29,809 nucleotides of DNA from a virus, in IMG/VR virus record IMGVR_UViG_3300025767_000090, positions 1-29,809 of that record; one strand, given 5' to 3'. The notes below the pieces were generated by a model. That model was given only the letters and a program-made list of their open reading frames with translations, ran no database searches and was not told the origin of the DNA. Both the position numbers and the translations under genes were made by a program. Shown here piece after piece: positions 1 to 29,809 of the stretch. The first letter of the stretch is position 1; the number at the start of each line of letters is the position of its first letter.

Positions 1-1
1 G

Positions 2-1420
2 GTGACTAAGGATACTGTCGCTGGGCGATCTGGTAGCCGCCTAGAGCTGCGGCCTTGGCAAGAAAATCTAATCCGCGATCTGTTTGTAGCTGATTCGAAT
101 GGCCGGCTAAAAACAAGAACAGCGCTAGTGGGTATGCCCCGGAAAAATGGCAAGTCAGCATTGGGATCTAATCTGGCGCTTTGGTCATTGTTCTTGGGTG
201 ATGACGGCGGCGAAGTTTATAGCTGCGCGGCTGAAAAAGAACAGGCGCGTATTGTGTTCGCTGATGCTAAGCGCATAGTTGAGGCCAACCCAGATCTATC
301 GGAGCTAACAAGGGTTTACCGCGATGCAATCGAGGTGGTTGGGACTGGCTCAACTTACCGAGTGCTTTCGGCGGAGGCCTATTCAAAAGAAGGTCTATCG
401 CCTACATTTGTGGTATTTGATGAGCTACACGCAGCACCTAATCGTGAGTTGTTTGATGTTATGGCTTTGGGTATGGGCGCTAGGCGCGAACCAATGTTGC
501 TATCTATCACAACCGCTGGCGTGAAAACTGACAACACAGGTCAAGACAGCGTGGCCTATAGCTTGTATCAGTATGGCCAGAAAATAGCGCGCGGTGAAAC
601 GATAGACCCAAGTTTCTATATGGCGTGGTGGGAAGCCGATGCTGAAGCCAACCACCTAGAACCTAAAACTTGGGTAGAAGCCAATCCCGGCTACGGCGAT
701 CTAAACAATGTTGAGGACTTTGAGGCGATGGCGCGCCGAACCCCAGAAGCAGAGTTTAGAACCAAGCGCTGTAACCAATGGGTAAGTTCGCAAAATGCTT
801 GGCTGAACCCTACGCATTGGGATGAAGTGGCCAGCCCGAAAGACTTAGATCCTGAAGCACAATACATACTGGGCTTTGATGGATCTTTCAACGGAGACTG
901 CACAGTCGTAGTGGGTAGCTCTATCCCTCAGACTGATGACGAAAAGCCTTATGTGTTTTTGGTGAAGGCTTGGGAGAAGCAACCCAAAGACCCTGACAAC
1001 TGGCGCGTGGATACGCTAGATGTAGAAAGCACAATCCTAGATTTTTGTGGTCGGTTCAATGTTCAAGAAGTTGCTTGTGACCCATTCCGCTGGCAAAGAT
1101 CTATGGCCGTTCTAATGGAGAAAGGCATACCGATAGTTGAGTGGCCTAGCACTAGCGCGCGGCGTATGGTGCCGGCCTGCCAAAAGTTTTACGATGCGGT
1201 AGTTGAAAAAAAGCTGGAACACGACGGCGATCCTGTATTAGCTAGGCACTTAGCTAATGCTGTTGTCAAAGTAGATCAGTATGGGCCACGCATCGTAAAG
1301 GAACACCGCCACAGTCCGAGAAAGATTGACGCAGCGGTTGCTGGTATTATTGCCTTAGACCGCGCGTTACAAATGAAGGAGATGGTAGAACCGCCTAAAG
1401 TGCCGCAGTTCTACATTTGA
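2..1420 (+). CDS. terL: Terminase large subunit (5' end continues from window end)
   Basis: This is the ATPase/nuclease motor that packages DNA into proheads. The N-terminal ATPase shows a Walker A motif (GMPRKNGKS, about residues 44-52) and a Walker B motif ending in D140-E141 (FVVFDELH). A C-terminal RNase H-like nuclease begins near residue 290 (GFDGS), with later acidic residues such as the D in CDPFRW and D in KIDAAVA. The 472 residues seen match the actinophage/HK97-type terminases known for an RPWQ motif near the N-terminus. The GTG at base 2 has no upstream context here. If the window is closed into a circle, the frame runs back to an ATG at 29802 (ATG GAA ACG GTG), which adds three residues and has a purine-rich ribosome site. 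A small membrane gene and the portal follow closely. Identity is sure; the exact start depends on circularity. Confidence 0.95.
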   Translation: MTKDTVAGRSGSRLELRPWQENLIRDLFVADSNGRLKTRTALVGMPRKNGKSALGSNLALWSLFLGDDGGEVYSCAAEKEQARIVFADAKRIVEANPDLSELTRVYRDAIEVVGTGSTYRVLSAEAYSKEGLSPTFVVFDELHAAPNRELFDVMALGMGARREPMLLSITTAGVKTDNTGQDSVAYSLYQYGQKIARGETIDPSFYMAWWEADAEANHLEPKTWVEANPGYGDLNNVEDFEAMARRTPEAEFRTKRCNQWVSSQNAWLNPTHWDEVASPKDLDPEAQYILGFDGSFNGDCTVVVGSSIPQTDDEKPYVFLVKAWEKQPKDPDNWRVDTLDVESTILDFCGRFNVQEVACDPFRWQRSMAVLMEKGIPIVEWPSTSARRMVPACQKFYDAVVEKKLEHDGDPVLARHLANAVVKVDQYGPRIVKEHRHSPRKIDAAVAGIIALDRALQMKEMVEPPKVPQFYI

Positions 1421-1423
1421 ATT

Positions 1424-1558
1424 ATGGTAGCAATTATTTTACAAGCCGCAGGTGCTACGACAGTCGCGCTTGGGATTGGCTTGATCTATCCGCCGGCTGG
1501 GATAATCGCCGCAGGTCTATTCGCTGTTTTGATCGGAATTAGTTTGGAGCGCCGCTAA
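1424..1558 (+). CDS. Small two-helix membrane protein between terminase and portal
   Basis: This 44-residue ORF starts at ATG 1424, three bases after the terminase stop, and its TAA shares an A with the portal ATG (TAATG). The protein is almost wholly hydrophobic, with two possible membrane segments (about residues 3-20 and 24-41) separated by a YPPAG turn, and it ends in LERR. No ribosome site is evident, but a TACATT hexamer lies exactly 6 nt before the ATG, the same layout as the leaderless promoters elsewhere in this window. Small hydrophobic proteins at this position are known in actinophages, but their role is unsettled. A holin-like or assembly role is possible but not shown. Confidence 0.6.
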   Translation: MVAIILQAAGATTVALGIGLIYPPAGIIAAGLFAVLIGISLERR

Positions 1559-2907
1559 TGCTTAGAGATTTATTTGAGAGAAGGGCAATCAGCTACCAAA
1601 CTGTATTCGCCGCCGGGGATGACATCGAGGTAGCCAGCAACTCAGGCACGAAGATAAATCCTGATACCGCTTTTCAGATCAGCGCGATCTTTAGTGCTGT
1701 TTCGCTTATTAGCGACACCATCTCAACTCTGCCGCTAGATGCTTACCGCCGCGTAAATGGTAACCGCTTTCCTCTGCGGCCTAAGCCGGACTGGGTCAAC
1801 AAGCCAGATGTGGACACTACTCGCGAAAGTTTTTATGGGCAGCTGATAGTAAGTATGTTGCTAGAGGGCAACGCTTTTATACGCGTATTTACGCAGGGTG
1901 GCCAAATCGTCAATATGACAGTTCTCAACCCACAACAGGTCAAGATTGAGCGACCTTCTTATGGGCAGGTGCGCTACACAGTTGAAGGCGAGAAGCGCAA
2001 GCTGACCTCTGAGGAAGTTATCCACATACCCGATGTGGTGCGACCCGGAACCTTGCGCGGAGTCAGCCGCGTAGAAGCACTCAAAGAAAACTTTGGTTTG
2101 GCGATGGCGTTAGAAAACTACGCCGCTAAATTCTTTGGTCAAGGTGCGACTACACAGGGCATTATCGAGTTCCCCGATGAGCTAACAGGTGAGCAAGCTA
2201 AGCAACTAGCACAGTCTTTTGATGCGCGACACAAGGGTTGGAATAGATCGCACAAGACAGGCGTGCTGACCGGCGGAGCTAAGTATCGTGAAACTAGCGT
2301 AAACAACGATCAGGCGCAGTTTATTGACAGCCGCCGTATGGCAGTAGAAGATGTAGCGCGTGCTTTCAATGTTCCGCCACATCTGTTGGGATTGCCCGGA
2401 ACTAACAGCTACGCCAGCGTTGAGCAGAACAACCTAGCGTGGGTGACTCATTGCCTTCGCCCAATTATCCAGAAAATAGAAAACGCACTTTCCCCAATGT
2501 TGGCGCTAGCGCCTAACGGCACAGATGCTTTTATCAAGTTCAACATTGACGGCCTACTGCGCGCTGACATCAACAGTCGTATGAGCGCTTACAGCACCGG
2601 CCTTCAAAGCGGGTTTCTTTCGATCAACGATGTTCGCCGTCTTGAAGATCTAAGAATCATTCAAGATGAGTCCGCCGACACAGTGCGCGTGCCTTTGGCT
2701 AATGTCAATGTTCGGGAGAGCACCCTCAACGCACAAGACAAGCGTGTGTCTATGGCTAGCCGATTAGTGCAGGTTGGTTATGACCCAGCAGAAGTTCTTG
2801 CCGCGATGGGCTTGCCAGACATAAACCACACAGGAGTTCCAAGCGTTCAGCTACAAAATCTAGCGAACCTAGATCCCGAAGATCCCACAGGAGCATACGA
2901 GGTCTAA
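1558..2907 (+). CDS. HK97-family portal protein
   Basis: The portal forms the dodecameric ring at one capsid vertex through which DNA enters and to which the tail joins. The 449-residue length is normal for the HK97/SPP1-like portal family. Family landmarks visible are the AIFSAVSLISDTISTLPL segment near residues 43-60, the LEGNAF segment near residue 101, the ISTVxx-like crown region with GVSRVEAL, and the late VARAFNVPPHLLG motif near residues 263-275 followed by NSYASVEQ. It begins by TAATG coupling with the upstream membrane gene and ends one base before the next ATG. Identity is secure from motifs and from its place after the terminase. Confidence 0.95.
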   Translation: MLRDLFERRAISYQTVFAAGDDIEVASNSGTKINPDTAFQISAIFSAVSLISDTISTLPLDAYRRVNGNRFPLRPKPDWVNKPDVDTTRESFYGQLIVSMLLEGNAFIRVFTQGGQIVNMTVLNPQQVKIERPSYGQVRYTVEGEKRKLTSEEVIHIPDVVRPGTLRGVSRVEALKENFGLAMALENYAAKFFGQGATTQGIIEFPDELTGEQAKQLAQSFDARHKGWNRSHKTGVLTGGAKYRETSVNNDQAQFIDSRRMAVEDVARAFNVPPHLLGLPGTNSYASVEQNNLAWVTHCLRPIIQKIENALSPMLALAPNGTDAFIKFNIDGLLRADINSRMSAYSTGLQSGFLSINDVRRLEDLRIIQDESADTVRVPLANVNVRESTLNAQDKRVSMASRLVQVGYDPAEVLAAMGLPDINHTGVPSVQLQNLANLDPEDPTGAYEV

Positions 2908-3168
2908 ATGCTAAGTAATGGCAGAGTTTCAGTAGGCACAGTCGCAGTTCCGATAGATGGTGTTTACGAGCAGTATGCGCGAATGATTTTGCACAATGAT
3001 GACAACACAGATGCTGTTTACATTGGTGCTGCTGGTGTTACTACCACTACGGGACTCGTTCTACAGAAAGAACAGACGATTGACATTGGCATTGGCCCAT
3101 TAGAACAGCTATATGCCGTTTCGGGCAAAACAGGTCATACGATTAGCTTTCTAAGGCAGACGATCTAA
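2908..3168 (+). CDS. Small beta-rich head-region protein, function unknown
   Basis: This 86-residue protein starts directly after the portal stop and overlaps the protease gene by one base (TAATG). It is rich in alternating hydrophobic residues, Gly, Thr and Val, with HNDDNTDAVYIG and an AVSGKTGHTISFL ending, which suggests a compact beta sandwich and no membrane segment. Position between portal and protease suggests a minor capsid, decoration or assembly role, but no family can be named with certainty. Small proteins of this look recur next to portals in actinophages, which is general knowledge and not a domain assignment. Confidence 0.75.
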   Translation: MLSNGRVSVGTVAVPIDGVYEQYARMILHNDDNTDAVYIGAAGVTTTTGLVLQKEQTIDIGIGPLEQLYAVSGKTGHTISFLRQTI

Positions 3169-4724
3169 TGCCATACTTCATCACAGATGAGCACCCAGAC
3201 TGCGCAGAGTGGGCTGTGGTGAAAGAAGATGGCGAACTGCTGGCGTGCCACGAAACCAAAGAATCAGCCATAGACCAAATGATCGCGGTATCCCTAGCCG
3301 AAGAAATGGAACCCGGAGGCGACTACACAGGATCTTTCCGCGCCGCTCCCGATGAGCTAGATGTTGGTGACTTTGTTCGGTGGCGATCTAGCGGAGGAAC
3401 AGCGCGCGGCCGTATCGTGCGTATTGTGCGTGATGGTTCGATAGATGTGCCAGATGCTAATGTTACGATCAACGGAACTGATAATGACCCAGCCGCACTT
3501 ATTGCTATTTACCGGGAAGGTGAGGATGGCTGGAAAGAAACAGATGTCAGAGTAGGCCACCGGTTTTCAACACTAACCAAGATTGACTCACTAAGATCTG
3601 ACAGCTACACAGAAATAAGACAAGTAAACCTCAGCCCACCATCGTATATGCGTGCCGCCGCTAGGCAGGGACTTCGCTACTACGAGGAAGGTAAGGGTGG
3701 CGATGGACTGGTTGCGCGAACTATACGCGAGGCTAGGGCTATGTCAGCTGGTAATGTCAGCGCTGACAAATGGGTTAGGCTTCGGGCTTGGCTTGCTCGT
3801 CACTTGGTTGATTTGGACAGTGCCGCCGCCAATCCTGATTCAGACGATTATCCTAGTGCTGGCGTAGTGGCTCACTTGCTTTGGGGATCTGGTCCAAGCA
3901 AAGCCGCAGCACGCCGCACCTTAGCTTACGCAGAGCGCATTGTGACTAGACTAGAGGAAGAAAATCGCGCACTAACAAGTGCCAGAGGTGAGAGTATGTC
4001 AAAGATAGAAATACGAAATACCCCAGCGAATTTTGAGATTCGCGAAGAGGGCAACGGGATGACCTTTGAGGGATACGCGGCTGTGTTCAATTCCGACAGC
4101 GCACCCCTACCTTTTATTGAGCGTATAGCGCCGGGAGCTTTTAGTCGCTCACTAAAGCGCGGCCGCAACGACATCAAGCTTTTGTGGAATCACGAAACCG
4201 GTGAAGTCTTGGGATCTACGCGTGCTGGGACACTAACCCTAGAAGAAGATAGCCGAGGCCTAAAGGTTCGTGCTGAACTGCCAGAAACATCAACTGGGCG
4301 TGATGCGGCGATCTTGCTGAAGCGAGGGGACATAGATTCTATGAGCTTTGGTTTCTCAGTCCCAGCTGGCGGTGACGATTGGAGTGATGATGGTAAGACT
4401 CGCACTCTCAACTCGGTCAGGCTACACGAAGTTAGCATTGTGGCCTTCCCTGCGTATTCAGCAACCGCTGGCACAACTATGGTGCGCGGACTAGATAAGG
4501 TTGCCCAGCGTGCGGCTGTTGATAGCGATGCGCTGGCAGATGCGGTGCTGAAGCTAGAAGAAGGATCTAACCTGACTAGCTCCGATGCCGAACTACTAAG
4601 AACTGTCATTGACCAGCTAGCACCAGTTCAGGAAGAAACTGAACCAGCACAGCCGGTAGATGAGGGTGACAAAGCTATGCTAGAACTTATGAAAGCAAAG
4701 CTAAAACTGATGGGTGGAAACTAA
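3168..4724 (+). CDS. Multidomain head protein with C-terminal HK97 prohead protease
   Basis: At 518 residues this is more than twice the usual prohead protease (about 200-230). Four modules can be seen. Residues 1-50 form a short Trp/Cys-containing segment ending in EEMEPGG. Residues 66-137 (VGDFVRWRSSGGTARGRI...VGHRFSTLTKI) resemble the small Tudor-like HVA1/DUF2945 beta fold. Residues about 160-262 are a helical module (RQGLRYYEEGKGGDGL...GVVAHLLWG) known attached to other phage head proteins. Residues about 277-465 are the S78/U35 protease with FEGYAAVFN, catalytic His in LWNHE near 341, catalytic Ser in MSFGF near 392, and EVSIVAFPAY. The protease trims scaffold and capsid N-termini. An internal in-frame ATG at 3996 with a strong ribosome site may give the protease alone. 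Confidence 0.9.
   Translation: MPYFITDEHPDCAEWAVVKEDGELLACHETKESAIDQMIAVSLAEEMEPGGDYTGSFRAAPDELDVGDFVRWRSSGGTARGRIVRIVRDGSIDVPDANVTINGTDNDPAALIAIYREGEDGWKETDVRVGHRFSTLTKIDSLRSDSYTEIRQVNLSPPSYMRAAARQGLRYYEEGKGGDGLVARTIREARAMSAGNVSADKWVRLRAWLARHLVDLDSAAANPDSDDYPSAGVVAHLLWGSGPSKAAARRTLAYAERIVTRLEEENRALTSARGESMSKIEIRNTPANFEIREEGNGMTFEGYAAVFNSDSAPLPFIERIAPGAFSRSLKRGRNDIKLLWNHETGEVLGSTRAGTLTLEEDSRGLKVRAELPETSTGRDAAILLKRGDIDSMSFGFSVPAGGDDWSDDGKTRTLNSVRLHEVSIVAFPAYSATAGTTMVRGLDKVAQRAAVDSDALADAVLKLEEGSNLTSSDAELLRTVIDQLAPVQEETEPAQPVDEGDKAMLELMKAKLKLMGGN
3982..3998 (+). promoter_or_regulatory. Internal ribosome site and start before the protease module
   Basis: The sequence AGGTGAGAG lies 1-9 bases before an in-frame ATG (3996) that begins MSKIEIR, exactly where the protease module starts. 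An AGGTGA core at this spacing is a good Shine-Dalgarno match and better than the site before the annotated start at 3168. This suggests a second 242-residue product of ordinary prohead protease length. It is an inference from the sequence only. Confidence 0.5.
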
Positions 4725-4960
4725 TGGCAAAGCGCGATGAAATCAAGAAGGTCATTCTCTCGGTCGCTGGCGATCCTGAGAGCGGCGTAATCGTTCAGCT
4801 CGCAGATGCTTGGGCTGATGCGATCGCAAGTCTAGACACAGCTACTCCCTACAACCCAAGTGCCAGAGATGGTGACGGAGACGGGAAAGTTCAGGATGGA
4901 ACTGCACACGAAAGACCTGCGAATGAAAAGCGAGTAACCAAGGCTAGCGAAACGCGCTAG
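4724..4960 (+). CDS. Small protein with DGDGDGK acidic loop, head region
   Basis: This 78-residue protein overlaps the protease stop by one base (TAATG). Residues 1-40 look helical. The second half carries a loop ARDGDGDGKVQDGT followed by HERP and a basic end. Asp-rich DxDxDG loops bind calcium in EF-hand-like and dockerin-like folds, and such tails occur in other actinophage structural proteins, so metal binding is plausible but unproven. It is the last gene before a strong terminator, so it closes the first head transcription unit. A scaffold or minor capsid role is possible; no family is recognised. Confidence 0.75.
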   Translation: MAKRDEIKKVILSVAGDPESGVIVQLADAWADAIASLDTATPYNPSARDGDGDGKVQDGTAHERPANEKRVTKASETR

Positions 4961-4976
4961 TAGCAAACAGCTCGCA

Positions 4977-5017
4977 CCCGGCCAGTCCTCTTTCTACTGG
5001 CCGGGTTTTTCTTTTTC
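4977..5017 (+). terminator. Intrinsic terminator after the first head operon
   Basis: A perfect 10-bp GC-rich stem (CCCGGCCAGT at 4977-4986 pairing with ACTGGCCGGG at 4996-5005) encloses a 9-nt loop and is followed by TTTTTCTTTTT. This is a textbook rho-independent terminator. It separates the terminase-protease unit from the small cassette that follows. Confidence 0.95.
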
Positions 5018-5040
5018 GCTATTGAAAAATTATTTTATTT

Positions 5041-5087
5041 TTTTACTAAATAGTTGCTTTTAGTTACTTTTAGGTTATAGTAGTTAG
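5041..5087 (+). promoter_or_regulatory. Promoter of the three-gene cassette (early-type repeat)
   Basis: TTGCTT (5054-5059), a 16-nt spacer and TATAGT (5076-5081) fit a sigma70-type promoter, with transcription expected near 5088. The surrounding sequence is AT-rich and shares blocks with the 25610 region: TTGAAAAA, ACTAAATAGTTG, TTTAGTTA, TTTTAGG, TTATAGT. A TAGTTAG element lies at 5081-5087. The likeness to two other early-region leaders suggests shared control. Confidence 0.75.
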
Positions 5088-5341
5088 TAAGGAAAGGATA
5101 AAAAATGAACAAGCCACTACCTCAAAACATAATCAACCAAAAGCAAACGCTCAACGAGGTTCTTTGGGTAGCCGAAGTTAGCAACGCTAGTAGCCAAAAC
5201 ACTGTTCGGGCTTATGCAAAGTCAATTTCAGAAGCGCTAAGCCTTGTTGATAACTTTGCTATACAGCAACTTTCAGGAAGCGTAGTTCTTTCAATTGAAT
5301 TAGACAAGAACTAATGAGAATAAGGAAAGGATAAAAAATGA
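5088..5341 (+). repeat. Duplicated 21-nt leader with ribosome site
   Basis: The same 21 bases, containing AAGGAAAGGA, a run of A and the ATG, occur at 5088-5108 and again at 5321-5341, before the first and second cassette genes. The exact copy suggests that the leader, or an ancestral gene with it, was duplicated, or that both genes need matched high translation. The repeats include the start codons at 5105 and 5338. Confidence 0.85.
5105..5314 (+). CDS. Unknown cassette protein 1 (69 aa)
   Basis: The start at ATG 5105 is set by a strong ribosome site (AAGGAAAGGA). The 69-residue product has a polar N-terminus rich in Asn and Gln (PLPQNIINQKQTLNE), then a segment EVLWVAEVSN...TVRAYAKSISEALSLVDNF that could form a small alpha/beta fold, ending VVLSIELDKN. 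No signal peptide or membrane segment is visible and no family is recognised. It is the first gene of a unit bounded by terminators and driven by an early-type promoter, so expression apart from the head genes is likely. Confidence 0.7.
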   Translation: MNKPLPQNIINQKQTLNEVLWVAEVSNASSQNTVRAYAKSISEALSLVDNFAIQQLSGSVVLSIELDKN

Positions 5342-5532
5342 CCACGATCCAGCAACTAGAGTCAGAGATAGCCGAGGCGGAGCAGCTAGTTCAGCTTTAC
5401 ACCAAGCTAGGCGAAACTTATATGGCAATCGGCAAGCGCGATCAGGCTTACGCCAAGCGTAACGAAGCGGTGGCTCAACAGAGCCGCCTGCTAACACTAA
5501 AGGCAATACTAAAAAGCAAAGGACAGAACTAA
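5338..5532 (+). CDS. Unknown cassette protein 2, short coiled coil (64 aa)
   Basis: The start at 5338 lies inside the second copy of the duplicated leader. The 64-residue product is almost wholly helical by composition, with heptad-like spacing of Leu, Ile and Ala (IQQLESEIAEAEQLVQLYTKLGETY and a second stretch to LKAILKSKG), so a coiled-coil hairpin or oligomer is likely. There is no Cys or membrane segment. The stop overlaps the next ATG (TAATG), which suggests translational coupling. Function is unknown. Confidence 0.7.
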   Translation: MTTIQQLESEIAEAEQLVQLYTKLGETYMAIGKRDQAYAKRNEAVAQQSRLLTLKAILKSKGQN

Positions 5533-5819
5533 TGATCAAGCAATTTCACGAAGTAATCGAAGAAGCACCAAGTTACTGCGAGAACATCGCAGGGCTGGCT
5601 CAATGGTCAACTAACTACGACTACCAACTAGGCACGCCATACTTGGCTTTCCTAGATCTAATTGGATACTCACAAGAACATTTAGACGACACAATAAACC
5701 CAAGTGGCTTCGTGCTAGATTATGTTTCCGTAGATCTACTAGCTGATGCGCTAAAAGAATGGGCGGCGCGACCAGCAGATTGTTCGACTTACATTGACGA
5801 ACTATGGGAGGCCGAATAG
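5532..5819 (+). CDS. Unknown strongly acidic cassette protein 3 (95 aa)
   Basis: This 95-residue protein is translationally coupled to the previous gene. By direct count it has 18 Asp/Glu and only 3 Lys/Arg, a net charge near -15, with several aromatic residues (WSTNYDYQLG, FLDLIGYS, FVLDYVSVD). Small, very acidic phage proteins can be DNA mimics that block restriction or host DNA-binding proteins (Ocr and ArdA types), but no sequence match to those families is claimed. It is the last gene of the terminator-bounded cassette. Function is unknown; the DNA-mimic idea is an inference. Confidence 0.7.
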   Translation: MIKQFHEVIEEAPSYCENIAGLAQWSTNYDYQLGTPYLAFLDLIGYSQEHLDDTINPSGFVLDYVSVDLLADALKEWAARPADCSTYIDELWEAE

Positions 5820-5827
5820 AAAACTTG

Positions 5828-5867
5828 CTAGCCGCTAGATCTTCTTTCCTTTCAACCTAGCCGCTAG
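5828..5867 (+). repeat. Direct repeat CTAGCCGCTAG
   Basis: The 11-mer CTAGCCGCTAG occurs at 5828-5838 and 5857-5867, in non-coding DNA just after the cassette and before the terminator hairpin. The motif also occurs inside genes of this CTAG-rich genome, so it may be compositional and not a binding site. Confidence 0.5.
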
Positions 5868-5878
5868 CAGCCCAGCGG

Positions 5879-5912
5879 AAGCCGTCACTACCCCCTGTGG
5901 CGGCTTTCGCCT
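5879..5912 (+). terminator. Hairpin terminator after the cassette
   Basis: AAGCCGTCAC (5879-5888) pairs with GTGGCGGCTT (5897-5906) with a single U-G wobble around an 8-nt loop, followed by TCGCCTTATCC. The stem is strong but the T tract is poor, so termination may be partial or the hairpin may be an RNA processing or stabilising site upstream of the capsid gene. Confidence 0.65.
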
Positions 5913-6047
5913 TATCCTCTAGGCAATGACCCCAGCTGAGTGTCAAACCCTTTGATACACTATTTGTGACCGAAAGTGAGTTAGCTCTGTCGGTGATCGC
6001 TAGCGTTAGCGCGGCGGCAAACACTAACCAATTCAAAGGAGATCTAA
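5913..6047 (+). promoter_or_regulatory. Leader region of the major capsid gene
   Basis: This 135-base non-coding stretch precedes the capsid gene. A candidate -10 (TACACT, 5956-5961) overlaps an inverted repeat TCAAA-CCC-TTTGA (5943-5955), but no convincing -35 is seen. A small hairpin (CGCTA/TAGCG) lies in the later leader. The ribosome site is a strong AAAGGAG 7 bases before ATG 6048, the best in the late region. An untranslated leader of about 80 nt and a dedicated promoter are inferred. Confidence 0.45.
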
Positions 6048-7205
6048 ATGTCTTTCATCAAGACACAGCAGGAACTCCGCGCCAACCTCTACGAGCAGGT
6101 CAAGGAAACCCTTGATGTCGCAGAGGCTGACAAGCGTGGACTCTTGCCAGATGAGGTTGAGAAGATCAACCGCATCGAAGCAGACATTCGCTCAGCTGAT
6201 GAGGCAATCGCAGTTGCACAGCGCAACGAGGAGAGGTCAAGGGCTGCCGCTGAGGCAAGTGCCGAGGCTACCCCGATTGTTTCTGAGAGCCGTTCGGATG
6301 CCGACATTCTACGCGCGATCGCAATGGGCGAGCAGCGCAGCGCAACCTTCGAGAAGCGCGCACTCGTAAACTCAGACAACACAGTTCCTAAGTCGTTCTA
6401 CGATGAGGTATTTTCTGTTGCTCGTCTGGTTGGTCCAATGCTGGACACCTCCGAGATCATCTCTACCACTTCTGGCGAGAACCTCACTATCCCAACGCTC
6501 ACCGGATACAGCACCGCAACCATCAAGGCTGCTGGTTCTGCTATCGCTGAGAGCGAGCCAACCTTCAGCTCAATCACTCTAGGTGCCTTCAAGTATTCAT
6601 TCTTGGTTCAGGTTGCCAACGAGCTAATCGCTGATGCTGGATTCGACATCTCGGCTCTTATCGCTGAGCAGGCTGGTAACGGCCTTGGCTACGCAGTCAA
6701 CACCGGTCTAACCACTGGAACTGGAACTGTTGAGCCAAATGGTGTAGTCACCGCAGCTGGATCTGCCCTTACTGGTGGAACTGGTGTTACTGGTGCATTC
6801 ACCGCCGACAACCTCATTGACCTTGCCTACTCTCTAGACGGAGCGGCACGCCGCCTCCCCGGAGTTGGCTTTATGGCCAATGGTGCTTCCATCGGAAAGA
6901 TGCGCAAGCTGAAGGACGATGCAGGCAACTACCTCTACCAAGTTGGTGTTGGTCAGCCTGACTCATTCGCTGGCTTCCGCGTAGTAGAGAACCCCGGTAT
7001 GGCCGACACCGCAACCTCCGCTAAGTCTGTGATCTTCGGACACCTGCCTAGCTACAAGGTTCGTATGGCCGGCGGCCTACAGATCGCACAGTCAAGCGAC
7101 TATGCCTTCAACACCGATGTCACCACCTTCCGCGTCCTTATGCGCGTAGATGGAAACCTGACCCACGCTGGTCACATCAAATACTTCAAGGGTGGCGCTA
7201 GCTAA
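6048..7205 (+). CDS. HK97-fold major capsid protein
   Basis: This 385-residue protein builds the icosahedral shell. Residues 1-75 are charged and coiled-coil-like, matching the scaffolding delta domain that the prohead protease removes. The mature part starts around residue 105 (RALVNSDNTVPKSF) and follows the HK97 order: GPMLDTSEI, the N-arm and E-loop region, YSFLVQVANELIADAGFD spine helix, GNGLGYAVNTGLTTGTGT, and the late GFRVVENPGM and YKVRMAGGLQI strands. It has its own strong ribosome site and terminator, so it is expressed apart from its neighbours. Codon choice differs from the rest of the window: by reading through, no ATA isoleucine codon is used and CTA is a minority of Leu codons, which suggests selection for high expression. 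Confidence 0.95.
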   Translation: MSFIKTQQELRANLYEQVKETLDVAEADKRGLLPDEVEKINRIEADIRSADEAIAVAQRNEERSRAAAEASAEATPIVSESRSDADILRAIAMGEQRSATFEKRALVNSDNTVPKSFYDEVFSVARLVGPMLDTSEIISTTSGENLTIPTLTGYSTATIKAAGSAIAESEPTFSSITLGAFKYSFLVQVANELIADAGFDISALIAEQAGNGLGYAVNTGLTTGTGTVEPNGVVTAAGSALTGGTGVTGAFTADNLIDLAYSLDGAARRLPGVGFMANGASIGKMRKLKDDAGNYLYQVGVGQPDSFAGFRVVENPGMADTATSAKSVIFGHLPSYKVRMAGGLQIAQSSDYAFNTDVTTFRVLMRVDGNLTHAGHIKYFKGGAS

Positions 7206-7217
7206 TAGCTAACCTTT

Positions 7218-7276
7218 GAAAAAAAGAACCCCGGAGAGAGTTAGTGTGTGGGTGGCTCTCTCCGGGTCTTTTTTTT
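7218..7276 (+). terminator. Intrinsic terminator after the capsid gene
   Basis: A perfect 11-bp stem (CCCGGAGAGAG at 7230-7240 with CTCTCTCCGGG at 7256-7266) encloses a 15-nt loop and is followed by TC and eight T. An A-rich tract before the stem can pair with the T tract, so it may work in both directions. It ends most capsid transcripts just before the glycan cassette. Confidence 0.95.
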
Positions 7277-7278
7277 GC

Positions 7279-7290
7279 TAGGCTGAAAGT
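7279..7290 (+). promoter_or_regulatory. Leaderless-type -10 before the GT4 gene
   Basis: TAGGCT (7279-7284) lies exactly 6 nt before ATG 7291, directly after the terminator T tract, with no good ribosome site. This fits a TANNNT -10 hexamer with transcription starting at the ATG, as in leaderless actinobacterial mRNAs. The same spacing recurs at several other genes in the window. Confidence 0.5.
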
Positions 7291-8505
7291 ATGCCCACAA
7301 ATGACCCACGCAAAAAAGAAAAACTAGCCGGCGCGGTAACGCTCTGGTCTAACACTCCCGGAGTTAGCACAGGCTACGGAGTCCAAGCAAAGCAATTAGT
7401 AGATCGCCTAAAGCGACACGGGCTCGATGTAGCAGCCCTAAGTAACTATGGCTTAGAAGGTCGCTTTGAAGATCTAGAAACTCCGTATGGCAAAGTGCCA
7501 CATTTCCCACGCGGTTTTGATGGTTACTCTAATGATGTCGCGCCTAATGACCACCTAGCTTGGGCAGCTAAGCACGCTGAACTGCCAGATCTGATGCTGA
7601 CTCTCTACGATGTGTGGGTGATGAAGAACCCTAAGTTTAGGGAGATACGGCAGATCGCCAGTTGGGTGCCGCTGGATCACATAACTATGCCACCGCTGGT
7701 TGAGCGCTGGTTGAGACAAGAGAATGTCCACCCGATAGCAATGGCACCTAGTGGCTCTGAGTTATTAGAAGGCGCTGGTATTGAACACAGCTACATACCG
7801 CACTCGGTTGATACTAAAGTTTTTAGATCGCGTGAAAGCTTGCCCGATGGCCAGAAGGTAGAAGATTACTTTGGCTCTAAGGATAAGTTCGTGGTGGGAA
7901 TGGTTGCGGCTAATAAAGCCAGCGGCTTAGTTCATCGCAAGTCTTATAGCGAGAACATACTTGCCTTTTCAATCTTCAAACAAAAGCACCCTGATGCGAT
8001 CCTTTACCTACACACAGAACCGCTAGGTGTTATGGGAGGCTGGAACTTGATAGATCTAATACAAGCCTGCGGCCTAAGCAAAGATGATGTGATGTTCCCA
8101 GATCCACAGGACTACCGCTTCGGCGTGAGCGATGAAATGATGTCAGCGCTTTATTCAGGAATAGATGTATTGCTAGCGCCGAGTATGGGTGAGGGCTTTG
8201 GTGTTCCTACTATCGAAGCGCAAGCGTGTGGGACTAGGGTGATTGGATCTAACTGGGCGGCTAGCGCAAACCTAGTTAGTGAGGATGGCTGGCTAGTTGA
8301 TGGCCAACCGCAATGGGATAACGCACAAAAGGCTTGGTGGCAAATCCCTAAAGTTCCTTCAATAGTGGATGCGCTGAATAAGGCGTATGAAACGGGCAAA
8401 ACTAGATCTATGCCAGCGCGATCCTTCGCTAAAAACTTTGATACTGAAAAGGTGTGGTTTGAAAAGTGGATGCCGACACTAAAACAACTGCTATCCCAGT
8501 CTTAG
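7291..8505 (+). CDS. GT4-like (GT-B fold) glycosyltransferase
   Basis: The 404-residue protein probably transfers a sugar from an NDP-sugar to a protein or glycan. The N-terminal Rossmann half carries a glycine-rich segment (SNTPGVSTGYGVQAKQL) typical of the acceptor-side loop. The C-terminal half has the GT4 signature SMGEGFGVPTIEAQACGTRVIGS near residues 298-320, including the EX7E pair (E in GEGFG and E in TIEAQ) that binds the donor. No membrane segment is visible, so it acts in the cytoplasm. It lies between the capsid and connector genes and overlaps the next glycosyltransferase by 40 bases. Virion glycosylation is a sensible inference from the location; host surface modification is an alternative. 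Confidence 0.85.
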   Translation: MPTNDPRKKEKLAGAVTLWSNTPGVSTGYGVQAKQLVDRLKRHGLDVAALSNYGLEGRFEDLETPYGKVPHFPRGFDGYSNDVAPNDHLAWAAKHAELPDLMLTLYDVWVMKNPKFREIRQIASWVPLDHITMPPLVERWLRQENVHPIAMAPSGSELLEGAGIEHSYIPHSVDTKVFRSRESLPDGQKVEDYFGSKDKFVVGMVAANKASGLVHRKSYSENILAFSIFKQKHPDAILYLHTEPLGVMGGWNLIDLIQACGLSKDDVMFPDPQDYRFGVSDEMMSALYSGIDVLLAPSMGEGFGVPTIEAQACGTRVIGSNWAASANLVSEDGWLVDGQPQWDNAQKAWWQIPKVPSIVDALNKAYETGKTRSMPARSFAKNFDTEKVWFEKWMPTLKQLLSQS

Positions 8506-9140
8506 GCTTTGCCACGCTTAGTCGCTTTGACCTAGCCCAGCGATTACTGGACTCGATAGATTATCCGATCGAAGATCTTGTCATTGTGGACAACTCAGGC
8601 AAGCGCGAGTTTGAGCCAGTCATAGAAACCGACTTAGTGAAAAACACTTGGGTCATACAAGTTCCTTATGGGCTAGGAGCTAATGGGGCTTGGAATCTGA
8701 TTATCAAATCCACACCACACGCGCCTTATTGGGTTATACCTAATGATGACAGTTATTTCGCGCCGGGAGCTTTAGCAACTATCGCGGCCGAAGTTGATAC
8801 AACCGCCTTCAACTTTTTGGACATAAATCCTAAGTGGTCTTGTGTTATCCCCGGCGAAGGCGCAGTCCTTCAGGCTGGTTTGTGGGACGAGGTGTATCAC
8901 CCTATTTATTATGATGATGATGATTACGAATGGCGTATGGAAAAGCTAGGCGTTAGGTTCAATACGATCCCTGCCAAGGTCTATCACGACAACAGCTCAA
9001 CACTTAGAAGCGGATTTAGCGAGCGCAACAATGTCACATTCCAGCGCAATCGCTCTGTGTTTACAAATAAGAAAGTGTCAGAAAATACTGGCATACTAGG
9101 TTGGTCGCTGAAAGTGCGAAGGGAAAACAGGTGGGACTAA
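8466..9140 (+). CDS. GT2-like (GT-A fold) glycosyltransferase
   Basis: Starting at GTG 8466, within the end of the GT4 gene, this 224-residue protein opens with a GT-A Rossmann pattern (PVLGFATLSRFDLAQRLLDSI...DLVIVDNSG). It then has GLGANGAWNLIIKS and a metal-binding NDDS motif near residues 97-100, and a DDDDYEWRMEKLGVRF segment where GT2 enzymes have the catalytic ED/acidic motif. It is a compact enzyme with no membrane segment. The gene overlaps the cytidylyltransferase start by 10 bases, so the three probably form one operon. The donor and acceptor are unknown. Confidence 0.8.
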   Translation: MDADTKTTAIPVLGFATLSRFDLAQRLLDSIDYPIEDLVIVDNSGKREFEPVIETDLVKNTWVIQVPYGLGANGAWNLIIKSTPHAPYWVIPNDDSYFAPGALATIAAEVDTTAFNFLDINPKWSCVIPGEGAVLQAGLWDEVYHPIYYDDDDYEWRMEKLGVRFNTIPAKVYHDNSSTLRSGFSERNNVTFQRNRSVFTNKKVSENTGILGWSLKVRRENRWD

Positions 9141-9562
9141 GGATCTATACCGGCGGAACATTTGACTTGTTTCACGCAGGGCACGTCGAGTTCTTGCGCA
9201 AGTGCAAACAGCTAGGCGAAGTTGTCGTTGCCCTAAACACCGATGAGTTCATAACTGCGTATAAGAAAAAGCCACCAGTCTTGACTTATACAGAGCGGCT
9301 AAATGTTTTGGCAGGATGCCGGTATGTAGATCGCGTAATACCTAATAGTGGCGGAGCGGATAGCAAGCCAGCTATCAAGTCTGTTATGCCAGATCTAGTA
9401 GCTATCGGGACAGACTGGGCGCGGAAAGATTATTTCAAGCAGATGCAGTTTGATGTTGATTGGCTAGAAGCCCACAGCATTGGGCTGGTCTATCTGCCCT
9501 ATACGCTGGGCATAAGTAGCACCGATGTCAAGAAAAGACTAGCCGCTACAATAGATGTCTAA
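9131..9562 (+). CDS. TagD-like cytidylyltransferase (nucleotidyltransferase)
   Basis: GTG 9131 is chosen because AAGGGAAAAC lies upstream at good spacing and the fold begins at once (LRIYTGGTFDLFH). Residues 15-18 are the HAGH (HxGH) nucleotide-binding signature, and the C-terminus carries GISSTDVKKRL, the ISSTxxKxR motif of the glycerol-3-phosphate cytidylyltransferase family. At 143 residues it is close to TagD (about 130). The family makes CDP-activated small molecules such as CDP-glycerol. Beside two glycosyltransferases it probably supplies an activated building block. The true substrate cannot be read from the sequence. Confidence 0.85.
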   Translation: MGLRIYTGGTFDLFHAGHVEFLRKCKQLGEVVVALNTDEFITAYKKKPPVLTYTERLNVLAGCRYVDRVIPNSGGADSKPAIKSVMPDLVAIGTDWARKDYFKQMQFDVDWLEAHSIGLVYLPYTLGISSTDVKKRLAATIDV

Positions 9563-9573
9563 GGAGATCCCAA

Positions 9574-10167
9574 ATGGCAATAACTAACGGATACGCAACC
9601 CTCGCGCAAGTCAAAGCCGCGATGAGAATTACTGACAATGTTGATGATGACCTGCTAGAGACAGCGATCGAATCAGCCTCGCGCCAGATAGACGGCCATT
9701 GCGAGCGCCGCTTTTATACGACAGCCACTACTAGGATCTACACACCTAACGACAGCTTTATTTGTGAAGTTGATGATCTAGTTAGTATCACCAGCCTAAA
9801 GACTTCTAGTGATGTTGATGGTTCGTTCGATACGACTTGGGCATCTACCGACTACCAGCTTGAACCACTAAATGGGATCGCTGGGGGTATGGATGTTAGC
9901 TATACCCAGATACGCGCGACCGGGGATTATCTATTCCCTCTGAGCGGCGGCGAAGCAACTGTGCAGGTTATCGGGACTTTTGGTTGGGATAATGTTCCCA
10001 GCGACATAGAGCAGGCCTGCATTATTTTGTCTCAGCGCCAATACAAGCGTTACGATTCCCCACTTGGTGTAGCTGGTATCGGAGACATTGGCATTATCCG
10101 CGTGAGCAGGATTGACCCAGATGTTGCTTCGATCCTCGCACCATACCGCAGGCTAAGGATGGCGTAA
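9574..10167 (+). CDS. Head-tail connector (gp6/Ad1-like adaptor)
   Basis: This 197-residue protein has an AAGGAG ribosome site and opens with the helical pattern of gp6-like head-tail connectors (YATLAQVKAAMRITDNVDDDLLETAIESASRQIDGHCERRFY), then beta-rich strands and a final helical DIEQACIILSQRQYKRYDSP segment. Such proteins form the ring below the portal. It overlaps the next gene by one base and stands in the correct place between capsid and tail genes, apart from the intervening glycan cassette. Confidence 0.85.
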   Translation: MAITNGYATLAQVKAAMRITDNVDDDLLETAIESASRQIDGHCERRFYTTATTRIYTPNDSFICEVDDLVSITSLKTSSDVDGSFDTTWASTDYQLEPLNGIAGGMDVSYTQIRATGDYLFPLSGGEATVQVIGTFGWDNVPSDIEQACIILSQRQYKRYDSPLGVAGIGDIGIIRVSRIDPDVASILAPYRRLRMA

Positions 10168-10568
10168 TGGCCGCGCTAGCTGACATACGCGCCGGCCTAA
10201 AGGCAAACCTAGCTACCATTTCTGGCCTAAGAGTTTCAGATGAGTTGCTGGATAACCCACAGCCACCGGTCGCGATGATCGCGCTCAACAACATTGAGTA
10301 TCACCAAGATATGCGATTGGGCGCTAAATACAACTTCACTATTCAGGTCATAGTAGGCCGCGCTAGCGAAAGAGTAGCCCAGCGCTCACTAGATCTTTAT
10401 GTAAATCCAGAGGGTGCTTCAAGTGTCAAAGCTGGTGTAGAATCGAATAGAACCTTGAGTGGTGTCGTTGATGATGTTGTATGTGAGTCAATGCCCAATG
10501 TGGGTTCAATACAACTAAATGACACAACTTACTTAGCGGCAGATTTTCTTGTCGCTGTATATGTATAA
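10167..10568 (+). CDS. Probable tail terminator / neck protein
   Basis: The 133-residue product begins ADIRAGLKANLATISGLRVSDEL and continues with NPQPPVAMIALNNIEYHQDM and YNFTIQVIVGRASERVAQRSLDLYV. This alpha/beta order with length near 130 is typical of the siphovirus tail terminator or tail-completion protein that caps the tail tube and joins it to the connector. It starts by one-base overlap with the connector gene and precedes the tail tube gene, as expected. No catalytic motifs are expected. Confidence 0.75.
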   Translation: MAALADIRAGLKANLATISGLRVSDELLDNPQPPVAMIALNNIEYHQDMRLGAKYNFTIQVIVGRASERVAQRSLDLYVNPEGASSVKAGVESNRTLSGVVDDVVCESMPNVGSIQLNDTTYLAADFLVAVYV

Positions 10569-10577
10569 GGAGAAACG

Positions 10578-10991
10578 ATGGCCAAGTTTGTCGCGACAGG
10601 AACTACTGTCACGCTCAACGGAACAGACATTAGCGGATCAGTAGCTAGGGCAGAGCTAGTTATCAACTCCGCAGAGGTGGATGTAACTGACTTCGGAAGC
10701 TCTGGCTGGACTGAGATCATTGGTGGTCTAAAGTCTGGTTCGGTTTCCCTAGACTTCCACCACGACTACGGATCAGGCGCAGTATCTAACTTGTTCCAAG
10801 ATCTAGTGGGAACAATCGGAACTGTAACTATGATCGCCGCTAACGGAACAGCCGCTAGCGGAATCACGCCTGAATACACAGCTGAGGTGTTGGTGAACAG
10901 CTTTACCCCAATCGCAGGTGCGGTCGGAGACTTGTCCACCTTCTCGGTGACTTTCCCAACCACAGGCGAAGTATCATACGCAACCGCGTAA
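10578..10991 (+). CDS. Major tail tube protein
   Basis: The 137-residue, beta-rich product has an AAGGAGAAACG leader with good ribosome site. VARAELVINSAEVDVTDFGSSGWTEIIGGLKSGSVSLDF and the closing FTPIAGAVGDLSTFSVTFPTTGEV are the tail tube hallmarks (fold of lambda gpV / SPP1 gp17.1 type). It polymerises around the tape measure to make the tail tube. It precedes the frameshifting chaperones as in most siphoviruses. Like the capsid gene it uses C-ending codons, fitting high expression. Confidence 0.9.
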   Translation: MAKFVATGTTVTLNGTDISGSVARAELVINSAEVDVTDFGSSGWTEIIGGLKSGSVSLDFHHDYGSGAVSNLFQDLVGTIGTVTMIAANGTAASGITPEYTAEVLVNSFTPIAGAVGDLSTFSVTFPTTGEVSYATA

Positions 10992-10997
10992 TTCTGT

Positions 10998-11009
10998 TAC
11001 TATAAAGCT
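10998..11009 (+). promoter_or_regulatory. Leaderless-type -10 before the tail chaperone
   Basis: TACTAT (10998-11003) lies exactly 6 nt before ATG 11010, with no Shine-Dalgarno sequence between. It fits the TANNNT-N6-ATG pattern seen at other late genes. A -35 is not evident. Confidence 0.5.
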
Positions 11010-11270
11010 ATGAAAATCAACCTACACATTGACTATGAAGGTGGCGTTGGCAAAGACATTATTGCCAACGCTGCCGACATGGTCGCATTTGAAGATAAGT
11101 TCAACATCTCAGTAGCCACGCTTGGGCAAGATCCTAAGCTCAGCCATCTTTACTACTTGGCTTGGCACGTCGAGAAGCGCACCGGCGCTACCAAAGAAAC
11201 CTTTGAGAAGTGGCTAGAAAGCATTGACACTGTGGGCGCTGGTGATGGCGACCCAAAATCAGAGGGCTAG
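11010..11270 (+). CDS. Tail assembly chaperone, short form (lambda gpG-like)
   Basis: The 86-residue protein is soluble and mixed helical (DMVAFEDKFNISVATLGQDPKLSHLYYLAWHVEKRTGATKETFEKWLESIDTV). It has the usual size and place of the G-type chaperone that binds the tape measure before tube assembly. It ends at TAG 11268-11270, just after a slippery heptamer that can redirect ribosomes into the following -1 frame. The start has no ribosome site but a TACTAT hexamer 6 nt upstream. Confidence 0.85.
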   Translation: MKINLHIDYEGGVGKDIIANAADMVAFEDKFNISVATLGQDPKLSHLYYLAWHVEKRTGATKETFEKWLESIDTVGAGDGDPKSEG

Positions 11271-11413
11271 GCGACAGCTCAGCGCATTGGTATATAGCCA
11301 GTATCGCAGTTGAAACCGGCATTAGCCCACGCGAGTTACTGCAACTAGAAGATCGTATGCTTTGGACGATGTATCGCTACCTAGTCAATCGCGCCACACC
11401 AAAGAAGCGCTAA
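11010..11413 (+). CDS. Tail assembly chaperone, -1 frameshift fusion (gpGT-like)
   Basis: A programmed -1 slip at C_CCA_AAA (11252-11258) joins the first 83 codons to a downstream frame that starts at 11258 (ATC AGA GGG CTA GGC) and ends at TAA 11411-11413. The extension reads through DSSAHWYIASIAVETGIS, PRELLQLEDRMLW and ends NRATPKKR, the W-Y-x-A-S and LL..ED pattern expected of T-domain extensions. The fusion is 134 residues. Production of two chaperones by frameshifting is conserved in dsDNA siphoviruses; the site here is deduced from sequence only. Confidence 0.85.
11252..11258 (+). other. Slippery heptamer C_CCA_AAA for -1 frameshift
   Basis: CCCAAAA is in the right register (0-frame CCA AAA, -1 frame CCC AAA) and is a canonical X_XXY_YYZ site. 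It sits 9 nt before the 0-frame stop. No strong downstream stem was found. Confidence 0.85.
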
Positions 11414-11425
11414 TTTCGCTACCGA

Positions 11426-11437
11426 TACAATAGTTCT
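11426..11437 (+). promoter_or_regulatory. Leaderless-type -10 before gene at 11438
   Basis: TACAAT (11426-11431) lies exactly 6 nt before ATG 11438 and there is no ribosome site. TACAAT is a close match to the -10 consensus. A leaderless mRNA starting at the ATG would be expected. Confidence 0.55.
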
Positions 11438-12025
11438 ATGGCTGAGCCGATAGAAGTTACTGGACTAAAACACGCTATACGCGAGATTAGAACTTTTGAT
11501 AAAACACTAATCTTCCGCTTGCGTAATCGCCTGCGTTCAGCGACCCAAGACGATCGCCAAAAAGTCAAGCGAGTTATCGCAGAAACCACACCGCTACTAA
11601 AATCAGCACGCAACATTGGTATGTTTCACAATGGCCGCTCTGCTTGGAATGAAGCAAGTGTTGACATAGACAACATAACCGGCCGCGCTTTGGTCGCTAT
11701 CAAGGCACAAGGTGTAGGCAAGAAGTTTGGTTACGACTACGCAGAGGTTGCTGGTATTAGAGCGCCACGCGTAGGCCACATCTCACGCGACTTCACCAGA
11801 AGCAACTCTGAAAAGACTATCCGCACGCGCCAGAATGGACAGGGAGAGGCTTTTGCCGAGATGTTGGATAGACACCTACCAGCTAACCACACAGCCGGTG
11901 TAGGAGGCCGCTACGCGTTTCAGGCTTTAGTGCGTAGAATGCCATACATCAGCCGTAAGGTGTTCAAAATAATTATGGACTTCGCTGACGAAACCAGCTA
12001 CAAGATCGCAACGAAAGAAAACTAA
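11438..12025 (+). CDS. Unknown tail morphogenesis protein (195 aa)
   Basis: The 195-residue basic protein sits between the tail chaperones and the tape measure, where actinophages often carry a minor tail protein. It has a long helical, Arg-rich N-terminal region (LKHAIREIRTFDKTLIFRLRNRLRSATQDDRQKVKRVIAETTPLLKSARN), then FHNGRSAWNEASVDIDNI and a Tyr-rich end. The N-terminal pattern vaguely resembles HK97 gp10-type proteins, but this is weak. It overlaps the tape measure start by one base. Structural or assembly role is inferred from context. Confidence 0.75.
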   Translation: MAEPIEVTGLKHAIREIRTFDKTLIFRLRNRLRSATQDDRQKVKRVIAETTPLLKSARNIGMFHNGRSAWNEASVDIDNITGRALVAIKAQGVGKKFGYDYAEVAGIRAPRVGHISRDFTRSNSEKTIRTRQNGQGEAFAEMLDRHLPANHTAGVGGRYAFQALVRRMPYISRKVFKIIMDFADETSYKIATKEN

Positions 12026-14940
12026 TGGCTATACGCATAAAAATTGTTGCTGACTATGACCAGCGAGGTATGACTAAGGCTACTAGAGCCCTAGACAATT
12101 TTGGCAAGCAGGCGCAGATCGCACTTGGCGCTGTCGCGCTAGCCACCGCTGCACTCGCAGCTAAGTCAGTCCAAGAGTTCGCCAAGTTTGAAGGCGCACT
12201 AAATCAGTCCCTAGCCATTATGGGCAATGTAAGCGATGCGATGAAGGGCGAGATGTCCGATGCCGCACGCGAGATGGCAAAGACCACTACCTTCTCAGCT
12301 GAACAAGCCGCAGAGTCATACTTCTTCCTAGCTTCTGCTGGTTTGGATGCAGAGGCTTCGATTGCCGCGATGCCGCGCGTGGCTAGCTTTGCTCAGGCCG
12401 GTATGTTCGATATGGCGCGGGCTACTGACTTGCTCACAGATGCGCAGTCAGCCCTCGGCCTAACTATTCGCGATGACGCCGTAGCCAATATGGAGAATAT
12501 GGCGCGAGTTAGCGATGTTCTCGTCAAGGCCAACACACTAGCCAACGCTTCGGTAGAGCAGTTTTCCACATCGCTTACCACTAAAGCTGGTGCTTCACTT
12601 CGCGCGCTAGGCAAAGATGTTGAGGAAGGTGTCGCTGTTCTAGCGGCCTTTGCAGATCAAGGTATCAAGGGAGAGCTGGCAGGAACACAACTGAGCATCG
12701 TTCTCCGCGATCTAACCACTAAAGCGATTGACAACAAGAAGGCATTTGAAGAAGCTGGGCTGTCTATTTTCGACAGCAATGGCGAGATGCTAAATATGGG
12801 CGACATTGTTGCCAATCTAGAAACGCTTTTGGCTGGGATGTCAGACGAAGTCCAGAAGGCAACTTTGTTGCAGCTGGGTTTCTCCGACAGATCCCTTGGA
12901 TCTTTGCAGGCCTTGCTTGGAACATCTGATGCGATAAAGCTATACGAAGAAGAACTGCGTAAGGCCGGCGGCACGACTGACGATGTAGCTAACAAACAGC
13001 TAGAGAGCTTCAACTCACAGCTAGCGCTTTTAGAGTCAGCCGTCACAGATGTGTTTATCGAAATCGGTGAGCAGCTAACACCGGCACTAAAGGATCTAGT
13101 AGAACAAGTCCGCGATCTGTTGCCAGAGATCGGCACGAAGCTAGTTGAAGCTATCAAGAAAGTGGACTTCGCAAAGATTGTGGAGGACTTTGGCAACTTT
13201 GTTGTCTTGGTTGTTGAGAACTTAGAAACGATTGGCAGGGTAGCAGGCGTTCTGCTTGGTGTAGCTGCCGCGCTAGCCACTTATCGTATCGCCGCACAGC
13301 TAGCCGCCACAGCTACCGCACTTCTAAACAGCACACTAGTTCTTAGCCCATTCGGTATCGCTATTACCCTATTGGCCGGTGCGACCTTCGCTGTCCTAAA
13401 GCTGAAAGAAGCTAACGACAAAGCCAAAGAAGGTGTTGCTGAACTAAGCGATGAAGAACGCAAGCGCCAGCGCGAACTTCGTAATCTAAAGCGCCAAGAG
13501 GAAGAACTACTAAGGGTTATTCAAGGCGCGACCGGCTATATGAAAACAAACTACGAAACGCAACTAAAGCGTGTTCGTATGGAACTTATCAAGGTTGGTT
13601 ATGCGGCCGAAGAATCTGCTGGTGAGATTAACCGCTTTAACAACCTGAAGCTTGACGGTCTTATCAACCAAGCCAACCGCGCACGCTCTGCTTTTAGCGG
13701 TATGACTTTCACCGGTTCAGGTGGCACAGCTGAATGGCTAAACACAATGTTCGGTGCAGGTATAGGCGAAACTGCTCCCGATCTAGGCGGCGGTGGCGGT
13801 GGTGGCGGCTCTAGCGCTTTCCAAGATGCGCGTGACAGGGTTCAGCAACTAATCAAGGACAGCCAAAAGCGCCTCAGAGAAGCACAGGTTAGCTACAACA
13901 AATCAGTCCAAGCCGCTGATCAGAACTATGCTGACAGCGTTGCCAGATTGCAAGAAGAGTTTGGTAAGAAGCTAGCCGGGATTATTCAACAGTCGCAGGA
14001 TCGCTTGCGTAATGCGTATAAGGCAGCTGTTCAGGTCAATCTCAGCACACTATTTGAGCGTGACGAAGATAAGTCCGTAACCGGATTAGTCAAAGGTCTA
14101 AGCGACAAGCTAGCCGCTAGCAAACAACTGCTTTCTAATAGCGCTGAGCTGGCTTCAGCTGGCTTCTCACAGACTTTTATTGAGCAGGTAGTAGCAGCCG
14201 GCACCGAGACAGGCAATGAGCTGGCTCAGGCGATCCTGCAATCAACACCAGAAACCCAGCGTGAACTTCAAGATTTATTTGTTGCGCTGGAACAAACTTC
14301 CAACAGCGGTATGGATCAGCTAGCCGCTTCTATTTATGAGAAGCAAGGACTAGCAACTCAGGCGCTAAAGGATCTTTACCTAACTACTGAGATGGAGCTG
14401 GCGGAAGCGCTACTCGATCAGCAAGACCAACTAGCCCAAGCCCTAGAAGATGCCGCCGCTGAGTTTAGGGATTCGGTATTAGACATACGCGACTCTGTCA
14501 CCGAAGCCGTAGGCGATATGGACGGACAGCTAGGCGGCCTAAATAAAACAATTGATCAGTTCCTAGCCAAGCTAGAAAGGCTTACCGGAGCTTCTGGCGA
14601 ATTAGAAAAAGCCACAGCCGTAAGCGCACCAGTTACTACCGGCGGCGGTAGTGTTGCGGAAGCTATCGTTGAGGCCGTTGAGGAAGTTGCTGAAGCAGTC
14701 GAAGAAGTTGTAGGTGGCGGCGGTGGCGGCGGACGCCAGATTGACATACCGGAACCACTTACGCCGGGTCAGCTAGAAGCTCTAAAGGCAGATGCCTATG
14801 ATCCACGCGTGGGTAATGTGATAAATGTAAATGTCAAGACTGACCCAACACAAAGCCCAGCACAGGTAGGTGGGCAGGTCGCTAAGACTGTTCAGAAATA
14901 CTTTACTGGCGGTGGCGGTATCAAGGTGATTGCGCTCTAA
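12025..14940 (+). CDS. Tail tape measure protein
   Basis: This 971-residue protein, the longest in the window, sets tail length and is packed in the tail tube. The TP901-type core is clear near residues 70-220 (AAREMAKTTTFSAEQAAESYFFLASAGLDAEASIAAMPRV). A hydrophobic pair of helices lies near residues 405-465 (VAGVLLGVAAALATY...LSPFGIAITLLAGATFAVLKL), the usual membrane-interacting segment. Glycine runs near residues 589-597 and 896-904 act as flexible joints, and long heptad-rich stretches follow. At about 0.15 nm per residue it predicts a tail near 145 nm. One-base overlaps tie it to both neighbours. No lysozyme or peptidase domain was recognised. Confidence 0.95.
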   Translation: MAIRIKIVADYDQRGMTKATRALDNFGKQAQIALGAVALATAALAAKSVQEFAKFEGALNQSLAIMGNVSDAMKGEMSDAAREMAKTTTFSAEQAAESYFFLASAGLDAEASIAAMPRVASFAQAGMFDMARATDLLTDAQSALGLTIRDDAVANMENMARVSDVLVKANTLANASVEQFSTSLTTKAGASLRALGKDVEEGVAVLAAFADQGIKGELAGTQLSIVLRDLTTKAIDNKKAFEEAGLSIFDSNGEMLNMGDIVANLETLLAGMSDEVQKATLLQLGFSDRSLGSLQALLGTSDAIKLYEEELRKAGGTTDDVANKQLESFNSQLALLESAVTDVFIEIGEQLTPALKDLVEQVRDLLPEIGTKLVEAIKKVDFAKIVEDFGNFVVLVVENLETIGRVAGVLLGVAAALATYRIAAQLAATATALLNSTLVLSPFGIAITLLAGATFAVLKLKEANDKAKEGVAELSDEERKRQRELRNLKRQEEELLRVIQGATGYMKTNYETQLKRVRMELIKVGYAAEESAGEINRFNNLKLDGLINQANRARSAFSGMTFTGSGGTAEWLNTMFGAGIGETAPDLGGGGGGGGSSAFQDARDRVQQLIKDSQKRLREAQVSYNKSVQAADQNYADSVARLQEEFGKKLAGIIQQSQDRLRNAYKAAVQVNLSTLFERDEDKSVTGLVKGLSDKLAASKQLLSNSAELASAGFSQTFIEQVVAAGTETGNELAQAILQSTPETQRELQDLFVALEQTSNSGMDQLAASIYEKQGLATQALKDLYLTTEMELAEALLDQQDQLAQALEDAAAEFRDSVLDIRDSVTEAVGDMDGQLGGLNKTIDQFLAKLERLTGASGELEKATAVSAPVTTGGGSVAEAIVEAVEEVAEAVEEVVGGGGGGGRQIDIPEPLTPGQLEALKADAYDPRVGNVINVNVKTDPTQSPAQVGGQVAKTVQKYFTGGGGIKVIAL

Positions 14941-16169
14941 TGGCTGTCCCAACACCTTTAGTAGAAGTAGGTTTCGATCTAACAGAAACTGGAACTGGTC
15001 CATTCTTCGAGCTAGATGACCCCGTAAAAGGCGTGTTAGATAACACCGATTGGTTTGTGGCCGGGGAGCTTTTTTATGATGTGACCGACCGGGTGCGATC
15101 AATCAATGTGACACGCGGCAAGAACCGCACGCTGGATTATTATGATGCCGGATTGGCCAATGTAGTTTTCAATAATCAAGACAGAACATTCGATCCCGAA
15201 TATGCGGCCAGTCCATTTTATGGGCAGATTATTCCTAAGCGATCTATACGCATACGCTCAGGTGGGCAATACCTATTCTGGGGAGTGGTGGATGACTGGA
15301 ACTTGGACTATGACACCAACAACGAAAACACAGCTAGCGCGGCTTCGTCTGATGCGCTGACACTTTTTGCTAGCCAAGCCTTATCAGCCAGCACTGCAAC
15401 AGCTCAATTTAGTGGCGAGCGCATAGATGCGGTTTTGTCAGACACTAATGTGAACTGGCCGGTCAGCGATCGCGACATCGAAACCGGTGTGCAAAGTCTG
15501 ATAGCCGATGAAATAGCTGAGGGCACAAATGTCCTAGAGTATTTGCGCAAGGTTAGCCGAAGTGAGCCGGGCAGCTTGTTTATCGGTGCTGATGGCAATG
15601 TTGTCTTTAGGGATCGCCGCACACCAGCAACAAGTGGCGGTTTAGTCCTAGCTGATGATGGGACTGGCATACCTTATTACGGTATGAAAGTTGTCTATGG
15701 ATCGGAGCTGCTTTACAACGAAGTTCTTATCGGTTCAGAAACAGCCGGCACAGTTATCGCTAGGGATACTGATTCGATAGATGAGTATGGTGTCTTAGCT
15801 TTGACACGAACTGGATTGTTGATGGACGATCCTAAAGATGTGGAAGATCTAGCAATTTATTACGCTCAGAAGTATTCACAACCGGAGTATCGCTTTGAGG
15901 CCGTCAGTTTGCAAGTTGATCAGCTGACACCGGAACAGCAGGCACAAGTTTTGGGTATTGACATTGGCGATGTGATTCAAATAAAGTTCACGCCCGGCGG
16001 CGTCGCACCAGCTATTAGTAAGTATGCCGAGGTAATACGAGTAGATAATTTGATAGACCCAATCACACACAGGATTACTTTAGGATTTAGCACCCTAGAC
16101 TTTGCGCTCTTAGTGCTAGATGATTTAGTGTTTGGTAAGCTAGACAACGGCAACGCGCTTGCCTTCTAA
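14940..16169 (+). CDS. Minor tail protein / distal tail-tip protein
   Basis: This 409-residue protein follows the tape measure by one-base overlap, where the distal tail and tail-hub proteins sit. It has a beta-rich N-terminus with DVTDRVRSINVTRGKNRTLDYYDAGLANVVFNNQDRTFDPEYAASPFYGQI, typical of actinophage minor tail proteins, followed by FWGVVDDWNLDYD. A later region (GDVIQIKFTPGGV, HRITLGFSTLDF) has the hub-like beta pattern seen in gp27-type baseplate proteins. It probably forms the tail tip or the base for fibres. The precise ring it belongs to cannot be determined. Confidence 0.85.
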   Translation: MAVPTPLVEVGFDLTETGTGPFFELDDPVKGVLDNTDWFVAGELFYDVTDRVRSINVTRGKNRTLDYYDAGLANVVFNNQDRTFDPEYAASPFYGQIIPKRSIRIRSGGQYLFWGVVDDWNLDYDTNNENTASAASSDALTLFASQALSASTATAQFSGERIDAVLSDTNVNWPVSDRDIETGVQSLIADEIAEGTNVLEYLRKVSRSEPGSLFIGADGNVVFRDRRTPATSGGLVLADDGTGIPYYGMKVVYGSELLYNEVLIGSETAGTVIARDTDSIDEYGVLALTRTGLLMDDPKDVEDLAIYYAQKYSQPEYRFEAVSLQVDQLTPEQQAQVLGIDIGDVIQIKFTPGGVAPAISKYAEVIRVDNLIDPITHRITLGFSTLDFALLVLDDLVFGKLDNGNALAF

Positions 16170-16178
16170 GGAGAAATA

Positions 16179-16835
16179 ATGGCTGGATTAGGCTACAAAG
16201 TTTGGACTGCTGGTGATGTCCTAGCGGCCGCAGATCTAAACGGATACCTCGCTGACCAAGTCGTAATGGTATTTGATGACACGACCGCGCGATCCTCAGC
16301 AGTAGGCACACCGACCGAAGGTATGTTGTCTTATCTGAAAGACACCAATGCTGTTGAATACTACGATGGCTCAGCTTGGACTGGCGTATCTAATCCCGGT
16401 GACATAACAGCCGTAACTGCTGGAACAGCTTTATCAGGCGGCGGCTCTTCGGGTGATGTGACTCTAGATGTTGATTTGACAGCCGTTGGAACTGGTATAA
16501 CGATCAACGCGAATCAGATCACAAACACAGTCACCAGCTCTACCGCTACTGCCTACACTCTTGTTGCTGGCGATGAGGGTAAAATCCTACAATTTACGGC
16601 AGCCTCGGCCACGATAACAGTCGGAACTGCAACGGATCTTGCATCAGGTGAGCGTATTGACATCCTTGACGATGGCGGTGGGATGACAGTCTCGGCAGAA
16701 TCAACAGCCGTAACTTTGAACGGAGCAGGAACCGCAGGAACGGCCTACACAGTAGGTGCTCAATACGAAGCAGTCACAATCCTTAGCCTCGGCTCAGATT
16801 CCTACCGCATAATCGGTAACATTACGGCGGTCTAA
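16179..16835 (+). CDS. Tail fibre-like protein (218 aa)
   Basis: The start at 16179 has a clear AAGGAGAAATA ribosome site. Residues 1-75 have the YKVWTAGDVLAAADLNGYLADQ motif found at the N-terminus of many phage minor tail and fibre proteins, then DTTARSSAVGTPTEGMLSYLKDTNAVEYYDGSAW. From about residue 80 the sequence is a Gly/Thr/Val-rich beta repeat (AVTAGTALSGGGSSGDVTLDVDLTAVGTGITI) like fibre shafts, ending in a C-terminal domain. It probably mediates or supports host binding. It ends one base before the first of three paralogous genes. Confidence 0.85.
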   Translation: MAGLGYKVWTAGDVLAAADLNGYLADQVVMVFDDTTARSSAVGTPTEGMLSYLKDTNAVEYYDGSAWTGVSNPGDITAVTAGTALSGGGSSGDVTLDVDLTAVGTGITINANQITNTVTSSTATAYTLVAGDEGKILQFTAASATITVGTATDLASGERIDILDDGGGMTVSAESTAVTLNGAGTAGTAYTVGAQYEAVTILSLGSDSYRIIGNITAV

Positions 16836-17420
16836 ATGCTGCTACTAGGTGTATTAGCAGCACAAGCCGAAGGAGCTGTCGCAGGTGCAGGCTCATACGA
16901 CCTGCTTGAAACAGAGATACTGACAGGCTCACAAGCTGAAATTACATTCAGCTCGCTAGGCGATTACTCAAGCGACTACCAACACTTCCAGATAAGAATG
17001 GTTGCTAGAAGCACAAGAAATGCCGATAATTCAAATTATTATGTTCGGTTCAATGGCGATACAGGTGGCAACTACTCTCAACATTATATGAGAGGCAATG
17101 GTTCAGCAATGGAATCTGCAAACTTGCAAACTAGCGGAACACAGGGGGTCTATGTTTATCAAGGACTCACTTCCGCAACAAGTGGGACAAACATTTATGC
17201 CGCTTCTGTAATTGACATTCTCGACCCATTCGACACCAATAAATACACGACTATTAGAGTGCTTACTGGTTTCACAGGTGCAATAAGTAGAATTTTGCTG
17301 GAAAGCGGATTATGGATGTCCACTAATTCGGTAACTTCGATTACCTTCGATGAATACTTCGGTGCGAACTTTGCTGAGGATACCCGCATTTCGCTCTACG
17401 GCCTGAAAGCGAGTGCATAA
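16836..17420 (+). CDS. Fibre/receptor-binding paralogue A (194 aa)
   Basis: The first of three tandem related genes. After a hydrophobic N-terminus (MLLLGVLAAQAEGA) the 194-residue protein has LLETEILTGSQAEITFSSLGDY, YYVRFNGDTGGNYS near the middle, IDILDPFDTNKYTTIRVLTGF and a closing ISLYGLKASA. The paralogues share FSSIP-like, RFNGDTGxNY, NTxAITSI and SLYG features. The region is mostly beta and looks like a virion head-binding domain. Tail location and a role in receptor recognition are inferred from position. Start ATG 16836 directly follows the previous stop. Confidence 0.75.
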   Translation: MLLLGVLAAQAEGAVAGAGSYDLLETEILTGSQAEITFSSLGDYSSDYQHFQIRMVARSTRNADNSNYYVRFNGDTGGNYSQHYMRGNGSAMESANLQTSGTQGVYVYQGLTSATSGTNIYAASVIDILDPFDTNKYTTIRVLTGFTGAISRILLESGLWMSTNSVTSITFDEYFGANFAEDTRISLYGLKASA

Positions 17421-17926
17421 TGCCTACTGTTTATAGTCCTCCTGTTTCTACCTATGTAGCGTTAGCGACTACGACACTCGGAGGAACAGATGCTTCAGTT
17501 ACTTTTTCTTCTATTCCTGCAAGTTATAGAGATTTGGTGCTGGTTATTAACGGCTCGATAACTAACTATGACTACATCTTGCTTCGCTATAACGGCGACA
17601 CAGGTAGTAATTACCCCTATGTAGATTTTATTGGAGATGGGTCTGGCGATTACTCAAATAGTGCAACACTCACAGGAGCAAGAGTAGGGCGTATGTCCAC
17701 AACTGCTGGAGTGATTTCAAATGTGATTGCTCAAATTATGGATTACTCAGCGACAGATAAACACAAAACAACTTTGGCAAGAGGAACATCTCCAGATGAA
17801 ATGACTATCGGAGTAGCCTCAAGGTGGGCAAATACGAGTGCAATTACATCTGTAACTGCTTTGACTTTATCGGGAGAATCTTTTGAATCTGGGACGACCC
17901 TCTCGCTTTACGGAATCGAGGCCTAG
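17420..17926 (+). CDS. Fibre/receptor-binding paralogue B (168 aa)
   Basis: The second paralogue overlaps the first by one base. It reads TYVALATTTLGGTDASVTFSSIPASYRDLVLVING, then LLRYNGDTGSNYPYVDF, QIMDYSATDKHKTTLARGT, NTSAITSVTALTL and SLYGIEA. Alignment by eye with its neighbours shows the same order of blocks but many substitutions, so the copies are old or fast-evolving. No signal peptide. Like the others it uses fewer CTAG-containing codons than the rest of the late region. Confidence 0.75.
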   Translation: MPTVYSPPVSTYVALATTTLGGTDASVTFSSIPASYRDLVLVINGSITNYDYILLRYNGDTGSNYPYVDFIGDGSGDYSNSATLTGARVGRMSTTAGVISNVIAQIMDYSATDKHKTTLARGTSPDEMTIGVASRWANTSAITSVTALTLSGESFESGTTLSLYGIEA

Positions 17927-17928
17927 TT

Positions 17929-18450
17929 ATGAGTTATGAAGTTATAGAACACATTGAGGTAGGTTCGGGTGGGGCTGCTTCGATTGAGTTTACTTCGATA
18001 CCTGCTGACTACACAGACTTGATGTTGGTGTATTCGCTACGAAACACCACTACCACTAACTATCAGACAATGAGCTTCAATGGGTCAACATCTAACTTCA
18101 CTCATAGAGAATTGCAAGGCGAAGGTAGCGGAACACCATCTTCTGCTTCAAGAACCGACAGCGTAATGCGACTGAGCGTTGCCCGAAGCGACTTTACTTC
18201 TAACACATTCTCATCAACTAGAATTTACATCCCGAACTATCGCTCAAGCGCAAATAAAAGCTTTAGTCTTGATGCAGTTACGGAAAACAATGCAACTCTC
18301 TCTTACCAAGCGATTATCGCTGGGCTATGGAGTCAGACATCGGCAATCACTAGCATCACGCTGACATCTCCAGCCAACTTTGTCGAACACAGTAGCGCCT
18401 CGTTGTTTGGAATCACAGCAGGCTCAGACGGAACAACAACAGTTAGCTAA
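17929..18450 (+). CDS. Fibre/receptor-binding paralogue C (173 aa)
   Basis: The third paralogue starts 2 bases after paralogue B. It has EVGSGGAASIEFTSIPADYTDLMLVYSL, MSFNGSTSNFTHRE, NYRSSANKSFSLDAVT, QTSAITSITLTSP and ASLFGITAG followed by a Thr-rich tail. Block order matches A and B. A tandem array of divergent copies suggests receptor-binding diversification, as an inference. The likely virion location is the tail tip, on the basis of neighbours. Confidence 0.75.
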   Translation: MSYEVIEHIEVGSGGAASIEFTSIPADYTDLMLVYSLRNTTTTNYQTMSFNGSTSNFTHRELQGEGSGTPSSASRTDSVMRLSVARSDFTSNTFSSTRIYIPNYRSSANKSFSLDAVTENNATLSYQAIIAGLWSQTSAITSITLTSPANFVEHSSASLFGITAGSDGTTTVS

Positions 18451-18458
18451 CAGACAGG

Positions 18459-18470
18459 TAAAATAAAACT
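18459..18470 (+). promoter_or_regulatory. Leaderless-type -10 before gene at 18471
   Basis: TAAAAT (18459-18464) lies exactly 6 nt before ATG 18471, without a ribosome site. It is a good -10 match and has the same layout as those before 7291, 11010 and 11438. Confidence 0.5.
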
Positions 18471-18707
18471 ATGACAGACAGACCAACTAAATTGATCGTA
18501 GATTGCTCGACTGGGGAAAGAACAGTCGTGCCTCTAACCGATGAGGAGATCGCAGAGCGTGAAGCAATGGCAGCTCAGGCAGAAGCAGACCGACTGGCTC
18601 AGGAGCAGGCTGAGGCTGACTTGCAGGCACTCAAGGATTCGGCTAAGGCAAAGCTGGTGGCTGGTGAGCCTCTGACTGCTGAAGAAGCAGATACGCTCGT
18701 CCTGTAG
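18471..18707 (+). CDS. Small helical protein after the fibre genes (78 aa)
   Basis: The 78-residue product opens with a short beta stretch (TKLIVDCSTGERTVVPLTDEEIAEREAM) and continues as a long Ala/Glu/Gln helix (AAQAEADRLAQEQAEADLQAL), ending LVAGEPLTAEEADTLVL. Small proteins of this design follow tail-fibre genes in many aquatic phages, where an assembly or chaperone role is suspected. Here the role is not established. The start has no ribosome site, matching the leaderless layout. Confidence 0.75.
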   Translation: MTDRPTKLIVDCSTGERTVVPLTDEEIAEREAMAAQAEADRLAQEQAEADLQALKDSAKAKLVAGEPLTAEEADTLVL

Positions 18708-18751
18708 AATAGATCTCAACCACACACTCTTAGTGACTTTTGGAGCGTGTA

Positions 18752-18970
18752 GTGAGCAACGAAGATATACCCCAGTGGGCTATTGAACTAATCAAGCAAG
18801 TCGAAAGACTAAATGAGAAGATCCCTACCCACATAGATTGGGTAGAGCGCAACATCAAAGATCACGAAATGCGTTTACGCAACCTAGAGCGGCGTATGTG
18901 GGTGGTCGCAGGAGCGGCCGCAGTTATCGGTGCATTATCAGCAGGAGTGTGGCAAGTATTCAATGGCTAA
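18752..18970 (+). CDS. XhlA-like coiled-coil/membrane lysis protein
   Basis: GTG 18752 is chosen because GGAG lies 6 nt upstream; an in-frame TTG at 18740 would add four residues. The 72-residue protein has a helical cytoplasmic part (IELIKQVERLNEKIPTHIDWVERNIKDHEMRLRNLERR) and one C-terminal membrane segment (MWVVAGAAAVIGALSAGVW). This arrangement matches the haemolysin XhlA family, which assists holins in lysis. It lies just before the endolysin and overlaps it by 8 bases. The family link is by architecture and context, so the assignment is moderate. Confidence 0.75.
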   Translation: MSNEDIPQWAIELIKQVERLNEKIPTHIDWVERNIKDHEMRLRNLERRMWVVAGAAAVIGALSAGVWQVFNG

Positions 18971-19481
18971 GCGCGTAGCAGACTGGCGATTCCCTTACCC
19001 GGATAAATACATCACCGGTCACTATGGCACGCTGAGCGAGTATCGCAAGGCGCGCGGTATGCAACCACACAGCGGCACAGACTGGGCTAGGCCACGCGGC
19101 ACGCGTATCCCAGCGATCGCGAAAGGCACAATCAGACTTATTCAGTTTTCTAAAGTCTTGGGCTGGGTCGTGGTGCAAACTGCGATGGATAAAGACGGCC
19201 GTATCTGGTATCTAAGTTATTGCCATATGGATAACAGACCCGGCTACGAAGTTGGTCAGAAAGTTGTCAAAGGTCAGACCATCGGACTGGTGGGTTCAAC
19301 TGGTATGAGTTCAGGCCCACACCTACACGCAACAGCCAGCCGCACGCTAAAGGGTGTGTTCGGCGTGACTGCCCAGAAGGTGGACTTGTATAAACTGATT
19401 GGTGAGAACATCAAGCAGACGAAAGCTGAGCCAGCTAAGCATCAGCACAAGTGTGAGTGTGGAGAAGTTTGGAATGATTAG
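18963..19481 (+). CDS. M23-family peptidase endolysin
   Basis: This 172-residue enzyme should cut peptide bonds in peptidoglycan. The metal and catalytic residues are visible: H36 and D40 in PHSGTDW, H88 in YCHMD, and H120-L-H122 in GPHLH, the full LytM/M23 set. There is no signal peptide, so export depends on a holin. No standard cell wall binding domain is present, but the C-terminus (HKCECGEVWND) has the look of half a zinc ribbon. Start ATG 18963 is inside the end of the previous gene. It overlaps the holin-like gene by 8 bases. Confidence 0.92.
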   Translation: MAKRVADWRFPYPDKYITGHYGTLSEYRKARGMQPHSGTDWARPRGTRIPAIAKGTIRLIQFSKVLGWVVVQTAMDKDGRIWYLSYCHMDNRPGYEVGQKVVKGQTIGLVGSTGMSSGPHLHATASRTLKGVFGVTAQKVDLYKLIGENIKQTKAEPAKHQHKCECGEVWND

Positions 19482-19836
19482 GTTGTATCTGAAGCAGTTT
19501 GGCCTACGATCGCTAGGTCTAACGCTAGCTACTTTCTTCGGCGGCACAGCTATTGGTGCGGTGGCCGGAGATTGGTTGATGGGTTCAATAATCGGTGTCG
19601 GTTCTGCTTTTGCCGTAGTCCTCACAACGATTGGTGTCTCGCTAGCTTGGAAAGGCACGCTAGAAATAACAGACATTCAAAATGCTTACCGCGCGGCGGT
19701 CGCTAAGTCTGACAGCGAAGCAGTCAAAGATGCATTAGAAGTCAATAAAGACGGCGACTTTGATTGGGATGATGTAGAGGACTCCCCGGACATTGATCCT
19801 GAGCTTTCAGAGGACGAGGATCTATCTTCTAAGTAA
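19474..19836 (+). CDS. Holin-like two-helix membrane protein with acidic tail
   Basis: ATG 19474 follows GGAGAAG in the endolysin end. The 120-residue protein has two predicted membrane helices (LRSLGLTLATFFGGTAIGAVAGDWL and IIGVGSAFAVVLTTIGVSLAW) and a long acidic tail with DIQNAYRAAVAKSDSEAVKDAL, NKDGDFDWDDVEDS, DPELSEDED. Two membrane helices beside an endolysin fit a class II-like holin. The NKDGDFDWDD loop resembles an EF-hand-type calcium loop. It ends inside the convergent WhiB gene. Holin identity is inferred from topology and place. Confidence 0.8.
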   Translation: MIRLYLKQFGLRSLGLTLATFFGGTAIGAVAGDWLMGSIIGVGSAFAVVLTTIGVSLAWKGTLEITDIQNAYRAAVAKSDSEAVKDALEVNKDGDFDWDDVEDSPDIDPELSEDEDLSSK

Positions 19837-20109
19837 GTTAGATCGCTCACGCGTAGTTAGCCCACCCCAGATCCCAGCAGTTTCTTTAGAGGCTAGCGCG
19901 TAATCTAGGCACTCATTTTCAAACAAGCAAGATCCACACAACTTTTTAGCCCAAGCTTCAACGCTGGCTTTTTCGATTGGCTCAAAAAAATCTTCAGGAA
20001 AAAATAGTTCAGGCCGCTTGCGGCAAGGCGGCACAAAGCCATTGCGATCATTCTCAGCCATAATGCGATGGTTCAAAGAAAGATACTTTTCTTGGGCTTC
20101 CCGGTTCAT
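19822..20109 (-). CDS. WhiB-family iron-sulfur regulator
   Basis: This 95-residue protein is the only reverse-strand gene. It has the four iron-sulfur cysteines C29, C58, C61 and C67 (PPCRKRPELFF, LCGSCLFENECLDYA) and the GIWGG turn at 79-83 followed by a basic tail (TTRERSNLLRR). WhiB proteins are restricted to Actinobacteria and their phages and bind the vegetative sigma factor region 4 to change promoter choice. Its gene ends tail-to-tail with the holin, overlapping by 15 bases. Phage WhiB copies are known to alter host septation genes and block superinfection in mycobacteria; the role here is unknown. Confidence 0.92.
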   Translation of the reverse strand: MNREAQEKYLSLNHRIMAENDRNGFVPPCRKRPELFFPEDFFEPIEKASVEAWAKKLCGSCLFENECLDYALASKETAGIWGGLTTRERSNLLRR

Positions 20110-20143
20110 AAATAAAGGCTAAGGCTAAAAATGTCACTACGGC

Positions 20144-20210
20144 GAGTTATAGTTGGGCTTGTCAGAAATCGGACTTAGGGTAACAATTAGTTACTTATAG
20201 TTAGGAATGA
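20144..20210. promoter_or_regulatory. Divergent whiB / early gene control region
   Basis: Between the two divergent genes lie two copies of TTATAGTT (20147-20154 and 20195-20202) and TTAGTTACTT (20188-20197). These share blocks with the promoter repeats near 5050 and 25610. In the rightward direction TATAGT (20196-20201) is a candidate -10. In the leftward direction the complement gives TATAAC as a candidate -10 for whiB. Promoters in both directions are inferred. Confidence 0.6.
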
Positions 20211-20233
20211 TAAAAGAAGCAAAAAAGTAAGAA

Positions 20234-20259
20234 GGCGGCGATCGCCATTGACCGCCGCC
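20234..20259 (+). promoter_or_regulatory. GC-rich hairpin in the early leader
   Basis: GGCGGCG (20234-20240) and CGCCGCC (20253-20259) form a perfect 7-bp stem with a 12-nt loop, and the first arm overlaps the palindrome GGCGATCGCC. It lies 22 nt before the exonuclease start, without a following T run on the + strand. On the reverse strand the stem is followed by a T-rich stretch. It may stabilise the mRNA or attenuate transcription. Confidence 0.5.
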
Positions 20260-20281
20260 TACCATCAGAAAGGACAAAGAA

Positions 20282-21193
20282 ATGATGGCAGACAAAAGTG
20301 TATCACTTAGAACCCTTGACTATCTAAATTCAGTAGCGGTTTATCTGGGTCAAGCTGAGCCGGGATCGCCAGAGTGGGATGAGTTTAGGCGTAATCGAAT
20401 AGGTGGTTCAGAAGTCGGCGCGATCGCTGGCGAAAGCAAATACGAATCCGCTTACAGCCTTTGGGCTAAGAAGTGTGGGCTAATACCGATAGACCGCACC
20501 GATAACGAACCAATGTATTGGGGAAGATCCTTAGAGCCAAACATTATTAGGCGCTTTCAGGAAGAACACCCAGAGCTGTTAGTTACTAGCGGCGTAGGAA
20601 CTTGGGCTAATAAACAATACGACTTTATGCTCGCTAATCCTGATGGGATCTATGAGCGCGAGGATGGGTCACTAGGGATTTTAGAAATCAAGACTGCTAG
20701 GTTCGGTGATGATTGGGCGGAGGGTGTGCCACGATACTACGAAACGCAAGTGCAATGGTATCTAAGAACCTTTGGCCTAACCGAAGCGTATGTTGCGGTG
20801 CTGATCGCTGGCTCAGATTATCGCGAGTATCAGATTGGCGCGGACAAGATGTGGCAGGACTATGACCTAGAGCGCGTAATCGCTTTCCGTCAATGCGTAG
20901 AGAAGCAAGAGCGACCAGATTGGGATGGCTCAGAAAGCACACTACAAACTGTCAGAGCGATGCACCCTGAGATAGATCTAGAGGGTGTGGTGGAACTAGG
21001 TGAGCTAGGCATAAGTTACTTCAATGCCACATACCGCTTAGAGGAAGCGCAAAAAGAAGTCAAGACTTTTGAGGCGGCGATCCTAGATACGATGGGTAAC
21101 GCACGCACAGCGCTGATCTTTGACCGGCCAGAACTAATTAGGGTTGCACGCGGTAAGGGAAAGCCTTACCTAACCAAAAAGAAAGGACAATAA
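20282..21193 (+). CDS. YqaJ-family recombination exonuclease
   Basis: This 303-residue protein probably degrades one DNA strand from ends to start recombination. The PD-(D/E)XK core of the YqaJ/lambda-exonuclease family is visible: RIGGSEVGAIAG (40-50), E85 in GRSLEPNI, D121 in NPDGIYE, E135-I-K137 in LEIKTAR, and Q156 in ETQVQWY. A helical C-terminus follows. AGAAAGGACAAAGAA precedes ATG 20282 (ATG 20285 also possible). It leads the rightward early operon. The next genes, including a probable annealing protein, support a two-part recombination system. Confidence 0.9.
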   Translation: MMADKSVSLRTLDYLNSVAVYLGQAEPGSPEWDEFRRNRIGGSEVGAIAGESKYESAYSLWAKKCGLIPIDRTDNEPMYWGRSLEPNIIRRFQEEHPELLVTSGVGTWANKQYDFMLANPDGIYEREDGSLGILEIKTARFGDDWAEGVPRYYETQVQWYLRTFGLTEAYVAVLIAGSDYREYQIGADKMWQDYDLERVIAFRQCVEKQERPDWDGSESTLQTVRAMHPEIDLEGVVELGELGISYFNATYRLEEAQKEVKTFEAAILDTMGNARTALIFDRPELIRVARGKGKPYLTKKKGQ

Positions 21194-21585
21194 TGTCAAA
21201 GCAACTACCCACAGAGCCACAAGAGTTAGTGGACATACTAGATACCTATTACGAAGGTGACCCAAAAGTAGGTGATGTGGTGATGCTTCGTCACCGCTTT
21301 GAGCATACGAGTATCGCTGGTCAAGTGACTGGCCTTTCAAGGCACCACGCTCACCGAGGCTACGACCCCGAAAATGACTACGAGATTGTGGTCTATCAAG
21401 AATACAAACTAAAGCTGGCCGGGATAAAGGGTTGGCTAGGTGTATCCGAAGAAGAAGAATGGGAGGTCACCGAGGTTATGGACGGTAAGGAGTGGCACAA
21501 GCTAAAGCCTGATGTCGTTTTACAAAGTTCGGTTGATGACCTAATAGATGCCGCACAAGATGAAAGTGAAGATGATGAGCTATAA
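21193..21585 (+). CDS. Unknown acidic early protein (130 aa)
   Basis: The 130-residue product overlaps the exonuclease stop by one base. Its middle, KVGDVVMLRHRFEHTSIAGQVTGLSRHHAHRGYD...YEIVVYQEYKLKLAGIKGW, looks like a small beta barrel (VGDVV, GQVTGL, EIVVYQEY). The end is very acidic (SSVDDLIDAAQDESEDDEL). No family is recognised. Its place between the exonuclease and the annealing protein suggests a DNA-processing partner, without direct proof. Confidence 0.75.
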   Translation: MSKQLPTEPQELVDILDTYYEGDPKVGDVVMLRHRFEHTSIAGQVTGLSRHHAHRGYDPENDYEIVVYQEYKLKLAGIKGWLGVSEEEEWEVTEVMDGKEWHKLKPDVVLQSSVDDLIDAAQDESEDDEL

Positions 21586-22123
21586 CCCTAAAGACTACGA
21601 AGAAGTAAAAGATCGCCTAGCCCGTTTCTATAAGGATCACCCAGATGCGCGGATACTAACGGACAACATCACTACTCCATCAGATCGCGATGCTCTTACT
21701 TGGGTAGTGCGCGCTACGATTTGGCTACCAATGTGGGAAATCTATGAGGATTGGCAAGCGCAACCAGTGCCAGAGGACAATTGGTATTGCAAGTCCACCG
21801 GCCTAGCCTTTGAGATTGACGGCAAAGGTGGTATGGCCAACAAGACTAGCGCCTTAGAGAACTGTGAGACTAGCGCGATCGGTAGAGCCTTGGCTAACTG
21901 CGGTTACGGCGGTGACAAGCGCGCTAGTCGCGAGGAAATGGACAAAGTGCAACGCGGTGTAACACCTAGCCGCGATTGGGTCAAGGAGGCTAAGGCCGCT
22001 AAGACGATTGAAGAACTACGCAAGCTGTATGCTGATGCTAGAAAGGCTGGCGCTGACAACCCGGCGCTCGCCACAATAGCAGATTTGGCAGAGGCTTGGA
22101 TAGAGAAACAGAAGCAATCCTAG
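21572..22123 (+). CDS. Probable ERF-like single-strand annealing protein
   Basis: The gene overlaps the previous one; start ATG 21572 or 21575 is preferred over an ATG at 21548 because a GAAAGTGAAG stretch lies upstream. The 183-residue protein has YEEVKDRLARFYKDHPDARILTDN, DRDALTWVVRATIWLP, KSTGLAFEIDGKGGMANKTSALENCETSAIGRALANCGYGGDKRAS. The run TSALENCETSAIGRALANxGYG with a preceding A/GxAxE pattern resembles ERF-type annealing proteins found beside phage exonucleases. A C-terminal helical tail follows. The identity is moderate; the pairing with YqaJ supports it. Confidence 0.65.
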   Translation: MMSYNPKDYEEVKDRLARFYKDHPDARILTDNITTPSDRDALTWVVRATIWLPMWEIYEDWQAQPVPEDNWYCKSTGLAFEIDGKGGMANKTSALENCETSAIGRALANCGYGGDKRASREEMDKVQRGVTPSRDWVKEAKAAKTIEELRKLYADARKAGADNPALATIADLAEAWIEKQKQS

Positions 22124-22281
22124 TAGCGCACATCGAAGAACAGCGTGAGCTGGCTGAGCGCCTTTACCGCGCTCGCCAGTTCGGCTGGACTCATTATGTG
22201 TTTAGGGTTCACGAACTTGAAAAGCGGTTAGAAAATGTCAGAAATAATAACACCGGACAGGATAATTCAGGCGCTAGCTGA
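22096..22281 (+). CDS. Small helical early protein (61 aa)
   Basis: From TTG 22096 the frame gives MDRETEAILVAHIEEQRELAERLYRARQFGW, a charged helix, then VFRVHELEKRLENVRNNN. There is no good ribosome site at the TTG and the start overlaps the previous gene by 28 bases, so the true start is uncertain. Its end overlaps the next gene by 47 bases. Function unknown; coding potential rests on intact frame and dense packing. Confidence 0.5.
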   Translation: MDRETEAILVAHIEEQRELAERLYRARQFGWTHYVFRVHELEKRLENVRNNNTGQDNSGAS

Positions 22282-22582
22282 TCTACGCAAGGAAGCTGAG
22301 AAGGGCATAAATGCACAATACGAAGCGGAATCAGATTTAGCGCGCAAGCAAAGCGAAGCTGAACGGATAGAGGCTACGGCCTTTCTGCGCATAGATGGGT
22401 TGGTTAGCGATCGTCAAGCACTCGCAAAGTTAGAAAGCCAAGAGGCACGCCTAGAGGCTGACTTAGCACGCGCGGCTTACAATCGTGTTCGGACTAAACT
22501 AAATCAGCTCAATCAGGCGCAGAGCGCGTTACAGACACAAGCCAGAATGGTTGAGATAACTTATCAACAGGCAGGTAGATGA
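22235..22582 (+). CDS. Coiled-coil early protein (115 aa)
   Basis: The 115-residue product is almost all helix with heptad patterning (IIQALADLRKEAEKGINAQYEAESDLARKQSEAERIEATAFL and ALAKLESQEARLEADLARAAYNRVRTKLNQLNQAQSALQT), so a coiled coil or bundle is likely. No domain is recognised. It lies between the annealing protein and an HNH protein, so an accessory DNA role is possible. The stop overlaps the following ATG by 4 bases (ATGA). Confidence 0.75.
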   Translation: MSEIITPDRIIQALADLRKEAEKGINAQYEAESDLARKQSEAERIEATAFLRIDGLVSDRQALAKLESQEARLEADLARAAYNRVRTKLNQLNQAQSALQTQARMVEITYQQAGR

Positions 22583-22899
22583 AACCACAAGAGTTCCACA
22601 AATACCTTCAGCGTGACCAGCGCTGCTATCACTGTGGGGAGATGTATGACCTAATCCCACATCACAGATCGAACAGGGGTATGGGTGGATCGCAACTAGC
22701 CAATAAGCCCAGCAACATCATCAGTATGTGCGCGGCCATAAATGACTTAATGGAAAGCAACGCAAAGATGGCTGAGGTAGCTAGGGAGTTTGGCTGGAAA
22801 CTAAGCCGCTACGAAAATACTTTGATAAGACCGGTTTACGATGCCAGCACAGGATTTTGGTTTCGATTAGACGATAATTACAAACGCGAATCTATTTAG
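22579..22899 (+). CDS. HNH-type zinc nuclease-like protein (106 aa)
   Basis: This 106-residue protein has CYHCGEMYDLIPHHRSNRGMGGSQ, where a CxxC zinc knuckle is followed by HH and the RGMGG loop, then NKPSNIISMCAAINDLMES, which gives the order expected of the HNH beta-beta-alpha-metal fold (first HH, N, later C/N). The last part WKLSRYENTLIRPVYD resembles a short DNA-binding end. It may nick phage or host DNA during recombination. The motif is convincing, the substrate is unknown. Confidence 0.75.
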   Translation: MKPQEFHKYLQRDQRCYHCGEMYDLIPHHRSNRGMGGSQLANKPSNIISMCAAINDLMESNAKMAEVAREFGWKLSRYENTLIRPVYDASTGFWFRLDDNYKRESI

Positions 22900-22919
22900 A
22901 TGAGCGAAGAAAGGATAAG

Positions 22920-23123
22920 TTGAAAGACGAACTAATAGCAAGAGATGCAAGAGGCAGGGCACTAGAGAACTCAAAGTTTCGAGTGCTTACAAACAAAGAC
23001 CGCGTAGACATTACGCAAGAAATCAAACAGCTTTACTTTCACGCAGGTCGAGCGAGCGCCGGTGCGAGGGATTACCTAGCAGTCGAGGCGTATAAGCGTT
23101 ATCAAAGGCTAGAGAGATGTTAG
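22920..23123 (+). CDS. Unknown small early protein (67 aa)
   Basis: The TTG at 22920 has a good AAAGGA upstream (GAAAGGATAAG). The 67-residue product is polar and helical, with KDRVDITQEIKQLYFHAGRASAGARDYLAVEAYKRYQRLERC. It overlaps the methyltransferase start by 7 bases. No family is recognised. An adaptor or DNA-related role is possible. Confidence 0.65.
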   Translation: MKDELIARDARGRALENSKFRVLTNKDRVDITQEIKQLYFHAGRASAGARDYLAVEAYKRYQRLERC

Positions 23124-23770
23124 TTTTTGATTTCTTTAGTGGCACTGGCAGTTCAACACAAGCATTTAGAGAAGCCGGAGATACAGTCATTGGCTTTGAG
23201 ATTGATGCCAGCTTCAATCCGGAGGTCATTGCCGACATCAACGACTTGAACGCCAGCGAGTTGTTGCGAACTTATGGCCGGCCAGACTTTATCTGGGCAT
23301 CGCCACCCTGCACAACATTTAGCGTTGCAAGTATTGGCCATCATTGGCTTAGAGGTGGCAGTAATCCTTTGCCAAAGACTAAGGAAGCTGCCGATGCTCT
23401 AGTCATGGTGCTGAATTTGCGAAGGCTTATTGAAGAGCTAAATCCTAAATACGGATTTCTTATTGAGAATCCACGAGGCATGATGAGAAAAATTGCACCT
23501 ATGCAAGACCTCGATCGAGTGACTATTACTTACTGCCAGTATGGAGACACAAGGCAAAAGCCAACTGACTTATGGGGATGGCTGCCTAATTGGAATCCCA
23601 GACCAACTTGCAAACCAAAGTCAGATTGTCACGAGTCAGCACCGAGAGGAAGCAGAACTGGAACTCAGGGATTAGGTAATGCCAAAGACAGAAGCCGGAT
23701 CGCACCAGAACTCGGCCACGAACTTCGTGCTGCGCTTGCGGTGGAATTAGCAGAGGACAGCCCGCGATGA
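23117..23770 (+). CDS. C5-cytosine DNA methyltransferase, compact
   Basis: This 217-residue enzyme should methylate cytosine C5 in a DNA target using S-adenosylmethionine. Family motifs are in order: FFSGTGSSTQAF (motif I, 6-17), the acidic EID near 28-30, the PPC catalytic loop at 63-65 (ASPPCTTFS), ENPRG at 117-121, and QYGDTRQKPTDLW at 141-153 (motif VIII-like). At 217 residues it is shorter than typical Dcm-type enzymes (330 or more) and lacks an obvious long target-recognition domain. No restriction endonuclease is next to it, so it may protect the phage from host restriction. Confidence 0.85.
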   Translation: MLVFDFFSGTGSSTQAFREAGDTVIGFEIDASFNPEVIADINDLNASELLRTYGRPDFIWASPPCTTFSVASIGHHWLRGGSNPLPKTKEAADALVMVLNLRRLIEELNPKYGFLIENPRGMMRKIAPMQDLDRVTITYCQYGDTRQKPTDLWGWLPNWNPRPTCKPKSDCHESAPRGSRTGTQGLGNAKDRSRIAPELGHELRAALAVELAEDSPR

Positions 23771-23802
23771 ACGAGCTGCCCTCGAAACCGATACATCGAC
23801 TA

Positions 23803-23841
23803 TCGGCAACCTCCAGTTTAGGCGATTGCCGAGATTGGAGG
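23803..23841 (+). promoter_or_regulatory. Overlapping inverted repeats over the initiator ribosome site
   Basis: TCGGCAA (23803-23809) pairs with TTGCCGA (23826-23832). CCTCCA (23810-23815) pairs with TGGAGG (23836-23841), and the latter contains the GGAGG ribosome site for GTG 23846. The pairs interleave, so they should form alternative structures, one of which hides the ribosome site. A translational switch is possible. Confidence 0.5.
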
Positions 23842-23845
23842 CATA

Positions 23846-24631
23846 GTGCCACTCATTAGAGGTCATCACTCATTCGATGACCATTTCACGCAGATACCCA
23901 ACGACTGGGTTCGCGATACTCGACTATCCCTCAAGGCCATCGGGCTGTTAGCGCAACTATTAAGTCACTCACCGGGCTGGTCAGTTTCTATCGCTCAACT
24001 AGCACGCGCTAACGACTGCGGCCTAGATCTAATACGCAACGCTGTAAGGGAGCTAGAAGCCTGCGGTTATTTAGAGCGATCGCAAAAGCGTATCAATAAC
24101 AAGTTCGGTGAGGCGGTCTACAAAACAACTGACCCATCGGGTTTCCCGTCATCGGGTTTTCCGTCATCGGGAAATCCTACCCCTAAGAATACAAATAGAA
24201 AGAATACTAATAATAAGAAGTATGACGATTGGTTTGATGAATTTTGGAAGGCGTATCCACGCAAGGTAGGCAAGCCGGCCGCCAAGAAAGCTTTTATGAA
24301 ACTAGATGATGCGGTATCAGCTTTACACGGCGCACAGAGACTAGCTAGCGATCCCAACCTGCCGCCTACCCAGTTCATACCTCACCCAGCTACTTGGCTA
24401 AATCGGGAGGGCTGGAATGATGAGCCTTATCCAGAGCGTGAAAAATCTAAGGAAGATCTAGCCTCTGAAGCTAAAGCTAAGGCAGAGCGTGAGCGTAAGT
24501 TGAGTGCGGATTATTTACGCGAGGAGCAGGAACGCAGCACTCAGGCCGCGCCACCGCCTAAATGTGAACACGGCCAGAACCTAGCGTTGTGTGCTAAGTG
24601 TGCGCGTAAGGTGGCTAATAGTGAAGATTAG
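23846..24631 (+). CDS. Replication initiator (DnaD-like winged helix protein)
   Basis: GTG 23846 has an excellent GGAGG site 4 bases upstream. The 261-residue protein opens with a winged-helix domain typical of phage replication initiators (LIRGHHSFDDHFTQIPNDWVRDTRLSLKAIGLLAQLLSH, SIAQLARANDCGLDLIRNAVRELEACGYLERSQKR). A linker rich in Pro, Ser, Asn and Lys is followed by a second domain, WFDEFWKAYPRKVGKPAAKKAFMKL...FIPHPATWLNREGWNDEPY, shared by many phage initiators. The C-terminus has KCEHGQNLALCAKCAR, a possible zinc site. It probably binds the origin inside its own gene and recruits the host helicase. Confidence 0.85.
   Translation: MPLIRGHHSFDDHFTQIPNDWVRDTRLSLKAIGLLAQLLSHSPGWSVSIAQLARANDCGLDLIRNAVRELEACGYLERSQKRINNKFGEAVYKTTDPSGFPSSGFPSSGNPTPKNTNRKNTNNKKYDDWFDEFWKAYPRKVGKPAAKKAFMKLDDAVSALHGAQRLASDPNLPPTQFIPHPATWLNREGWNDEPYPEREKSKEDLASEAKAKAERERKLSADYLREEQERSTQAAPPPKCEHGQNLALCAKCARKVANSED
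24135..24179 (+). repeat. 15-bp iterons inside the initiator gene (origin candidate)
   Basis: Three copies of a 15-bp unit CATCGGGTTTCCCGT lie head to tail at 24135, 24150 and 24165; the third is diverged (CATCGGGAAATCCTA). Each keeps the reading frame (SGFPS repeated). Each unit has an inner palindrome CGGG-TTT-CCCG. Repeated initiator sites inside the initiator gene are the layout of the lambda origin. Confidence 0.7.
24183..24226 (+). other. AT-rich tract next to the iterons (possible DNA unwinding element)
   Basis: A stretch of about 44 bases directly after the repeats is made mainly of A, with few C or G (about 7 of 40 by direct reading), in a genome near half GC. It codes for the Asn/Lys-rich linker (NTNRKNTNNKKY). 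AT-rich tracts next to iterons are where initiators open DNA. Confidence 0.6.
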
Positions 24632-24634
24632 TAA

Positions 24635-24646
24635 TAATGTTGAGTT
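24635..24646 (+). promoter_or_regulatory. Leaderless-type -10 before gene at 24647
   Basis: TAATGT (24635-24640) lies exactly 6 nt before GTG 24647. There is no ribosome site. This is the same TANNNT-N6-start layout as in the late region, but the hexamer is weaker. Confidence 0.35.
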
Positions 24647-24931
24647 GTGGATGAGCGAAGATGTGTGCGTTGCGGCATCAACCGCGATCTACCAACTAAG
24701 AGAAGTGGTCGGAAAGATCTTTGCAAGAGTTGCAGGGTCAAGGTTGAACACATTATTCGCTACGCCAAAGGCGAAGTGTGTTTGGCTTGGCGCGGTGACT
24801 TCGATGCAGAGGACAACCCGATACACAATGGCAAGTTATTTATGCCCGGTGTTCGCTCCTGCGGCCATCGTGACTGTATCAACCCAGAACACATAGAAGA
24901 AGAAGGACAAGATAATGGCTATACAAATTGA
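24647..24931 (+). CDS. Zinc ribbon / HNH-like protein (94 aa)
   Basis: The 94-residue product has a zinc ribbon CVRCGINRDLPTKRSGRKDLCKSC near the N-terminus and a second segment SCGHRDCINPEHIEEEGQDNG. The pattern H..C.NP.H ending in Q.DN is that of HNH_3-type nucleases, often linked to DNA-binding ribbons. Start GTG 24647 lies after the initiator gene stop. It overlaps the SSB gene start by 17 bases. It may be a homing-type or accessory nuclease. Confidence 0.7.
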   Translation: MDERRCVRCGINRDLPTKRSGRKDLCKSCRVKVEHIIRYAKGEVCLAWRGDFDAEDNPIHNGKLFMPGVRSCGHRDCINPEHIEEEGQDNGYTN

Positions 24932-25220
24932 GTTCACCGGTTACATCAACGAGGTGAAGAAGTTTGAGTGGGGAACTGTCTATGACATTTCTCACGCTCA
25001 GCGATTACAAAATGACAGCGGCGAGTGGGAAACCAGCGGCTACGATTACTTCTCGGTTATCGGAGATCCCGGCCTAGATGCCAACCAGCGCGTAACAGTC
25101 AAAGGCAGACTAAAGACTAAGCGCTACGAAAAGAAGGACGGCGGAACCGGCGTGAAGCTAGAAATTAGAGCCGAGTCCATTGAGCCTTATCAGAAGCAGG
25201 ACACAGACGCTCCGTTCTAA
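24915..25220 (+). CDS. ssb: Single-stranded DNA-binding protein
   Basis: The start has an AGAAGAAGGACAAGATA leader. The 101-residue product is a compact OB fold (IEFTGYINEVKKFEWGTVYDISHAQRL, YDYFSVIGDPGLDANQRVTVKGRLKTKRYEKKDGGTGVKLEIRAESIEPY) and ends in an acidic tip DTDAPF, which matches the SSB C-terminal peptide that binds partner proteins (DDDIPF in bacterial SSB). It protects ssDNA in replication and recombination and lies next to the RusA gene, whose start overlaps its stop. Confidence 0.85.
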   Translation: MAIQIEFTGYINEVKKFEWGTVYDISHAQRLQNDSGEWETSGYDYFSVIGDPGLDANQRVTVKGRLKTKRYEKKDGGTGVKLEIRAESIEPYQKQDTDAPF

Positions 25221-25597
25221 TGGATGAGTTCGTTGTGCCGGGACAGCCGATACCGCAAGGATCTATGCGGCACGTCGGAGGCGGCAGGATTGTTAGTAAG
25301 AATCCCAAGCTGAAGAAGTGGCGTGAGCGTGTAGCTAAGGTCGTAAATGATCAATGCGGCTCTCCCGGTTACATCGAACCCATAGCAGTCACCATTCTGT
25401 TTCAGTTGCAAAAGCCAGCTAGCGCTAAGCGCGATTACCCAACTGTTCCTCCAGATCTAGACAAACTCCAAAGGGCAATAGGTGATGCCTTGTCAATAGA
25501 TGCTGGATACATAAAGGACGATGCGCAGATCGTAGAGTGGCACGCCACTAAGCAATACGGCGAACCTAGCGTGATAATTCGTGTAAAAAAACTTTGA
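25220..25597 (+). CDS. rusA: RusA-family Holliday junction resolvase
   Basis: This 125-residue enzyme cuts four-way DNA junctions. The three catalytic acids of the RusA family are present: D79 and D81 in PPDLDKLQRAIGDAL and D100 (or D101) in GYIKDDAQI, and the beginning VPGQPIPQGSMRHVGGG is the usual RusA N-terminus. Length is normal for the family. It starts by one-base overlap with the SSB gene and ends the replication block. It may resolve junctions before packaging. Confidence 0.92.
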   Translation: MDEFVVPGQPIPQGSMRHVGGGRIVSKNPKLKKWRERVAKVVNDQCGSPGYIEPIAVTILFQLQKPASAKRDYPTVPPDLDKLQRAIGDALSIDAGYIKDDAQIVEWHATKQYGEPSVIIRVKKL

Positions 25598-25601
25598 AAA
25601 A

Positions 25602-25670
25602 CTTTCACTAAATAGTTGTGTTTAGTTAGTTTTAGGCGTTATAGTTATTACTAGTTAGAAACGCTAACTA
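25602..25670 (+). promoter_or_regulatory. Early-type promoter with operator-like inverted repeat
   Basis: TTGTGT (25616-25621), an 18-nt spacer and TATAGT (25640-25645) form a plausible promoter. It shares ACTAAATAGTTG, TTTAGTTA, TTTTAGG and TTATAGT with the promoter at 5050. Just downstream TAGTTAG (25652-25658) and CTAACTA (25664-25670) form a 7-bp inverted repeat with a 5-nt loop, near the expected start of transcription, so it is a good operator candidate. Confidence 0.75.
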
Positions 25671-25687
25671 AGTTGAAAGGAAACAAG

Positions 25688-25861
25688 ATGAACATTTACA
25701 GCAACGAACCAACTACCAAGCTACTTACTTTGCTCATCGAGATGGTCGCAGACAAGCAAATGCTTCTAGCTAATGGTTTTGACAAGATTGCAGAGCAGGA
25801 TGACTTTGTTATCGCCAACATTATGAGCGAACTAGATTCAAGAAAACTGCAGGTGGCATGA
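25688..25861 (+). CDS. Small unknown protein (57 aa) leading the small-gene operon
   Basis: ATG 25688 follows the ribosome site GAAAGGAAACAAG. A TTG at 25673 would extend the frame by five residues but lies in the leader. The 57-residue product (NIYSNEPTTKLLTLLIEMVADKQMLLANGFDKIAEQDDFVIANIMSELDSRKLQVA) is mostly helix, with no membrane segment or Cys. It overlaps a small membrane gene by 4 bases. No family is recognised. Confidence 0.65.
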   Translation: MNIYSNEPTTKLLTLLIEMVADKQMLLANGFDKIAEQDDFVIANIMSELDSRKLQVA

Positions 25862-25983
25862 AAATCTGGTATCTAATCCGCCGGCCGGTCGGCTACTTAC
25901 TTTTTACCCTTATGGCTTACGCGGTTCTAATCGCGGCACACGCTATCCCAGTATTACTAGCAGATTGGATTGTGGGATTATGA
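25858..25983 (+). CDS. Small membrane protein (41 aa)
   Basis: The ATG at 25858 overlaps the preceding stop (GCATGA) and its stop overlaps the next ATG (TTATGA). The 41-residue product has a basic start (IWYLIRRPVG) and a single hydrophobic span (YLLFTLMAYAVLIAAHAIPVLLADWIVG), so one or two membrane passes with the N-terminus inside is likely. Tight four-base overlaps on both sides support it as a real gene. Role unknown; small early membrane proteins can affect the host membrane or block superinfection. Confidence 0.6.
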   Translation: MKIWYLIRRPVGYLLFTLMAYAVLIAAHAIPVLLADWIVGL

Positions 25984-26219
25984 AAAAGCTATCAGAGCTA
26001 ATGGATAGAAAATGGATGGTCGGTTCTTTCGAAGGTCACGCGATCTTCTGGAATCACGCATCTACCTTCACGACTTACGCGATCGCTGACAATGGCGATG
26101 CGGAAGAAGTAGCAGTAAACACTAGCTACGCACCTGACGGAATGAGCGAAACTCAAAAAATCCGTTGGGCTATTTTCACCGGTCGGGAGTTAGCGGCCGA
26201 ATACCAAAAGGACAACTAA
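25980..26219 (+). CDS. Unknown small protein (79 aa)
   Basis: ATG 25980 overlaps the membrane gene stop. The 79-residue product (MKKLSELMDRKWMVGSFEGHAIFWNHASTFTTYAIADNGDAEEVAVNTSYAPDG) is beta-rich with aromatic residues in the middle and ends in a helix (IRWAIFTGRELAAEYQKDN). It has no Cys or membrane segment. No family is recognised. It is coupled to neighbours on both sides by one- to four-base overlaps. Confidence 0.65.
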   Translation: MKKLSELMDRKWMVGSFEGHAIFWNHASTFTTYAIADNGDAEEVAVNTSYAPDGMSETQKIRWAIFTGRELAAEYQKDN

Positions 26220-26422
26220 TGAACAAACTAGAACAAGCACAAGAACTACTGGTGATGTTACAGGCCAGCAACAAACTAGCTGAGGAAGCGCGAGATGCGC
26301 TTTTAGAGGCTAGATCTAATCTCACAATGGAAACTATGCAAGAAGCGAACCGGAAACTGTCAGAGTGGCACTTGCTGCGTGACGAAGTAAAAGAAAGGCT
26401 AGACACTTGGCAGATTGGCTAA
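26219..26422 (+). CDS. Unknown helical small protein (67 aa)
   Basis: ATG 26219 overlaps the previous stop by one base (TAATG). The 67-residue product is almost all helix (LEQAQELLVMLQASNKLAEEARDALLEARSNLTMETMQEANRKLSEWHLL). It suggests a helical hairpin. Its end overlaps the next gene, which starts at TTG 26407. No family known. Confidence 0.65.
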   Translation: MNKLEQAQELLVMLQASNKLAEEARDALLEARSNLTMETMQEANRKLSEWHLLRDEVKERLDTWQIG

Positions 26423-26610
26423 GCAAAGAAAGACTATCCATAACCGAGGTGGCGGAGATTATGGGTGTTCACCGCAACACAGTCCGCCGCTGGATACAAG
26501 ATGGAGACATACCGGCCGTAATCGTTGGCCGTAATCGTTACTTTATGGACACCAAAGATGTTCACGCACTAAAGATAGGAAGAGAATATGCCCCACGCAA
26601 AAACAACTGA
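26407..26610 (+). CDS. Excisionase/MerR-type HTH DNA-binding protein (67 aa)
   Basis: The TTG at 26407 is used with GAAAGG about 9 nt upstream. A clear helix-turn-helix lies at residues 11-32 (SITEVAEIMGVHRNTVRRWIQDGDIPAV), followed by the wing IVGRNRYFM. This is the excisionase/MerR-like HTH_17 form found in small phage regulators. With no integrase seen, a transcription-control role is more likely than excision. It could bind the operator-like repeats near 25650 and 5080. The stop overlaps the next gene by 23 bases. Confidence 0.75.
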   Translation: MADWLSKERLSITEVAEIMGVHRNTVRRWIQDGDIPAVIVGRNRYFMDTKDVHALKIGREYAPRKNN

Positions 26611-26887
26611 CCCAGAAACCAGCCACGCAGCTGCCGCTTCGGTCAGAAATGTAACCGAAACCCACAAGGCGATCCTAAGTATTTTTGATCGCTTCGGCTC
26701 AATGGTAGACGACAGGCTAGTTGAGCTTTACAACCTGAAGGTAGTTGGCGGGACAGCACCACGCGCCAGCCTTAGTGGTATCAAGACAAGGCGGAAGGAG
26801 CTAGTAGTTCGCGGCCTTATCCAAGACAGCGGCGATCGCAGGGTGCTGGAAAGCGGTCGCAAAGCTATAGTTTGGAGCAGAGTATGA
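26588..26887 (+). CDS. Winged-helix-like small phage protein (99 aa)
   Basis: The 99-residue product begins with TTDPETSHAAAASV, a motif shared by many small phage proteins, and continues with a helix-turn-helix-like series (THKAILSIFDRFGSMVDDRLVELYNLKVVGGTAPRASLSGIKTRRKELVVRGLIQDSG), where the last part resembles a winged-helix recognition helix and wing. DNA binding is probable. Its targets are unknown. It overlaps the next gene by 4 bases (ATGA). Confidence 0.7.
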   Translation: MPHAKTTDPETSHAAAASVRNVTETHKAILSIFDRFGSMVDDRLVELYNLKVVGGTAPRASLSGIKTRRKELVVRGLIQDSGDRRVLESGRKAIVWSRV

Positions 26888-27090
26888 GCGACTTGCAAGA
26901 CATAATCGCGCGTAGCGCAGTTCACGCCTATAACAGCGGTATGAATACAGGCCTAGCGACTGGCAAAGAGCAAGAGCGCCAAAGGTTTGTAAGGATTTTA
27001 GGCGAACTAAAGATGGACGATAAAAGCGCAGGTGAGTATGCGTATGTTGAGGACATCATTGAGTATTTGTTTGATGAGGACTACCAATGA
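26884..27090 (+). CDS. Unknown acidic small protein (68 aa)
   Basis: ATG 26884 has GGAG upstream; an in-frame TTG at 26872 would add four residues. The 68-residue product has an N-terminal helix (LQDIIARSAVHAYNSGMNTGLATGKEQERQRFVRIL) and a strongly acidic end (YAYVEDIIEYLFDEDYQ). No family recognised. It overlaps a small membrane gene by 4 bases. Confidence 0.65.
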   Translation: MSDLQDIIARSAVHAYNSGMNTGLATGKEQERQRFVRILGELKMDDKSAGEYAYVEDIIEYLFDEDYQ

Positions 27091-27242
27091 TTGCTTGGGA
27101 CTACGCCTTGGCGATCCTGATTGCCCTTGGCTTGATTGTGGCCGGCCTAATAGCGCTAACAATGCTTTGGCTAACGATAACAGAGTGGCACTTTTGGTAT
27201 CAGAAATGGCAAAGCAAGCGCCACGAAAGAGAGCAGAAGTGA
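27087..27242 (+). CDS. Small membrane protein (51 aa)
   Basis: ATG 27087 overlaps the preceding stop (AATGA). The 51-residue product has a long hydrophobic span (YALAILIALGLIVAGLIALTMLWLTIT, residues about 6-32) and a basic C-terminal tail (WQSKRHEREQK). This is a single-pass membrane peptide with the tail in the cytoplasm. Its end overlaps the following GTG by 4 bases, so it is part of the densely packed operon. Function unknown. Confidence 0.6.
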   Translation: MIAWDYALAILIALGLIVAGLIALTMLWLTITEWHFWYQKWQSKRHEREQK

Positions 27243-27466
27243 GCGAGCCAATTTGGGTGCGAAAGCGCATTGAAAAAGAAGATCAGATTCGCCAACTAAT
27301 TGCAGACTTAGAGGCACTTAGGACAGACAATGCGAGCGTAATGGCTGCGGCTCTTGACTACTACGGATTTAACAAGGGCAACCTACCCCACGATAGCTTT
27401 GTTGCAATGCGCAAAGAGCTAATTCAAAAAGCAACATCTCTTATCAAGGAGAGCAGGAATGAGTGA
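27239..27466 (+). CDS. Unknown helical protein (75 aa)
   Basis: GTG 27239 overlaps the membrane gene stop (GTGA) with AAAGAGAG upstream; an ATG at 27206 would extend the frame. The 75-residue product is charged and helical (EPIWVRKRIEKEDQIRQLIADLEALRTDNASVMAAALDYYGFNKGNL and FVAMRKELIQKATSLIKESRNE). No family is recognised. It overlaps the next gene by 8 bases. Confidence 0.6.
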   Translation: MSEPIWVRKRIEKEDQIRQLIADLEALRTDNASVMAAALDYYGFNKGNLPHDSFVAMRKELIQKATSLIKESRNE

Positions 27467-27773
27467 TTGTAATTGCATTGAACACTTTTGTGCTGGGATT
27501 GAAGCAGAGAAGTCACTCAGAGGCCGAGCGGTGAACCGCCTAACGCACAAGGAAGTTACCGAGATTGCCGCTCATAAGAAAGACACTAGGTTTGAAGGAT
27601 CTTACGCTGTGGTTATCTATCACAAGCCCAGCCTGCGAGTATTCAACTCTCAAAGGACTTGGATGCTGGCACTAGAGATCCTGACAGAACTATGCGGTGT
27701 CAATGTGACACGCCTCAACTTCGTCCCCGATGATTCAGTAAACACTTATGAGTATGGGCTGGTAGAAGATTGA
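27459..27773 (+). CDS. Unknown Cys-rich start protein (104 aa)
   Basis: The 104-residue product begins with three cysteines (MSDCNCIEHFCAG), a possible metal-binding end, then a mixed domain (VTEIAAHKKDTRFEGSYAVVIYHKPSLRVFNSQRTWMLALEILTELCGVNVTRLNFVPDD). The start has AGGAGAGCAGGA upstream, a good ribosome site. No family is recognised. It overlaps the next gene, a small membrane ORF. Confidence 0.65.
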   Translation: MSDCNCIEHFCAGIEAEKSLRGRAVNRLTHKEVTEIAAHKKDTRFEGSYAVVIYHKPSLRVFNSQRTWMLALEILTELCGVNVTRLNFVPDDSVNTYEYGLVED

Positions 27774-27886
27774 AAGAGGCGCTGGTGGGATTTAGCGTTG
27801 TTTTATTTCTGCTGGCCGCTTACGGCTTTATTGGCTATTGGGTTGTTACAGTTACTTTCAGACACTTACGAGATAAGGACAAGTAA
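27770..27886 (+). CDS. Small membrane protein (38 aa)
   Basis: The TTG at 27770 overlaps the preceding stop (ATTGA) and the TAA shares its last A with the next ATG. The 38-residue product has one hydrophobic span (ALVGFSVVLFLLAAYGFIGYWVVTVTF) and a basic tail (RHLRDKDK). The overlaps and charge pattern support translation. TTG start and weak ribosome site keep confidence low. Confidence 0.5.
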   Translation: MKEALVGFSVVLFLLAAYGFIGYWVVTVTFRHLRDKDK

Positions 27887-28107
27887 TGTTAGAAGGATTA
27901 TCGCGGCCAGAGCCACGCGCTGGATTTTGCAAGGTAGCTAATGTAGCCAGCCAGTTAGACGATAAGGATGCGGCGATCTTGATGAAAGCAGCTGAAGATC
28001 TATCGTGGCCGGCTAAAGCTTTATCTCGCCAGCTAAGAGAGCGCGAAGTCTTTATTAGCGACACGACTATCTTGCGGCACAGGCGCAGAGAGTGTCCTTG
28101 CAAGTAG
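27886..28107 (+). CDS. Small HTH protein, possible small terminase-like (73 aa)
   Basis: The 73-residue product (KVANVASQLDDKDAAILMKAAEDLSWPAKALSRQLREREVFISDTTILRHRRRECPCK) has a D-x-x helix, a helix ending in RQL, then an ISDTTILRHRRRECPC end. Actinophages carry small HTH proteins with this RHRR-x-C-x-C type ending near the terminase, sometimes annotated as DNA-binding or small terminase. No other small terminase is evident in the window, so this is the best candidate, though three genes separate it from the large subunit. Confidence 0.6.
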   Translation: MLEGLSRPEPRAGFCKVANVASQLDDKDAAILMKAAEDLSWPAKALSRQLREREVFISDTTILRHRRRECPCK

Positions 28108-28117
28108 GCTGTATTAG

Positions 28118-29239
28118 ATGCTAGAGAACCTAGAGCCAGCGCGCAAACCAGAACCGCAGCCATTCGGCAAGCCAGCGGTTGAGTTCGATGGTAGCGAAGG
28201 TGTTGCCGTCACACCCGGCCTAAGCACCGAAGCTAACTTCGCTGAGTTCCTAGCAGAAGCTGGGTTCGATCCTGAGCTATACGAAGTCGTAGGCACACCT
28301 CGCACTAGCCGATGGCAGAAATACGATGGCGATTGGCTCACCAGCTATCGCTTTCACTTTCGTGTAAAAAATCCGGGGGATAGCCTTACGCTTCTCTGGT
28401 CGCGCGCAAAAGCACCTAAGCCTGCAAAGTTAGACACTAACCAATGCACGATAGTTGTTGGCTGGTCAGATACGCAGACTGGCAAGACTGGCTCACGCGG
28501 TAACACCACAGATCTTGTGGAAAGGATTGCCGCCAAACAAAGCGCACTTGTTTCTTTCATCAAGAAGCACAAGCCAGAAGCCGCGATCTTCCTAAATGTT
28601 GGAGACAGCATAGAAGGCTTTGAGAACACAGGTGGCCAGCTCTTCACAAATGATCTAAGCCTTATGGAGCAAGTAGATCTTGAAGCGACCTTCCAATGGG
28701 AAACGCTGAAGCTTCTAGCTAAGCACACAGGCAAGGTAACGGCAGCCGCCGTAGGATCTAATCATTGTCAATGGCGCAAGGGTAAGGATCGCTTAGGTAA
28801 TCCCTTAGATGATTGGGGTATCCACATTCAGCGCCAGCTTGCGCGACTGGCACAGGAAACTAAACAGCCCATCAAGTTCTTAGAGCCACAGCCTTACGAT
28901 GAGTCGCTAGCGATCCCAGTCTATGATGAAATCCTTGGTTTAGTTCACGGCCATCAAGCCAACAGACCAGAGGCAATCCCTAACTGGTGGCGTGGTCAAT
29001 CACACGGCGATCAAGCAGTAGCCGATGCAACTATTCTCAACACCGGTCACTTTCACCATCTCAGAATTATGGAGACAGGCAGAAGAAACAGCAGATCGCG
29101 CTGGTGGATACAGATGCCAACCCTAGACAATGGCTCAGACTGGTATCGCCAAAGGTATGGTGACGACAGCGATCCCGGACTGTGTGTTTATCTTCTTTAC
29201 CCTAATCAACCCTTTAGCGGAACAGTCCACAAGCTCTAA
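28118..29239 (+). CDS. Calcineurin-like metallophosphoesterase (phage type)
   Basis: The 373-residue protein has an N-terminal alpha/beta part of about 110 residues, then a calcineurin-like phosphoesterase domain: DTQ near 118-120, GDSIEG (162-167), GSNHC (213-217), VHGHQ near 274 and GHFHH near 305-310. These give the metal-binding D-x-H/Q, GD, GNH(D/E), GHxH residues of the superfamily, slightly altered (SDTQ and GSNH). Such enzymes in actinophages are often near the terminase and may act on DNA or nucleotides. The exact substrate is not known. The next gene overlaps its stop by one base. Confidence 0.85.
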   Translation: MLENLEPARKPEPQPFGKPAVEFDGSEGVAVTPGLSTEANFAEFLAEAGFDPELYEVVGTPRTSRWQKYDGDWLTSYRFHFRVKNPGDSLTLLWSRAKAPKPAKLDTNQCTIVVGWSDTQTGKTGSRGNTTDLVERIAAKQSALVSFIKKHKPEAAIFLNVGDSIEGFENTGGQLFTNDLSLMEQVDLEATFQWETLKLLAKHTGKVTAAAVGSNHCQWRKGKDRLGNPLDDWGIHIQRQLARLAQETKQPIKFLEPQPYDESLAIPVYDEILGLVHGHQANRPEAIPNWWRGQSHGDQAVADATILNTGHFHHLRIMETGRRNSRSRWWIQMPTLDNGSDWYRQRYGDDSDPGLCVYLLYPNQPFSGTVHKL

Positions 29240-29409
29240 TGCCAACATACATCTACCAATGCGCAGATGGTCACACGCTAGAACGCTCACACTCAATCCA
29301 TCTACAACCTGACATTGACTGCCCTAACTGCGGCAAAGCAATGAACAGAGTGCCACAATCAGCAACAATCAAGTTCTATGGAACAGGTTGGGCTAGTAAG
29401 GGTGACTAG
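29239..29409 (+). CDS. FmdB-like zinc ribbon protein (56 aa)
   Basis: ATG 29239 overlaps the phosphoesterase stop by one base (TAATG). The 56-residue protein reads MPTYIYQCADGHTLE, then DCPNCGKAMNRVPQSATIKFYGTGWASKGD. The family has the MPTYxYxC start, a second CPxCG pair and the FKGTGW-like end, as in FmdB-type zinc ribbons (Zn_ribbon_8). The first pair is altered (C8 and H12 in place of C-x-x-C). It probably binds zinc and DNA or protein. Its end overlaps the HNH gene. Confidence 0.75.
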   Translation: MPTYIYQCADGHTLERSHSIHLQPDIDCPNCGKAMNRVPQSATIKFYGTGWASKGD

Positions 29410-29740
29410 ATTCCCTCGGCCTTGTTTAGAGTGCGGGATACTAACCACACTCGGCTCTCGCTGTGAGCAACATCAAGCTGAGCGAAACAGGGTGATAGAG
29501 GCCACTAGACCAAAGCGGCGCTATAAGGCTAAGCCCAAGCGTGAACACTATGGTGGCGAATACCGCAAGCGCGCTAAGAAGGTTCGCGATAATGCGGTCT
29601 ATTGTCATCTGTGTGGGGATGGGCCGAGGCACAACGATCCTTGGACGGCGGATCACATTATTCCGGGTGACCCGGCCAGCCCACTACTAGCAGCTCACCG
29701 AAGTTGCAACAGCCGCAGAGGCAACCGACCGCTACTATAA
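29402..29740 (+). CDS. HNH endonuclease next to terminase
   Basis: The core VYCHLCGDGPRHNDPWTADHIIPGDPASPLLAAHRSCNSRRGNRPLL shows CxxC, DHI and HRSCNSRRG, the HNH metal-finger motifs. A second CxxC (PCLECG) and a basic middle (RPKRRYKAKPKRE) support DNA binding. HNH proteins next to large terminases are known to take part in packaging and cos cleavage in HK97-like phages. GTG 29402 starts VTRFPRPCLECG; an ATG at 29378 would add 8 residues and overlap the FmdB-like gene by 32 bases. Neither start has a clear ribosome site. Confidence 0.85.
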   Translation: MTRFPRPCLECGILTTLGSRCEQHQAERNRVIEATRPKRRYKAKPKREHYGGEYRKRAKKVRDNAVYCHLCGDGPRHNDPWTADHIIPGDPASPLLAAHRSCNSRRGNRPLL

Positions 29741-29751
29741 CCCCTGCCCTA

Positions 29752-29781
29752 ACCCCTCCCGGTGTATACAGGGAGTGGGGT
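29752..29781 (+). other. GC-rich inverted repeat before the terminase
   Basis: ACCCC-TCCC (29752-29760) pairs with GGGA-GT-GGGGT (29771-29781) with a two-base bulge around GGTGTATACA, which contains the palindrome GTATAC. A related CCCCTGCCC lies just upstream. It lies between the HNH nuclease and the terminase start. It could be a cos/pac site or a terminator without a T tract. Confidence 0.4.
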
Positions 29782-29801
29782 AAATTATCAGCGAGGCGGA
29801 A

Positions 29802-29809
29802 ATGGAAAC
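29802..29809 (+). CDS. terL: Start of the large terminase (joins base 1 if circular)
   Basis: The window ends with ATG GAA AC. Joined to base 1 (G), the frame becomes ATG GAA ACG GTG ACT AAG, exactly the frame of the terminase beginning at base 2. GCGAGGCGG precedes the ATG as a ribosome site, and an in-frame TAA (29781-29783) bounds the ORF upstream. This supports closing the sequence as a circle or permuted linear genome. Confidence 0.7.

Follow-up and report, generated by a model that had tools for sequence, protein, structure and literature searches.

Morons have been defined as extra units between genes that are adjacent in related phages, with their own promoter and terminator and a different base composition, and expressed from the repressed prophage (PMC4378225). 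In the Mu-like phages of Pseudomonas, plasticity regions have been described, including the anti-CRISPR region G and a region H between the protease-scaffold gene and the major head gene; gene h of PaMx73 and lambda gpD are found at this kind of position, between protease-scaffold and major head genes (PMC4378225). The nearest named relative of the virus studied here is the Pontimonas phage phiPsal1, which has been described as lytic and non-integrated and as occurring in small amounts alongside P. salivibrio, a marine bacterium of the Microbacteriaceae (PMC6106888). The window, that is, the whole stretch of DNA analysed, is a virus record of 29.8 kb. It encodes a capsid protein with 62% identity to the one of phiPsal1, and its hosts are probably marine actinobacteria. 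The capsid gene had no match in sequenced bacterial genomes, so there is no prophage link to the host. For comparison, 80 related capsid-gene loci were taken from viral contigs. In 70 fetched loci and the window (71 in total) it was possible to measure the gap that separates a conserved 78-aa gene from the capsid gene, and occupancy of this gap was followed on a capsid tree of 72 rows.

Where does the cassette sit, and what is there without it? The left flank is the head maturation protease gene (Peptidase_S78, 3168-4724, plus strand; Pfam PF04586, E 6.7e-45), followed by the 78-aa head-operon gene (4724-4960, plus strand), the last gene before the seam. The latter is kept in nearly all relatives (tblastn; most loci) and weakly matches phrog_7924, which is annotated as unknown. 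The protease unit is then closed by an intrinsic terminator (4976-5011, plus strand) with an 11-bp stem without mismatch, a folding energy of -21.3 kcal/mol and a U-run, just as the original prediction had described it. A consensus scan missed this terminator because its loop has 9 nt and the scan was limited to loops of at most 8 nt. On the right side stand a putative capsid promoter (5950-5966, plus strand; -10 TACACT at 5956-5961), which abuts the conserved leader upstream in all loci, and the capsid mRNA leader with two tandem covarying hairpins (5969-6021, plus strand), which forms the right border of the seam and lies outside the cassette. The right flank is the major capsid protein gene (6048-7205, plus strand; Pfam PF05065, E 1.4e-53).

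The gap from the 78-aa gene to the capsid gene is bimodal: 47 loci have 153-250 bp, 24 have 813-1557 bp, and none of the 71 loci falls between. Apart from the terminator and the capsid leader, short gaps have nothing but a -10-like TGTAAAAT. Long gaps have the same left and right borders with two to five small genes inside. By a strict scan, the left terminator was found in 38 of the 47 empty loci and in 20 of the 24 filled ones. Because it is present without a cassette, it is an old boundary of two transcription units and not a part of the cassette. Judged from this comparison of filled and empty loci, the site is a pre-existing seam which cassettes enter. Two points of the original prediction need adjustment in this light. 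The cassette had been called terminator-bounded, and it does have a terminator on its left and hairpins on its right, but this terminator predates the cassette. It had also been said to split the protease from the capsid gene; it does lie between them, but in relatives without a cassette the terminator already splits the unit. In the more distant phages phiC31, Shawty and a gut phage, the protease gene lies almost next to the capsid gene, with no such seam. One locus, L077, differs from L038 by a single clean insertion of 74 bp exactly at the junction of terminator and capsid promoter (alignment columns 164-241). This insertion is geneless and consists of a promoter-like sequence, which resembles the capsid promoter, and a hairpin with a U-run. 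It could be an 'empty' cassette, or the origin of a very short RNA.

Is there turnover at the seam? The 24 filled loci carry 17 distinct cassettes with 32 small-gene families. On the capsid tree the filled or empty state changed at least four times, and three of these changes are forced by well-supported branches. For example, the close sisters L064 and L068 are filled and empty, respectively. Cassette contents are unrelated among relatives whose capsids are 69-92% identical. Within clades, the promoter-distal genes are kept and the promoter-proximal ones are exchanged fastest. One clade shows the family series F6-F2-F3, F21-F2-F3, F20-F2-F3 and F22-F31-F2-F3, and the clade of the window shows F5-F1-F0 (window), F13-F1-F0 (L006), F13-F4-F1-F0 (L002) and F4-F0 (L007).

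In the window the cassette consists of three ORFs on the plus strand at 5105-5314, 5338-5532 and 5532-5819 (genes 1, 2 and 3), which encode proteins of 69, 64 and 95 aa as originally read. An AAGGA Shine-Dalgarno sequence precedes each of them, and genes 1 and 2 have the identical leader AAGGAAAGGATAAAAAATG. Behind gene 3 follow two hairpins on the plus strand, hairpin A (5827-5868, CTAGC-C-GCTAG arms, -15.1 kcal/mol) and the terminator-like hairpin B (5875-5910, 14-bp stem, -26.6 kcal/mol). Both are without a good U-run; hairpins of 14-15 bp also close the 3' end of several other cassettes, and they may insulate the unit from the capsid gene. The GC contents of genes 1, 2 and 3 are 0.41, 0.50 and 0.46, compared with 0.55 for the capsid gene and 0.51 for the portal-protease part. 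By codon usage the cassette is not separable from late or early genes and shows no transfer-marker signal.

The promoter region of the cassette (5041-5089, plus strand; putative -35 TTGCTT at 5054-5059 and -10 TATAGT at 5076-5081) is of early type. Aligned to the early-operon promoter region at 25603-25653 (plus strand), which lies directly after a RusA gene (25265-25597, PF05866, E 2.1e-16), it gives a score of 55, while 60 dinucleotide shuffles give 24.8±2.8 with a maximum of 35, and TATAGT is common to both. The promoter sharing that had been noticed from the letters alone is thus confirmed. At 20186-20201, upstream of a YqaJ recombinase gene that is the first of a rightward early operon, the TTTAGTTA-TTTTAGG promoter block recurs in a weaker and only suggestive copy with 3 mismatches, which may be a third early promoter. 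Close by, at the junction of the late and early regions, a WhiB-like regulator is encoded on the minus strand (19822-20109, PF02467, E 9.4e-16).

Does the same sharing occur in other phages? In G014, whose cassette genes are unrelated to those of the window and whose promoter sequence is different, the cassette promoter matches two other places in the same phage with scores of 65 and 62 (shuffles 25.5±2.4), and one of the matching copies lies directly after a RusA gene, as in the window. On sequence grounds, we regard this as an independent replication and the strongest evidence for the early character of the cassettes. A weaker match, 34 versus 25.4±1.8 in shuffles, was found in G005, where the gene just after the promoter match (28173-28382) is homologous to the gene that opens the L011 cassette. 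G003/G010, G004, G019 and G017 showed no promoter sharing, but some of these records are too short for an early region, which makes this negative less than decisive; the exact promoter pattern had no match when searched in all viral contigs. The gene that opens the 25.6-kb early operon (25688-25861) is, by eye, about 93% identical to a gene of G014 (L110, about 9931-10104). The capsids of the two phages are only 69% identical, and such a similarity despite this distance suggests a recent exchange of the early gene.

These observations lead us to the following scenario, to which we assign a probability of about 0.72: the seam in the head operon is a docking site for accessory genes, and the cassettes docked there are early units, probably with a role in host takeover or counter-defence. 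The protease unit would stop at the terminator and the capsid gene would be served by its own promoter and leader, so that DNA inserted between them disturbs neither. Each inserted unit would comprise two to five small genes with 3' hairpins behind them and, in front, an early-type promoter copied from the early operon of the same phage, and such units would be inserted, exchanged and lost at the seam. In the window, the unit would be transcribed by the host RNA polymerase together with the 25.6-kb early operon, well ahead of the head genes around it. The encoded proteins would most likely target the host soon after infection, in takeover or counter-defence; by analogy with the Mu-like accessory regions, this is suggested by their early character and small size, by how rapidly they are exchanged and by their lack in relatives. 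The original proposal of an accessory unit is borne out: 47 of the 71 loci lack it, the genes within it are replaced, its promoter copies an early one, and homologues of gene 3 stand in early operons.

What might the cassette genes do? Gene 1 has a homologue (60%) in the L069/L070 cassette. Its AF2 model, made from 2 sequences, is a beta-beta-alpha-beta-beta arrangement with a mean pLDDT of 73, and a fold search gave weak matches only, to a common small fold. Searched alone in viral contigs, it had no relative outside the capsid loci. Gene 2 encodes a basic protein (pI 9.1) with homologues in the cassettes of L002-L006; a 52-aa coil gene in front of the gene-3 homologue of L096 was compared with it and is not homologous. 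No match of genes 1-3 to named phages was found by tblastn, and no HTH family was among their Pfam matches. In Pfam and PHROGs, the cassette proteins match families of unknown function, with one weak match to an HNH endonuclease. PADLOC matched no defence or anti-defence model in the window or in any cassette protein, and none of the 32 families has an assigned counter-defence function. The likeliest alternative is a hotspot of mostly neutral genes, or of genes for general early metabolism or regulation, at a seam that simply tolerates insertions. The absence of assigned functions and the geneless insertion in L077 fit this, but the copying of early promoters argues for a useful timing of expression, and the acidity and fold of gene 3 are conserved in both actinophages and cyanophages, which means that at least this gene is under selection. 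We consider this alternative rather unlikely.

Gene 3 encodes an acidic protein with a predicted all-helical structure. It matches phrog_33275 (annotated as of unknown function) with E 2.2e-4, and the profile of this family is matched by 15 of the 16 members collected here (gene 3 and 14 of its 15 relatives), at best with 2.1e-12. A profile search found relatives outside the head operon. In L096 the homologue is in an early operon, between homologues of RusA (25265-25597) and of the gene at 26588-26887, and this slot is the place of the early promoter in the window. More distant relatives lie within runs of small genes in other phages. In the T7-like cyanophages 9515-10a and P-SSP10, the homologue has the terminase gene on one side and, downstream, the RNA polymerase gene; by analogy with the T7-type gene order, this stretch would be class I early. 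A cyanophage homologue of the protein is PROG_00037. No paper was found in the literature on these cyanophage early genes.

Because the protein is very acidic (18 D/E and 3 K/R by our count, as stated originally), it had been suggested that it could be a DNA mimic such as Ocr or ArdA. The acidity stands as a family trait, with net charge from -9 to -17 and pI 4.05-4.57 in 16/16 members. The early position also suits a mimic, as does the DNA methyltransferase gene that directly follows the gene-3 homologue in cyanophage 9515-10a (L130, 4938-5897). But the fold gives the suggestion no support. The AF2 model is confident and all-helical (pLDDT 94.6), Foldseek found no match to it in the PDB at E<0.001, and VIA-align gave a best Z of 3.9 to unrelated proteins with no mimic listed; structural matches were solely within its own family. 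The conserved columns of the family consist mainly of structural W, S, N, P, F, L and G, and there is no match in Pfam. The acidity is thus a selected trait of the family, but the model does not support a DNA-mimic fold, and we think a mimic quite improbable. Least probable, by a small margin, is that genes 1-3 are late head accessory genes (decoration, chaperone or scaffold) like lambda gpD or protein h of PaMx73, as their position between the protease and capsid genes might suggest, since the cassette has its own early-type promoter, is missing from two thirds of the relatives and has unrelated contents even where capsids are closely similar, homologues of gene 3 lie in early regions far from head genes, and homology of genes 1-3 to head, scaffold and decoration families, which the original prediction had set against itself, was looked for in PHROGs and Pfam and none was found.

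The right border of the seam deserves its own description. Each of the tandem hairpins at 5969-6021 has an outer stem and, beyond an asymmetric internal loop, an inner stem of 3 bp with a UNAN tetraloop. Among 46 distinct sequences, 10 of the 15 pairs show compensatory changes, and the number of compensatory cells is 59, compared with 18.2±4.5 in shuffles (0 of 500 reach it). If the pairing is slid by 1-3 columns, paired cells fall from 89% to 30-56%. RNAalifold, unprompted, gave the same two-hairpin structure. A covariance model finds one match per phage, at the capsid gene and none elsewhere, and also matches seven loci outside its building (L021, L022, L046, L051, L053, L054 and L076); altogether the hairpins precede capsid genes in about 70 loci. 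No Rfam family matched the leader, the model has no match in phiC31, Shawty and a gut phage, and no paper on a capsid leader RNA was found. On covariation, the leader is a candidate for a new regulatory RNA, possibly one that regulates capsid genes of the HK97 type. As a guess, it could be a translational operator or an assembly-linked control of capsid synthesis.

Why does this locus matter? It is an address in unannotated aquatic actinophages where swappable host-interaction genes would gather, and the 32 small-gene families from 17 cassettes make a ready screening list. It also illustrates how an early unit may live in a late operon, by means of a seam of terminator and promoter and a copied early promoter. 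More tentatively, and with the odds somewhat against it, the seam could be a site dedicated to the exchange of counter-defence or takeover genes within the head operon, in a family of aquatic actinophages that is widespread, with cassettes copying whichever early promoter the phage uses and phrog_33275 being a host-inhibitor family common to actinophages and T7-like cyanophages.

How does the cassette compare with known systems? Like phage morons, it is an extra unit between genes that are adjacent in close relatives, and it has its own putative promoter and terminator-like hairpins. Unlike them, the cassettes hold two to five genes rather than one, their promoter duplicates an early promoter of the phage itself, and they sit at a terminator that exists without them. 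As the nearest named relative is described as lytic (PMC6106888), expression from a prophage is not an obvious role. In the Mu-like plasticity regions, too, small ORFs vary at fixed positions while the genome around them is conserved, and some of these ORFs are counter-defence genes; the phages and genes are different, however, and no HTH (Aca-type) regulator was detected in the window cassette. With the early region of cyanophages 9515-10a and P-SSP10 a gene-3 homologue is in common, whereas phage type and host differ, and for phrog_33275 the difference is that its member here is found inside a head operon. The window shares with phiPsal1 the head gene order, the glycosyltransferases after the capsid gene and the tandem leader hairpins, but in phiPsal1 the site is empty. 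In the window, two glycosyltransferase-like genes and one cytidylyltransferase-like gene lie between the capsid and neck genes (7291-9562), and the presence of glycosyltransferases there in both phages suggests a sugar modification of the virion. Taken together, the sequence comparison gives good evidence for mobility and for copying of an early promoter, and the cassette would be a real early-type moron or accessory region, a unit of a known kind.

Follow-up and report, generated by a model that had tools for sequence, protein, structure and literature searches.

In phage lambda, the O protein binds as dimers to iterons within its own gene, and the AT tract next to them becomes unwound (PMC7466680; PMC5043065). 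Plasmid initiators bind their iterons as monomers (PMC5043065). According to the same review, the exact sequence of the unwinding region matters, and it is not yet resolved by what route initiators get hold of single strands (PMC5043065). In extrachromosomal mycobacterial prophages the HTH initiator RepA is sufficient for replication; the authors suggested a lambda-like location of the origin, inside repA, as a possibility, and saw no repeated motifs in the regions that they had inspected (PMC7157519).

The IMG/VR virus record analysed here was used in its entirety (29,809 bp, hereafter the window). Iterons and an A-rich tract lie within the stretch of its initiator gene that codes for the linker, and very probably this is the replication origin of the phage, embedded in the gene of its own initiator. 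An earlier note had compared this arrangement with the origin in the lambda O gene. The layout and the probable mechanism bear out this comparison, but by sequence the initiator does not belong to the lambda O family. The locus is well supported as an embedded origin of the lambda type that uses an initiator of another family.

The initiator and its gene

An AlphaFold2 model of the initiator (mean pLDDT 75.9, pTM 0.37) shows a winged-helix-like domain at the N-terminus and a helical domain at the C-terminus, joined by a disordered linker. The linker residues 99 to 122 have pLDDT values under 50 and are predicted to be disordered. The winged-helix fold of the N domain is likewise a prediction; Foldseek gave weak matches to MarR-like folds (best E 0.017), and a PDB sequence search yielded no related protein with a solved structure (best E 0.43).

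The protein matches the HTH_36 profile (PF13730) with 28.3 bits compared to a curated cut-off of 25, as do 25 of 25 relatives examined, and residues 10-231 match the replication initiation protein profile phrog_270 (E 5.1e-37). The initiator was not among the matches of Phage_rep_O, the Pfam family of lambda O, at E up to 0.1, and none of the 25 relatives matched at E up to 1. The O-like profile phrog_345 gave a weak match (E 2e-4). A helicase loader similar to lambda P adjoining the initiator was not found among the ORFs scanned, which cover small ORFs only in part.

Near its C-terminus the initiator carries a KCEHGQNLALCAKC motif (C-x-H-x7-C-x2-C, window 24560-24601), possibly a small zinc-binding tail, which the relatives L001, L002, L005 and L006 also carry and other clades lack. 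The initiator gene is immediately preceded by a short gene resembling C5-cytosine methyltransferases (23117-23770).

Iterons and A-rich tract within the linker-coding region

The features of the locus are listed in Table 1. The three head-to-tail 15-bp iterons described in the earlier note were confirmed: the array (24135-24179) is the top-scoring three-copy tandem of the 29.8 kb window (z 6.74), the best z in 100 Markov-1 simulated windows being 5.77, and TRF ranks it first as well (score 67). A single iteron with up to 3 mismatches is not improbable (5 matches in the window vs 3.65 expected); the improbable feature is the tandem arrangement. The internal palindrome claimed for every iteron is perfect in copy 1 (CGGGTTTCCCG) and imperfect in the other copies, and its register is ambiguous. 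Alternating arms also yield the palindromes CCCGTCATCGGG (24145-24156) and CCGTCATCGG (24161-24170); this alternative register is the one with complete palindromes in some relatives, such as L026 and phiPsal1.

Table 1. Features of the initiator gene and the embedded candidate origin (window coordinates).
Feature	Position	Strand	Basis or remark
Initiator gene (GTG start), 261 aa	23846..24631	+	HTH_36, phrog_270, AlphaFold2 model
Iteron 1, CATCGGGTTTCCCGT	24135..24149	+	Tandem-repeat analysis, TRF
Inverted repeat CCCGTCATCGGG, spanning the iteron 1/2 boundary, alternative palindrome register	24145..24156	.	Direct sequence reading
Iteron 2, CATCGGGTTTTCCGT	24150..24164	+	93% to copy 1; tandem-repeat analysis, TRF
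Iteron 3, CATCGGGAAATCCTA, diverged copy	24165..24179	+	9/15 bases as in copy 1; same position in relatives
A-rich tract, probable DNA unwinding element	24183..24226	+	77% A+T, low duplex stability, synonymous constraint in relatives
Phased element 1, TAAGAA, 15 bp past iteron GGG at 24169	24184..24189	+	
Phased element 2, AAAGAA	24199..24204	+	
Phased element 3, TAAGAA	24214..24219	+	

The AT-rich stretch of about 44 bases noted behind the iterons was recovered, too. It exhibits the second-lowest duplex stability in the window, after the intergenic stretch 5020-5063, and is the least stable 44-mer inside any gene. Its A skew is +0.45, compared to +0.56 in lambda O. The earlier note had overlooked that the tract forms a 15-bp array of its own (TRF row 24184-24219): the GGG of the iterons (24139, 24154, 24169) and the three WAAGAA words occupy six positions on one exact 15-bp register. 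In most members of the close family, WAAGAA-type words are spaced 15/15 or 16/14. The Lys and Asn codons AAG and AAC are commoner in these tracts than elsewhere in the genes, so the tract does not merely maximise A+T.

The degenerate third iteron speaks against an origin at this site, as do intergenic AT-rich stretches at two other places. An origin in one of the latter (5020-5108 or 25584-25683) is nevertheless extremely unlikely. The first contains the least stable stretch of the window, and both have a 30-bp sequence in common that was found in 0 of 100 shuffles; but neither region has tandem repeats, and the common 30-mer, which is without an exact match in any other locus fetched, looks more like a promoter or operator pair. 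The sequence in question, ACTAAATAGTTGNNTTTAGTTASTTTTAGG, is located at 5045-5074 and 25607-25636, each time followed by TATAGT, and is likely such a pair. A 24-bp repeat, TAAGGAAAGGATAAAAAATGAMCA (96% identical, 5088-5111 and 5321-5344), covers the RBS region and the start of two small ORFs. GC skew showed no clear switch along the window, in which the large genes are all on one strand.

Selection on the DNA of the linker-coding region

Relatives were collected by a viral-contig search, which yielded 80 loci, about 40 of them with the N domain, and were supplemented by a pond MAG and phage records. The earlier note had named a lack of iterons in close relatives as the finding that would speak against an origin. 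A tandem array with units of 15 or 16 bp is, however, present at the same linker position in the closest relative, L001, and in nearly all other close relatives. The unit differs by lineage. This virus and L001 have CATCGGGTTTYCCGT; the largest clade has CCTACGCAGGAYAAT, two further clades have CGGAWAAYCCG and the 16-bp AAATCCCGTCACGGTG, respectively, and the Pontimonas phage phiPsal1 has TTCCACTGTGGA. Similar arrays were seen in Microbacterium, Curtobacterium and Lactobacillus phages. A few relatives speak against an origin at this site: L038, L040 and Tank have a weak array or none, the strongest tandem scoring low or being located elsewhere.

Some relatives are mosaic. L018 and L027 differ by 3% in the C domain, but by 40% in the N domain and 45% in the iterons, whereas L026 and L027 are closer in the N domain (18% different) and iterons (13%) than in the C domain (33%). 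In the initiator genes of L018 and L027 the N/C junction lies in or near the AT tract, and the pair suggests recombination at the origin. The mosaic relatives agree with the proposed binding of the iterons by the N domain. In a partial Mantel test of the iterons against the protein domains both partial correlations were significant; the test therefore does not separate the N from the C domain.

The comparison of synonymous conservation in relatives proposed in the earlier note gave a clear result. The mean excess synonymous codon identity was 0.82 in the linker and 0.40 in the rest of the gene for an 18-member clade, and 0.55 vs 0.18 for 13 more diverse relatives; in 20,000 column permutations the linker excess was never reached. 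Compared with contiguous blocks equal to it in length, the linker ranked 7th of 217 and 9th of 230, where, the rank alone being given, the higher-ranking blocks were taken as windows a few columns off, or ties at best. Divided by parts, the excess was 0.94-0.97 in the iterons (0.97 in the 18-member clade), 0.78-0.89 in the AT tract and about 0.4 in the C domain; the synonymous constraint is confined to iterons and AT tract. Furthermore, L006, L026, L027 and L083 each contain two copies of one iteron that are translated in different frames (as PVTVKS and RHGETA in L026), so that the DNA is the conserved entity. Selection acts on the DNA itself, as the earlier note had supposed in ascribing the linker to DNA function and not to protein fold.

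Codon usage of this gene alone shows a mild excess (identical codons at 6 of 9 repeated residues vs 2.8 expected, P 0.027), and the strong evidence for constraint at the DNA level comes from the comparison. This mild excess and the predicted disorder of the linker would fit a low-complexity protein spacer that has grown by replication slippage, with the DNA repeats as a by-product. Such an origin of the repeats has next to no probability and is already contradicted by the synonymous excess in the linker, by the iterons read in two frames and by the 16-bp periodicity of AT tracts (see below), which is no multiple of three. Judged from the aligned sequences, a purely protein-level cause fails to explain the linker pattern.

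Alternatively, the repeats might only be an autoregulatory operator by which the initiator limits its own transcription, with replication starting elsewhere. Many HTH proteins are known to bind inverted repeats near their own genes, and binding for control and origin function are not mutually exclusive. As the sole function this is very unlikely: the repeats are situated some 290 bp into the gene, a consensus scan detected no sigma-70-like promoter in 22900-25800, and the constraint covers the whole AT tract, which an operator does not need.

Phased AT tracts, proposed mechanism and comparison with known origins

The AT tracts of 28 phage lineages, including lambda, P22, phi80, Gifsy-2 and Lactobacillus, Staphylococcus and actinobacterial phages, were self-similar at lags 15 (z 5.1) and 16 (z 4.6) compared to codon-shuffled tracts, with tract boundaries set by rule, lineages that are partly related and a pattern that was spotted first and then tested partly on the same sequences. 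In 68 AT-rich control tracts from other ORFs the value was 0.0 at both lags. The first word lies 14-16 bp past the last GG in 13 of 29 lineages (1.17 expected, P 0.0005); several lineages are off this register. In the Lactobacillus phage phiEF-1.1, AAGAACT occurs three times and, because the copies are 16 bp apart, in three frames. Variants of the word are TAATAA in Staphylococcus phage BE20 and AAAAGA in lambda.

As an origin finder the bare motif (three AAGAACs at 15-16 bp) was rejected: the scan of the collection was swamped by acidic-repeat proteins, and since 2 of 120 loci match the N-domain profile of the initiator, the motif does not find origins. When the initiators of phiEF-1.1 and of Microbacterium phage Kozie were used to scan for related loci, each retrieved a single one, and the copies obtained with lambda O were at least 99% identical and hence unusable as a synonymous-site control.

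With more doubt than confidence, we propose that embedded phage origins share a phased unwinding element, in which WAAGA-type words recur along the A-rich strand at intervals of 15-16 bp, in many cases in register with the iterons, and that a single initiator assembly may extend from the double-stranded iterons to the region being opened and read the sequence there. This reading would cover phages as different as lambdoid, Gram-positive and actinobacterial ones, whose iterons are unrelated. If true, the shared element would be the phage counterpart of the oriC 13-mers. It would also make testable the question of how initiators hold single strands: if the 15-bp register matters, a change of phase or synonymous recoding should block opening with the iterons untouched. 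Embedded origins of this type are already known. For the phased unwinding element and the shared register we found no earlier description; the literature search was limited, and the lack of a report on a phased motif in phage AT tracts is weak evidence of absence.

By analogy with lambda O, the N domain should bind the iterons. In the mechanism we propose, the N-terminal winged-helix domain would occupy the three iterons, probably as dimers on inverted half-sites, and the bound array would distort the DNA and open the adjoining A-rich tract. This initiator assembly, or a factor recruited by it, may then make contact with the phased WAAGAA elements. Finally, the C-terminal domain would deliver the replicative helicase of the host, or the loader of that helicase, to the strand so exposed; recruitment from the host is probable because neither a helicase nor a loader nor a polymerase turned up in the early ORFs that were scanned. 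The origin is here placed in a widespread HTH initiator family, whose phages are mostly metagenomic, and is predictable from sequence.

Lambda-type origins (gene O, phi80 gene 15, P22 gene 18 and those of Stx phages were compared) likewise have inverted-repeat iterons inside the initiator gene, between the DNA-binding and the C-terminal halves, followed by an A-rich, strand-asymmetric tract (PMC5043065; PMC7466680). The origins annotated in lambda and phi80 are arranged like the locus described here, and the lambda AT tract repeats at 15 bp, too (ACAAAAGACACTATT, ACAAAAGAAAAAAGA). The differences concern the iterons, which are three abutting units of 15 bp here but four units of 18-19 bp with spacers in lambda, and the lack of both a Phage_rep_O match and, among the ORFs scanned, an adjoining P-like gene.

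The homologous initiator RepO of phiPsal1 (34% identity over 75%) and other actinobacterial phage HTH initiators have an iteron array and an A-rich tract at the same place. The phiPsal1 iteron and its spacing differ from those found here, and RepO is annotated by name only, with no origin annotated. In iteron plasmids and oriC, too, the iterons adjoin an AT-rich unwinding region with repeats of its own (PMC5043065); compared by layout, however, their origin is situated outside the initiator gene and contains 13-mers instead of WAAGAA words phased at 15 bp. The mycobacterial prophage RepA origins resemble this locus, by their description, in the HTH initiator and in the suggested position of the origin within its gene, and differ from it in that repeated motifs are present here.
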